From Rhizobium subbaraonis (GTDB lineage: Bacteria > Pseudomonadota > Alphaproteobacteria > Rhizobiales > Rhizobiaceae): DNA of 43,570 bases. The stretch is taken from contig NZ_OBQD01000032.1 in assembly GCF_900220975.1 (NCBI RefSeq), positions 1 through 43,570 on the forward strand, read 5' to 3'. Positions 1-43,570 of this stretch are shown in pieces; positions within the stretch are counted from its first letter, which is position 1, and every line of letters begins with the position of its first letter. The position numbers were made by a program, and so were the translations under genes. The notes under the pieces were generated by a model. The model made no database searches. It saw only the letters and a program-made list of their open reading frames with translations, and was not told where the DNA came from.

Positions 1-3000
1 GTGAAGGGCGATCTTGAGCCGATCGAGCTTTGCCAGAAGCTTGACCGCGCCTGCAACGGCAAGACGGCCGAGAACGGCGGCATCTACAAGACCGTCTGCG
101 GTAACCCCGCACTGCCGGTCTACTACTTCACCGACGAAGATCTGATCATTTCCGAGCCGCAGACCTTCACACCGTTCCCCGGCCTCGAAAAGACGTATAA
201 CGGCGCACACGCCTCCTATCCGGAGCCGGATGAGGCTTGGTCCGCCAAGGACGCCCCGCCGCGGTATAGGAGCGACCTGGAAGCAGAAGACGACGGCCGC
301 CGCCTGATCGCCAATCTCACCTATGAGGCCGTGCCCTATAAGCGCCAGGTGCAGAGGCTCATGCGCGCGGCGATCGAGGCGAACCGACGCTTCCGCTCGC
401 ATCAAGGCGTCTTCACGCCGGCCGTGAAGCTGCTTGAGCCGCTCGACGTCATCGCATGGACGTCGGCCCGCAACGGCTACGACAACAAGCGCTTTCAACT
501 TGGCGCTGTCGACGACCTGAACAACGTTAATCAGTCGGCCGCCTTCTCCGAACTCGACCCAGCCGACTACGACTGGTCGAGCGACTACGAGCTTCCGACG
601 ACGACCGGGCCGCTCGGCAGGGTGAAGCCCCAGCCGCGCGTGCTCGGCAGTTTCGGCGTGTTTCCCGCCACGGTAAAGGATGCGCTCGGCGTCGATCGCC
701 GGCCCGCCATTCGTGCCGCGTGGCCCTATAATAATGACGACGTGGCAATCCGCGCGATCGCGTTTCAGGTTCGCGAGGCCGGAAAGACCGACGTCATGTG
801 GCGGGGCCGATCGGATCAACCGGAAGAGGGCGAAGCGCTGCTCGCGCCATTCTCGCTTCTTCCGGATACCGACTATGAGGTGAAGGCCAAGTTCGTTGGC
901 GGCGGCAATACCGAACTGTTCGCCTGGTCGGCGTGGATGCCAGTCCGGACGCCCAACGTCCAGCTGACGGCCGCTGACATCCTCGACGGCGCCATCGTCG
1001 CGGCGAAGCTTGCCGACGCGGCCGTCGAAGCCAACAAGATCATGACCGGGGCTGTCACCGAGCTCAAGCTCGCCGATCGCGCCGTTTCCGATCTGAAGAT
1101 CAAGCTGGCCGCCATCAAAACCGAATTGATCGAAAACCAGGCTGTCGTCGCGGCCGCTCTGGCCGACGTGGCAGTAACGCAGCAGAAGATTGCCACCAAC
1201 GCCGTAACCCAGCTGAAGATCGCAGCCGATGCCGTGACGGAAGCGAAGGTTGCGGTAGACGCAATCACCCAGGGGAAGATCGCCAGCAACGCGGTCAATG
1301 AGCTGAAGCTCGCCGCTGCCGCCGTGACAGAGGCAAAGGTGGCCGTGGGCGCAATCACCCAGCTTAAGATCTCAACGGGTGCGGTGGGCAACGCGCAGCT
1401 GGCGTCTCTTGCCGTGGATGCTGCGAAACTGGCCACCAACGCGGTGACGACGACCAAGATCGCGGATGATGCGATTACAACGCCGAAGCTGGTCACGGGT
1501 GCAGTTGTAGCGGACAAGGTTGCCGCAAATGCGATCACCGCCCCGAAGATCCTGGTCAGCGATCTGACCAACCTCGTCATGAACGGCAGCTTCGTCGGCG
1601 GTTCAAGCGATGGCTGGTCCGGTGGCGGTTTCGAATTGCGGGCGGGCACAAGCCGACCCGGCAAGACCGAATATATCGGCTACCTTCCCGCGGGATCCAC
1701 AAGCAACATCACCGCGCAGTTTCCGGTAAATGTTCCCGTCAGTGAAGGCGACCAGTTCTATCTCGCGATGGACTTTGCGAGCGCCGGCAGCGGTGCGGCA
1801 GTGGATGCCGCCATTCAAGTCGTCTGGTACGACGCCACGAACTCCTACCTGTCGACCTCGTCACTGACGGACTCGGCGGGCACCTCCTGGAAAACCCGAG
1901 CGGGCACAATCAACGCCCCCGCCGGGGCCGCCTACATCCAGCGTGTCAACGTCATTCGGCAGGGCACGTCGGTAACCCTTCTCTACTTCACCAACGTCGT
2001 GCTTCGGAAGATGGCGTCGGCCGAGCTGATTGTCGACGGCGCCATCATCGCCAGCAAGGTGGCTGCGCTCGCGATCGCGGCCACCAACATCCAGGCTGGC
2101 GCGATCACAGCGGGTAAGATTGCGGCCGATGCGGTCACGGCCACCAACATTGTGGCCGGCACGATCACTTCGACCGAACTCGCCTCCAACTCCGTCGTCG
2201 CCGCAAAGATCGCGGCCGGGGCGATCGTCGCGGGCAAAATCGCGGCGGATGCAGTAACGGCGGCCAATGTCGTCGCCGGCACGCTGACGGCGGTCGAGCT
2301 TGCTTCCAGCTCGATCATAGCCTCCAAGATAGCTGCCAACGCCGTCACCACCGACAAGATCGCGACCAACGCTGTAACCGCAAACGAGATTGCCGCTGGC
2401 ACCATCACGGCAACCGAAATCGCCTCGGGCGCGATCACGACCGTCAAGCTAGCAGCCGAATCCATCACTGGCGCAAAGATCGCGGCCAACACAATTGGCG
2501 CGAACCACATTGCCGCGAACTCGATCACGGCAAAGCAGCTCGTCATCATGGACTGGGAGAACATTGCCCCGAACGGACAGTGGATTACCGGCGACAATGC
2601 CGGGTGGGGCTCATATCCGAGCGGCTGGAACGTCGTCGGCGCCGGCGCGCGGCCTCCTCAGCGTGGGGATTACATTCTTTCAACTCCGGGCGTAGCTGAC
2701 GATCGGACCATGACGACCGCCGGGCTCGATGTTCCCGTCCAGGGCGGTGAGCAGCTTAACGTTCAGTTCGACTGCGCCGGATCCGGTTCTGGCGCGTCAT
2801 GGGAATTCCGGGTGCGCTTGGTTTACTACGCGGCCGGCAGTTACCTGTCCGGCAGCACAGTAACGCTGTCCGGTACTTCAGTAAGCTGGCAACGTCAGAA
2901 CGGCACCATGAGCGTGCCGGCTGCCGCGGACAGGATACAGCGCATCGAGATCACCAGGGCTGGAGGCGGCAGCAACAATGCGTTCATCACGAACGTGGTT

Positions 3001-3561
3001 GTTCGCCGCAAGAAGGGCGGCGAACTGATCGTTGATGGGGCGATCTCGGCTGACCACATCAGGGCCAACGCGATCGAGACGGACAAGATCGTTCTGGGCG
3101 GCGTGACAACTACCAAGATCGATGCCGGCGCGGTCACCAACGTTGTCAGCGCCTATGCCTCGGGCAGCACAAGCGACCATAACAATAACGTGGTTCGAAC
3201 AGTTGCCTCGGCCACAATTTCCGGGCTGACCGACGCAAATGCAGTGCAGGTCGTCTTCAATTGCCGAACCGTTCAGTCTGCCCGCGCAGGAGATGCCGTA
3301 AGCAGCCGATCGACTACTACCGTGGTGATCAAGCGCGGAAGTACCGTCATCGCGACGCGCGACATTGTGGATTGCGCGCTTGTCGATTCCGGCGGCATCG
3401 GTCGCATCGGGACGATGCCGGCCATTGCCATAGCCTTCGCGGACACGGGTTTCACAGGCAGCTCGGCAACCTACAGCGTAGAAATTTCTAGCGACTATGG
3501 CGGCTCCGGTACCTGCTACACGCAACAGCGGTTCCTTCAGCTCATGGCGACGAAGAGGTAG
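1..3561 (+). CDS. Tail-tip / host-specificity (J-like) protein, 5' truncated
   Basis: The frame is open from the first base, and the N-terminal residues look internal to a protein, so the gene almost certainly begins left of the window. 1186 residues are visible. Residues 1-320 resemble the C-terminal part of siphophage tip proteins, ending in a fibronectin-like stretch. Two long blocks of degenerate decapeptide repeats (pattern xAVTxxKIAx) follow, at about residues 321-520 and 676-850. Each is followed by a jelly-roll-like carbohydrate-binding module (about 521-675 and 851-1005), and the two modules resemble each other. A small C-terminal domain closes the protein. Family knowledge places such proteins at the tail tip, where they contact the receptor. 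The repeats probably form a fibrous shaft, which is inference. The downstream gene starts 6 bases after the stop. Confidence 0.8.
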   Translation: MKGDLEPIELCQKLDRACNGKTAENGGIYKTVCGNPALPVYYFTDEDLIISEPQTFTPFPGLEKTYNGAHASYPEPDEAWSAKDAPPRYRSDLEAEDDGRRLIANLTYEAVPYKRQVQRLMRAAIEANRRFRSHQGVFTPAVKLLEPLDVIAWTSARNGYDNKRFQLGAVDDLNNVNQSAAFSELDPADYDWSSDYELPTTTGPLGRVKPQPRVLGSFGVFPATVKDALGVDRRPAIRAAWPYNNDDVAIRAIAFQVREAGKTDVMWRGRSDQPEEGEALLAPFSLLPDTDYEVKAKFVGGGNTELFAWSAWMPVRTPNVQLTAADILDGAIVAAKLADAAVEANKIMTGAVTELKLADRAVSDLKIKLAAIKTELIENQAVVAAALADVAVTQQKIATNAVTQLKIAADAVTEAKVAVDAITQGKIASNAVNELKLAAAAVTEAKVAVGAITQLKISTGAVGNAQLASLAVDAAKLATNAVTTTKIADDAITTPKLVTGAVVADKVAANAITAPKILVSDLTNLVMNGSFVGGSSDGWSGGGFELRAGTSRPGKTEYIGYLPAGSTSNITAQFPVNVPVSEGDQFYLAMDFASAGSGAAVDAAIQVVWYDATNSYLSTSSLTDSAGTSWKTRAGTINAPAGAAYIQRVNVIRQGTSVTLLYFTNVVLRKMASAELIVDGAIIASKVAALAIAATNIQAGAITAGKIAADAVTATNIVAGTITSTELASNSVVAAKIAAGAIVAGKIAADAVTAANVVAGTLTAVELASSSIIASKIAANAVTTDKIATNAVTANEIAAGTITATEIASGAITTVKLAAESITGAKIAANTIGANHIAANSITAKQLVIMDWENIAPNGQWITGDNAGWGSYPSGWNVVGAGARPPQRGDYILSTPGVADDRTMTTAGLDVPVQGGEQLNVQFDCAGSGSGASWEFRVRLVYYAAGSYLSGSTVTLSGTSVSWQRQNGTMSVPAAADRIQRIEITRAGGGSNNAFITNVVVRRKKGGELIVDGAISADHIRANAIETDKIVLGGVTTTKIDAGAVTNVVSAYASGSTSDHNNNVVRTVASATISGLTDANAVQVVFNCRTVQSARAGDAVSSRSTTTVVIKRGSTVIATRDIVDCALVDSGGIGRIGTMPAIAIAFADTGFTGSSATYSVEISSDYGGSGTCYTQQRFLQLMATKR
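961..1560 (+). repeat. Degenerate 30-bp tandem repeats encoding decapeptides, block 1
   Basis: This stretch of the tail-tip gene encodes successive ten-residue units such as NAVTQLKIAA, DAVTEAKVAV, DAITQGKIAS and NAVNELKLAA. At DNA level the units are about 30 bp and diverged, so selection acts on the protein pattern. The alternation of small, polar and aliphatic residues suggests a regular shaft. Confidence 0.75.
2026..2550 (+). repeat. Degenerate 30-bp tandem repeats encoding decapeptides, block 2
   Basis: A second block in the same gene encodes units such as GAITAGKIAA, DAVTATNIVA, GTITSTELAS and NAVTTDKIAT. It lies between the two carbohydrate-binding-like modules. Some neighbouring units (GAI-AGKIAA then DAVTA-N-VA then GT-T--ELAS) recur as a 30-residue higher-order triplet, so the block probably grew by duplicating triplets. 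Confidence 0.75.
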
Positions 3562-3567
3562 CAACCT

Positions 3568-3990
3568 ATGGCGACGAACACGATCAGGTTCGTGAAGTAC
3601 CGGACCGACACTGGCGAAATCCTCTGCACAGGCAACTGCGCAAAGGAAGAGCACGCCTACCTTCAGATGGAGGATCCCGAGAATGAGCACATCCTGCTCG
3701 ATGTCGCGGCCGACGACGCAACGCAGTGGGTAAACGATGAAGGCGATATCGTCGCCCGTCCTACGCTCGATGTTCCCGAAACTGCATCGATCATTGCGGA
3801 CGGCATTTCCGAAGTGACGGGCGCTCTGCCGGCCGGAACCGTGGTGCGCTTCAACGGTGCCGTCGCAACCACGGACGGCAGCGACTTCGGTTTCACGACT
3901 GACATGCCCGGTACTTATGTTTTCGACTTCCAGCCGCCGTTTCCGTACATCCCTCGCACCCTGACGATCGAGAGCACCGATGCGGTTTGA
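3568..3990 (+). CDS. Small tail-associated protein
   Basis: 140 residues, starting 6 bases after the tail-tip gene behind an AGAGG ribosome site inside that gene's end. There is no signal peptide or membrane segment. The C-terminal half has a Gly/Thr-rich beta pattern (ALPAGTVVRFNG, then MPGTYVFDFQPPFPY) like an immunoglobulin-like or fibre-tip fold. The gene overlaps the next one by 11 bases, which fits a tail-fibre transcription unit. I do not recognise a named family. The position directly after the J-like gene suggests a fibre accessory or tip protein. Confidence 0.7.
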   Translation: MATNTIRFVKYRTDTGEILCTGNCAKEEHAYLQMEDPENEHILLDVAADDATQWVNDEGDIVARPTLDVPETASIIADGISEVTGALPAGTVVRFNGAVATTDGSDFGFTTDMPGTYVFDFQPPFPYIPRTLTIESTDAV

Positions 3991-4369
3991 TATTCGAGAG
4001 GATCAATCTGCCCGCGCCGATCGGGTGAATGCCGAGCGTGATCGGCGGATTGTCGCCGGCCTCGTCTTCGGCGGCGTCCTCTATCAGACACGCGACCAGG
4101 ACAGGGAGAACATTGCCGGCGCCGGGGCGCTCGCCATCGCTGCTATCATGAACGGTGCGCAGCCGGCTGACTATCGCTGGCACGGAGGCGACACCGACTT
4201 CACCTGGATCGCGGCCGACAATAGCCTGCATGTGATGGACGCCCCGACCCTGATCGCCTTCGGCAATGCCGTGGTCAATCACAAGGCGGCGCTGATTCAC
4301 GCGGCCCGCTTGATCAAGGACATGAACCCGATCCCGGCGGACTTCGCCGAGGATAGCTACTGGCCGTAA
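3980..4369 (+). CDS. DUF4376-like tail fibre-associated protein
   Basis: 129 residues. The C-terminal half carries the pattern of DUF4376 proteins: a DFTWIAADN stretch followed by a helical segment (LIAFGNAVVNHKAALI) and an ADF-E--YWP end. Such domains are common at the ends of phage tail fibre operons and are thought to be accessory or chaperone-like, but no mechanism is established. The start codon lies inside the preceding gene, implying translational coupling. About 120 bases without an evident gene follow before the Com-like gene. Confidence 0.75.
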   Translation: MRFDIREDQSARADRVNAERDRRIVAGLVFGGVLYQTRDQDRENIAGAGALAIAAIMNGAQPADYRWHGGDTDFTWIAADNSLHVMDAPTLIAFGNAVVNHKAALIHAARLIKDMNPIPADFAEDSYWP

Positions 4370-4487
4370 CCGACCGGGCGGCCGAGGCGCGCGAACGCCT
4401 CAAGCGACGGGTGAACAACCGGCAAGAAGTCACCCCGTCCGACAGCAGCTTTGCACAACCGTCGCACCCGTACCCTGCAGGGCGGAT

Positions 4488-4748
4488 ATGCGATTACGTC
4501 GTGAGTTCTTAGAAATGGTGAACATTCGATGCGGCTCCTGCTCGGCCCTGCTTTTCAAGGCTGGACCGGGAGCCATCGCCGCCGGTATAGAGATCAAGTG
4601 CCGCCGATGCGGCACGATAAATCATCTGAGGCCACCCGAGCCCTTACCCGATCGCCAGGAGCGACAGGACAAAGGAGCCGGTGGCAATGCCACAGAAGTC
4701 AAAACCCCTCCCTCCATTGCCGGCCGACGCCCCACGGGCGCCGGATAA
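4488..4748 (+). CDS. com: Com-like zinc-ribbon regulator
   Basis: 86 residues. The core from the second methionine (position 4515) carries two CxxC pairs (IRCGSC and IKCRRCG) about 20 residues apart, followed by TINHL. This is the signature of the Mu Com family. In Mu, Com binds mom mRNA and exposes its start so that the Mom DNA-modification enzyme is made. Here a GNAT-bearing gene of the Mom kind lies just downstream, so a similar translational role is a reasonable inference. The start is uncertain: 4488 follows a GGGCGG run, while 4515 matches the usual family N-terminus. The 3' end overlaps the next gene in another frame. Confidence 0.8.
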   Translation: MRLRREFLEMVNIRCGSCSALLFKAGPGAIAAGIEIKCRRCGTINHLRPPEPLPDRQERQDKGAGGNATEVKTPPSIAGRRPTGAG

Positions 4749-4869
4749 ACCCCGCTATAAAGAACAGTATGGCGTGATCCTCGTCTGCCCGGATGAAGCA
4801 GCGCAAAAGGTCCTGTTCGAGGCGCTCGCCGCTCTCAAGGCCTGCAAGATCAAGGTGGTTGTGACATGA
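4681..4869 (+). CDS. Small protein between Com and the ABC-GNAT fusion
   Basis: 62 residues from a GTG start with a strong AAAGGAG ribosome site about 5 bases upstream; an ATG lies two codons on. A proline-rich N-terminus is followed by a compact alpha/beta pattern: VILVCPDE, a helix rich in A/Q/L/F, then KIKVVVT. The start lies inside the Com gene, and the stop overlaps the ABC-GNAT start as ATGA, so the three genes are coupled. I know the VxCxDExxQxxLFxxL...KVVV pattern only as an uncharacterised motif of phage proteins. It may be an adaptor for the downstream enzymes, but nothing in the sequence proves this. Confidence 0.65.
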   Translation: MAMPQKSKPLPPLPADAPRAPDKPRYKEQYGVILVCPDEAAQKVLFEALAALKACKIKVVVT

Positions 4870-5966
4870 GGATCAGTGTCGCAAACTCGTGCGCCGACTA
4901 CGCGAGCTACCGGACCGAGCGCGTGAAGTCTCTATTCAATGTCGATGACGGCAGCCGGTTCGAAATTGACGTCAATTTGCCGGTCGAGGAATCGGACTGG
5001 AAAATCGGCCTGGTGGTCGGGCCGTCCGGTTCGGGCAAGACGACGATCGGCAAGGCGATCTTCGCCGACCCGGCTGCGCTCTCGGCGCCGAGCTGGGCCA
5101 CGGACAAGCCGATTATCGACTGCATCGCGGAGGGCGGCAGCTTCGACGACGCGACCGCGGCGCTCTCGGCGGTCGGACTTGGGTCTGTCCCGGCATGGCT
5201 GCGCCCATACTCCGTCCTTTCCAATGGCGAGAAGTTCCGCGCCGACCTCGCCCGCGTCGTTTGCGAGAAGCCCGGCGAGGTTGTCATCGACGAGTTTACA
5301 AGCGTCGTCGATCGACGGATCGCCCGCATTGGCGCCCATGCCTTCGCCAAGGCGTGGCGGCGTGGAAGCGGGCGGGCGGTACTGCTGTCCTGCCACTACG
5401 ACATTATCGACTGGCTCGCGCCGGACTGGATTCTCGACACAGCGACAGGTGCTTTCACCGGGAGGTATCTTCGACGACGCCCGTCGATCGAGCTGGAAAT
5501 CCGCGAAACCGACTGGCGATGGTGGCCGTATTTTGAGCCGCATCACTATCTGAAGCTTCCGAAGATGGTGGCCGCGTCCTGCTTCGTGGGCTTCGTCGAC
5601 GGCGAGCCCGTCGCCCACCTGGGCGTGAGCACTCGGCCGGGCCTTAAGGAGGCCCGCGCCTGCCGCCTGGTCGTCATGCCCGAATGGCAGGGCGCCGGTG
5701 TCGGCATGCGCTTCCTCAATGCCGTTTGCGCCGCCTGGCGCCGCGGCGACAACCGCTATGGCCGGCCGATGCCGACCCTGTTTCACACCTCCCACCCGGC
5801 GCTCGCGGCCGCGCTGCGCCGCGACCCAAATTGGACGCAGGTTTCTGCGCCCTTGTGCGGCGAGAGCCGCAGCGGCCGATCGGCGTCCGTTGTCGGCAGC
5901 CTGGGCGGCCATTGGCGCGCCTCGCAGGGGTTCCGCTACATCGAGGGGATAAATATTCGAAAATGA
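4866..5966 (+). CDS. ABC-ATPase / GNAT (Mom-like) fusion protein
   Basis: 366 residues. The N-terminal half is an ABC-type ATPase: Walker A GPSGSGKTT (52-60), signature LSNGEK (118-123), Walker B VVIDEF (139-144) and an H-loop at His177 in LSCHYD. No membrane segments are present, so it is not a transporter subunit. The C-terminal half (about 235-345) is a GNAT fold: a CFVGFVDGEPVAHLGV strand pair, then the cofactor-loop signature QGAGVG (275-280), then TSHPAL. Mu Mom, which modifies adenine in DNA, is a divergent GNAT. The neighbouring Com gene and formyltransferase suggest that this fusion acts on phage DNA, with the ATPase perhaps used for DNA loading. The substrate is unknown. It is coupled to both neighbours by ATGA overlaps. 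Confidence 0.85.
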   Translation: MRISVANSCADYASYRTERVKSLFNVDDGSRFEIDVNLPVEESDWKIGLVVGPSGSGKTTIGKAIFADPAALSAPSWATDKPIIDCIAEGGSFDDATAALSAVGLGSVPAWLRPYSVLSNGEKFRADLARVVCEKPGEVVIDEFTSVVDRRIARIGAHAFAKAWRRGSGRAVLLSCHYDIIDWLAPDWILDTATGAFTGRYLRRRPSIELEIRETDWRWWPYFEPHHYLKLPKMVAASCFVGFVDGEPVAHLGVSTRPGLKEARACRLVVMPEWQGAGVGMRFLNAVCAAWRRGDNRYGRPMPTLFHTSHPALAAALRRDPNWTQVSAPLCGESRSGRSASVVGSLGGHWRASQGFRYIEGINIRK

Positions 5967-6646
5967 AAATCGGGATTATTGGTCAGAAGTGGCTCGCCGA
6001 ACGCGTCTTCAGCGAGCTTACAAAGGAGTTTCAAGTGACCTTCGTGGCGGCTTCAAGCGCGGACGATCGGCTGGCAGAAGCAGCCCGCGGTGCCGGCATC
6101 GAGCCGTTTCTCTATAACGGCCGTTGGTTGTCGGACGCCACTCCGGTCGAACCTCTCGACCTCCTCATTGCCGCGCACGCCTTCGTCTATATCCCGGCCA
6201 AGCTTAGGGCCGCCGCCAAGTGGTCGATCGGCTATCACCCCTCGTTGCTTCCGCTCCATCGCGGGCGGGACGCGGTCAATGCAACGATCCAAGCCGGCGA
6301 CCGTGTCGCCGGAGGCAGCGTCTACCATCTGGACGACGGGTATGACACGGGGCCGATCGCGTTTCAGGAATGGTGCTTTGTGCACGAGGGCGAGGCCGCT
6401 GAACAGCTATGGCGGCGGGCGCTCGCCCCGATGGGGGCCGAGCTACTGGTGCGGGCGGCGCACTACCTTTCCGCCTACGACTTCCTACCGGCTGCAGACC
6501 AGGAATGTGACGCTCACGGCCGCGGCGCAACAGCGGCGCGGCTCCACAATCATCGGTACCCCGGCCTCTTCCGCTCATCGACAATTTGGTGCAAAAAGCA
6601 GCCTGGGCTTGCGGAAATGAGGGATTTTACAAGTGGCCAAATTTAA
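5963..6646 (+). CDS. 10-formyl-THF-type formyltransferase family protein
   Basis: 227 residues; the start was chosen at the ATG overlapping the stop of the previous gene (ATGA). The N-terminus is a Rossmann strand (MKIGIIGQ). The formyltransferase core contains YHPSLLPLHRGRDA (91-104) and YHLDDGYDTGPI (121-132). His92 and Asp128 match the catalytic His and Asp of methionyl-tRNA formyltransferase and GART. The Asn normally two residues before the His is replaced by Gly90, as in the IYHPSLLP form of 10-formyl-THF dehydrogenase. Family members move or release a formyl group from 10-formyl-tetrahydrofolate. In this operon the acceptor may be a DNA base or an intermediate made by the GNAT partner, which is inference. 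Confidence 0.85.
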   Translation: MKIGIIGQKWLAERVFSELTKEFQVTFVAASSADDRLAEAARGAGIEPFLYNGRWLSDATPVEPLDLLIAAHAFVYIPAKLRAAAKWSIGYHPSLLPLHRGRDAVNATIQAGDRVAGGSVYHLDDGYDTGPIAFQEWCFVHEGEAAEQLWRRALAPMGAELLVRAAHYLSAYDFLPAADQECDAHGRGATAARLHNHRYPGLFRSSTIWCKKQPGLAEMRDFTSGQI

Positions 6647-7415
6647 GTTCGGCGTTCGAGCTACCGATGAAATTTTCACGCATATCTCCCCGGACAATTA
6701 CAAGACCTATATTCCCCGTCTCGACAGCCTCGACCTCTACGACAACATCTTCACGAAGGTAACGTTCAACGTTGACGGCCTAGAATGGAAGATGTCGCGA
6801 GGCAACCCGGTCGGCGTGGAGCGCGGGCGGCTGACGGAGCTGATCCAGTTGGAAAATTTGTCCACCGTCATCCACATCGAAAACATGAAGGTGAGCTTCA
6901 AAACCATCGTGCACGCGTTGAACAAGCGCGACCAACAAAAGGTCGCAGACCTGATCTTGAAGGGCAATGACAGCATCACCCTGACCAAATGGAACGACGA
7001 CTTCCGCGGCGGCGCTGGCAACGACATTATGAAGGGGCTCGGCGGCCACGATGTCCTCCGGGGCGAGGCCGGTAGCGACAAGCTCTACGGCGGCGGCGGG
7101 AACGATAAGCTCTACGGCGGCGCCGGGGATGATCTCCTTGTGGGTGGGCCGGGAACCGATAGGCTCTACGGCGGCAGCGGTCGCGACACGTTCGTTTTCA
7201 GGACCGGCAGCGACAAGGACCGCATCATGGTTTTCGAGGATGGCGAACGGATCGACTTGAGCGGTCTCAAGTCCGTCACCTCGTTTGCTGACCTGATGGA
7301 CAACCACGCGGCGCAGGTGGGCGACAATGTCCTGATCAACGGGAACCATGGCGACAAGCTCACTATCGCCGGAACGAAGCTCGCAGCGCTCGACGCGGAC
7401 GACTTCATCTTCTAA
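6633..7415 (+). CDS. RTX-type calcium-binding repeat protein
   Basis: 260 residues from a GTG that overlaps the end of the formyltransferase gene by 14 bases, behind a GAGGG site. Residues 1-120 form a domain I do not recognise. Residues about 125-185 carry five to six nonapeptide RTX repeats (GGAGNDIMK, GGGGNDKLY, GGAGDDLLV, GGPGTDRLY, GGSGRDTFVF), which fold into a calcium-filled beta roll in secreted proteins. A C-terminal segment with FVF, DRIMVFEDGERIDL and a DDFIF end resembles RTX caps and could be a type I secretion signal. No secretion genes are nearby. It may be a lysogenic-conversion gene or a virion-associated protein. Confidence 0.85.
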   Translation: MAKFKFGVRATDEIFTHISPDNYKTYIPRLDSLDLYDNIFTKVTFNVDGLEWKMSRGNPVGVERGRLTELIQLENLSTVIHIENMKVSFKTIVHALNKRDQQKVADLILKGNDSITLTKWNDDFRGGAGNDIMKGLGGHDVLRGEAGSDKLYGGGGNDKLYGGAGDDLLVGGPGTDRLYGGSGRDTFVFRTGSDKDRIMVFEDGERIDLSGLKSVTSFADLMDNHAAQVGDNVLINGNHGDKLTIAGTKLAALDADDFIF

Positions 7416-7513
7416 GGCGCGCGGCTTCAAGGGGTCGTGAAGGGCTTGTGAGCCGGCTTTGAGACAGCAGCGAAGAGTGACAAGAACGACGGCCGGAAAT
7501 CTACTGCAGCCCG

Positions 7514-7771
7514 TCAGTGTCGGCGCCGGAAAGACGGCAATAGGGCAGCCTTGATGAAAACCGGATCGCGCTGCCCCTGCGAGTAGAGGCGGATGATGGC
7601 GCCGCCGAGGGCCTCGGCAGCCTCGCTGTCAATCGAGAAGCAACATTCGCGCATGCAGTCATCAAAGATCGCCTGCATCTGGTTCAGGTCAGTGGGGCTG
7701 AATGCCTTGCTGAACTTGCCACATGGGAAGACCGGATAGCCGGCTGCATCATAGTAGTAAGACGGGGTCAC
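7514..7771 (-). CDS. Small hypothetical protein, tandem paralogue A
   Basis: 85 residues from a GTG start with a strong GGGAGGG ribosome site. By hand alignment, 58 of 85 residues match the neighbouring gene at 8032-8289, with the shared motifs AAGxPVFPxG, MQAIFDDCMREC, AIIRLYSQGQ and LLPSF. No signal peptide or membrane segment is present; two conserved Cys occur in CMREC. Short proteins of this type are known to me from rhizobial genomes without an assigned function. The pair reads opposite to the flanking cassette and may be chromosomal rather than phage DNA. Confidence 0.75.
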   Translation of the reverse strand: MTPSYYYDAAGYPVFPCGKFSKAFSPTDLNQMQAIFDDCMRECCFSIDSEAAEALGGAIIRLYSQGQRDPVFIKAALLPSFRRRH

Positions 7772-7892
7772 AATTCCCTCCCGCGGTTGCGGCGGAAGTT
7801 GCTACCTCCCTGCCGTTCCTGCCAACATGTGGAGCGATGAGGGATTATGCGCCTGGTTCGGCGGGGGGTCTATGTCAGATGACACTTCGGTA

Positions 7893-7941
7893 GCGAATTT
7901 GACACTGCGTCTGGAATTCCGAAAATTCGCGTCGGGCTACA
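7893..7941 (+). repeat. Duplicated upstream motif, copy 1
   Basis: Contains GCGAATTTGACAC at 7893-7905 and TTCGCGTCGGGCTACA at 7926-7941, about 120 bases upstream of the start of paralogue A. Nearly the same two elements occur upstream of paralogue B at 8424-8437 and 8488-8503. Each gene was therefore probably duplicated together with its upstream DNA, or the motifs are ends of a mobile element. The family is undetermined. Confidence 0.45.
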
Positions 7942-7980
7942 GGCAGGGCACGACTGACGCCAAAGGCACACACACCAACA

Positions 7981-8006
7981 GCGGACGCCTTCGGGCGTCC
8001 GCTTCT
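7981..8006 (+). terminator. Strong UUCG hairpin
   Basis: A perfect 9-bp stem GCGGACGCC / GGCGTCCGC closes a TTCG tetraloop and is followed by only TTCT on the plus strand. It lies just beyond the stop of the minus-strand gene ending at 8032. It may therefore serve as a terminator in either direction, although the T tract is short. Confidence 0.45.
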
Positions 8007-8031
8007 CGTGATCGCCTAGACCGGGAGGTTG

Positions 8032-8289
8032 TCAGGGCCGGCGCTTGAATGACGGAAGAAGCTCAGCCTTGATCAAAATGGGATCCTGCTGTCCCTGCGA
8101 GTAGAGACGGATTATGGCGCTGCCGAGGGCTTGGCCCGCTTCGCTGTCGGCCGCAAAGTTGCACTCGCGCATGCAGTCGTCGAAGATCGCTTGCATGCTG
8201 CTCAAATCATCAGGGCTGAACACATGTTCATTGGCACCAAATGGAAAGACAGGATGGCCGGCGGCATCAAAACGGCGAGACGTTGGCAT
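8032..8289 (-). CDS. Small hypothetical protein, tandem paralogue B
   Basis: 85 residues from an ATG with a near-perfect AGGAGGA ribosome site. It shares 58 of 85 residues with the gene at 7514-7771. The two starts are 518 bases apart, as are the two stops, so the genes are equal-length products of a tandem duplication. Divergence lies mainly near residues 19-23 and 27-31, while MQAIFDDCMREC and AIIRLYSQGQ are fully conserved, which suggests both copies are still under selection. Function unknown. Confidence 0.75.
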   Translation of the reverse strand: MPTSRRFDAAGHPVFPFGANEHVFSPDDLSSMQAIFDDCMRECNFAADSEAGQALGSAIIRLYSQGQQDPILIKAELLPSFKRRP

Positions 8290-8708
8290 GTCTTCCTCCT
8301 AAGTCCGGACGGAAGCCCACCTCTGGCGGTCCCGCCTCCCCCGTCACATGGAGGCGGTCCATAGTGTGCAGCTTACGGGGCTGTCGGCCTATAATGAACA
8401 GCTATGAAGCTAGCGTTCAAGCGGCGAAATTTGACACCTAATCTGCAAATTCGATTTTTGCAGAACCATCTGTCAAAATTGCAGATTTTCGCGTCCGGCT
8501 ACACCGGAAATCTGCGTCCGGCTACAATTGCCACCGGAGCGACGCCGTGTATTGGCTATTGCGTTGGTAGCGGAGGTCCGCTCCGATCACACTCCCCCCG
8601 CAATTTCCGTTCGGGACACGGGCCCTCCCACGATTGTTTTTGCGGGTTTCAGGGCATAACTCGAGGCTCAAACTTGCAAATTAGAAAATCACCGACTTAA
8701 TTGCCAGT
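8290..8708. other. Gene-free stretch with repeated GCGTCCGGCTACA motif
   Basis: I see no convincing gene in this 419-base stretch. It holds GCGAAATTTGACAC (8424-8437), TTCGCGTCCGGCTACA (8488-8503) and a second GCGTCCGGCTACA (8514-8526) as closely spaced direct repeats, with related sequence at 7893-7941. Multiple short direct repeats of this sort occur at the ends of some insertion sequences, such as the IS21 family. No transposase remains, so this is at most a remnant. The stretch is more A/T-rich than the flanking genes. Confidence 0.35.
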
Positions 8709-8879
8709 ATGAGCAAGCCTCAAGACCTTTTGCGAGCAATTGAAGCTCGGCGACTGCGCGGCGAACTGATGGATGAGGCGTGGCAGAAGCTTCGCCGGTC
8801 ACTGCAGGGCGCACTATACAGAGAGGCACGCTTCCCCTGGCGGTCGCTCGGCCCGCGTACCAAACACGGTGCGCGATGA
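8709..8879 (+). CDS. Small basic 56-aa protein coupled to the DUF2441-like gene
   Basis: Fifty-six residues starting MSKPQDLLRAIEARR, predicted largely helical and Arg-rich. Its TGA overlaps the ATG of the next gene as ATGA (8876-8879), the same coupling seen in real operons in this window. The ribosome site is weak. There is no recognised family. The size and coupling would fit a partner or antitoxin-like protein for the downstream product, but that is speculation. Confidence 0.45.
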   Translation: MSKPQDLLRAIEARRLRGELMDEAWQKLRRSLQGALYREARFPWRSLGPRTKHGAR

Positions 8880-9385
8880 GCCTCCCCGCCGGAGCTTTCT
8901 GCGCAAACACAATTGGCTTTTGGTGCAATCGATTTAGGCACGCCCCGGGTGCGGCAATCCTACCGGGAAATTGGGGCCGCATTATCAAGACGATCGGTCC
9001 CTCGCACACCCACTACGCTCGCGAAGTGGCAATGGAGGCCCATCGCACGGCCCATCATCCCGGTAAGCCATCCCGATTTAACTGCAATTTTCTGTGCGGC
9101 TCGATCGAGCATGCAAGGTGGTACAAGCGCAATTATCAGCCAGAAGATCACATATATGAGGTGCGCTTCGACAGTCTCAACTACGCCTATCATCAAGGGA
9201 TGATTATGTGCATTCCACCTCTACGGGGGAAGTCTGATGAAGATGCGGTCAGGCACTATTGGAATTGCGACCTAGGCGTTTACCCTGACCACGAGCCTTC
9301 GATCCAGCCAATTGAGATCCTAACGATGTCCCCAATGCTTGTTCTCGGTAACGTTGATCCGGGTGGGCCGACCGCGGAGCACTGA
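8876..9385 (+). CDS. DUF2441-like protein
   Basis: About 169 residues if the ATG overlapping the upstream stop is used; a longer GTG version from 8780 is possible. The pattern LPGNWGRII, then AREVAMEAHR, KPSRFNCNF, EHARWY, IYEVRFDS, a YW near the end and a MSPMLVLG terminus matches what I know of DUF2441 proteins, which have no established function. No signal peptide is evident. A terminator hairpin follows the stop by 10 bases, so this and the preceding small gene form a compact unit. Confidence 0.65.
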   Translation: MSLPAGAFCANTIGFWCNRFRHAPGAAILPGNWGRIIKTIGPSHTHYAREVAMEAHRTAHHPGKPSRFNCNFLCGSIEHARWYKRNYQPEDHIYEVRFDSLNYAYHQGMIMCIPPLRGKSDEDAVRHYWNCDLGVYPDHEPSIQPIEILTMSPMLVLGNVDPGGPTAEH

Positions 9386-9389
9386 ACGC

Positions 9390-9430
9390 AAAAAAGCCCC
9401 CCCGCCGCAACCGCAGCGAGGGGGCTTTAA
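9390..9430 (+). terminator. Rho-independent terminator after the DUF2441-like gene
   Basis: G/C arms GCCCCCCCGC (9396-9405) and GCGAGGGGGC (9416-9425) pair with one mismatch around a ten-base loop. TTTAAAA follows on the plus strand and AAAAAA precedes, so the hairpin could act on both strands. Confidence 0.7.
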
Positions 9431-9501
9431 AATTGGTGTTGAACTGGTGATTGCGCCGCGCTTAATTGTGCCAACACTTTTGCACAACTGAGGAGGCGCA
9501 T

Positions 9502-9792
9502 GTGGGGACTGTCATTAGGAAAGAAGTACGAAAGAGAGGGTTCTTCGGCTGGGTGTTCCTGACCCTATTTATCGTTTTCAACCTTTTCATGCTCTTTTCC
9601 GTCTTCGCCGGCGCCAATGGCGCCAGCCAGGTTCCCGCCACGACAGAGCTTGAGCAGTCGGCGAAGGCCGTGGGCTCCGTCATCGGTATTGGTTTGCTTC
9701 TTTTTGTTTGGGCCTGCGGCTCAATCGTGCTCGGGCTCCTCGCGCTTGTGACCCGCGGCCAGAAGACAATCGTTGAAGAGGTGTCGGCATGA
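9502..9792 (+). CDS. Small two-helix membrane protein
   Basis: About 96 residues from a GTG with a GAGGAGG ribosome site; an in-frame ATG at 9466 is an alternative without a good site. Two hydrophobic spans are visible: GWVFLTLFIVFNLFMLF near the N-terminus, and VGSVIGIGLLLFVWACG with the following residues towards the C-terminus. The N-terminus is basic (RKEVRKRG). It overlaps the next gene by ATGA, so the two are co-translated. A weak promoter-like TTGAAC-17-TTAATT occurs at 9439-9467. I do not recognise the family. Its position beside a lysis region allows a membrane role in lysis or exclusion, unproven. Confidence 0.65.
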   Translation: MGTVIRKEVRKRGFFGWVFLTLFIVFNLFMLFSVFAGANGASQVPATTELEQSAKAVGSVIGIGLLLFVWACGSIVLGLLALVTRGQKTIVEEVSA

Positions 9793-10103
9793 GAGCGTTG
9801 CTTTGCGTGGGGGCGCTCGCGCTCGGGTTCGTCGCTCCGCCCGCGGGTGCAGCAATGGGGCTGGAAGAGATGCAGGCCGCGAGCGGTTTGGCCGACATCC
9901 TCACGAGCGCTGAACACTGCGGCTATACGGTCGACGATCAGGCTCTTCAAAACTACTTCGTGGCAAAGAAACTGGACACACCCGAGATACTCGCCTTCAT
10001 CAAGGACAGCATGGCGGGCAAGAAGTTTTCCGAAAAGCCTAACTCCTCCGAATGCACCCTTTCGCGCAGCACTGCCGCGTCGATCGGGGTAATCGCTCAG
10101 TAA
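9789..10103 (+). CDS. Secreted hypothetical protein
   Basis: 104 residues with a clear N-terminal signal peptide (basic MR, hydrophobic core to about residue 18, AGA cleavage motif near 19-21). The mature part is short and mixed charged, with two cysteines (HCGY and SECTL) that could form a disulfide in the periplasm. It is coupled by ATGA to the membrane protein upstream, and the two may act together at the envelope. Convergent hairpins follow the stop. No family recognised. Confidence 0.65.
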   Translation: MRALLCVGALALGFVAPPAGAAMGLEEMQAASGLADILTSAEHCGYTVDDQALQNYFVAKKLDTPEILAFIKDSMAGKKFSEKPNSSECTLSRSTAASIGVIAQ

Positions 10104-10108
10104 AGGAA

Positions 10109-10173
10109 CAGGGCGGCGGCCGGCAAGGAAACGACCGCCGCCCCTGTGCGCTCTACCCGCCGCGGAGAGCGCA
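10109..10173. terminator. Two hairpins between convergent genes
   Basis: The first stem pairs CAGGGCGGCGG (10109-10119) with CCGCCGCCCCTG (10135-10146). The second pairs TGCGCTCT (10147-10154) perfectly with AGAGCGCA (10166-10173). They lie between a plus-strand stop at 10103 and a minus-strand stop at 10179, the expected place for bidirectional termination. Neither has a good T tract. Confidence 0.5.
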
Positions 10174-10178
10174 CGAAC

Positions 10179-10517
10179 TCAAGACCACGGCATTCCGAAC
10201 TTCGCCGCGAGCCATTTTCCAATTGCTGCCGTGGATGCCCCGATCATTCCCGCCAGGAACATCGTGAGCATCCAAGCGCCGATAAAGCGCTCTTTCCATT
10301 TCTTGATTTCAGCGATTGTTGGCCCCGCCGCGTCCATTTTCGCTTTAAGATCCGCGACCTCGCGCCGACTTTCCGCCGCATCCTCGCGCACTTTCTCAAG
10401 CTCGGAATACATCCGAGATCTGCCTTGCTTGTTATCCTCGTTGCCATCCCGGACCGCTTCGGTGAGCGCTTTCACCTCTCCTTCAAGCCGGCCGATAGCC
10501 CTTTCAGTGCTGTCCAT
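10179..10517 (-). CDS. DUF1515-like membrane-anchored coiled-coil protein (lysis region)
   Basis: 112 residues. Residues 1-75 are a charged helical or coiled-coil segment (EGEVKALTEAV, ELEKVREDAAESRREVADLKAK). One transmembrane helix follows near residues 82-105 (FIGAWMLTMFLAGMIGAST). The arrangement matches DUF1515-type proteins that I know from rhizobial genomes and phages. It is the last gene of the endolysin and holin-like group, so a holin or inner-membrane spanin role is plausible. There is no lipoprotein partner on the same strand. Confidence 0.7.
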   Translation of the reverse strand: MDSTERAIGRLEGEVKALTEAVRDGNEDNKQGRSRMYSELEKVREDAAESRREVADLKAKMDAAGPTIAEIKKWKERFIGAWMLTMFLAGMIGASTAAIGKWLAAKFGMPWS

Positions 10518-10586
10518 CGCCGCACTGCCCCTTTCCTCGTATTGTGGCAGGGGCCGCCGAGACCATGCTCGACAGCCCGGCGTCGC

Positions 10587-11102
10587 TCAGCCCGCGGTGT
10601 ATTTCACACCGACCGTCGCCGGCGCGGGGGGCAGGAATTCCGATAGCTTGGCATCAATCGCCTCGGAGACCCTCTCCTCGTCAACGCCGAAATAGCGGAT
10701 GGCATCTGGAACCGCCGCAAGGACATAACGCAGGCCCTCCGCAACGAGTTCAGAGCGAACGTCGACCTTCACCTTCCCGGCGTGCTTCTGTGCATAGGCG
10801 AAACCAGCAAGGGCGCCGTTACGGACGGCGGTTTGAAACGCCTCTCGGTGCCTGGCTTCGACCGAGACGCGCATGTAACGCTCGACCAGCATGTAGAGCC
10901 GCCCGGCGACGAGGCCGATCACGGCGGTCACCGCCTCGACGATGTAGGGGCGGAAGGGATCGATGAGATCCGACAGGCTGAACACGGTGCCCGACGGCTC
11001 CGCGGCGATCGCGGCCGGGACGCTGGAAATCAGGATCAGGCAAGACATCGCAAGGCATCCGAGCGCAGCGCAAAGCGCCGCCCCGAGGCGGTTGAACTTC
11101 AT
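10587..11102 (-). CDS. Putative holin-like membrane protein
   Basis: 171 residues from the ATG at 11102; an upstream GTG at 11153 seems less likely. The hydrophobic N-terminus (LGAALCAALGCLAMSCLILISS, ending AAIAAE) looks like a signal or first membrane helix. A second hydrophobic span (YIVEAVTAVIGLVAGRLYM) lies near residues 53-71. The rest is a soluble helical domain. It sits between the endolysin and the DUF1515-like gene. The endolysin lacks a signal peptide, so a holin is needed nearby and this is a good candidate. The family is not certain. Confidence 0.6.
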   Translation of the reverse strand: MKFNRLGAALCAALGCLAMSCLILISSVPAAIAAEPSGTVFSLSDLIDPFRPYIVEAVTAVIGLVAGRLYMLVERYMRVSVEARHREAFQTAVRNGALAGFAYAQKHAGKVKVDVRSELVAEGLRYVLAAVPDAIRYFGVDEERVSEAIDAKLSEFLPPAPATVGVKYTAG

Positions 11103-11153
11103 GGTGGTTCTCCTTGAAAGCGGCCCGCGGGATTGCAAGCCGGGATTGGGCAA

Positions 11154-11915
11154 TCAAGCGGCGAGGCCGAGTTGATCCTGCCGGACGTTGAACGACGGGC
11201 ACGCCTTCGCGGCGTACTCGTTATGGCCGGTGACCTTCTTGATGCCGTGATGCTTGGCGCGCAGCTGGGCGGTCAACCACAACAGAGAAGTGCGCTGCGC
11301 CGGCGTGCGGGTATCTTTCGCGGTCTTCCCGTCGGCCGAAACGCCGCCGACATAGGAGACCCCGATCGTCCCCGTGTTGTGCCCTTCGACGTGCGCCCCG
11401 ATTTGACCGACCGGGCGGCCAAGCATGATGCGGCCATCGCGGTAGATCACGTAGTGGTACCCGACGTCGGAGAAACCTCGTTGCTTATGCCAAGCCCGGA
11501 TGTCGGCGACCGTGTAATCGCGCCCCTCCGGCGTGGCGGTGCAGTGGACGATGATCTCCGAGATCGGACGCGCCGTGTCGAGCAAGACGAGGCTTGCAAC
11601 GTTCGGCGGCGGCGCCGCGCGATCGACCTGGGGCGCTGTCGCCGGCGGATGTCCACCCATTGCGCTCTTGTCAGGCTCCGGCCGGCCCGGCGAAATCGGC
11701 CCGGCGGCCCGCTTGAGCGCGGTGATCGTCTGGGTGCCGGCCTTGCCGTCAACCACAAGGCCAGCCTTCGACTGGAAAAATCTCACGGCGGTATCCGTCT
11801 TACCGCCGAAATCGCCGTCAACGCCTAGGGGCGGCGTCGCGCCTGCGACGTTGAGCAGCGCTTGCAGTTCGCGGACGCGGGCGCCGCGAGATCCGATTGC
11901 GAGAAACGATGTCAT
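11154..11915 (-). CDS. Endolysin: peptidoglycan-binding plus N-acetylmuramoyl-L-alanine amidase
   Basis: 253 residues from the ATG at 11915. The N-terminal domain (about 1-70) is a peptidoglycan-binding type 1 repeat (GSRGARVRELQALL, then GVDGDFGGKT and GKAGTQTITAL). A Pro/Ala-rich linker leads to an Amidase_2 domain (about 115-245). Its expected zinc ligands are the His of IIVHCTA, the His of VTGHNEYA and the Cys of KACPSF; GYHYVIYRDG is the conserved core strand. The enzyme cuts the stem peptide from muramic acid at the end of infection. There is no signal peptide, so release depends on a holin. A terminator-like hairpin lies just upstream. Confidence 0.92.
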   Translation of the reverse strand: MTSFLAIGSRGARVRELQALLNVAGATPPLGVDGDFGGKTDTAVRFFQSKAGLVVDGKAGTQTITALKRAAGPISPGRPEPDKSAMGGHPPATAPQVDRAAPPPNVASLVLLDTARPISEIIVHCTATPEGRDYTVADIRAWHKQRGFSDVGYHYVIYRDGRIMLGRPVGQIGAHVEGHNTGTIGVSYVGGVSADGKTAKDTRTPAQRTSLLWLTAQLRAKHHGIKKVTGHNEYAAKACPSFNVRQDQLGLAA

Positions 11916-11931
11916 TTTATGCACCTTTAAC

Positions 11932-11958
11932 GAAAAAGCCCCGGCTACTGCCGAGGCT
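11932..11958 (-). terminator. Terminator-like hairpin upstream of the endolysin
   Basis: On the minus strand GCCTCGGC, loop AGTA, GCCGGGGC (one G-U pair) is followed by TTTTTC. It lies between late gene D and the endolysin, immediately before the endolysin ribosome site. It would terminate or attenuate transcription coming from the tail genes. Confidence 0.6.
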
Positions 11959-12077
11959 TCAAGTTGTTCTTGACTAGAGGAGTAGTCGCAGGTCTTTTCC
12001 GGAGAGGTGCCACCTGCCATTGCGGTGGCAGAGGGAGCGCCACTCAAACGTGGCGGGCGATGGAAGTGGGGCGAAAG

Positions 12078-12338
12078 ATGCGACTGAAGCTAAAAATCAT
12101 GCCTGCTGTTCTTCTGTTCTCAGTTGGTGGTTGCGCCGCCTCGTCGCCAACGCCAGCACCTGTCGTTGGGGCATCAACGGAAAGAACCCGCTGCGAGGTT
12201 GTTGCCGAGGCCCTCACCGATCCGCGTGCCACATCGCAAACGCGCGAAGTTGCTATGGAGGTCGGAAGGAACCACGGCTGCTTTGGAAGCCCCCAACCGC
12301 AGAAGATCCAGATTGAACAGACGATTAAAGTTCAGTAA
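12078..12338 (+). CDS. Putative small lipoprotein on the opposite strand
   Basis: 86 residues from the ATG at 12078; a start six codons upstream is possible. The N-terminus MRLKLKIMPAVLLFSVGGC is a lipoprotein signal with a VGGC lipobox, followed by a Ser/Pro-rich linker and a short domain with two more Cys. It lies on the plus strand, convergent with late gene D, whose stop is 5 bases away, and inside an otherwise minus-strand late region. This is typical of a moron gene. A TTGACT hexamer occurs about 100 bases upstream, without a good -10. It could be a surface-exclusion or lysis accessory lipoprotein. Confidence 0.6.
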   Translation: MRLKLKIMPAVLLFSVGGCAASSPTPAPVVGASTERTRCEVVAEALTDPRATSQTREVAMEVGRNHGCFGSPQPQKIQIEQTIKVQ

Positions 12339-12343
12339 CGACC

Positions 12344-13372
12344 CTATCGCCCATCTATCCCTGCGGTGCCCTGTGGTTGCTTGAGCGAGAGGGTCGTGGA
12401 GAAGCCGCCGCGCGAGTATTCGTGGTCGACGCTATCGATACGATAGCTGCCGTCGATGCCTGGCCGAGCGCCGGCGATAATGCAAAGCCCCTCCGGCTGC
12501 GCCATCACATTGCCCTCAATTACAACGGTGCCCTCGCCTGCCCCGCGTTCGCTCTCGGTCTTGTCGTTCGCGACCTTTTGCTTCGCCTGCTCCTCGTCCG
12601 GCTCGGCGTACCGCGATGTCAACTCGGCATCGGCGTCCTCGATCGTCGTCTCTGCCTCGACCTCTTTCCACTTCGCCTCTTTCGCGTCGTAGAAACGAGC
12701 TCGCACCTTCTTGAAGCGAGGGCGGCCGAGGAAGGGAGCGACGTCCCAAGTTTGCAGGTTCACGCCACGTTGGGCGATTACGGTAGCGAGGGCGGCCCCG
12801 CCCGGCGCTGTGCCGCCGTTCCTCTTCGCCAGTACTGCCGTTGTTCCGCTTATTTTGAAGGTGCCGCCGAGCTCGCTTGCCAGGCGCTCGCCGAGCGCAA
12901 TAAAGCTCTCGTCGTCCATGCGCTCATATGGACGCTTGATCGACGCGAATTCAGGATCGACCTTGACGTCAGATATCCCTGCGTCTTTTCCCGCTTCCGT
13001 CAGGATCTCTTGAATGGTCTTCTGGTCGAAGTGGCGTTGCTGCGGTTGCTTCGCCTTCCCCTTGCTGTCGAACCCTTTGGCGCTAACGACGACCGTCATG
13101 CCGCCCCCGCGAGTGCCGCGGCTGCGGACCTCGTCGACCGTGCCCGAGAACACGAGGCCGACGCCAGTTTCGGCGAACCCCAGCATCACGGCGATGAGCG
13201 CGCCGGCCTGCGGTAGAGCAATCTGCCCACCCCGGTCATCGAGTTCGATGGAGGCGGTATCCCCGGAAGAACCGGCCTTATCGCTTACCCGGATCGAGAT
13301 GACATATCGCGCCAAGCCCGCCGTCATGTCCGCGCCGTTGATCATCACGGCAAAGATCGCCCTTTTGCTCAT
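12344..13372 (-). CDS. D: Phage late control gene D / baseplate hub protein
   Basis: 342 residues. The protein has the profile of P2 gpD: a beta-rich N-terminus (ISIRVSDKAG then DTASIELDDRGG), an E-R---ELGG stretch and a beta-rich C-terminal domain ending in the YRIDSVDHEYSRGGFSTTLSLK pattern. The family forms the baseplate hub that links tube and spike, equivalent to T4 gp27. It is the last of the tail genes, directly after gpX (3-base gap), as in P2-like phages. It converges with the lipoprotein gene. Confidence 0.88.
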   Translation of the reverse strand: MSKRAIFAVMINGADMTAGLARYVISIRVSDKAGSSGDTASIELDDRGGQIALPQAGALIAVMLGFAETGVGLVFSGTVDEVRSRGTRGGGMTVVVSAKGFDSKGKAKQPQQRHFDQKTIQEILTEAGKDAGISDVKVDPEFASIKRPYERMDDESFIALGERLASELGGTFKISGTTAVLAKRNGGTAPGGAALATVIAQRGVNLQTWDVAPFLGRPRFKKVRARFYDAKEAKWKEVEAETTIEDADAELTSRYAEPDEEQAKQKVANDKTESERGAGEGTVVIEGNVMAQPEGLCIIAGARPGIDGSYRIDSVDHEYSRGGFSTTLSLKQPQGTAGIDGR

Positions 13373-13375
13373 CGC

Positions 13376-13609
13376 CTAGCTCCACAAACGAACGACGTCG
13401 ATCTTGTTCCCGGCGCGCTGGGTGGACACCGGCAGTAAGATCTCAGTCCCGACGGCGAGGAAGCTGCTGGCGCTCGCCACGTTGGGATTGATCGCAAGGA
13501 TCTGCTCGACCAGTCCCGGCATCGGCTGACGAAAGCGGCGCCAGACCATGAGCGAGAGCGTCAAACCCTCGCCCTGGACGGTAATCGTCTCGATAACCTC
13601 GTTGCTCAT
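13376..13609 (-). CDS. X: Tail protein X (LysM-like)
   Basis: 77 residues. The short sequence shows a LysM-like fold typical of P2 gpX: an N-terminal strand with a Gly, a central ILAINPNVA segment, then GTEILLPV. These proteins sit at the baseplate or tail end and contact peptidoglycan or neighbouring tail parts. The start was chosen because ATGA overlaps the stop of gene U. Gene order U-X-D matches P2. Confidence 0.88.
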   Translation of the reverse strand: MSNEVIETITVQGEGLTLSLMVWRRFRQPMPGLVEQILAINPNVASASSFLAVGTEILLPVSTQRAGNKIDVVRLWS

Positions 13610-14037
13610 TGGAATAGCCCGATGATGTTGGAGATAACGGAGAAGAACGCGCCAGCGGCCGGCTTGCCTGCCCGACGTAGGGTGATCGTGACCTCGATCA
13701 CCTGACCCACGCCGCGCGCGTCGAGGTACGTCGACCGCTCGGCGACACTCTCGATCACGTGCCATCCGAAGGGGGTGCCGTCTCCGCGCATGAGGTATTG
13801 CGGCTGGCCGGATGCCCGCATCTGGTGAAGGTGATCAAGTTCCGACAAGCCACCGAGCTTTCGGGGCAAAAGCTGCCCCGAAAGCGTCATCTTGTTCGCC
13901 CCCTCGCCGACATACTCCATCGGTGGCTCGGCGCCGATCACCGGCTTCGCGACGAAATCCGTCGTCGCGTCGCGCGAAACCTGCGAAACGTTGAAGGGCG
14001 CGACCTTTATGGACAGCGACCCGAGCGCATAAATCAT
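13606..14037 (-). CDS. U: Tail protein U
   Basis: 143 residues, like P2 gpU. Diagnostic stretches are PPMEYVGEGANKMTLSGQLLP in the middle and YLDARGVGQVIEVTITLRRAG in the second half. Such proteins act late in contractile tail assembly, near the baseplate. The start overlaps the tape measure stop and the stop overlaps gpX, so T-U-X-D is one coupled unit. Confidence 0.9.
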   Translation of the reverse strand: MIYALGSLSIKVAPFNVSQVSRDATTDFVAKPVIGAEPPMEYVGEGANKMTLSGQLLPRKLGGLSELDHLHQMRASGQPQYLMRGDGTPFGWHVIESVAERSTYLDARGVGQVIEVTITLRRAGKPAAGAFFSVISNIIGLFQ

Positions 14038-17000
14038 CAGCCGAGCACTCCTGCGTCAGCGTGAACCCCGCGGAGGAGTTCGCGCACTTCCTGTCTGAGA
14101 ATGTCCCGCACCGCACGCTCGACCTCCTCCGGCTTCCCTTCCGCGATGGCGAAATGAAAGGTCGGCGCGAGGGTGATGTTCGCGGGCGCAGGTGCCTGAT
14201 TTGGCTGGGAGGACTGCAACGGCACCGGGTTGCTGACGAACGAACGAAGATCGGCGAGAAGGCGCGTCATTTTGACGTCACCCCCGGACCGGTCGGCGCC
14301 ACCCGTTTGGCGCTCGCCACCCGCAGATGGCGAGGGTGGCCGAGTTTCGCGCAAGGAACTTCGTTCGATCCCGCTCGGCATCGGCACCGCATCCGACGCC
14401 GCACTGTCCCCGCTCGCGCGCCTCTGTCGGTCGGCGCCGTTACTCGGAGTGGAGCCCATCGCCCTTGCCGTCTCGTCGGCCGGGATAATGGTCCCGGGCC
14501 GATCCGGTTTGAAGAGCTCTGCGCCTTTCTCACCCACGAGATAGGTCTCGTCCGCCTCTACCGGGCCACCCTCTGCGCGTGCACCGGCAATAGGGGTTGC
14601 CCGCACTACCGGCGTCGCCCGCGGGACTGTGGCCGAGCTCGCCTCCCTAAGCGCCGCGCCGAGGCGCTGAACATCCGCTAGCGCGCCTTTTATCGAGGAG
14701 GTGTCCACGAGCGGCATAACAGTAAAATTGAGCTTCTGCACAATTTCACGGCCGATCCTGTCGGCTTCCGCGCCCGCCTGATCCCCCCCTTCGGCCAAAG
14801 CGGATATGTACGCGTTGATGTCGGCCTGCGCAGCCTCGGGCAACGCCGCTAGAGCGGATCGATAAGACTGCTCCACCGCCGCAAGCTTCTCAGCTTCGTC
14901 ACCAGACAGCCCGAATAGGGTCGCGCTATTTGCCCGGCGCAGAGCAGAGAGTTCCTTTGCAATATCGAGTGCCCGCTGCATGTCGCCGGCAACGTCGCCG
15001 GTAGATTGCATAGGGATAACCTCGGGCGTGCTCGCACCAAACCAACGCCGAACCTTGTCGAGCGAACTGGTCACTCGACTTGAGATCGCATCACCGATGC
15101 GGCCACCGAAGTCCGCCGCCCAGCCGATGAAGTCTGATAGAACGGATTTAACTGCCTCGATCAAGCGGGTCGCGGCTTCGTGTCCGTAGGCTTCCCATTG
15201 CGCCTTTTGATCGTCGGATAGGACTTCTCTGGTGAAGAAGGAACCTAGCCAGGTCGCGAACTGGGAGAGCTTCTCTCGGACGGCGGAGAAGTCGAATAGG
15301 CGATCAAACGCCGCCTTTGCGGCCTCGATGTCAGCCCCAAAATAGGCAGCGACGTCGCCGACCCCCTCGCGCATAAAGCCCTTAAAGCGCGAGAACATCC
15401 CCTTCACTGCGTCAATGGCCGGGGAGAGTTGCTCGACGATCGCCCGGCCGACGCCGGTAAAGACGGAACTGACCCGGTCCCAATACTTGTACAGGACCGC
15501 ACCGGCCGCAGCCACGGCGACGACCCCCGCAGCGATCGCTCCCCATATCGGAGCCGAGACGGCGGCGAGGGCTGATCCGACGACGCCAAGCGCAGTCGAA
15601 AGCGTTGCCATGCCGGGTACGGCCAAAGCCATAGCCTTAAGGGCCGTAGTTACCGTTTGCAGGCCAGACAACTTCTGCGGTCTACTGGCCACGGCTGCAA
15701 CGCCGCTGAGAGAGGAGCGTAGGCGGTCGAGTACGGTGACGCTGCCGGCCATACCTCCAAGTGCAGTTTGCAGCGCGATCGCATTCCGGGCCGCTTTGAC
15801 TGCCCCAATCGATGCCTTGCCAACCGTGTTGAACCCGAGCGCGAGCATAGTGAGCGCGCCACCTCGTCCGATCAGCCCAAGCCACTTGAGGGACACGACC
15901 GCGGCACGGAAGCCGATCACGGCCGCAGTCGCTGCGATCACATTGCGGATCAGTTCCGGATGAGCCTCGGCCCAATCGGAAAGCTTAAGCGCCATCTCGC
16001 CCATCGGCACGAGCAGCTTGTTGAGAGCCGGGAGAAGCGAAGCGCCGACCGTAAGCCCGATATCAGCCAGCTGCGATTTGAAACGCTGCAACTTGTATTC
16101 GGAGGTCGCGGCGCGCTTCTCGAATTCCCTCCCGACGCTGTTGAGATACTTCTGTTCGTCGGCCGTGAGGGCGAGCGCCTTTCGCAGAAGTTCGGTATTG
16201 TTAAGCAGCGGAGCGAGCGCCCGGGCCTCGTCGCCGAACAGGTCCGACATCACCGAAGCCTGCATGTGCTCGGGGAGCTTCGCGAGGCTCTCGATCACCT
16301 TCACCGTCGTCCCGACGGCGTCCTTCTGCATCGCCTTGGCGACTTTGACGGCATCCATCCCGAGGCGCTTCCACGCCCCGCGTTGCGCCTTGGTCGCACT
16401 GGTGCCGCGCGTGAGCGCACGCCCCATGTTGCGGAACGACGTGGCGGCGACTTCGCTCTCCGCACCGGCCGAAATCATCGCCGCGCCGAAGGCAAGCGTC
16501 TGCTCTTTAGCAAACCCGAAGAACTCGCCTTGCGATGCGACGCGCTTGGTGAAGTCGATCAGATCTCGCGAGCTCGCCGCGGTGCTGTCGGAGACGTAAT
16601 TGACCGCATCCGCATAGGCGGAGGTTTGATCGTTCGTCAGCCCGAGCGCTGTTCGGATCTTCGCCAGGGCCTCTCCGGCCTCAGCGCCGCTCATTTCCCA
16701 TGCGACCGCGGCCTTCGCGGTCAGCCGGGTGAAATCGAAGAGATCCGCGTCGGGGACGCCTGCCTGCGCCGCGGCGGCGGAGAGCGCGGCGAGGTCGTTC
16801 ACTGCGAGCGGGATCTCGGTAACGGCCAACTTGCGCAACCGCTTTCCGTAAAGGTCGAGCCCTTTGTCGTCGAAGCCGGAGACCTTGGCGATGTCGGCCA
16901 TCGCACTTTCGAACTTCACGGCGGCGTTGATCGGCGCGCCGAGGGCGGTGCGGAGGGCGTAGACCGACGCGATGGTATCGACCATCTGACCGCGCGCCTG

Positions 17001-17174
17001 ATCGAGCGCGCGGTTGTTCGCCGTGATCGCCGCATTCAGGCGGTCGCCGAAACCGCCACGGCCTGCCTGCTCGGCGGCCCTGCTGATGCCGAGGAGGTTG
17101 CGGGAGATCGCCCGAGCGGGCGCGGAGGCCTGATCGAGCACGCGGACGATGAGCGAAGAGGTAAGCGTTGCCAT
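14037..17174 (-). CDS. T: Tail tape measure protein
   Basis: 1045 residues, the largest protein here; its length sets tail length. Residues about 60-340 match the TP901-type core domain (LRTALGAPI, KFESAMADIAKVSGFD, TAKAAVAWEMSGAEAGEAL). Residues about 350-600 hold several hydrophobic helices (for example AAVIGFRAAVVSLKWLGLIG and IAAGVVAVAAAGAVLY) that may insert into the host membrane. The C-terminus is low-complexity and Pro/Ser-rich before a final helix. It begins 6 bases after the frameshifted chaperone stop, as is standard for E/E'-T gene order. Confidence 0.93.
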   Translation of the reverse strand: MATLTSSLIVRVLDQASAPARAISRNLLGISRAAEQAGRGGFGDRLNAAITANNRALDQARGQMVDTIASVYALRTALGAPINAAVKFESAMADIAKVSGFDDKGLDLYGKRLRKLAVTEIPLAVNDLAALSAAAAQAGVPDADLFDFTRLTAKAAVAWEMSGAEAGEALAKIRTALGLTNDQTSAYADAVNYVSDSTAASSRDLIDFTKRVASQGEFFGFAKEQTLAFGAAMISAGAESEVAATSFRNMGRALTRGTSATKAQRGAWKRLGMDAVKVAKAMQKDAVGTTVKVIESLAKLPEHMQASVMSDLFGDEARALAPLLNNTELLRKALALTADEQKYLNSVGREFEKRAATSEYKLQRFKSQLADIGLTVGASLLPALNKLLVPMGEMALKLSDWAEAHPELIRNVIAATAAVIGFRAAVVSLKWLGLIGRGGALTMLALGFNTVGKASIGAVKAARNAIALQTALGGMAGSVTVLDRLRSSLSGVAAVASRPQKLSGLQTVTTALKAMALAVPGMATLSTALGVVGSALAAVSAPIWGAIAAGVVAVAAAGAVLYKYWDRVSSVFTGVGRAIVEQLSPAIDAVKGMFSRFKGFMREGVGDVAAYFGADIEAAKAAFDRLFDFSAVREKLSQFATWLGSFFTREVLSDDQKAQWEAYGHEAATRLIEAVKSVLSDFIGWAADFGGRIGDAISSRVTSSLDKVRRWFGASTPEVIPMQSTGDVAGDMQRALDIAKELSALRRANSATLFGLSGDEAEKLAAVEQSYRSALAALPEAAQADINAYISALAEGGDQAGAEADRIGREIVQKLNFTVMPLVDTSSIKGALADVQRLGAALREASSATVPRATPVVRATPIAGARAEGGPVEADETYLVGEKGAELFKPDRPGTIIPADETARAMGSTPSNGADRQRRASGDSAASDAVPMPSGIERSSLRETRPPSPSAGGERQTGGADRSGGDVKMTRLLADLRSFVSNPVPLQSSQPNQAPAPANITLAPTFHFAIAEGKPEEVERAVRDILRQEVRELLRGVHADAGVLG

Positions 17175-17180
17175 TGCGGG

Positions 17181-17635
17181 CTACCTTGCTTTCAGCTGAT
17201 GGAGGCGAAGCGCCTGGCGGTGCTGGCGCATGAGGAAGTCGATCGGCATCCGGCGGACGATCGGGAGTGGCGTGGCGAGGTAGTGCGCGACGTCGGCGCA
17301 CACGGTGTCGGCGTGATCTCGGCTCCACTCCAAAAGGTCGAAGACTATACCGCTCCACTGCCCTCCGACGGATGCAGCAAAGGGATTGCGATCTCCTGCA
17401 ACGCGATGAAATCGTCGCGATGAAGTTTGCCGATCACTTCGCCCGGGACGTCCGCGAGAGCGCAGAGGAGCCCCTTCAACTGGCCGATGCGCGCGCGCTC
17501 GCCCTCTTTCATGCCGAGGTCATCGATCGCTTCAAGCGCGTCGGCGTCGGGCTCGCGTAGCATCACAGCGGCGTAGGTTTTGTCGCCGATAGTGATAGGG
17601 TGCTTGAGCGGGTGGGCCTGTGTCTTCCAAAGCAT
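17181..17635 (-). CDS. Tail assembly chaperone, -1 frameshift extended form (E+E')
   Basis: The shorter chaperone frame carries the heptamer C CCT TTG. Slipping back one base there leaves the zero frame after residue 86 and continues for 65 more codons to a TAG at 17181-17183, giving about 151 residues. The extension contains IVFDLLEWSRDHAD, then VAHYLATPLPIVRRMPIDFLM and ends LHQLKAR, so it reads like real protein. It stops 6 bases before the tape measure start. Long and short chaperone forms made by programmed frameshifting are well established for P2 and many tailed phages. The join here was found by reading and is untested. Confidence 0.75.
17345..17635 (-). CDS. E: Tail assembly chaperone, short form (E / Mu gp41-like)
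   Basis: 96 residues from the ATG at 17635. The pattern HPITIGDKTYAAVMLREPDADALEAI near the N-terminus matches P2 gpE / Mu gp41-type chaperones, which coat the tape measure protein before the tube polymerises. The frame closes at TAG 17345-17347. The -1 frame continues towards the tape measure gene (separate entry). A terminator-like hairpin lies between this gene and the upstream tube gene. Confidence 0.85.
   Translation of the reverse strand: MLWKTQAHPLKHPITIGDKTYAAVMLREPDADALEAIDDLGMKEGERARIGQLKGLLCALADVPGEVIGKLHRDDFIALQEIAIPLLHPSEGSGAV
17378..17384 (-). promoter_or_regulatory. Programmed -1 frameshift slippery heptamer
   Basis: Read on the minus strand, the heptamer is C CCT TTG in the chaperone's zero frame, exactly the X XXY YYZ type. 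After slippage the two tRNAs would re-pair on CCC and TTT. The -1 frame downstream is open for 65 codons and encodes a plausible E' extension. I did not find a convincing downstream pseudoknot by eye. Confidence 0.7.
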
Positions 17636-17652
17636 GTTGCGTTTTCCTTTTC

Positions 17653-17690
17653 GCAAAACAGAAAGAACGCCCGCCGCAATCGCGACGGGC
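17653..17690 (-). terminator. Terminator-like hairpin between tube and chaperone genes
   Basis: On the minus strand GCCCGTCGC, loop GATT, GCGGCGGGC (one U-G pair) is followed by a broken T tract TTCTTTCTGTTTT, then the chaperone ribosome site. It would lower transcription of chaperone and tape measure relative to tube protein. Confidence 0.6.
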
Positions 17691-17724
17691 GCCTCTCTGG
17701 GGTCTTGGTGTGGGTGCCGCGCTT

Positions 17725-18252
17725 CTAGCTGATGCGGAGAATGCGGTTCATATCGGCGTTCTCGTCACGGCCGTTGACGCGCCAAGTATTGGTGAAGAAG
17801 TCCCAATACATTTTTTCGGTGCTGTCGAAGTACACCTCGTAGTGCACGACCTCGTTGATTGCGTACTCGTGGCCCATCAGTTCGCCGCGCTGATGGGTAT
17901 CGGGAGCGATGCTCCCGAGGCGCCCTTCGATGATCGACTTGAGCTCGATGTGGCGGCCGGTACGCTTGTTGACGATCACACCATAGGCCGTGAAGTTGTT
18001 GCGGATCTTCGAGCCCAGGCCGAATTCGGCGAGAAGGTCCGGGTCAAAACCGTTCAGCTTGAAGGTCGGCTCAAGCTTGTTGACGCCGACGCCCCATTCG
18101 GTTGCCACACGGGCGCCGCCGGGGTGGTGATCGACGAAGATCTCGGAGAGATCCGGAAGCTTGAGTTCGGCGAGGGTCAGGTGCTTCGACCGCGTCGGGT
18201 CCGCGTCGCCGACGAACAAGTTCACCGCCTCGACAAGATAGAAAGTGGACAT
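17725..18252 (-). CDS. FII: Major tail tube protein (FII)
   Basis: 175 residues from the ATG at 18252 behind a GGAG site; the longer TTG start is less likely. The N-terminus VEAVNLFVGD, the central LPDLSEIFVDHHPGGA stretch and the C-terminal EVVHYEVYFDSTEKMYWDFFTNTWRVNG pattern match the P2 FII tail tube family. Subunits stack as hexamers to form the inner tube that is driven through the envelope. Its place right after the sheath gene is the classic FI-FII order. Confidence 0.93.
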   Translation of the reverse strand: MSTFYLVEAVNLFVGDADPTRSKHLTLAELKLPDLSEIFVDHHPGGARVATEWGVGVNKLEPTFKLNGFDPDLLAEFGLGSKIRNNFTAYGVIVNKRTGRHIELKSIIEGRLGSIAPDTHQRGELMGHEYAINEVVHYEVYFDSTEKMYWDFFTNTWRVNGRDENADMNRILRIS

Positions 18253-18277
18253 TGCTTGCGTCTCCAAAGAATGGAAG

Positions 18278-18307
18278 GGCAGCCAGCGCGGTTACGCGCC
18301 GGCTGCC
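18278..18307 (-). terminator. Strong hairpin between sheath and tube genes
   Basis: Arms GGCAGCC (18278-18284) and GGCTGCC (18301-18307) extend inwards through GCGCG/CGCGC around a GTTA loop, with one mismatch. On the minus strand it is followed by CTTCC and then a T-rich run, not a clean T tract. It may be an mRNA processing or stability element as much as a terminator. Confidence 0.5.
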
Positions 18308-18328
18308 AAGCCGGGGTGGTGGGGTGGA

Positions 18329-19834
18329 TCAGGCGGCCTGGTCGAGGCTCGCCATCAGGTCGTCGAGAAGATCGTCCAGCGCCGGCCGATAGCGCGACGA
18401 GCGAATGCCGAGGTAACGGAGCACCGGGGCTTCCTCTGCCGCGAAGTCGACGGTGAACTTCCCGAGGCGAAGGCTCTCGGGGCTGTTCTGGTCGCGCGAG
18501 AACCCGACCTTGAAGCCTAGGATGTCGCCGTCCGCTTGCAGATCGCGGAGCGCCGACTTCATCGTGTTCAGGATCGCCTCGATCGTCTGCCCGGTCAGAT
18601 TGAACCGACCGAGGTAGAAGCGCAGCGTGCGAAGGAAAAGAAGGTGGATGTAATCCCGCCCGCGCGTCACGTTATAGAACCGCCACAGATCATCCTCGCC
18701 GGCGTTGTCGGTACCGACAAACGCGAAGCCGCCAGAGGCGACCGCGCTCTCGACCCCGGCTTCTCCGCGGAGGATCACGCCGCCGTTAAGCGAAAGGATC
18801 TGCTGGCCCTCCGTCGAGCCATCGGTGAGCGAGAAATCGATCGGACGGCTCGGGCCCACGATCCCCTGCACGGCTTGGTTCGCCCAAGAATGGAACGGCT
18901 TGCCACCCTTCTCGTGGTCGCGGCGTGCCGCGATCCCGAGGATCGCCCCGACGCTGTCGAGAAGATTGGCGTCGACGCCGTACTTCACCCACGTCTCGAC
19001 TGGAATGATCCGGTCGCTCTGGATCGTTTCGCGCCAATCGGTGAACGCCTGGAGCGTCGAGTGCGGCCCGGTCACGACAGCATGCGCGAGCAGCTTCGCA
19101 AGGACAGCCGGCAGCGCCGCGCATACGGGGTTGGCGAGGGTCTCGATAACCGCCGTTGCGGTCGGCAGAACCTTGCCGGCGTCGCTGCCGCCGCCCGTGA
19201 AGGACACCGTCAGGAGGCCAGACAGGTTTTCACCGGCGGTGTCGATCACCAGCGACGTCACCTTGCCGGCATTGGCGCCTGTGCCGAGCACGGCGTGGGC
19301 CGTCGGCAGGATCTTGTCCGGATCGGTCCCACCTCCGGTGAAGACCACGGTCGGTGCCTCGGTCAGATTGCTTCCCTGCGTTCCGAGCGTGAGCGTGCCG
19401 AGCCCGTCTCGCTGCTGGTAGGTATAGCCAGGCACGCCGATAAGGCGAGGAACGACGCCGAGGATCGGGCCGGCGACGGTCAGTGCATGGATGCCGGTCT
19501 TGAGGGCCGAACTGCCGATGAGGTTCGACATCGTTTCGTCCTCGTCGGTACCTTCCTCGACGCGAACAATCACAACACGGGCCGCGACCTGAAACTCGCC
19601 AAGCTGGGCATTGACGAGCTCGACCTGCGCCGGGATCGTGCCGGCAACGCCGAGCGCGGTCAGCGAGGCGACGCTGTCGGAGAATACGAGCACCGGCGTG
19701 TTCAGGGGGAACACGTCGGGGTTGGCATCCGGCGCCGTGCCGACGAGGCCAATCACCGACATGTCGGCGCCAATCGCCGGACGCGGCTCATTGTCGACGC
19801 GGGTTATCGCAATGCCGAAAGTTGGATCGGACAT
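18329..19834 (-). CDS. FI: Contractile tail sheath protein (FI)
   Basis: 501 residues from the ATG at 19834 with a GGAG site. The N-terminal GIAITRVDNEPRPA...VIGLVGTAP strand pattern and the C-terminal part (RPIDFSLTDGSTEGQQILSLNGG, then the RDYIHLLFLRTLRFYLGRFNLTGQ stretch) match P2/Mu-type sheath proteins. Residues about 150-285 hold an inserted domain with two similar copies (VFTGGGTDPDKILPTAHAV and SFTGGGSDAGKVLPTATAV), probably surface-exposed. The sheath contracts to drive the tube into the cell. A rho-independent terminator lies 12 bases upstream of the start. Confidence 0.93.
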   Translation of the reverse strand: MSDPTFGIAITRVDNEPRPAIGADMSVIGLVGTAPDANPDVFPLNTPVLVFSDSVASLTALGVAGTIPAQVELVNAQLGEFQVAARVVIVRVEEGTDEDETMSNLIGSSALKTGIHALTVAGPILGVVPRLIGVPGYTYQQRDGLGTLTLGTQGSNLTEAPTVVFTGGGTDPDKILPTAHAVLGTGANAGKVTSLVIDTAGENLSGLLTVSFTGGGSDAGKVLPTATAVIETLANPVCAALPAVLAKLLAHAVVTGPHSTLQAFTDWRETIQSDRIIPVETWVKYGVDANLLDSVGAILGIAARRDHEKGGKPFHSWANQAVQGIVGPSRPIDFSLTDGSTEGQQILSLNGGVILRGEAGVESAVASGGFAFVGTDNAGEDDLWRFYNVTRGRDYIHLLFLRTLRFYLGRFNLTGQTIEAILNTMKSALRDLQADGDILGFKVGFSRDQNSPESLRLGKFTVDFAAEEAPVLRYLGIRSSRYRPALDDLLDDLMASLDQAA

Positions 19835-19846
19835 TCTTGTCTCCAT

Positions 19847-19870
19847 AAAAAAAGCCGCCCGAAGGCGGCT
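19847..19870 (-). terminator. Rho-independent terminator immediately upstream of the sheath gene
   Basis: On the minus strand AGCCGCC, loop TTCG, GGCGGCT is followed by TTTTTT, a textbook intrinsic terminator. It follows the fibre chaperone gene by about 50 bases and ends 12 bases before the sheath ATG, so it shares space with the sheath leader. This implies either a separate sheath promoter or late antitermination. Confidence 0.85.
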
Positions 19871-19920
19871 GCTGTTGGAATGAGCATGCTGCGCCCCGCC
19901 AGGAGGCGGGCCGTATTTCG

Positions 19921-20337
19921 TTAAAGGGCGGACGCCCAAATCCAGAGGGCGTCAACCTGCTCGGCGGGAAGCGCGAAGGCGACCGATAGATCGGCCACGA
20001 GCGGATGATCGCGTTCGATGGTGCCGGCCGCACGCCATTCGATCATGAGACCGGCGTGCTCGACAGGGTCGGCCACGGGGTCGCAGATCTCCGCGATTTC
20101 GGCCTCGACCATCGCCTCGGTGATGCCGATAGACAGAAGGCCGAGCAGCATCTGCCGGCGGGTGATCGCCGGCGGCGCCACCGGCGCGGGCTGGTAGGGC
20201 GGAATGGTATTTCCCTCCGCCTCCCACTCGGCGATCAGCTGGCGATGGCGGTTCCCCGGATCGTCAGGTACGCAAAACAGCGTGCCGTCGATCGTCGCAC
20301 TGATGTCGCCAAAGGCATTATAGCCGTGCACCTGCAT
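19921..20337 (-). CDS. Tail fibre-associated / chaperone-like protein
   Basis: 138 residues from the ATG one base after the upstream stop. The N-terminus (YNAFGDISATIDGTLFCVPDDPGNRHR) resembles the fold-on segment of phage fibre accessory proteins. The C-terminus (AITRRQMLLGLL, then IEWRAAGTIERDHPLV and EQVDALW) matches a recurrent phage domain with the pattern ITRRQ...EW...RDHPL...QVD. It comes right after three fibre-like genes and before a terminator, the usual spot for a fibre assembly protein. The biochemical role is unproven. Confidence 0.7.
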   Translation of the reverse strand: MQVHGYNAFGDISATIDGTLFCVPDDPGNRHRQLIAEWEAEGNTIPPYQPAPVAPPAITRRQMLLGLLSIGITEAMVEAEIAEICDPVADPVEHAGLMIEWRAAGTIERDHPLVADLSVAFALPAEQVDALWIWASAL

Positions 20338-20338
20338 G

Positions 20339-21442
20339 TCAAAGCTCCGCATCAATATCGACGTAGGAGGCCCCCGCTCCCGCATCGACGATAATTGCCG
20401 CATCCGCCGCGACGATGTTCGTCGTGTCGGTAATGCCGAGACCGAAGCGGATTGCGTCTAGGCCTCCTGCGCCGAGTGCCAGCGATGTGCCGGCGTTGTA
20501 CTGGAAACCGCCTGCCCCCTGCCGAAAGACGCGGAATGTTGCTGCGTCGCTCGCAGAGACCGCCGGCGTCGCGCGCTTGCGTGTGAAGGTCAGGACGCTC
20601 TCAATGCCGGTCGTCACCCGCGCGAACCCCACAGAATAGTAGGTCCGCGCGATCCGCTCGAAATAGCGCTGGCAGATCGCCAGCTCCTGCGCCAAATGAC
20701 GCGGCGAGTAAGGGTCAAGCTCTCTCGAAGCATCTCCGGCGACGAGGGAATGCCGCATCGTTCGAAACTGGAATGCGCTATAGGGCGCCTTCTCCACGAG
20801 GGACAGTTGCACGAAGTCGTTGCCGGCAGCGCCCATCGTCTTCCCAGTGACAGACGGGATCTCAGTAACGATGTCGTATCGCTTCCATTCGCCCGTCCCG
20901 ACGATCGCCGGAAGATCGACGATCACGGTGGTACTCCCGCTCGTGCCGAACGATTGCGTCACGCGCGGAATGAGTTCCTTCCCCGCCGGGAACTGCGCAT
21001 AGAACGTCCATGTCGCCAGCATACCGCTTAGTGTTTTGACGTCTTCGATCCTCTGCATGAGTGGTGCGTTGTCGACGGTTGAGGCCACCGTGCAATTGAC
21101 GAGCACGCCGAAAGAGGGGTTGCCGGGAACAGCGAGTGTGCCTGGCGAGGCATTGATCCGGCTGACGGCAACCGCTGCTGTACGCTGGCAAAGCCAACGA
21201 TCCGCGTTGAACGCATTGCTACCGACGAAGCCAGAGCTTCCCCGCTGCCAGACATCAAAGTTGCCGTTGATGATCTTATTGCGGAAGCCTCCGAGAACGT
21301 CCGCATCAACATTGGCGCGGGCCTGCCCCTTCTCCGCAGCGGTCAATGCGCCGGCGCGTTTGCCGAGCGCCGCCTCGAGATTGCGGACGTGCCCCGGCCC
21401 CATCAGGCCGCGGCGCGTCGCATGTGCAAGATGGCTTGTCAT
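20339..21442 (-). CDS. Tail fibre / receptor-binding protein with carbohydrate-binding module
   Basis: 367 residues; the start was chosen at the ATG overlapping the upstream stop. A short N-terminal helical region (NLEAALGKRAGALTAAEKG) is followed by the widespread phage fibre module RNKIINGNFDVWQRG...FNADRWL. A beta-rich domain with ELAICQRYFERIARTYYSVGF near its end follows, as in many receptor-binding fibres. It probably forms a distal part of the tail fibre and contacts surface sugars. Coupled to the upstream fibre gene and to the chaperone-like gene downstream. Confidence 0.8.
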   Translation of the reverse strand: MTSHLAHATRRGLMGPGHVRNLEAALGKRAGALTAAEKGQARANVDADVLGGFRNKIINGNFDVWQRGSSGFVGSNAFNADRWLCQRTAAVAVSRINASPGTLAVPGNPSFGVLVNCTVASTVDNAPLMQRIEDVKTLSGMLATWTFYAQFPAGKELIPRVTQSFGTSGSTTVIVDLPAIVGTGEWKRYDIVTEIPSVTGKTMGAAGNDFVQLSLVEKAPYSAFQFRTMRHSLVAGDASRELDPYSPRHLAQELAICQRYFERIARTYYSVGFARVTTGIESVLTFTRKRATPAVSASDAATFRVFRQGAGGFQYNAGTSLALGAGGLDAIRFGLGITDTTNIVAADAAIIVDAGAGASYVDIDAEL

Positions 21443-23397
21443 CAGGCAGTCATCCTCTTGAGATCGGCGTCGCCAAGGGCGACGGGGAACATGACGAGAC
21501 GTCGGACGCTCCCGTGCAGGACGTGGTCGGGATCGCCGTTGAAACGGTTGCCGACGACGATCGACGTGTGGTGCCGCCACGAGGTCAGCGGATCGACACG
21601 CGCGTCGCGGCCATTGACGGCGTATGCGGCGCGGGAATTTCCGAACGCGAGCGCCGCCTTCATCACCTGCCCTGGCACGACGAGGTCAAGTGCATTGCCC
21701 GCGCCGAAGTCGATGCCCCAGCCCGGGCTTGCGAGGACCGCCACGCGGTTCCCCACATGGCCGAGGGAGAGAAACTCCGTGCTGCCGGCCAGCGAGACGA
21801 CCGTGTGCGACCGCGGTGGCGAGATCCTTGGAAGGATATACTCGACGTAAACGGTTCCCTGCGTCGTGCTTTGTGCGGCGGCGACGAGGTCACTGGTCGG
21901 GACTACCATCTGGTCAATCTGGCGGCCCGCCGAGGTGTAGATCGGCAAGCGTTCGATGCCCGGGGTGATCTGCACGCCCCAGAGATAGAAGCCTCCGACG
22001 GTGGGGTTGCCGACAAACTCGTCGGTCGCGTCTTCCTCGTGAATGCGGAATATGGTGGCGCCGCCACTGAAGGCCGGCGGACCCGAGACCTCGATGCGGT
22101 ACCAACCGCCCGCATGGCGGGTGATGCTCCATGAGGCCCCGCTTTGCATGATGCCGCCCATGAACTCGTAGATCGCGCCCTCGCCGCGCAGATCGAGTTC
22201 GAGCACCATGGCTTCGCCTGTCATCTTGTCCTCGATCGACAGGAGATAGAGGTAAGGCGCCGAGTTCGGCAGACGCATGAAGAAGGACAGCGCGTAGACA
22301 CCCGCCCCAGCAAGATTGATCTCCTTGCTGATCCGATGCTTTCCGGCGACCGCCTGATGCGCGACGACGCTCGCCGTCAGCGTGCCGTCGGGAGCGGCCA
22401 CGGTCCCGCTCGTCGCCATGGTGACGCCGGTGAGGTCCCACGGCGCTGCGAAAGCGTTTGTGGTCGTCGGCCACATGCCGAGCCCAAGAGCCGCACCGGT
22501 GACGGGATGGAAATCGATCGCAGGCTCCGCCGCACCGAGCGCCACCAGCGAGCCGTTCGGCGCGCGACGGAAGCCCCCGGAGTTGTTGACGACCGTATCG
22601 CGGGTGAACCCGCTGAACCCGTCCGTCTGGGTGAAATCCAGATCGATCGTCGGCGTCGCGGCCACGCGACCGAGCACGTCGGATACCAGCCCTGAAAGAG
22701 CGGCCGCCGCCGTCTCGGCACGATCGGCCTGGCCCTTCGCCTCGGTCGCTTTGGTGGTTGCCGTCGCGGCCTGCGCGGCGGCATTGACCGCCCTGGCTTC
22801 GGCAAAGGCGGCCCGATCGGTCGCAATGGCGGCCTTCGCGGCCGACACGTCCCTCGCGTCAATCGCCGCGGCTGTGGCGGCCTGAACTTCCGCGCGCAAA
22901 GCTTCCAGCCCGTCGCTCGTTGCGTAGGGGCCGATGACCCAGCCGTTGCGCGTCCCCTCGCCGGTGCTGTTTTCGACGAGGACAGCGAGCTCGCCCGTCT
23001 CCCGGTCATAGGATGACAGCCGCCCGAGCATGATCGCGTCGAACGAGCCGCCCTCCGCCATGATGAGGAGGAAGCGGCTCGGGGCGAAATTCGGCCGCTG
23101 CTGCTCGGGGATGACGAAGCGCTTGATGCCGAGGCCGAACTCCTCGATCGAAGCCGAGCTCGCGGAGAAGATCGTCCCGAGGTGGGCGACCTCCATGATC
23201 CGGTCGTAAATCGGGAGAAGAGCATCGTCGATACGCTCAAGACCGACGGCCCGAAGCGCATCCACCTGCTCCTGCCAGTCCGGGGCGAAGAGGCGAAGTA
23301 CCTCGATCGCGTCCGTCAGGATCTTCATCCGACGGTTCAGTTCCGCCTGGTCGAGCTTGGTGGAACGGGAAAAGGCTACGTCGGAATAAAGCGACAT
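21442..23397 (-). CDS. Large tail fibre protein with coiled coil and lectin-like C-terminus
   Basis: 651 residues. The N-terminal third includes PEQQRPNFAPSRFLLIMAEGG and a VENSTGEGTRNGWVIGPYA region. An Ala-rich coiled coil spans about residues 168-240 (repeats like AAIDARDVSAAKAAIATD). A duplicated jelly-roll region follows, ending in a concanavalin/LamG-like fold (FMRLPNSAPYLYLLSIEDK and DHVLHGSVRRLVMFPVAL). This suits a trimeric fibre whose tip binds host polysaccharide. The start overlaps the stop of the small gene upstream by one base, and the end overlaps the next fibre by one base. Confidence 0.8.
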   Translation of the reverse strand: MSLYSDVAFSRSTKLDQAELNRRMKILTDAIEVLRLFAPDWQEQVDALRAVGLERIDDALLPIYDRIMEVAHLGTIFSASSASIEEFGLGIKRFVIPEQQRPNFAPSRFLLIMAEGGSFDAIMLGRLSSYDRETGELAVLVENSTGEGTRNGWVIGPYATSDGLEALRAEVQAATAAAIDARDVSAAKAAIATDRAAFAEARAVNAAAQAATATTKATEAKGQADRAETAAAALSGLVSDVLGRVAATPTIDLDFTQTDGFSGFTRDTVVNNSGGFRRAPNGSLVALGAAEPAIDFHPVTGAALGLGMWPTTTNAFAAPWDLTGVTMATSGTVAAPDGTLTASVVAHQAVAGKHRISKEINLAGAGVYALSFFMRLPNSAPYLYLLSIEDKMTGEAMVLELDLRGEGAIYEFMGGIMQSGASWSITRHAGGWYRIEVSGPPAFSGGATIFRIHEEDATDEFVGNPTVGGFYLWGVQITPGIERLPIYTSAGRQIDQMVVPTSDLVAAAQSTTQGTVYVEYILPRISPPRSHTVVSLAGSTEFLSLGHVGNRVAVLASPGWGIDFGAGNALDLVVPGQVMKAALAFGNSRAAYAVNGRDARVDPLTSWRHHTSIVVGNRFNGDPDHVLHGSVRRLVMFPVALGDADLKRMTA

Positions 23398-23579
23398 CAG
23401 ATGGCCTCGTAACTGTCCAGATTTTCTTTGATCGCCGCAACGATCGAGCCGACGGCCCGGTGCGTCACGCCGGCGCGCGGGATGTATTTCCGCCCTTCAT
23501 GCTCGAACGAGCGCGAGAACGTGATCTTGTACATGCGGTCAGGCTCGATCGCCGCCGCAGTCTGGGACTGCTTCGCCAT
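23397..23579 (-). CDS. Small conserved-looking phage protein
   Basis: 60 residues from the ATG at 23579 preceded by a TGGAG site. The second half (MYKITFSRSFEHEGRKYIPRAG) has a strand-turn-strand pattern and ends in a helix. It lies between two tail fibre genes and overlaps the next one, so it is very probably translated. It may be a fibre accessory or a small baseplate part. No family recognised. Confidence 0.65.
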   Translation of the reverse strand: MAKQSQTAAAIEPDRMYKITFSRSFEHEGRKYIPRAGVTHRAVGSIVAAIKENLDSYEAI

Positions 23580-23635
23580 GGTGGCTCCATTGGTGTCTGG
23601 GGGTGGTGCCCGGCCCATGAAGGCCGGGCGACGGA

Positions 23636-25948
23636 TCAGAACGTCAGGTAGGTCAAGCGCTCGACGTGGAAGACCTCCGTCGCCGCGGTCAGCGTGCCAT
23701 CCGAACGGATCGCGATCTGGTTGGTTGCCGTCGCAATCTGCGCCGACGTCCATTCGCATGTGCGGCGGATGCGCTTGCGCGTCCCGTCGCCCTCGCCGAG
23801 CACCTCGTCGACGACGGTCGCGGGCGCGATGTTGAGCACGTTGTGTTGCTTGTCATCGAGCAGGACGTCGAAGTTGTGGTTCGCCTCGTTGAAGTAATCG
23901 AGAATAGCGATGACCTTGATCGACTGCGACGCGGCCGGCAGGTTCCGCGGCAAGGTATGATGGCGGAACGTCACCGCCGGCCGCGACACCGTCACGTCGC
24001 TTCCGGTCAGCTTGAAGCCCGGCATCAGATCCTTCGTCCCGACGAAGACGGCACGGAACCGCACGAGTGCCGGGAGCCCGAGGAACGGGTTGCCAGATCC
24101 GCCGATGCGGAACCACGTGCCGCTTCCTTCCGGGCGGACCTCGAAGTGAAGTTCCGTGCCTGCGGGCGTGATGCCCTCAAACGCGATATCGATATCGTTG
24201 ATGCCGCCTGAAAGGTTGAGCGAGGCGAGATCGAGTTCGAGGCGCGTGTTCGTGAAGCTGGCAAAGTTCGCCCGCATCATCATGTCGAGCGTCAGGTCGC
24301 CTTGGAAGAAGGCGCCATCGGTCGAGTAGAACAGCGTGCCGGCGCCGTAGTTTGCCCCCTGCGTTAAGCCGACGTAGTGATCACCGCTGGTGATCAGCAC
24401 GAGGCCGTACCGTTCGCCCGCTTCGAGCGCGGTCGGCGCCAGCGAGATCCGCGTCCAGTGGCTCGCCGTTCTCGGATTGCTTCCTCTGACGAGATTGCCG
24501 GCGGCGATCGTTGTCTCCGCAATGACCCGCGAAAGGTCCGGCTTGCCGCCGGCCGTCTTCGTCAGCAGAACGCGAACATTCCCGGTCGCTGCGACCTGGG
24601 TGAAGTACAGATCGAACGAGGTCAGCCAGCCCGCCTGGGTGTTGAGGAAGGTCTGCGCGACCATCGCGCCGTTGACCGTAAAGTCGGTCGTGACGCGTTC
24701 CTGATAATACTCGACCTCGGTGTCGTACCAGAACTCTTGGAGGCGGATGAACTTCTCTTTCGCATTCGTATATGCCGCGTCGAAATCCGTCCCAAGAGCC
24801 TGATAGGTCCGCCCGAGCTTGTCGGTGAAGATACCCTTCGAATAGTCGAAGGTGCCCGTCTTCCAGAACTCCGAGTTGTTGCAGACCGTGCGCGCCAGGC
24901 CGAAGCGAAGACGCTTCGCGCTGAGAGCGATCGTCTTGAACTGCACCTCCTGATACTCGTACTGCGACAGCGAGAGCGGCTGATGATAGGCGTCGATGTT
25001 GAGACGCCGGACCTCCGTATACCGCGGCAGGCAAAGGCCGTTGCCAGCAACAAGCACCGATGGCTCCTGCGGATTGAACAGCTGGATGGCCGTCGCGGAT
25101 GCGTTGGCATCGGGAAATCGAACGCCCTCCTCGACCTTGGCATAGTATCCGACGACGTCGGGATCGCTGATGCTCTGGTCGAGCGCGAGGAAATTTTCCG
25201 AGCCGTAACCCGAATAGTCGTCTTCGAGTTCGAGCATGTCTTTGATCGTTGCGACGTCAGCGAAGATCCGCGCAAGCACCGAACTATCCGCCATCTGCCG
25301 GAGGCGATCGTTGATGTTCGAGATATCGGTGCCGAGCGTCGTCAGTTGCTCGCCGGCCGCCTGCTTCCAGACTTCGAGCTCGGTCGCGCGAAGGTCCATC
25401 CGCTTGAGCGACATGAACTCGTTTTCGGTCGCCCGCTCGATGGCGTCGACACCGGTGGTGCCGAGCGTGATCCACGCGATGACGACGGTATCCGTCGACA
25501 CCGTCGGCCGCTGCGGCGCAGAGTTCTCGGTACCGTAGACGACCTGAAACTCGGCGTAGCGCATCTTCTGCATGGCGACGCTATCCGGCTCGGTGGCGCC
25601 GGTGTCGACATCGATGAGAATGTCACGCGGCTCGATATTGGTCTCGATCTCCGACCCGATGACGACGACCGCGGCGATCTTCTTGGTCACGAGCGGAAGC
25701 CGGGACAGGAAGTCGATCTCGTGCGGCTCCTCGCGAACATAACGCTCGCCATTCGACCAGTATGTGCCGGGGGCGACGGTGACGGACGTGGTGCCGGTTT
25801 TGGACACGGTGAACTCGGAGAACTTCTTCTCATCGGTCAGCCCCTCGCGGACAAGGCGGTCAACGGCCTCAGCGCTGAAAACGCCGATGTTCGAAAGGTC
25901 GCCGGCCTGCAATTCCTGCCGATCGCGAAAGATTACCTGCTTTTCCAT
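23636..25948 (-). CDS. DUF4815-like baseplate/tail fibre protein
   Basis: 770 residues. The N-terminus FRDRQELQAGDLSNIGVF...LV and the TGTTSVTVAPGTYWSNGERY region match DUF4815 phage proteins. The central helical part (about 160-215, ATELEVWKQAAGEQL) precedes a long beta-rich region with DTEVEYYQERVTTDFTVNGAMVA and a repeated GRxxY-type fold, ending in VFHVERLTYLTF. Proteins of this group follow gene I in contractile-tail phages and are taken to join fibres to the baseplate. It directly follows gpI with a 7-base gap. Confidence 0.8.
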   Translation of the reverse strand: MEKQVIFRDRQELQAGDLSNIGVFSAEAVDRLVREGLTDEKKFSEFTVSKTGTTSVTVAPGTYWSNGERYVREEPHEIDFLSRLPLVTKKIAAVVVIGSEIETNIEPRDILIDVDTGATEPDSVAMQKMRYAEFQVVYGTENSAPQRPTVSTDTVVIAWITLGTTGVDAIERATENEFMSLKRMDLRATELEVWKQAAGEQLTTLGTDISNINDRLRQMADSSVLARIFADVATIKDMLELEDDYSGYGSENFLALDQSISDPDVVGYYAKVEEGVRFPDANASATAIQLFNPQEPSVLVAGNGLCLPRYTEVRRLNIDAYHQPLSLSQYEYQEVQFKTIALSAKRLRFGLARTVCNNSEFWKTGTFDYSKGIFTDKLGRTYQALGTDFDAAYTNAKEKFIRLQEFWYDTEVEYYQERVTTDFTVNGAMVAQTFLNTQAGWLTSFDLYFTQVAATGNVRVLLTKTAGGKPDLSRVIAETTIAAGNLVRGSNPRTASHWTRISLAPTALEAGERYGLVLITSGDHYVGLTQGANYGAGTLFYSTDGAFFQGDLTLDMMMRANFASFTNTRLELDLASLNLSGGINDIDIAFEGITPAGTELHFEVRPEGSGTWFRIGGSGNPFLGLPALVRFRAVFVGTKDLMPGFKLTGSDVTVSRPAVTFRHHTLPRNLPAASQSIKVIAILDYFNEANHNFDVLLDDKQHNVLNIAPATVVDEVLGEGDGTRKRIRRTCEWTSAQIATATNQIAIRSDGTLTAATEVFHVERLTYLTF

Positions 25949-25955
25949 GTTTTCC

Positions 25956-27248
25956 TCACAGGTCGCGCACCCAAGTGCCGACGGTTATTGTTCCGACCTT
26001 GAGGCCGTCGCCGACATTGGCGGGGCGCATGGTCTTGGTGGTTACAAGGATCTTGTCTCGAAGCGACTTCGACAGGCGGACGGCCTCGATCGCCCGTCGG
26101 GCAGCCGCCTTGTCGGTTGCGACCGGGAAGCCGTGGACGAAGCGTTGAAGCGCAAACGGCGAGATCCGCGCCCGCTTTTGGATCGTGAGCCGGGCATGAT
26201 ACGCGGGCATCCCCAGGCGGGTTGCGCCGACGAAAGTCCGCGCATTTCGCCTATCCGCCAGGCGCGATTGATCGAAGAGAAACACCTGATCGAAGATCCG
26301 CAGGCGGGCCGATGACGCCGGGAGAAAGGTTCGGCTTGCTCCGTCTGTCTTCCGGTTCACGAACTCGGTCGCGACGCCGCCGAGCGAAGGGAACAACTGG
26401 CCGACGATACGCCGGCCGGGCAGCGATGCCCGTCGGGGCCTGACGTCGATTGGTTGATCAGAGGGCAGGATGCCGCTGACATGCAGATCCGACGTCGTCT
26501 CGGTGTAGCTGGTGTCGATCGAGATCGAGAAGCGGCGCGCGCGCGCGCCTGTGTCCAGCGTGAACAGCTTGCGGATCGGTTTGCGACCGGCGAATGCCGC
26601 TTGTCCCATCCGTCCGGGCAGAACAACCTCCTCGAAAGCCACGGCGGCGCGCTCGACCGAAGTCGACGTTCGCTCGACCCGCTTTACCGGCTCCTCTACG
26701 CCGGAAAGCGGGTCGAAGACGAAGGCACGTCGACCGATCCTTGCAACCGCATCCGTGAGGGCCGGGAACGCTCTCCCGCCCGGGAAGAGTGCTGGGAGCC
26801 GGTATCCACTCAAGAGATACGCGCCGAAGGTGGCCGCGCCACCGGAGCGGAAACGATAAAAGCGCACCTGCCGAAACCGGGCGAGATACTTCTCTCGCTC
26901 CTCCGTCGTCAGTGTCGGGTCAGGAATTGTGCTGTCCGGCGGGCGCCTCGCCGCAACCACCTCTGCCTCGAAGAAGCGAACTGCTTCCTTGATCCCTGTC
27001 AGCGTCCCTTTCTTGCGATGGAGCCGGTACCAAGCTTTTGCGACCGCCCTCTTCTTCTCGATGGGCCAGTGTCGGTCCCATAGGTCGGTGGAGAGGCCCC
27101 AAGCGACGAACGGGACGAACGCCTCGGGTGCTCGTTCCGGATCATGGATGGTGCGGAGCACCTCCGCCGCCTCGTCGAGGCGAAAAACGGCCGCATCGAT
27201 CGCGCGCTCGAACGGCGTGCTTCCCGGCATGAGAACGGACTGCATCAT
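25956..27248 (-). CDS. I: Tail protein I (baseplate)
   Basis: 430 residues, much longer than P2 gpI (about 180). Residues 1-115 are the family domain: TPFERAIDAAVFRLDEA, FVPFVAWGLSTDLWDRHWP, then KRAVAKAWYRLHRKKGTLTGIKEAVRFF. The remaining 315 residues are an added Arg-rich beta domain of unknown role, perhaps a platform for the DUF4815-like fibre. The start overlaps the gpJ stop by 4 bases. In P2, I works with J at the baseplate edge. Confidence 0.9.
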   Translation of the reverse strand: MMQSVLMPGSTPFERAIDAAVFRLDEAAEVLRTIHDPERAPEAFVPFVAWGLSTDLWDRHWPIEKKRAVAKAWYRLHRKKGTLTGIKEAVRFFEAEVVAARRPPDSTIPDPTLTTEEREKYLARFRQVRFYRFRSGGAATFGAYLLSGYRLPALFPGGRAFPALTDAVARIGRRAFVFDPLSGVEEPVKRVERTSTSVERAAVAFEEVVLPGRMGQAAFAGRKPIRKLFTLDTGARARRFSISIDTSYTETTSDLHVSGILPSDQPIDVRPRRASLPGRRIVGQLFPSLGGVATEFVNRKTDGASRTFLPASSARLRIFDQVFLFDQSRLADRRNARTFVGATRLGMPAYHARLTIQKRARISPFALQRFVHGFPVATDKAAARRAIEAVRLSKSLRDKILVTTKTMRPANVGDGLKVGTITVGTWVRDL

Positions 27249-28129
27249 TCGTCAACTCCCGCGGCGACGACCGAAACGCTAACCACCCGCACGATCTGCC
27301 GCGGGCCGACGACAACGTCAGCACCCGGCGAATGCAGGGACACGGAACGAACCCCGTCCACATGCAGGCGCGAAAAGATGGCCGAGAGCCGGAGATCTCG
27401 CCCGAGGAGCGCGTTCTCGGCCAGCCAGGTTTGAAGCTTGGCCCGTGCCTGCTCGACGACGATGGTTCCGTCGGGGCCGGGAAAGACCGTTATGCCGGCG
27501 GCGATCGAGACGTCGACGACTTCCGGCGCGAGCACCGACACGTTGTCGGTCAGCGGGCGGACGTCGTCGGCGCGCAGCGCCATGGCAACCGTTGTAAGCG
27601 CCTCCGCGGTCGGCACCGGATCGGCGCCGCTCGCCATGATGGTGACGACTACCTTCCCGGGCTCGGGCGAGATGGCCGTGGCGTCCCGCAGCGACGGGAC
27701 CGCGGTCAATGCGTGATAGACGTAGGCATCGGCCGGGCCGGCGACCGAATACGCTTCGATCGCCAGGAGCACGCGCCGCCGAAGACGCTCGTCGTCTTCC
27801 AGTACCGCCGGGTTCAACGTCGTCGCCGGCGTGACGATAAGGCGAACGACACCGAAGTTGGCGGCGATGTGGTCGAGATCCGAGCCGACGGCACGCGCCA
27901 GCAACAGCGATCGGGCGGCGTCATTGAGGCGCGCGCGTAGGATGAGCTCGCGATACGCGCACGCTTCCATGACCTTGAGGGCAACCGAGCTTTCGAGTTG
28001 CAGCACGGGCTCGATGGCGGGGAAGCGCACAACGAGGTCCGCCTTCATCTCCGCGAGGATCGTCTCGAAGGAAAGCTCCTCGATGACGCGGGGGGCGGGA
28101 AGTGCCGAAAGGTCAACCTGGCTTGTCAT
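27245..28129 (-). CDS. J: Baseplate assembly protein J
   Basis: 294 residues. The N-terminus (DLSALPAPRVIEELSFETILAEMKADL) and the YRELILRARLNDAARSLLLARAVGSDLDHIAANFGV core are the P2 gpJ / T4 gp6 wedge signature. The DAYVYHALTAVPSLRDATAISPEPGKVVV stretch is typical of the second domain. It forms the ring of the baseplate with gpW. Start and stop overlap gp25/W and I by 4 bases each. Confidence 0.93.
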   Translation of the reverse strand: MTSQVDLSALPAPRVIEELSFETILAEMKADLVVRFPAIEPVLQLESSVALKVMEACAYRELILRARLNDAARSLLLARAVGSDLDHIAANFGVVRLIVTPATTLNPAVLEDDERLRRRVLLAIEAYSVAGPADAYVYHALTAVPSLRDATAISPEPGKVVVTIMASGADPVPTAEALTTVAMALRADDVRPLTDNVSVLAPEVVDVSIAAGITVFPGPDGTIVVEQARAKLQTWLAENALLGRDLRLSAIFSRLHVDGVRSVSLHSPGADVVVGPRQIVRVVSVSVVAAGVDE

Positions 28130-28542
28130 GCCGTAATCCTCACGCCCTGTTCGGCCCCATTGAGAACGATGCGCTTCCCGCCCTCGGCGGCGAAGTCACC
28201 GAGCAGCGCGCGCGGGCGGTACTCGCCGGTGATTTCAACGCTGAACGCCCCCAGCCGATCGAGGGAAAGGGGCGTTATTTTCTTGATCTTGAAGCGGGGC
28301 TCCCACTGGTCGACAGCGGAAGCCAGGGCGGTGAAGAACGTGACGATTGTGTCCTCGTTCATCAGTTCGCCGAGAAGCCGCGGGACCATCGAACCAAACC
28401 ACTCGCGCATAATCCGCTCGCCGAAGACCGTGGTGAACACCACTTCGAGCGATTGCACGACGTGCGGCCACCCGGCGATCAACTCGCCAGTGTGGCGATC
28501 GACGTCCACGCTCGGGTTACGAAGGTCCGCGGCCGTCTGCAT
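28126..28542 (-). CDS. W: Baseplate protein W (gp25-like)
   Basis: 138 residues. The TGELIAGWPHVVQSLEVVFTTVFGERIMREWFGS stretch, then a WEPRFKIKKI strand and an EITGEYRPRALLGDF end, match the GPW/gp25 family. Members start sheath polymerisation from the baseplate wedge; the EPR motif is its conserved mark. The order V-spike-W-J-I follows P2 with two small extra genes. Confidence 0.92.
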   Translation of the reverse strand: MQTAADLRNPSVDVDRHTGELIAGWPHVVQSLEVVFTTVFGERIMREWFGSMVPRLLGELMNEDTIVTFFTALASAVDQWEPRFKIKKITPLSLDRLGAFSVEITGEYRPRALLGDFAAEGGKRIVLNGAEQGVRITA

Positions 28543-28545
28543 GGG

Positions 28546-28917
28546 CTAGTCTTCCTTTTTCGCGCGCGATCTGCGCGTCTTCTCGGGCTCTTCGGGCGGT
28601 TCGGCATCCTCGGCCGGCTTCTCGCCTGCGTCTTTCGCATCGCCTTCATCGCCGGCCGCTTCCGGCACCGAGGCGCCCGGCGTCTCCGGTGCGGGATCGG
28701 CGGCGGGTTCTTCCGCGGGCTGGGCGAAGTGCGCCGGCGGGGCGATCTCGTCGCCGACCACTTGCAGCGTCACCCGGCGATTGTCGCCGACAGCGCCGAA
28801 CGTCAGAAGGACGCGGTTCGCGTTGATCGACAGCGCCGCGACGAGGGCGCGCGGATGTGCGAGCCTCGCGCGGAGGATGGCTTCGAGGGTTTCGTTGTCT
28901 TTCTGCTCGTCCGACAT
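28546..28917 (-). CDS. Acidic hypothetical protein in the baseplate operon
   Basis: 123 residues. Residues 1-60 form a small alpha/beta domain (LEAILRARLAHPRALVAALSINANRVLLTFGAVGD). From about 65 on it is a low-complexity Pro/Glu/Ala tail ending in a basic RRSRAKK patch. It lies between the PAAR spike and gp25 genes with tiny gaps, so it is surely part of the operon. The disordered tail suggests a flexible linker or an assembly factor. No known family. Confidence 0.7.
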   Translation of the reverse strand: MSDEQKDNETLEAILRARLAHPRALVAALSINANRVLLTFGAVGDNRRVTLQVVGDEIAPPAHFAQPAEEPAADPAPETPGASVPEAAGDEGDAKDAGEKPAEDAEPPEEPEKTRRSRAKKED

Positions 28918-28926
28918 GGGACCTCC

Positions 28927-29199
28927 TCAAGGGATACGGAAAAACGGCCGACCCGAGGTCGGGTGGCCGCAACTGGCCGCATCCCCTTCCCGGCAAACCG
29001 GAATGCCGAGGATGCGGAATTTCGGACTTCCCTGCGCCATCGTCGGCGAAGGGATATGAGGCGGAAGGAAGGGGGCGTGCCCGGCGACCATGTCGCCGAC
29101 CACCACGGCCAGATTGCCGCGCACCCTGAACTTGCTCGCCTGCGCGCCAAGTTGGGCCCCGCCGGCGATATCGACACCGACGCACGCAATCCCGGGCAT
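28927..29199 (-). CDS. PAAR-like spike tip protein
   Basis: 90 residues. The C-terminal segment EGDAASCGHPTSGRPFFRIP has the form of PAAR motifs (G-D-x-x-S/C-C-G-H...G-S/R-P), with Cys and His positioned to hold a metal ion. PAAR proteins cap the central spike of contractile injection machines and sharpen it. It lies directly after the gpV spike gene, consistent with that role. The N-terminal half is an additional beta region. Confidence 0.8.
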   Translation of the reverse strand: MPGIACVGVDIAGGAQLGAQASKFRVRGNLAVVVGDMVAGHAPFLPPHIPSPTMAQGSPKFRILGIPVCREGDAASCGHPTSGRPFFRIP

Positions 29200-29209
29200 G
29201 GCGGATACC

Positions 29210-29683
29210 TCACTGAAAATCGTAGTCGGGCGCGACCATCTTTAAGCCCCCGCCGGTGAGCTCGAAGGTCGAGCCACCGCAGTCGATGAAGACCTTCGGC
29301 CCCTTTATGGTTAGGGCGTCCCCGGTCAGGCTGATGGTCCATGGACCGAAAGTCAGAACGTGCTCGTCCCCCTTGTTCCCCGGCGACGGGTTGCTCTCGC
29401 TCCACGTCATCGGGATCGCGATCGACTGCCGCCAGTCCCCGCCCGTGCCGACAATCGTCATCTGCTGGCCGATGCTCGGAGGCGAGTGGAGCTTTAGCGC
29501 GCCGCCGATCTGCGCGTACGGGATCGCCGGCGACAGGAACGGCTTTTCCGTCGTACCGCCCAACATCAGCCGGATTGTCCCGTTCTCGGCGTCGACCTCG
29601 TGGACCGTGCCGCTACGGACCATTCCCGACATTCGCCGCTCGGCGTCGACGATGCGCTTTAGGAGATCGCGGAGTTCGTTCAT
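29210..29683 (-). CDS. V: Baseplate assembly protein V (spike)
   Basis: 157 residues. The N-terminal helix (LRDLLKRIVDAERRMSGMVRSGTVHEVD) leads to an OB-fold (IRLMLGG, PYAQIGGALKLHSPPSIGQQMTIV). A C-terminal beta-helix stretch has alternating hydrophobic residues (WTISLTGDALTIKGPKVFID). This is the plan of P2 gpV, the trimeric membrane-piercing spike. Its ATG overlaps the upstream stop by 4 bases. Confidence 0.92.
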   Translation of the reverse strand: MNELRDLLKRIVDAERRMSGMVRSGTVHEVDAENGTIRLMLGGTTEKPFLSPAIPYAQIGGALKLHSPPSIGQQMTIVGTGGDWRQSIAIPMTWSESNPSPGNKGDEHVLTFGPWTISLTGDALTIKGPKVFIDCGGSTFELTGGGLKMVAPDYDFQ

Positions 29684-30501
29684 GGCACCTGCTCGTCCGC
29701 TGTCGCCTCGTCAACAACGCCCAGACCCGCTACCTCGACCGCCGTCACCGCGCTCGGGTCTTCCGGCGGAATGATCGCTGGCATTGTCCCGAGACCGGCC
29801 GCCTCGACATCAAGAAGTCCGAGCTCCGAAGCGGTCCGCCGCCACGTCGGGATGTCATCGCCGACGATCACCGCCCGAAGCATCGGGGCGAGTTGGCGCA
29901 ACTCAGCATCGGCGTCGACGGCCACAAGGAAGGCTGCGATCGACGTCCCTGGCTCGGGCTCGGCCCCGAAGTCTGGCTCCGCGACCGCGTCAACCGTTAT
30001 TACTATCTGCCGAGCGGCAAACTTCGTGCTGTCCTTGCTCCCGGCGCCACGGCGAGACGCGATCGATTTGATCGACGGCGCCAGGCGCTTGAAGACGTCA
30101 AACCAGATGCTCGGCGCCGAGCCCTTGTATGTGAGCGCCCGCATGATCTGCCGCGAGATCAACGAGAGCGTGATCTCGAAACCCGCGTCGGTGGCCGGGA
30201 TCACCACGTCGAGCGCCGTCTGCACCTCGCCGCCGGCGACTTCAATCGTCTGCTGCACGTAGGAGGCGACAACGATCTCGAAGACGAGCTCGATCGTGCC
30301 GGCCGTGCCGACGACATCGCGGCCGGCAACGTTGAATTTCTCATCCTCGGTTGAGATGACGATCGCCGGCGCGGGATCTTTCGCGATCATCTCATCGATC
30401 GGCGCGATCGCACTATCGAACACCCGGGCGCCGGCGAGCGTAGCGTCCTCGATGAGACGCCGCGCTGACATGCGCAGCGCGAGAGCAACAATTCCGCTCA
30501 T
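29680..30501 (-). CDS. Putative head-tail connector / tail terminator-region protein
   Basis: 273 residues, with no named family recognised with certainty. The N-terminus is helical (VALALRMSARRLIEDATLAG). The middle holds a beta pattern (GTIELVFEIVVASYV) and a helical LISRQIMRALTYKG segment, as in tail completion or terminator proteins. The C-terminal 60 residues are acidic and low-complexity. Its place between capsid/connector and spike genes suggests it joins head and tail or closes the tube. Confidence 0.6.
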   Translation of the reverse strand: MSGIVALALRMSARRLIEDATLAGARVFDSAIAPIDEMIAKDPAPAIVISTEDEKFNVAGRDVVGTAGTIELVFEIVVASYVQQTIEVAGGEVQTALDVVIPATDAGFEITLSLISRQIMRALTYKGSAPSIWFDVFKRLAPSIKSIASRRGAGSKDSTKFAARQIVITVDAVAEPDFGAEPEPGTSIAAFLVAVDADAELRQLAPMLRAVIVGDDIPTWRRTASELGLLDVEAAGLGTMPAIIPPEDPSAVTAVEVAGLGVVDEATADEQVP

Positions 30502-30502
30502 G

Positions 30503-30916
30503 TCATCCCCCGGTCGGCGTCGCGCCCTGCGCGAACTGGATCAGCAGACCACCGCTCTCGGGAAAGACGGCGGTTATGGTGCATCGTTGAGCCCCTCGCT
30601 CGGTCAGTTCTACAACGTCGTTGCGCCGCGGCTTCCAAGGCAGCGCAGCGGCACCGACGTGATCGATCCAGAGCTCGGAGGAGAGGGAGGCGAACTGAGC
30701 CGCTCCCGATAATTCGGTGCCCCGCATCTGCCCGCGGAGATCCGCGGTGCGGGGGGAAATGGACACGGTAGCGACCGTGTCCGCCGCTTCACGGGCGGGG
30801 TCGGGACCGTGGGAGTAGTCGCCTCCCACCATGCCGAATAGGCGAATGCCCTCGCCTGTCTGCTCCGATATATCGACCTGGACTTGCCGGTCGAACTCGT
30901 CAAAAAGCGAGGGCAT
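30503..30916 (-). CDS. Putative head-tail joining protein
   Basis: 137 residues, mostly beta: TVATVSISPRTADLRGQM, then LSSELWIDHVGAAALPWKP, RRNDVVELTERGAQRCTITAV, ending in FPESGGLLIQF. A small beta-rich protein coded just after the major capsid gene is the usual position of lambda FII-type joiners. Sequence alone does not prove this. It is separated from the next gene by a single base. Confidence 0.6.
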   Translation of the reverse strand: MPSLFDEFDRQVQVDISEQTGEGIRLFGMVGGDYSHGPDPAREAADTVATVSISPRTADLRGQMRGTELSGAAQFASLSSELWIDHVGAAALPWKPRRNDVVELTERGAQRCTITAVFPESGGLLIQFAQGATPTGG

Positions 30917-30932
30917 TTTGTCTCCTGTCGGT

Positions 30933-31964
30933 TTACGTGCGCTTTGCGCGCATCAGCGCTCCCGGGCGGGTGGCGATATGCAACGTGTTCGTCTGCGTTT
31001 CGCCGAGGACACCCTTGCCGTTCTGCATGGGCCACTGCTTTGCGTAGCGAGCGCGGCCGAGAGTGTTGACCGTCTCGGTATAGTCCGCCGGGGCGTAGTA
31101 GGTCCGGAACATGCCGGGGATGCCGACGGGCACGAACTTCGCGAGGTCGGTTGCGATGCCCAGGAGCGCGCCGTCGCCGGCGTCGTCGATCGCGCCGTAG
31201 TTTTCCCACACGATGCCGCCGAACTCGAACATCGGGTTGGAGGAGCGGTTCCTGCCGATGTAGCTTTCGCGCAAGATCTGCGCTTCACTCCAGCCCTTGT
31301 ACGTCTCGCGCACTTCCTTGTGACGGAGGATGTCGTCGAAGAAGTTGTCGCCGACGAACGCGTGCAGGTAGTCGAAGGGTACGCCGCCCAGGGCCTTCCG
31401 GGTGGAGCGGATAACCTTCGTGCAACGCTCGCGCAGAATGCCGTCGACCGGGGTGGCAGCGTCGAGATCGAAGTCGATTTCCGCCGGCTGGGCGACGCCG
31501 AACTTCGTGAAGAGGTTCAATGTCTGGCCGCCTTTGTAGGAGACGATCCCCTGCACGGCGCCGATGCGCGCGTATTCGTCGGTCAGGTCGAGGTCGGCCA
31601 GGTTGATCGCGATCTTCTGCGCGACAAGCCCCTGCACCGTCATCAGCTGGGTCTCGGACCCGTAGGCGCGGATGCCCTGGACTTCGTCGGCAACCACCGA
31701 CCAGTCGCGCTGGAAGTGCGGGATCGAGATGTTCTCGATCGAGCGCTTCGGCATGTCGCGCTGCTCGCCCGCCGACCCGCGCGGCGACGGAGCGACAAGC
31801 TGGATGGTATCGCCGATGCGCTCAAGGGCGATGGTCAGCGTGGTGACGGACGTGGAGGAGAACAGGCCGAGTTCTCCGAGCCGACCGGGGCGAACCTTGC
31901 GGTCGGCGATTGCGTCGGTCAGCGAGGTGACCGAGAACGCGTCATTGTTGAAAATATCGAGCAT
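30933..31964 (-). CDS. E: Major capsid protein E
   Basis: 343 residues, close to lambda gpE length. Family features: an N-terminal FNNDAFSVTSLTDAI segment, RSIENISIPHFQRDWSVVADEVQGI, then the FDYLHAFVGDNFFDDILRHKEVRETYKGW stretch and MFEFGGIVWENYG. The C-terminus has KFVPVGIPGMFRTYYAPADYTETVNTLG. It adopts the HK97 shell fold and, with the D-type decoration protein, builds the head. An intrinsic terminator lies between decoration and capsid genes. Confidence 0.95.
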   Translation of the reverse strand: MLDIFNNDAFSVTSLTDAIADRKVRPGRLGELGLFSSTSVTTLTIALERIGDTIQLVAPSPRGSAGEQRDMPKRSIENISIPHFQRDWSVVADEVQGIRAYGSETQLMTVQGLVAQKIAINLADLDLTDEYARIGAVQGIVSYKGGQTLNLFTKFGVAQPAEIDFDLDAATPVDGILRERCTKVIRSTRKALGGVPFDYLHAFVGDNFFDDILRHKEVRETYKGWSEAQILRESYIGRNRSSNPMFEFGGIVWENYGAIDDAGDGALLGIATDLAKFVPVGIPGMFRTYYAPADYTETVNTLGRARYAKQWPMQNGKGVLGETQTNTLHIATRPGALMRAKRT

Positions 31965-31982
31965 CTCGACGATTTCCCCATT

Positions 31983-32005
31983 AAAAAAGCCCGCTCAAAG
32001 CGGGC
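31983..32005 (-). terminator. Rho-independent terminator between decoration and capsid genes
   Basis: On the minus strand GCCCGC, loop TTTGA, GCGGGC is followed by TTTTTT. It lies between the decoration protein stop and the capsid start, about 20 bases before the capsid ATG, so it sits in the capsid leader like the terminator before the sheath gene. Confidence 0.85.
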
Positions 32006-32032
32006 CGCGGATTGATGGACTGGTGGGTTGCT

Positions 32033-32413
32033 TTAGCGGACGATGATGCCCGCCGCCGCGAGTTGCGTCGCCTTCGTGGTCTTCTCGGCGTCGGTGTCGA
32101 CGCTCTCCTCGTAGGTAAGCGTCGAGGCGTTCCATTCGGCGTCGCGCACAATCGCAGTCACCTTCTGGTCTTCGGCGGTGGCATCTACGCCGTAAAGCGT
32201 GATGCCCTTCGCGGTTTCGGCCCCTTCGAGGCCAGTCTCGGAGGCGACCGGCGAAGGTGCGTATTTCTTCGAGGCGGTAACCTGCCCGACTACGGTGCCA
32301 GGCGCGACCACTCCGGAGCCCGCGACGATCGTGATGACGTCGCGCGAGCGGTGGCCGTTGGCTTCGGAAAACAGGCCTTCTCCGGGGTGACGGCCTTCGG
32401 TGAACTTGGTCAT
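32033..32413 (-). CDS. D: Head decoration protein D
   Basis: 126 residues, near lambda gpD length. Features are the N-terminal EGRHPGEGLFSEANGHRSRDVITIVAGSG, then VVAPGTVVGQVT, GITLYGVDA and a C-terminal EWNASTLTYEESV. Trimers of this family clamp the expanded capsid. It lies between scaffold/protease and capsid genes, matching lambda order C-Nu3-D-E. The symbol follows lambda, distinct from the P2-type late gene D at 12344-13372. Confidence 0.92.
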   Translation of the reverse strand: MTKFTEGRHPGEGLFSEANGHRSRDVITIVAGSGVVAPGTVVGQVTASKKYAPSPVASETGLEGAETAKGITLYGVDATAEDQKVTAIVRDAEWNASTLTYEESVDTDAEKTTKATQLAAAGIIVR

Positions 32414-32445
32414 GTTGAGGATCTCCGTTGATCAGGCGCCGCGAA

Positions 32446-32853
32446 TCAGGCGGCGCTCGTGTTGCCGAAAGCTCTCGCCCACCCGCCCTTGATATTCTCG
32501 GCCGTGGGCTTGGGGTCGTTGGCATCGGAGCCGAACTCCGGCATGCCCTGGGCGCGCTGCTCGATCGTGAGCGGCGTCTGCGTAGCGGCCGCCGGCTGCC
32601 CGCTCGGCGCGGCGGCGAGAACCTTGCTCGCCTCGTCGGCGCTCATGGCGGTGTCAAACGCGAGTGTTTGCGCCATCGCTTCGCGACCCTTGGCACCTTC
32701 GCAGGTGAGAATGCCCTTGATCCGGGCGGTCGCCTCCGCGGCGCCGTCCTTTTTGCCGGCGGCGGTTGCTTCGGCGCGCGCCGCGGTGACCGCCGAGTTG
32801 TGGGCTTCCAGCGAAATGCTGCTGGCCGTCGTCGTGGTGTCCTGACCGTCCAT
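32446..32853 (-). CDS. Nested scaffold protein (lambda Nu3-like) from an internal start
   Basis: An in-frame ATG (MDGQDTTTT) inside the S49 protease gene is preceded by AAAGGAG about 9 bases upstream, a far better ribosome site than expected by chance. Translation from here gives 135 residues: a helical, Ala/Glu/Lys-rich segment (AHNSAVTAARAEATAAGKK) and a flexible C-terminus. In lambda the Nu3 scaffold is made from an internal start of gene C in the same frame. The nested product would template capsid assembly, while the longer form brings the protease. Confidence 0.65.
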   Translation of the reverse strand: MDGQDTTTTASSISLEAHNSAVTAARAEATAAGKKDGAAEATARIKGILTCEGAKGREAMAQTLAFDTAMSADEASKVLAAAPSGQPAAATQTPLTIEQRAQGMPEFGSDANDPKPTAENIKGGWARAFGNTSAA

Positions 32854-33789
32854 ACGGGGTCTCTCCTTTGTGGACTTGCCCCCGCTGGACGCGGCGGGCC
32901 GATTGAGTTCTGACAGGATGTCCTCGAAGGTGCCTATCCGGTCGGCTAGGCCGGCCGTTATGGCATCCTGCCCGAAATAGGTTCGGGCTTCCGTGGCGCG
33001 GGCTTTGTCTGTCGACAGGCGGCTCGCGCCCCGGCCCGCCTCGACCGTTTCGAGGAAGCGATCGAGGAGGGTATTCGCATCGCGCTGCAAAGCGGCGCGG
33101 ACGTCTTCGGACAGCGGCCCGAAAGGGTGGCCGTCGACCTTGTGCGCACCGGCGTGGATGAGCGTGGGGCGAACGCCCTTCTGCTGCATCTCGCCGGATC
33201 GATCCATGTGCAGCATGACGACGCCGATGCTGCCGACGAGCGAGGTGGGCGAGACCACGATCTCGTTGGCTCCGGAGATAATTCCGTAGCCTGCACTGGC
33301 CGCGACGTCGTTGACGACCGCGACCACCCGCTTTTTTGCCGCCAGGCCGCGGATTTTCGCGGCAAGACCGAACATGCCGGTCGCCTCCCCGCCGTAGCTG
33401 TTCATGTCGAGAATGACCGACTGAATTTCGCCGTCATTCGCGACGTCGTCGATCTGCGCCGCGATCCCCTCGTAAGATGTCAGGCCGGAGCTTGCGCCGA
33501 TCCACGCGCCTCGGTTTACGAGGGAGCCATCGACGGTGATTATCGCTGTCGAGCCGACGGCCCGAACGAACGAGCCGCCACGAGTTCGCCGGGTGGTACT
33601 TCCGACAAAGCGGGTGGCTTCGGGCTGCGGCGCGATCCGGTCAAGGTCCGCAGCCGCAGCCCCTTCGCCGTCTTCAAGGCCGGGGAGGATGCGGCCCTCA
33701 AGAACGGCGAGCACGATCTGCGCTTTCGCCGGGTCGATCAGGAGCGGGCGGTTAAGCACCCGATCCGCAATTCGCATGAGGTGGGTCAT
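32446..33789 (-). CDS. C: S49-family prohead protease (gpC-like) with scaffold C-terminus
   Basis: 447 residues from the ATG at 33789, which has a GAGGT site and begins two bases after the gpW stop; an upstream start at 33846 is less likely. The protease core (about 75-290) has IITVDGSLVNRG, ILDMNSYGGEATG, then the catalytic Ser in VAASAGYGI (Ser165) and the Lys in HAGAHKVDGHPF. From residue 313 on the protein is scaffold-like and has its own internal start. In lambda, gpC acts in prohead maturation. Confidence 0.92.
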   Translation of the reverse strand: MTHLMRIADRVLNRPLLIDPAKAQIVLAVLEGRILPGLEDGEGAAAADLDRIAPQPEATRFVGSTTRRTRGGSFVRAVGSTAIITVDGSLVNRGAWIGASSGLTSYEGIAAQIDDVANDGEIQSVILDMNSYGGEATGMFGLAAKIRGLAAKKRVVAVVNDVAASAGYGIISGANEIVVSPTSLVGSIGVVMLHMDRSGEMQQKGVRPTLIHAGAHKVDGHPFGPLSEDVRAALQRDANTLLDRFLETVEAGRGASRLSTDKARATEARTYFGQDAITAGLADRIGTFEDILSELNRPAASSGGKSTKERPRMDGQDTTTTASSISLEAHNSAVTAARAEATAAGKKDGAAEATARIKGILTCEGAKGREAMAQTLAFDTAMSADEASKVLAAAPSGQPAAATQTPLTIEQRAQGMPEFGSDANDPKPTAENIKGGWARAFGNTSAA

Positions 33790-33791
33790 GG

Positions 33792-34034
33792 CTACCTCGG
33801 AACTATGGCGAAACGCCGGGGGCGTCCGCCTTTGCTTATCGCGCACGCGTTCTCCGCCGCGAGGATTTCTCGGTCGAGGCGGCCGAGATCCGCGGTTGTG
33901 TATCTGGCACGCCGGCGGACGCCGTTGCCGCTCTCCTGCTCGAACTCCACCAGCGACTGCCCGGTGATCAGTTTGTCCCGGATCTCCCGAAGCTGGATTG
34001 CCCGAGCACAGGGGTCGTTCTGCTCAATCGCCAT
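33792..34034 (-). CDS. W: gpW-like head-tail joining protein
   Basis: 80 residues; the ATG at 34034 lies inside the end of the portal gene (11-base overlap). The sequence shows helix (ARAIQLREIRDKLI), turn, EFEQESGNGVRRRARYT strand, then helix (LGRLDREILAAENAC), the gpW pattern. In lambda, gpW is added after DNA packaging and stops leakage; in lambda it lies between terminase A and portal B, whereas here it follows the portal. A more distant family relative is possible. Confidence 0.75.
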   Translation of the reverse strand: MAIEQNDPCARAIQLREIRDKLITGQSLVEFEQESGNGVRRRARYTTADLGRLDREILAAENACAISKGGRPRRFAIVPR

Positions 34035-35646
34035 CCGGCGGCTCCTTGTCTTCCGCCAGGGCGGCGGCTTCACGTTCGGCTTGGGCCGTCTCGCGCTCCA
34101 CCTCATCGGGAAGTCCGTAGACTTCGCGGAGCTGCTTCTCCCGGGCGCGCTGCGCATAGACATCCTCGATGTCGAGGCCCAGATCGTTCGCGATCGCCTC
34201 GTCGGTGATCACACCCATCTTGCGGTAGGTCTCGTGGGCCTTGGCCGTCTTCAAATCGTCGGCCTGCGGTTTCGGAGCGCCCTGCCACACGGCACGACAT
34301 GCTGCGGATCGGTTGGCGAGAAACGCTTCAAGCCCACCCGGGAATGGGATCGATCCAAGCTCTATCTCCTCCTCAAGCCATGCCTCGTAGATCGGCTGGC
34401 ACCACGGCGAGACGATAAACTTTCGACGAGCAAGCGTGATCGGGAAGATGTCGTTCACAGACATCCGGACCCCGGTATAGGTCTCACCATTGTGATCGCC
34501 GGTAGCGCTCGAATAAGTCAGGCCGAGGCACCGAGCCAGTTCGCGCATCAGATGCAGGGAGAAATCCTTGTATGCTGTCGCGGGATGCTCGGGAGACAGG
34601 AACTCCATCTTCTGCCCGGGGAACATATGGGCGATGCGCCCACCGATCCCGACATCGATCGAGTTGCCATCGTACCAACCCGACTGCGCTTCGAACCATG
34701 CCTCGAACGGCGAAATGCCGGTCGCAGCGAGTTTGCCCTGCTCTTGCACCGACAACAGGCCCTGGATGATGTCGTCTGTCGGACTGTCAGATGTTATCGC
34801 CGCGGCAAAAACGTTCTGGATCAACGACGTCATCAAGGTGGCGTCCGCAAGCTGGTCGAACTGCTTCGCCACCTTGAGCGCTGGCACGAGCGGGGTGATC
34901 CCCCGCACCTGGCCCGGCAGCCCCATGAATACATGCAGCACTTTCGGCCGCCCGTACGCGTCGCGCGCCGGCACCCGCACCTCATACTCACCGAGCAGGG
35001 GGTCCTTGCGCTTGGCGAGGTACCCGATGGGAAAGTTGTCGGCATCCATCTGGACACCTGAGACGATCCGGCGATATGGGTCTGTCACATTATGAAGCCT
35101 CGACGGCGGCAGCAGCCGGACCTTGGTGCCATAGCGGGAGCCGAACCGGCGACGCCACGGGATTTCCGACAGGATCTCACCCGTCACCAGCCAAGATCTG
35201 AAAGCCGCATCTTGCTGGGCAGCGAAGGTCCGGCGGCCCTCGATATCGCACTCGACTGCGTTTTCCGCCCACAGCCCGAACCGTTGCTCGACGAGTTTTC
35301 GCCAAGCCTGGGCCGAAGTCTCGTCCATGCCAAACAGTTCGTTCTCCGGCATGCAGCGCAGGCGGAGGCCGGTACCGACGGTGTTCGCCACCGCCTGATC
35401 GAACATCCCGCTGATCCAGCCGCTGTTGTGAACGAGATCCGTGGCGCGTGCCGCGGCCTGCTCCCAAGCTGACGCGACATCATCATTGGTGTCGCGAAGT
35501 GCCGGCCGCCAGCCGGTCATTGTGATACCCCGGCCGCCCTTCATAAATTCCGAGCGGGGAGTAGGCGCAAGAATGCCGCTTCCCGCCGACGCGACATCGG
35601 CGGGCGCGGCATCCCGCTTACGCGGGATGCTGGGAACAGATCGCAT
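34024..35646 (-). CDS. B: Portal protein (lambda gpB family)
   Basis: 540 residues. Diagnostic segments are GWRPALRDTNDDVASAWEQAAARATDLVHN near the N-terminus, SGMFDQAVANTVGTGLRLR, AFRSWLVTGEILSEIPWRR, RVKVLHVF-like GRPKVLHVFMGLPGQVRGITPLVPAL, and EFLSPEHPATAYKDFSLHLMRELARCLGL. These match lambda-family portals, which form the dodecameric DNA gate. The C-terminus is acidic and helical. It follows the large terminase by 2 bases. Confidence 0.95.
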   Translation of the reverse strand: MRSVPSIPRKRDAAPADVASAGSGILAPTPRSEFMKGGRGITMTGWRPALRDTNDDVASAWEQAAARATDLVHNSGWISGMFDQAVANTVGTGLRLRCMPENELFGMDETSAQAWRKLVEQRFGLWAENAVECDIEGRRTFAAQQDAAFRSWLVTGEILSEIPWRRRFGSRYGTKVRLLPPSRLHNVTDPYRRIVSGVQMDADNFPIGYLAKRKDPLLGEYEVRVPARDAYGRPKVLHVFMGLPGQVRGITPLVPALKVAKQFDQLADATLMTSLIQNVFAAAITSDSPTDDIIQGLLSVQEQGKLAATGISPFEAWFEAQSGWYDGNSIDVGIGGRIAHMFPGQKMEFLSPEHPATAYKDFSLHLMRELARCLGLTYSSATGDHNGETYTGVRMSVNDIFPITLARRKFIVSPWCQPIYEAWLEEEIELGSIPFPGGLEAFLANRSAACRAVWQGAPKPQADDLKTAKAHETYRKMGVITDEAIANDLGLDIEDVYAQRAREKQLREVYGLPDEVERETAQAEREAAALAEDKEPPDGD

Positions 35647-35648
35647 GG

Positions 35649-37685
35649 TTACCTCATTCGGCTTCCGAGTGACCGGAAGCGGCTGCGCAGATCCGCACCG
35701 GCAGGAGCCGGCGGGACTGGCTGTTCATCGTCGGGCGGGTCCGGCACTTCCGGTTCATCCTTGGGGGCGACGGCGATCTCATCCTCCTCGCCCCACTGTC
35801 GAACTGTCCCCTCGGGGATGGCATGCACGTTAAGCGAATAGCCCGCGGCGGCGGCCATTGCCTCGCAGTCGAGGAAATGGTTGTCGCGACGCAGCTTCAC
35901 CCACTTCGGCTTTGCTGACCCTGCCTCGATCACGCGGTTTTCCGAGACCACCTGCCTGGCATACTCCTCGTCGACCTCATCATGGAGGAAGAAGGCGCCG
36001 ACCTGATCGAGCGGGGTCTTTACTCGCGAGTGTACGAGGCCTTTGAAGAAGTCCGTATTCAGGTGAACGAGGTTCAGCGAGTAAGGCTTCTTAGAGCCGT
36101 CCGGCTTCACCTCAATCGTGTTCACATGGTAAGGTCGCCCCGCCAGCGTGTCTCGCCCCTTGGTGGGCGAGCACAGGAACGAATAGCGCCGGCAGAACTC
36201 ATAGACCTTGTGCTCGCTGCCGGCGTCGGGTTTGTCCGGTCGGAAGCCACTGTCGATAAACACCTTCTCCACCTGCATTCCGCCAACCGGCGACAGCATG
36301 ATCCCGGCAAGGTCAGTCCACACCTGATCCTCATCGGATCGTCCATGCAGGATGCCATGATCTACAAGCCAAGATGTGCCGCGAGATCCGAAACCACGGA
36401 TCACGTAGACGAGGTTCCGCTTGCCGACATCGACGCCCATCGTCAGGCGGATTATCTGACGGGTGACTTGCCGAGGCTGGTAAGGCAGCTTGTGCTTGAG
36501 CAGTTCCTTCCAATCGGGCAGATCGCCGCCCGCTCCCTCTGAATAGAGTTCCCCAAAGTTCGCGTTGGTGGCGGTCTGGATCTTATCCTCTTCGCCGGTG
36601 TTCAATGCGGTCACCATGCGCTCGGCGCGCAAACCCCATTTTACGAAAGGCGAAGCCAAGCCAGATGTCCACTGCGAGTACGTGTTGGTGTCCGGCAAGT
36701 TGCGGTTCTCGCGGGCATCGTCAATCGTCTGACCCGGAGCGACCATCAATCCGCGGGCGTTCATGCCCGCCTTGTCGCCCTCGTCGATCACGCCGCCACA
36801 TGTCGGGCAACATAAAAACGCCTCCCGTCGAGCCTGCGCAGGCGTCGCGCCCTTCGGCCAGCGTAAATGTTTCTGCATCGGCACGAAATAGGTGTGGCAA
36901 TGCGGGCACGGCCACGCCCAATGATGACGGGTGCCGTCCTGCCAAAGCCGCCAGATCGGACTTTCTATCTCCTCTTTCTTTCCCGGCTTCCAGAACTCGA
37001 GACCGCTGGCCGGATCGATTTCTGTCTCGACGATCCCGCGGGATGGTGTTGACACGATCAGCGTGACGAAGTCGGCGTAAGTGTCGCCGCGCGCCTCGAC
37101 TAGGCCGAGTGGGTCGCCCTGCCCTTTGATGTTCGCGCTCATCTCGTCGTACTCGTCCACAAACGCCAAGGCGGCAGGGTCGGATTTCAGCGCAGTCGAG
37201 GAGCCGGCGTGCGCCAGGCGAAGCCGAACTCCGGCGACAAGCTTAAGCGTCTTTTTCATGCGCTTGCCGCGCATGACTTTCGCCGCGAGCGTCTTCGCCT
37301 CGTCTAGCAGCCCCATGAGGCGCGGCTCGAACTGATCCGTCAGGAACTCTTTCGACGGCCCGACATAGATCATCGGCGCCGGCCTCGTATCGAGCCGCTC
37401 GCCGATGACGTCCATGATCGTCTCGGTCTTGCCGGATTGCGCCGCAGTCACGCCGACGGCCCGGGTATAAAGACCGGAAGTGGCGGCCCGACCGAGCGGC
37501 ACCATGTAGGGAGTAAGGTAAGGATCACGCGGACCCGGCAACGCGGTCGCTTCTGGATAGACGCGGTTGTCGCGTCCCCATTCGTCAGGCGTCGTCGCTT
37601 CCGGCACCGCCAGGGAGGTCGCCACCCTCTCGAAGAGTTGTGGCAAGTGCCACCATTGCTTCCGCGATGCGGTTGAGGCTTCCAT
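35649..37685 (-). CDS. terL: Large terminase subunit (lambda gpA family)
   Basis: 678 residues. ATPase: Walker A-like VTAAQSGKTET (about 79-89) and Walker B ALAFVDEYDEM (about 172-182). Two CxxC pairs (CPHCHTYF and CCPTCGG) form a zinc-binding element. The nuclease domain begins at MGVDVGKRN with an Asp in VDV. The enzyme cuts and pumps DNA into the head, and relatives leave cohesive ends. The conserved TPDEWGRDNRVYP lies near the N-terminus. The chosen start overlaps the small subunit by 101 bases, and a later GTG (37625, after GAGAGG) is possible. Confidence 0.94.
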   Translation of the reverse strand: MEASTASRKQWWHLPQLFERVATSLAVPEATTPDEWGRDNRVYPEATALPGPRDPYLTPYMVPLGRAATSGLYTRAVGVTAAQSGKTETIMDVIGERLDTRPAPMIYVGPSKEFLTDQFEPRLMGLLDEAKTLAAKVMRGKRMKKTLKLVAGVRLRLAHAGSSTALKSDPAALAFVDEYDEMSANIKGQGDPLGLVEARGDTYADFVTLIVSTPSRGIVETEIDPASGLEFWKPGKKEEIESPIWRLWQDGTRHHWAWPCPHCHTYFVPMQKHLRWPKGATPAQARREAFLCCPTCGGVIDEGDKAGMNARGLMVAPGQTIDDARENRNLPDTNTYSQWTSGLASPFVKWGLRAERMVTALNTGEEDKIQTATNANFGELYSEGAGGDLPDWKELLKHKLPYQPRQVTRQIIRLTMGVDVGKRNLVYVIRGFGSRGTSWLVDHGILHGRSDEDQVWTDLAGIMLSPVGGMQVEKVFIDSGFRPDKPDAGSEHKVYEFCRRYSFLCSPTKGRDTLAGRPYHVNTIEVKPDGSKKPYSLNLVHLNTDFFKGLVHSRVKTPLDQVGAFFLHDEVDEEYARQVVSENRVIEAGSAKPKWVKLRRDNHFLDCEAMAAAAGYSLNVHAIPEGTVRQWGEEDEIAVAPKDEPEVPDPPDDEQPVPPAPAGADLRSRFRSLGSRMR

Positions 37686-38085
37686 TCACTTCGCTCTCAA
37701 TTTTCTTTCGCACTGCCAGATCTCGCGTGACGCGCTTCGGCACTGCCGATATCTCAGATCGGACTTTTCCGACGAGCGTATCGATAACGGCGTGCGCCTC
37801 GTCGATCGGGATCAACTCCCGCCGTTTCTCAGCGATGCGCATGTCAATTTCAGTGGCTTTCGCTTCCTGCATGCGGGAGGCGGTTGCGGACTTGGAGGAG
37901 CGGCGCTCCTCATCTTTCAGAAAACGAATGTAGCCCTGCACGACGCCGACGAGCGGATACATCCCTTTCCGCACCTTCGGGATGTACTCCATTTTGACGA
38001 GTTGCCGGACGCGTTCTTCGGAGATCATCAGAAGGCGCGCGGCCATCGCCAGCGGGATGGTGCCGGCCTGTTGCTCTTCCGACAT
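37585..38085 (-). CDS. terS: Small terminase subunit (Nu1-like)
   Basis: 166 residues. The N-terminus (IPLAMAARLLMISEERVRQLVKMEYIPKVRKGMYPL) is a winged helix-turn-helix of the kind in lambda Nu1, with an LV-GYIRFLKDEE helix following. The rest is helical (KATEIDMRIAEKRRELIPIDEAH) and would assemble rings and contact the large subunit. A GGAG site precedes the ATG. It is the first gene of the minus-strand packaging/structural run and shares an 88-base divergent leader with the plus-strand gene at 38174. Confidence 0.85.
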   Translation of the reverse strand: MSEEQQAGTIPLAMAARLLMISEERVRQLVKMEYIPKVRKGMYPLVGVVQGYIRFLKDEERRSSKSATASRMQEAKATEIDMRIAEKRRELIPIDEAHAVIDTLVGKVRSEISAVPKRVTRDLAVRKKIESEVNGSLNRIAEAMVALATTLREGGDLPGGAGSDDA

Positions 38086-38173
38086 TCAACAATCTCCGGT
38101 TTATTATGTGTTTGGAGTTGCTCTTTTTAGACGTGGCAATAACACACCACGCACCATCAAAAAGGAGCATGCC
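38086..38173. promoter_or_regulatory. Divergent leader between terminase and plus-strand gene
   Basis: 88 bases separate two divergent starts, so promoters for both directions are expected here. The minus strand has CATAAT about 20 bases before the terminase ATG. The plus strand has TTGCTC and CAATAA without good spacing. I cannot name a firm promoter. The stretch is A/T-rich compared with its flanks. Confidence 0.35.
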
Positions 38174-38995
38174 ATGACCTCGAAACTGCATCCCGCCGAC
38201 ATCGCCGACCGCCAGAAAATCGCAACCGCGACGCACTTCAACGTGCACCTTCGTCGCGGACCGACCGAGAAGATCAACGAAGAGGCACCGACCTTGGCGG
38301 AGGCTGTGAAGATCGCCGATCGGATCAGCGCGGAGAGCGGCAGCAAGCCCCCGATGATCTACGCGATCACGCCCGACAAGATGACCGTGTTCGTGCCGAA
38401 AGACCTTGTCGACGCCGCTCGGGGCGACGAGGCCATGAAGGCGCCGCTTTCGAACAACCAGATCGCGCAGCTGACCGCGATCCTGACCGGCGGTGGCTTC
38501 AAGCGTGCCAATTCCAAGGAAGCCGCACAGGTGCGGTTCGTCACGGTCGCGATCGAGAAGGGGATCAGCGCTGACAAAGCCGCCGATCTTCTCGCCGGAC
38601 CATTCAATTTCGCCGAGCACATTCTGCGCGAGCACGTCGCCGGCAAGCCGATGACGATTGAGCAGGTTGAGGCAGGGCGGCAGTCGATCGAGCCCGATGC
38701 CGGCGCGGCTGCGGCTGGAACTTCGGCCGAGGAAGCCAAGCCGCCGCGGGCCGGCGGCAAGCGAGCCGCGATCCTTGAGGCGGCCCGCGCCGGCACTTTG
38801 CCCGAAGCGCCGGACTTTTCCGCAGCCACGCACGCGCGTTTCCGCGACAAGCTGGCCAAGCTGGTCGCTATGGCGAAGATCGGCGATCTCGATGGACTGC
38901 GATCCGTCGCCATCAACCCGGTCTCTTCGAGCCCGAAAGCAATGCTTAGGTACCGGGATCTTTGCGTGCTTGCGTTAGAGGCGAGACGTATTTAA
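38174..38995 (+). CDS. Uncharacterised plus-strand protein in the packaging region
   Basis: 273 residues from the ATG at 38174 with a strong AAAGGAG site. Three parts are visible: an N-terminal domain (about 20-80: FNVHLRRGP, LAEAVKIADRI, PMIYAITPDKMTVFVP), a helical middle (SNNQIAQLTAILTGGGFKRANS, then ISADKAADLLAG) and, after a Pro/Ala linker, a basic helical end (FRDKLAKLVAMAKIGDLDGL, RYRDLCVLALEAR). The middle and end look like DNA-binding helical domains. I associate similar C-termini with alphaproteobacterial plasmid and phage proteins of unknown role. It is isolated on its strand, so it may be a regulator or moron. Confidence 0.65.
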   Translation: MTSKLHPADIADRQKIATATHFNVHLRRGPTEKINEEAPTLAEAVKIADRISAESGSKPPMIYAITPDKMTVFVPKDLVDAARGDEAMKAPLSNNQIAQLTAILTGGGFKRANSKEAAQVRFVTVAIEKGISADKAADLLAGPFNFAEHILREHVAGKPMTIEQVEAGRQSIEPDAGAAAAGTSAEEAKPPRAGGKRAAILEAARAGTLPEAPDFSAATHARFRDKLAKLVAMAKIGDLDGLRSVAINPVSSSPKAMLRYRDLCVLALEARRI

Positions 38996-39011
38996 GGCCG
39001 CCCGATTGCTA

Positions 39012-39052
39012 AAGCACCCTGGCGCGATTGCCTCGCTCTAGCGAGGGTGCTT
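39012..39052. terminator. Inverted repeat over the end of the PIN gene
   Basis: AAGCACCCT (39012-39020) pairs perfectly with AGGGTGCTT (39044-39052). Inside it CCTCGCT (39031-39037) pairs with AGCGAGG (39040-39046) as an alternative, mutually exclusive hairpin. The structure lies between convergent gene ends and covers the PIN stop codon at 39038-39040. There is no T tract, so rho-independent termination is doubtful. Confidence 0.45.
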
Positions 39053-39598
39053 CTGCTTCGCATTCTTGAGGATCCGTTTGTTCGCGGTCACGAAATCAAG
39101 CCCGCAGTTCGCAAAATCGGCATCGTGCGACACGACAATGTAGCCATTCAAACGGCAATGCTCGCGAATTACGATATCTGAGAAGTCTATAGCGCCAGTT
39201 CCCGCCTCATTGAAGAAGTCACTCATTATACAATGAGTGCCGACAGCCGGCTCATAAAGACAATCATCCAATATATTTAGACATGTGTCCCGAACTGTCT
39301 CGATGTAATCCTTGAATGAGGGAAGCTGCCTCCGCTTTTTGAATTGCCTTTTGCTCGGATCGTCCGGAAACTCCAAGTCGTACTGAATTCTACATGCGCG
39401 ATTAAATAATTCACCAAGTATATAATCGTTAACAACGATCTCATTGCTTTTCTTGATGGCTTCCGAGTAAAAGTCGCTATAAATGGCGGTGTCGGGCCGC
39501 GGATCGAAACCATCGATCGCGATCCATACATTCGTGTCGAAGAGGATTTTCCTGTTAGAGAACTGGCATCCCTCATACGCGCTAAATATCGTCGGCAT
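39038..39598 (-). CDS. PIN-domain nuclease-like protein
   Basis: 186 residues from the ATG at 39598, which lies inside the end of the STAS-like gene. PIN features: ILFDTNVWIAIDG (Asp21), an acidic ELFNRACR helix (Glu63), DFSDIVIREHC (Asp138, Asp141) and YIVVSHDADF (Asp159, Asp161), giving the clustered acidic residues that bind Mg/Mn in PIN RNases. It has a longer helical insert than VapC toxins and ends in a basic KNAKQKHPR tail. It is third in an A/T-richer unit with two STAS-type regulators. That context suggests a nuclease whose activity is held by protein partners. Confidence 0.8.
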   Translation of the reverse strand: MPTIFSAYEGCQFSNRKILFDTNVWIAIDGFDPRPDTAIYSDFYSEAIKKSNEIVVNDYILGELFNRACRIQYDLEFPDDPSKRQFKKRRQLPSFKDYIETVRDTCLNILDDCLYEPAVGTHCIMSDFFNEAGTGAIDFSDIVIREHCRLNGYIVVSHDADFANCGLDFVTANKRILKNAKQKHPR

Positions 39599-39950
39599 CG
39601 TTTCCGCCCGCATGGTCCTCAAACACACTAGTCACCCGGTCCGAATTCTTGAAAAACTCCTTCGCCCTATCCACTACCAACTTCAGGCGGCTAAGGTGCC
39701 AAGCCTCAAAATCGACCGGCGGCGCAAGGCGCTGCCGAATTTCCTCTTCCGAAAACTCCCCATACAACTGACCAACGGCAGCATTTAGAAAAGCCGTGGT
39801 CATTCGGGTAATGCCCGAAAACGACAGGACCACACGATCGCCATCGGCGACCGCTTGTTGCACAATTTGATACACGCGCTGGCCATCGGAGGCAGAGACA
39901 CAGATGCCACCACCCACGATCGCCGCAATTGGTATTCGCACTGTTCTCAT
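39582..39950 (-). CDS. STAS-like protein (DUF4325 type)
   Basis: 122 residues. The centre RVVLSFSGITRMTTAFLNAAVGQLYG (about 39-64) is the DUF4325 signature (V-L-F-G---T--FLN--G-LY), a STAS-like fold related to anti-sigma-factor antagonists. The C-terminus is charged and helical (LVVDRAKEFFKN, then acidic). The gene lies between a STAS-HATPase gene (10-base gap) and the PIN gene (17-base overlap). By analogy with SpoIIAA/SpoIIAB it could be a phosphorylatable switch partner of the kinase-like protein. Ser43 and Ser45 are candidate sites. This is inference. Confidence 0.8.
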   Translation of the reverse strand: MRTVRIPIAAIVGGGICVSASDGQRVYQIVQQAVADGDRVVLSFSGITRMTTAFLNAAVGQLYGEFSEEEIRQRLAPPVDFEAWHLSRLKLVVDRAKEFFKNSDRVTSVFEDHAGGNDADDI

Positions 39951-39960
39951 TGAATTTCTC

Positions 39961-40854
39961 TCACCATATGTCGCGCGGATCCGGAGACGATTTTAGATCA
40001 TAAACGTGATCGTCGTTTGTCATAATTTCCAGGACAACCGCGGTACCTGGAAATGGGTTCCGTAGTCTCGCTGTGGTAACCTCTTTTCCTGATTGCCGCC
40101 ACAGCCCCTTGTTCGACACGACCAAGAGATTTCCCTTGTTGAAATGAATGAAATCTCGAAGGAGCTTCAACCCCAGACCGCCCGGTATGTCTCCCCGCCG
40201 CGATGTGTTGTTCGACTGCATGGCCCAGTCGATCGCTTGCTCGGGGCTTTTGTAGGTAATTCCGGCGGAGCTCAACGACCCGTCTATGCCACGCCCGCCG
40301 TCGGAGATTGCAAAAGATAACCGAGCGCTTCGTGGGAAAAATTGGCCCGTCGCCACCACCTTGACCGGCGAGTGTGAATGCAAGGAGCAATTAGCGAATA
40401 GCTCGTCAATTCCTTCAAAAATCTTCCCGGTGAGAGCTTTGCTCATCTTTGGCATTTCCTTTCTGCCAAGATGGAGACGTGTATATGCAGCGAATTCCAC
40501 TTCTTGGGAGAGGGAAAAGAATTTCACTGGAATTGTGGTGTGGTAACTATCAACAGCACTGTCGGTAAGAAACCCGTTCTTCTTCAATATTAATAAGACA
40601 TCCTCCTTGAAACCTCGCAACTTAATAGTGTTTCCCTGCATGCGCGCATGAGAAACAATGGTAAGAAGTGGCCCAGCTAGGTGACCGTCGATCCAGAAGA
40701 CATTGGTAAAGTCTATAGCCACGACGGCATCGCGGAAATGAGATAAGCGATTGTGCAAGTCCGCCAGTGCGTCAAATCCGCGCTGATCGGTTCGAAGCTG
40801 ATACGCCCCGATGGGGACATTGTTCGCCTGCGAGACAGATGCTGAGGAAACCAT
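39961..40854 (-). CDS. STAS plus HATPase (GHKL) anti-sigma-kinase-like protein
   Basis: 297 residues. The N-terminal STAS domain (about 18-98) has AVVAIDFTNVFWIDGHLAGPLLTI and KLRGFKEDVLLILKKNGFL. The C-terminal GHKL ATPase (about 140-280) has an N-box-like GIDELFANCSLHSHS (148-162), G1 box SDGGRGID (184-191) and G2 box GGLGLKLLRDFI (225-236). No sensor or membrane segment and no His phosphoacceptor domain is evident, so it resembles SpoIIAB/RsbW-type Ser kinases fused to STAS. It is first in the three-gene unit, 82 bases downstream of the PLP-enzyme gene. Composition is visibly lower in G+C than the flanks. Confidence 0.82.
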   Translation of the reverse strand: MVSSASVSQANNVPIGAYQLRTDQRGFDALADLHNRLSHFRDAVVAIDFTNVFWIDGHLAGPLLTIVSHARMQGNTIKLRGFKEDVLLILKKNGFLTDSAVDSYHTTIPVKFFSLSQEVEFAAYTRLHLGRKEMPKMSKALTGKIFEGIDELFANCSLHSHSPVKVVATGQFFPRSARLSFAISDGGRGIDGSLSSAGITYKSPEQAIDWAMQSNNTSRRGDIPGGLGLKLLRDFIHFNKGNLLVVSNKGLWRQSGKEVTTARLRNPFPGTAVVLEIMTNDDHVYDLKSSPDPRDIW

Positions 40855-40936
40855 AATAAACCATTATGCTCCCGGCTCTCCAGTCACAAGGCGTTCCCGG
40901 CTTAAAAGCACAGGAAATGAGGCGGCGCCGACTAAG

Positions 40937-41647
40937 TCAGACTAGGGCCGGCCCCGTCACGTTCCAAGCCACAACGAGGCCCGGCCCACGCCGGGCCTTC
41001 GCTATTTCCCACGCCTTCGCGTCATAGTGCGGGTCGGATGGGAACGGCGGGCGCGCCTTGCACGCCTGCCCGAATTCGTAGGCGCTGACGTGGATCGTCG
41101 CGCCGGCAACATCTGCAGCGGAAAGCTCACGCCCCACCTGCACAACATGCCGCCGCGCATTCGGCCAGGCCTTCGCGAGGCCTCGCGCAAGAACGCCCGA
41201 TCCAGAAGCACACCAAACCTCATCCGGCTCCACACCGGTCGACCGCGCTGCTGTGGCAATGGCATCGATCGCCTCAGGCATGTCCACGCCGAAGGGTGCA
41301 AGCATCGCTCCAGTGGCCTCGCAATATTCGCGGGCGCGGGCCTGAACCACTGTGAGATAGCCTGGCGATACCTGCCACACCGTCGCCCCGAGCGCCTTCG
41401 CCATCAACGCGCGAGGGTGCGGCTGCTTCCGCTTGGCGACGAAGAGCGTCGCCTTTTTGCCAAGTTCGCGCGCCGCCCAGGCGAGCGCCGTCTGCGCGCC
41501 GCCCTCCGCAGGGGTCGCATACACCACCTCCTCCGCATCGTCGAAGAGGTGCACGAGATAGCGAACTTTGGTGCCGCCCTCGATCAGATCGTCGCGAACA
41601 ACATGGATGCCGTCGTGCTCTATCACTGTCGGTGGCGGCAAGTTCAA
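40937..41647 (-). CDS. Fold-type II PLP-dependent enzyme (ACC deaminase / D-cysteine desulfhydrase-like)
   Basis: About 236 residues, shorter than the usual 320-340 of ACC deaminase or D-Cys desulfhydrase. The EGGTKVRYLVHL segment holds the PLP-binding Lys; ATPAEGGAQTALAWAARELG matches the S-x-G-N-x-x-Q--A region; CASGSGVLARGL is the phosphate-binding Gly/Ser loop. The start was taken at TTG 41647, overlapping the methylase stop as TTGA behind a GGGGAG site; a GTG at 41662 is an alternative. It is coupled to the ParB-methylase gene upstream. PLP enzymes act in thymine hypermodification of some phages, so a role in DNA modification is plausible but unproven. Confidence 0.78.
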   Translation of the reverse strand: MNLPPPTVIEHDGIHVVRDDLIEGGTKVRYLVHLFDDAEEVVYATPAEGGAQTALAWAARELGKKATLFVAKRKQPHPRALMAKALGATVWQVSPGYLTVVQARAREYCEATGAMLAPFGVDMPEAIDAIATAARSTGVEPDEVWCASGSGVLARGLAKAWPNARRHVVQVGRELSAADVAGATIHVSAYEFGQACKARPPFPSDPHYDAKAWEIAKARRGPGLVVAWNVTGPALV

Positions 41648-43203
41648 AGCTTCTCTCCCCACTGCTGGTCGCCGTCGGGCGCCGCTTCCCCAACGGGGGC
41701 AATCTCCCCGAATTCGACCTCGCCGGTCGCCTCGACGGCGCGCTTTGCATCGCCTTTCACGAAGACGAGCACATTCTGATGGGTCTTACCCAGCTTCCGG
41801 CTCGCCTCGAATTGCTTGCCGGCGCGGATCGGCAGCGATCCGGCCGCCGTGACGAGGATGGCCTCATTGTAGAAGTCCAGTCCAGCCCGCCGAAATGCCT
41901 CGATCGTATCGGGCACGAAGCCGTAGTACCTGCCGCGCTTATCGCGGACCTCGCCAACGACGAAGGCCGCGAACCGATCAGGCTTGAGCAAGGCGCAGGT
42001 GGTGGCGATGATCTCGAAATATGCCGCCCGAAACTCCTCGTAGCCGAGCGTCGATAAATCCGCCGGATCGTCGGAATAGACTTCAAGATCCGCATAGGGC
42101 GGGCAGGAAAAGACAAAATCCGCCTCCGTCCCCGCGCAATGCTCCCCGATCTTCCGACTATCGCCTACGCGCCAATCCGGCACCGGATCGCCGCAAATCT
42201 TCTCCGCCTGGGTGCGATTTGCCTCAACCTGTTCCGTCCGAAGCTCGCCGCCGACGTAGCGGCGACCGAGCGCCGATGCCACGATGCCGCGGACTGAGCC
42301 GCCCGCGAAGGGATCGAGGATCACGCCGCCTGGCGGGCAAAACCAGCGATAGGCAAGCTCGCAAAGGACGGGATCGAAGATGGAAGTGCCCGATTGCGGG
42401 GCGCCTTCCATCTTGATTTCTCCCAGCGTCAGCCCTGCCGGCGCGACGCCCCCGACGACGTGCTCCCCGCGCATCAAGTCTTGTCCGAACGTCGCTGCTT
42501 TCCGCTTGCCGTTCTTCGCACGCTTCGCCGGGTTTGGCTGATTGATCGTGTCGGAGAACTTCAAAAGGTTCTCGCCGCGCCCGACTTCGCTCTGAATTCC
42601 GAGTGACAGCCACAGGCGCTTGCGATCCTGCCACCATCCTTCCCGCGCATTCAGAACCGAGAACGGCGCAATGCCGAAACGCTCGGCGAGCTTCGGCCGC
42701 GGGTCTTCGTCGGTCGATGCCGCCGGATCGGCCAGCAGCTTTTCGAGCGATTTCGCGTCGAAGCCGGTCAGATCCAGCACAAAGCCCTCGTCCTGCAAGA
42801 ACGAGAGTTCCATTTTCAGCAGATCGTCGTCCCACTCCGACGTCTCTGCCAAGCGGTTGTCGGCCAGGGTGTATGCGCGACGCTGCGCCTCGGTCCATCC
42901 TGTGCAGTCGATAACCGGCACCGTGCCTTTTGGGAGGACGCGCCCACTCGGCAGCTTGATCGGCTCGTCGGCCGCGATCATTTCGAGCGCGGCGAGGCGC
43001 CGGCCGTGCCCAGCGACAATGATCCCGCCATCGTCGATGTCGGCGAGGATTGGGTTCGTCCACCCGAATTCTTTGATTGAAGCCCGGATCTGCGCCACCT
43101 GTTCTGGCGGATGCGTCCGAGCATTTCGAGAATTTGGGGTCAGGTCAGCGACCGGCAAAAGCCGGGCGCTGATGCCCGCCTCGGCGGTGGCGGTCATCTG
43201 CAT
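41644..43203 (-). CDS. ParB-N domain DNA methylase-like protein
   Basis: About 519 residues from ATG 43203, which has a TGGAG site; ATG 43215 is an alternative (numbering below starts there). Residues 18-80 are a ParB N-terminal domain (LTPNSRNARTH, then IIVAGHGRRLAAL). A linker with APFSVLNAREGWWQDRKR follows. The MTase domain has LDPFAGGSVRG (motif I, about 300-310), then FSCPPYADLEVYSDD (motif IV, about 369-383). The catalytic motif reads CPPY rather than the common D/N/S-PPY. Such proteins are often phage-coded amino-MTases with uncertain activity. It is the first gene of the PLP-enzyme unit. Confidence 0.85.
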   Translation of the reverse strand: MQMTATAEAGISARLLPVADLTPNSRNARTHPPEQVAQIRASIKEFGWTNPILADIDDGGIIVAGHGRRLAALEMIAADEPIKLPSGRVLPKGTVPVIDCTGWTEAQRRAYTLADNRLAETSEWDDDLLKMELSFLQDEGFVLDLTGFDAKSLEKLLADPAASTDEDPRPKLAERFGIAPFSVLNAREGWWQDRKRLWLSLGIQSEVGRGENLLKFSDTINQPNPAKRAKNGKRKAATFGQDLMRGEHVVGGVAPAGLTLGEIKMEGAPQSGTSIFDPVLCELAYRWFCPPGGVILDPFAGGSVRGIVASALGRRYVGGELRTEQVEANRTQAEKICGDPVPDWRVGDSRKIGEHCAGTEADFVFSCPPYADLEVYSDDPADLSTLGYEEFRAAYFEIIATTCALLKPDRFAAFVVGEVRDKRGRYYGFVPDTIEAFRRAGLDFYNEAILVTAAGSLPIRAGKQFEASRKLGKTHQNVLVFVKGDAKRAVEATGEVEFGEIAPVGEAAPDGDQQWGEKL

Positions 43204-43570
43204 TTGCTGCTCCATTTTCGGGGAAGTTCAATAAAATTTCATCCAACCCAACCGCGATTTCCGAAAACTGAAAGACGCGCAAAGATCGGGGGGCAGAAGC
43301 TCCGCGCCGGACCCTCCTTGGGGAAGGTACCTAGCCCGGGAGTAATATTCTTTCGCGGCCCAGCAAGAGAGCATCGCGCAAATCCATTTCCCTCTCAGGG
43401 GGTGTGTGGAATGACGTTGCTCTATGGCAGTAGGCGGTTGAGCTCATGGGCCACGCGCTTGATGAGCATCTCGTCTGTCCGTCGTCGAATGATTTGAGAC
43501 TTTTTGGGCGTGGGAAGAATGGAGTTTCCGGCTCGGTTTGCGGGTTGATTTAAGCCGCTTTGGCCTGGTG
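43204..43570. other. Right-edge stretch without a firm gene
   Basis: I see no convincing complete gene here. A 49-codon minus-strand frame enters from the right edge and stops at 43422, ending in a basic helix-like segment MLIKRVAHELNRLLP. It could be the end of a gene beginning outside the window, but nothing else supports it. The rest (43216-43421) would be the leader and promoter region of the methylase gene. Confidence 0.3.

Follow-up and report, generated by a model that had tools for sequence, protein, structure and literature searches.

The described systems closest to the locus analysed here are the com–mom module of phage Mu and a family of proteins in which an ABC ATPase is fused to a GNAT domain. 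In Mu, com encodes a zinc ribbon and overlaps the next gene, mom, the gene of adenine modification, near which lies the hairpin ATG-CCTGCGAG-CAT; the motif bound by the Com zinc finger, CC(N)2-3GAG in a hairpin loop, was defined by SELEX with the H. sputorum protein, according to the portion of PMC6483171 available to us. The ABC-GNAT family is predicted to acylate DNA bases, the acyl modification being described as uncharacterised, and in this role ABC-GNAT is already in print (PMC7824862, in extracts). The protein of Tenacibaculum phage pT24 in that paper belongs to the same family as ours (33.9% identity over 83% of the query); the system differs in that the extracts mention no formyltransferase ("formyl" occurs 0 times), and our HMM typing around the pT24 ABC-GNAT gene gave no match to a formyltransferase, ParB, Com or the small protein described below. 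Our locus shares with Mu the Com zinc ribbon, the overlap of com with the following gene and a similar hairpin, TCG-CCAGGAG-CGA, but behind com it has a ParB tail, an ABC-GNAT and a formyltransferase (FT) where Mu has mom.

The window, by which we mean the whole stretch of 43,570 nt that was analysed (Rhizobium subbaraonis, NZ_OBQD01000032.1, positions 1-43,570), contains four + strand ORFs with successive overlaps, forming a cassette at 4488-6646 with the following features:

4515-4748, + strand: Com zinc ribbon (PF10122, CxxC...CxxC); an ORF is possible from 4488
4652-4664, + strand: hairpin TCG-CCAGGAG-CGA, a Com-target-like RNA matching the CC(N)2-3GAG of PMC6483171 (as given in its available portion)
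4671-4677, + strand: AAAGGAG, Shine-Dalgarno-like by eye, 5' of the small gene
4687-4869, + strand: small protein, a stand-alone ParB C-terminal tail according to an HMM of 58 copies; ORF from GTG 4681
4866-5966, + strand: ABC ATPase-GNAT fusion, presumed DNA acyltransferase (Pfam, phrog, invariant residues, AlphaFold)
5963-6646, + strand: FT, 10-formyl-THF, FDH-hydrolase type (Pfam, phrog, PDB profile and fold matches)

The ORFs thus bear out the four overlapping genes that the first-pass annotation had described, and its Com-like zinc ribbon proves to be a true Com, with PF10122 above the cut-off and a hairpin like the published target; its ABC ATPase-GNAT fusion is likewise upheld by PF00005, PF00583 and phrog_11143.

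Two phages appear to share the contig: the end of one (1-7415, + strand, with tail fibre and cassette) and a second one on the - strand (10179-43215), to which a tail sheath, a portal and a terminase belong. In the host genome the cassette is matched once over its full length, and the window DNA is also found in IMG/VR (IMGVR_UViG_2740891857_000004). The ORF at 1-3561, two ORFs 5' of Com, is tail-fibre-like and resembles the sequence 5' of the cassettes in loci L014 and L016 (35-36% identity). An RTX calcium-binding repeat protein (6633-7415) shares 14 nt with the end of FT and gave no match in related loci (tblastn with the low-complexity filter on), and two similar 85-aa ORFs lying close together on the - strand (7514-7771 and 8032-8289) look by eye like duplicates. 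At 40937-43215, - strand, a fusion of a ParB-like protein with a DNA methyltransferase overlaps the gene of a PLP-dependent enzyme (PALP, PF00291), and the pair is possibly another DNA modification module. One query for a Mu-type transposase found none in the host genome, a search that shows little.

The ABC-GNAT protein passes the Pfam cut-offs for PF00005 and PF00583 and matches phrog_11143 along its full length (residues 1-360, E=1e-149). In our alignment of the window protein with 71 of 109 references (A1), the key residues of Walker A as well as L118, S119, G121, D142, E143, His177, Q275, G276 and G278 are invariant in 72/72 sequences; we take L118/S119/G121 to be the signature, D142/E143 the Walker B motif, His177 the switch and Q275/G276/G278 the GNAT motif. 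The Q-G-x-G motif is of the kind that binds CoA. The AlphaFold model has a mean pLDDT of 87.8, and the best 50 matches of a whole-model fold search show ABC proteins, so that the GNAT part is unplaced by structure.

Relatives of this protein are found in 69 of 50,697 INPHARED records at 1e-5, with 45 of the matches covering at least 80% of its length, and annotated neighbourhoods were fetched for 17 of the 69. All four cassette genes recur in Pseudomonas phage Komp_PAO1_1, a phage with transposase and Gam genes; a Porphyromonas phage shares the small gene, ABC-GNAT and FT, with no Com by HMM; Gordonia phage Axumite has the order ParB, ABC-GNAT, FT, terminase; and in phages of Gordonia, Pasteurella and Leptospira the ABC-GNAT module lies shortly before the terminase. 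From IMG/VR we took the best 80 of 494 loci for the window query, 39 for the Jace query and 38 for the Axumite query, and added eight phage regions, a sample that leans towards relatives of the queries. After HMM typing of the 165 loci and removal of 15 with a split, short or stop-bearing ABC-GNAT, the remaining 150 were reduced to 117 at 95% identity, and a FastTree tree was built from these non-redundant ABC-GNATs; a set of 89 further loci consists of the best 80 of 219 and nine phage regions. Com and the small gene stand 5' of ABC-GNAT in 58 of the 117 loci, and the smallest group with all Com loci has 62 tips and weak support (0.436). With start codons picked by rule, the small gene and ABC-GNAT overlap by 4 nt in 58/58 of the Com loci, and Com and the small gene overlap in 54/58, by a variable length; in the window, the latter overlap is 62-68 nt, and the small/ABC-GNAT and ABC-GNAT/FT junctions are both ATGA, 4 nt each. 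The arrangement of the cassette is above chance because of the 58 uniform small/ABC-GNAT overlaps and because FT follows in 73 of the 80 testable members of one clade.

Com itself matches PF10122 with E=1.5e-12 (47.2 bits, cut-off 22.9) and has the CxxC...CxxC pattern; since the match begins at residue 12, close to the second ATG at 4515, the gene may be 4515-4748 rather than start from 4488. The hairpin at 4652-4664 agrees with the published Com target and lies before the start of the small gene, the one presumably regulated: it sits in the end of the Com message, 6 nt 5' of the small-gene ribosome site, its motif beginning 26 nt 5' of GTG 4681 and 32 nt 5' of ATG 4687. The motif of the Mu hairpin begins 27 nt before an in-frame GTG, which we take to be the mom start; the mom gene annotated in the GenBank record of Mu starts 30 nt farther 5'.

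A first scan, which ran from where the Com HMM match ends up to the small domain, gave three flanking pairs in only 7/56 loci, and it was the intended upstream control, with a hairpin in 33/56, that revealed where the hairpin lies. The region was then re-set to the entire Com domain as far as the stop and, separately, to a fixed window of -300 to -160 relative to ABC-GNAT, each with its own controls and with a hairpin counted as CC(N)2-3GAG closed by at least three further base pairs, G-U allowed. Between the start of the Com domain and the Com stop, such a hairpin is present in 47/58 Com loci, against a mean of 4.3 and a maximum of 9 in 60 trials of synonymous recoding with the codon usage of each locus, and the antisense strand of the same stretch gives 3. 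The fixed window yields it in 48/58 Com loci of the tree, in 0/27 ParB loci of the FT clade and in 0/24 other tree loci; among the further loci, it occurs in 2/5 with Com and in 1/80 without. Where a Com locus has a single motif position (n=19), 16 have at least three flanking pairs, and flanking positions one to three are each paired in 18/19, the fourth in 1/19. There are 14 distinct stems among the hairpins of the Com loci, with loops of two lengths and in three reading frames. Although related loci are not independent, they differ in reading frame and in the residues encoded, so that conservation of the protein alone does not account for the pattern. Around the start of the small gene, general RNA folding energy was unremarkable in 50 loci (mean z -1.03, against -1.05, -0.52 and -0.95 at control places). 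By analogy with Mu, Com of the window is predicted to bind RNA and activate translation.

The protein whose gene follows com matches phrog_28816 (E=4.7e-6) and gave no Pfam match and no ParB N-terminal domain, consisting of the tail only. Its ORF opens with GTG 4681, although ATG 4687, which follows AAAGGAG, is the likelier start. We built an HMM from 58 stand-alone copies only, ran it on six-frame translations and tallied its matches in loci with a typed ABC-GNAT, the figures coming from typed loci outside the building set. It matched 84 C-termini of ParB proteins abutting ABC-GNAT, 26 ParB C-termini further upstream (1-2.6 kb in some Nonomuraea loci) and 31 frames that abut ABC-GNAT and have no ParB domain; beyond these 110 ParB frames and 31 stand-alone copies, there was no match at E 0.01 in the typed loci. 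Because it recognised ParB C-termini and stand-alone neighbours of ABC-GNAT only, the small protein is identified as a free-standing tail of the ParB-like protein found before ABC-GNAT elsewhere, minus the ParB domain. Two loci have two ParB-like genes near one ABC-GNAT, in L207 both before it and in L122, by eye, after it.

FT matches PF00551 (E=6e-17, 62.4 bits, cut-off 26.1) and phrog_9240 (E=7.3e-42), and the first-pass annotation was right in seeing a formyltransferase of the 10-formyl-THF type; the subtype, however, is that of the FDH hydrolase and not the amine type. In an alignment of 59 of 68 FT rows (A3), His92, Ser94 and Asp128 are invariant in 59/59, and at least 90% have Gly two residues before the His; the window FT has Gly90 at the position of the catalytic Asn of amine N-formyltransferases. 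That Asn is crucial in FMT, ArnA and GART, and Ile takes its place in FDH, where a thiol attack by mercaptoethanol is described and one by the 4'-phosphopantetheine of the full enzyme is a suggestion (PMC4388273, in extracts). The best PDB relatives of FT are likewise FDH hydrolase domains, whether searched by single sequence (1.5e-18), profile (1.6e-41) or fold (5.2e-17; model pLDDT 86.9). Judged by these residues, FT is of the FDH-hydrolase type, with His, Ser and Asp kept and Asn absent; it shares these traits and the fold with the hydrolase domain of 10-formyl-THF dehydrogenase but stands alone, without the carrier and dehydrogenase domains. An assignment to the amine N-formyltransferases of the PurN/GART, FMT or ArnA type was rejected, the catalytic Asn being replaced by Gly. 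For HypX, formation of formyl-CoA has been proposed, with direct results noted as lacking (PMC6802093, in extracts), and FT matches the HypX-type protein 6j1f (HoxX) only distantly (1e-7).

Whether FT travels with ABC-GNAT depends on the clade: among the sampled loci it does so in one clade and not in ABC-GNATs generally. The first-pass annotation had named neighbourhoods in which the two genes part company as a refutation of its proposal, and in that clade this refutation fails. All 73 tips with FT within 2.5 kb 3' of ABC-GNAT fall into a single group of 92 tips (support 0.923); seven of its members lack FT despite more than 700 nt of downstream sequence, our requirement for a testable FT-less locus, and 12 are cut off; outside it, FT was found in 0/25 tree tips. 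In one part of the group ParB stands upstream, in the other Com and the small gene, and the FT clade phages of Pseudomonas, Porphyromonas and Gordonia have differing upstream genes. Five of the 89 further loci have FT. A sample of 385 genomes of the class contained ABC-GNAT at 1e-40 in 2, with at most five candidates scored per genome, and a phage-type FT (more than 200 bits, the next match scoring 152.7) in 3, of which two adjoin ABC-GNAT; around the FT of the third genome, G124, no ABC-GNAT was found by HMM within about 1.5 kb on each side or among the surrounding listed ORFs. That orphan FT, L343 4196-4783, lies in a chromosome.

In the sister group (12 tips, support 0.96), other genes take the place of FT. 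A CoA-transferase-III-like gene is present in nine tips, six of which also have PanD (aspartate decarboxylase), and three have neither; no FT was found in the loci with these genes, and the two gene sets occurred together in none of the 117 loci and none of the 89 further ones. The operon gp85-88 of phage Jace (ParB, ABC-GNAT, PanD, CoA-transferase-like) has the ParB tail motif and ABC-GNAT in common with the window and differs in having PanD and CoA_transf_3 where the window has FT. In Jace and its relatives (L011 7065-8173 and the group L119-L129), PanD and/or a short CoA-transferase III-like gene comes after ParB and ABC-GNAT. Four of four decarboxylases match PF02261 (4e-28 to 2e-33), and four of six CoA-transferase-like proteins, all short at about 225 aa, pass the cut-off of PF02515. 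The usual product of PanD is beta-alanine, which bears an amine. The further loci include five with a CoA-transferase-like gene, four of them with PanD (one PanD 3.5 kb upstream), and because 79/89 have none of FT, PanD and the CoA-transferase-like gene, the ABC-GNAT family can do without a linked donor gene; by eye, no other donor genes were recognised among the 60 largest neighbour clusters.

The account that we favour, tentatively and with nearly as much belief as doubt, is Com-controlled acylation of phage DNA in which FT makes a formyl thioester, perhaps of CoA, and the GNAT domain passes the formyl group to a base, with target and chemistry both inferred. By analogy with Mu, Com would bind the hairpin in the last part of the com message and open translation of the small protein, ABC-GNAT and FT, which the short overlaps would couple. 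The small protein, as the tail of a ParB-like partner, probably docks on ABC-GNAT, which would engage DNA using ATP, and the GNAT domain would transfer acyl from CoA onto an amine of a base, as predicted in PMC7824862 (extracts). FT would move the formyl of 10-formyl-THF to a thiol, most simply that of CoA, in which case the transferred group would be formyl and the product an N-formyl base; a formyl-thioester maker is suggested because of the subtype of FT and the CoA-type genes replacing it in the sister clade. We hold DNA acylation of some kind with more confidence than this full chain. Several points weigh against it: the DNA target is an inference; FDH-type enzymes can merely hydrolyse 10-formyl-THF; the HypX-type HoxX is a distant relative only; 7/80 testable clade members have no FT and one in three phage-type FTs of the 385 genomes has no ABC-GNAT nearby; at the three-pair threshold the hairpin is missing in 10/58 tree and 3/5 further Com loci; most further loci have no linked donor gene; and the CoA-transferase-like proteins are short, two of the six falling below the cut-off.

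In a reading close to that of the first-pass annotation, the base might instead first receive from the GNAT an acyl group, amino-bearing or other, and FT might formylate that group or its donor; amine formyltransferases do belong to the FT fold family, and the sister group has PanD with its amine-bearing product. We consider this unlikely, as FT is without the Asn crucial in FMT, ArnA and GART (PMC4388273, extracts), and no PanD or CoA-transferase-like gene, the genes for which HMMs were run, lies beside any FT in the 117 loci. As to the earlier claim that FT adds a one-carbon unit to the product or its donor, the subtype and the CoA-type replacement speak for FT making the acyl donor rather than decorating the product. 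Amines of proteins or of small molecules are the targets of many GNATs, and ABC-GNAT might acylate a protein or RNA (a host factor, virion protein or tRNA) as a takeover or anti-defence device. Rac is listed among GNATs with such targets (PMC7824862, extracts), and in the record of one Porphyromonas phage the small ORF carries the label "acr candidate". We give this reading as little credence as the previous one, the Mu-like Com control, the ParB-like partner, the position before the terminase and the published prediction of DNA acylation (PMC7824862, extracts) all speaking against it. Less likely still, FT might be a hitch-hiking folate or one-carbon gene while ABC-GNAT uses the acetyl-CoA of the host; the FT-less clade members, the orphan FT and the ability of FDH-type enzymes to hydrolyse 10-formyl-THF (PMC4388273, extracts) would fit, but FT tracks one ABC-GNAT clade through Pseudomonas, Porphyromonas and Gordonia phages even as the upstream genes differ. 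Finally, the first-pass annotation had seen a Mom-type system with an ATPase module. Com with its Mu-like hairpin and the ABC-GNAT stand, but a true Mom system with Mu-type adenine modification is highly improbable: hhalign, a weak test here, found no significant profile similarity between the GNAT and Mom (E 0.4 with a single Mom, 0.76 with 32 Mom loci, Neff 1.24), the gene directly after com is the small gene and not ABC-GNAT, and the ATPase domain, the Q-G-x-G motif and the extra genes set the cassette apart.

Our preferred account, formylation of DNA with FT as the donor maker, has a wider and rather doubtful extension, in which one kind of DNA acyltransferase would work with swappable acyl-CoA donors, formyl-CoA leading to N-formylated bases and the PanD and CoA-transferase-type genes to bases with a beta-alanyl-like group. 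If true, both modifications would be new as far as we searched, the formyl one being under Com control; we found no literature joining FT, Com or PanD with ABC-GNAT in the texts and extracts available, and the source paper of the prediction or the 2020 ABC ATPase classification may list partners. The findings point to a second presumed DNA modification system under the Com switch known from phage Mu. For the ABC-GNAT enzymes, whose acyl modification is so far uncharacterised in the print sources available to us, formyl would be a chemically specific and testable guess, and with donor-type gene sets being swapped, the chemistry of such systems may be readable from their neighbours.
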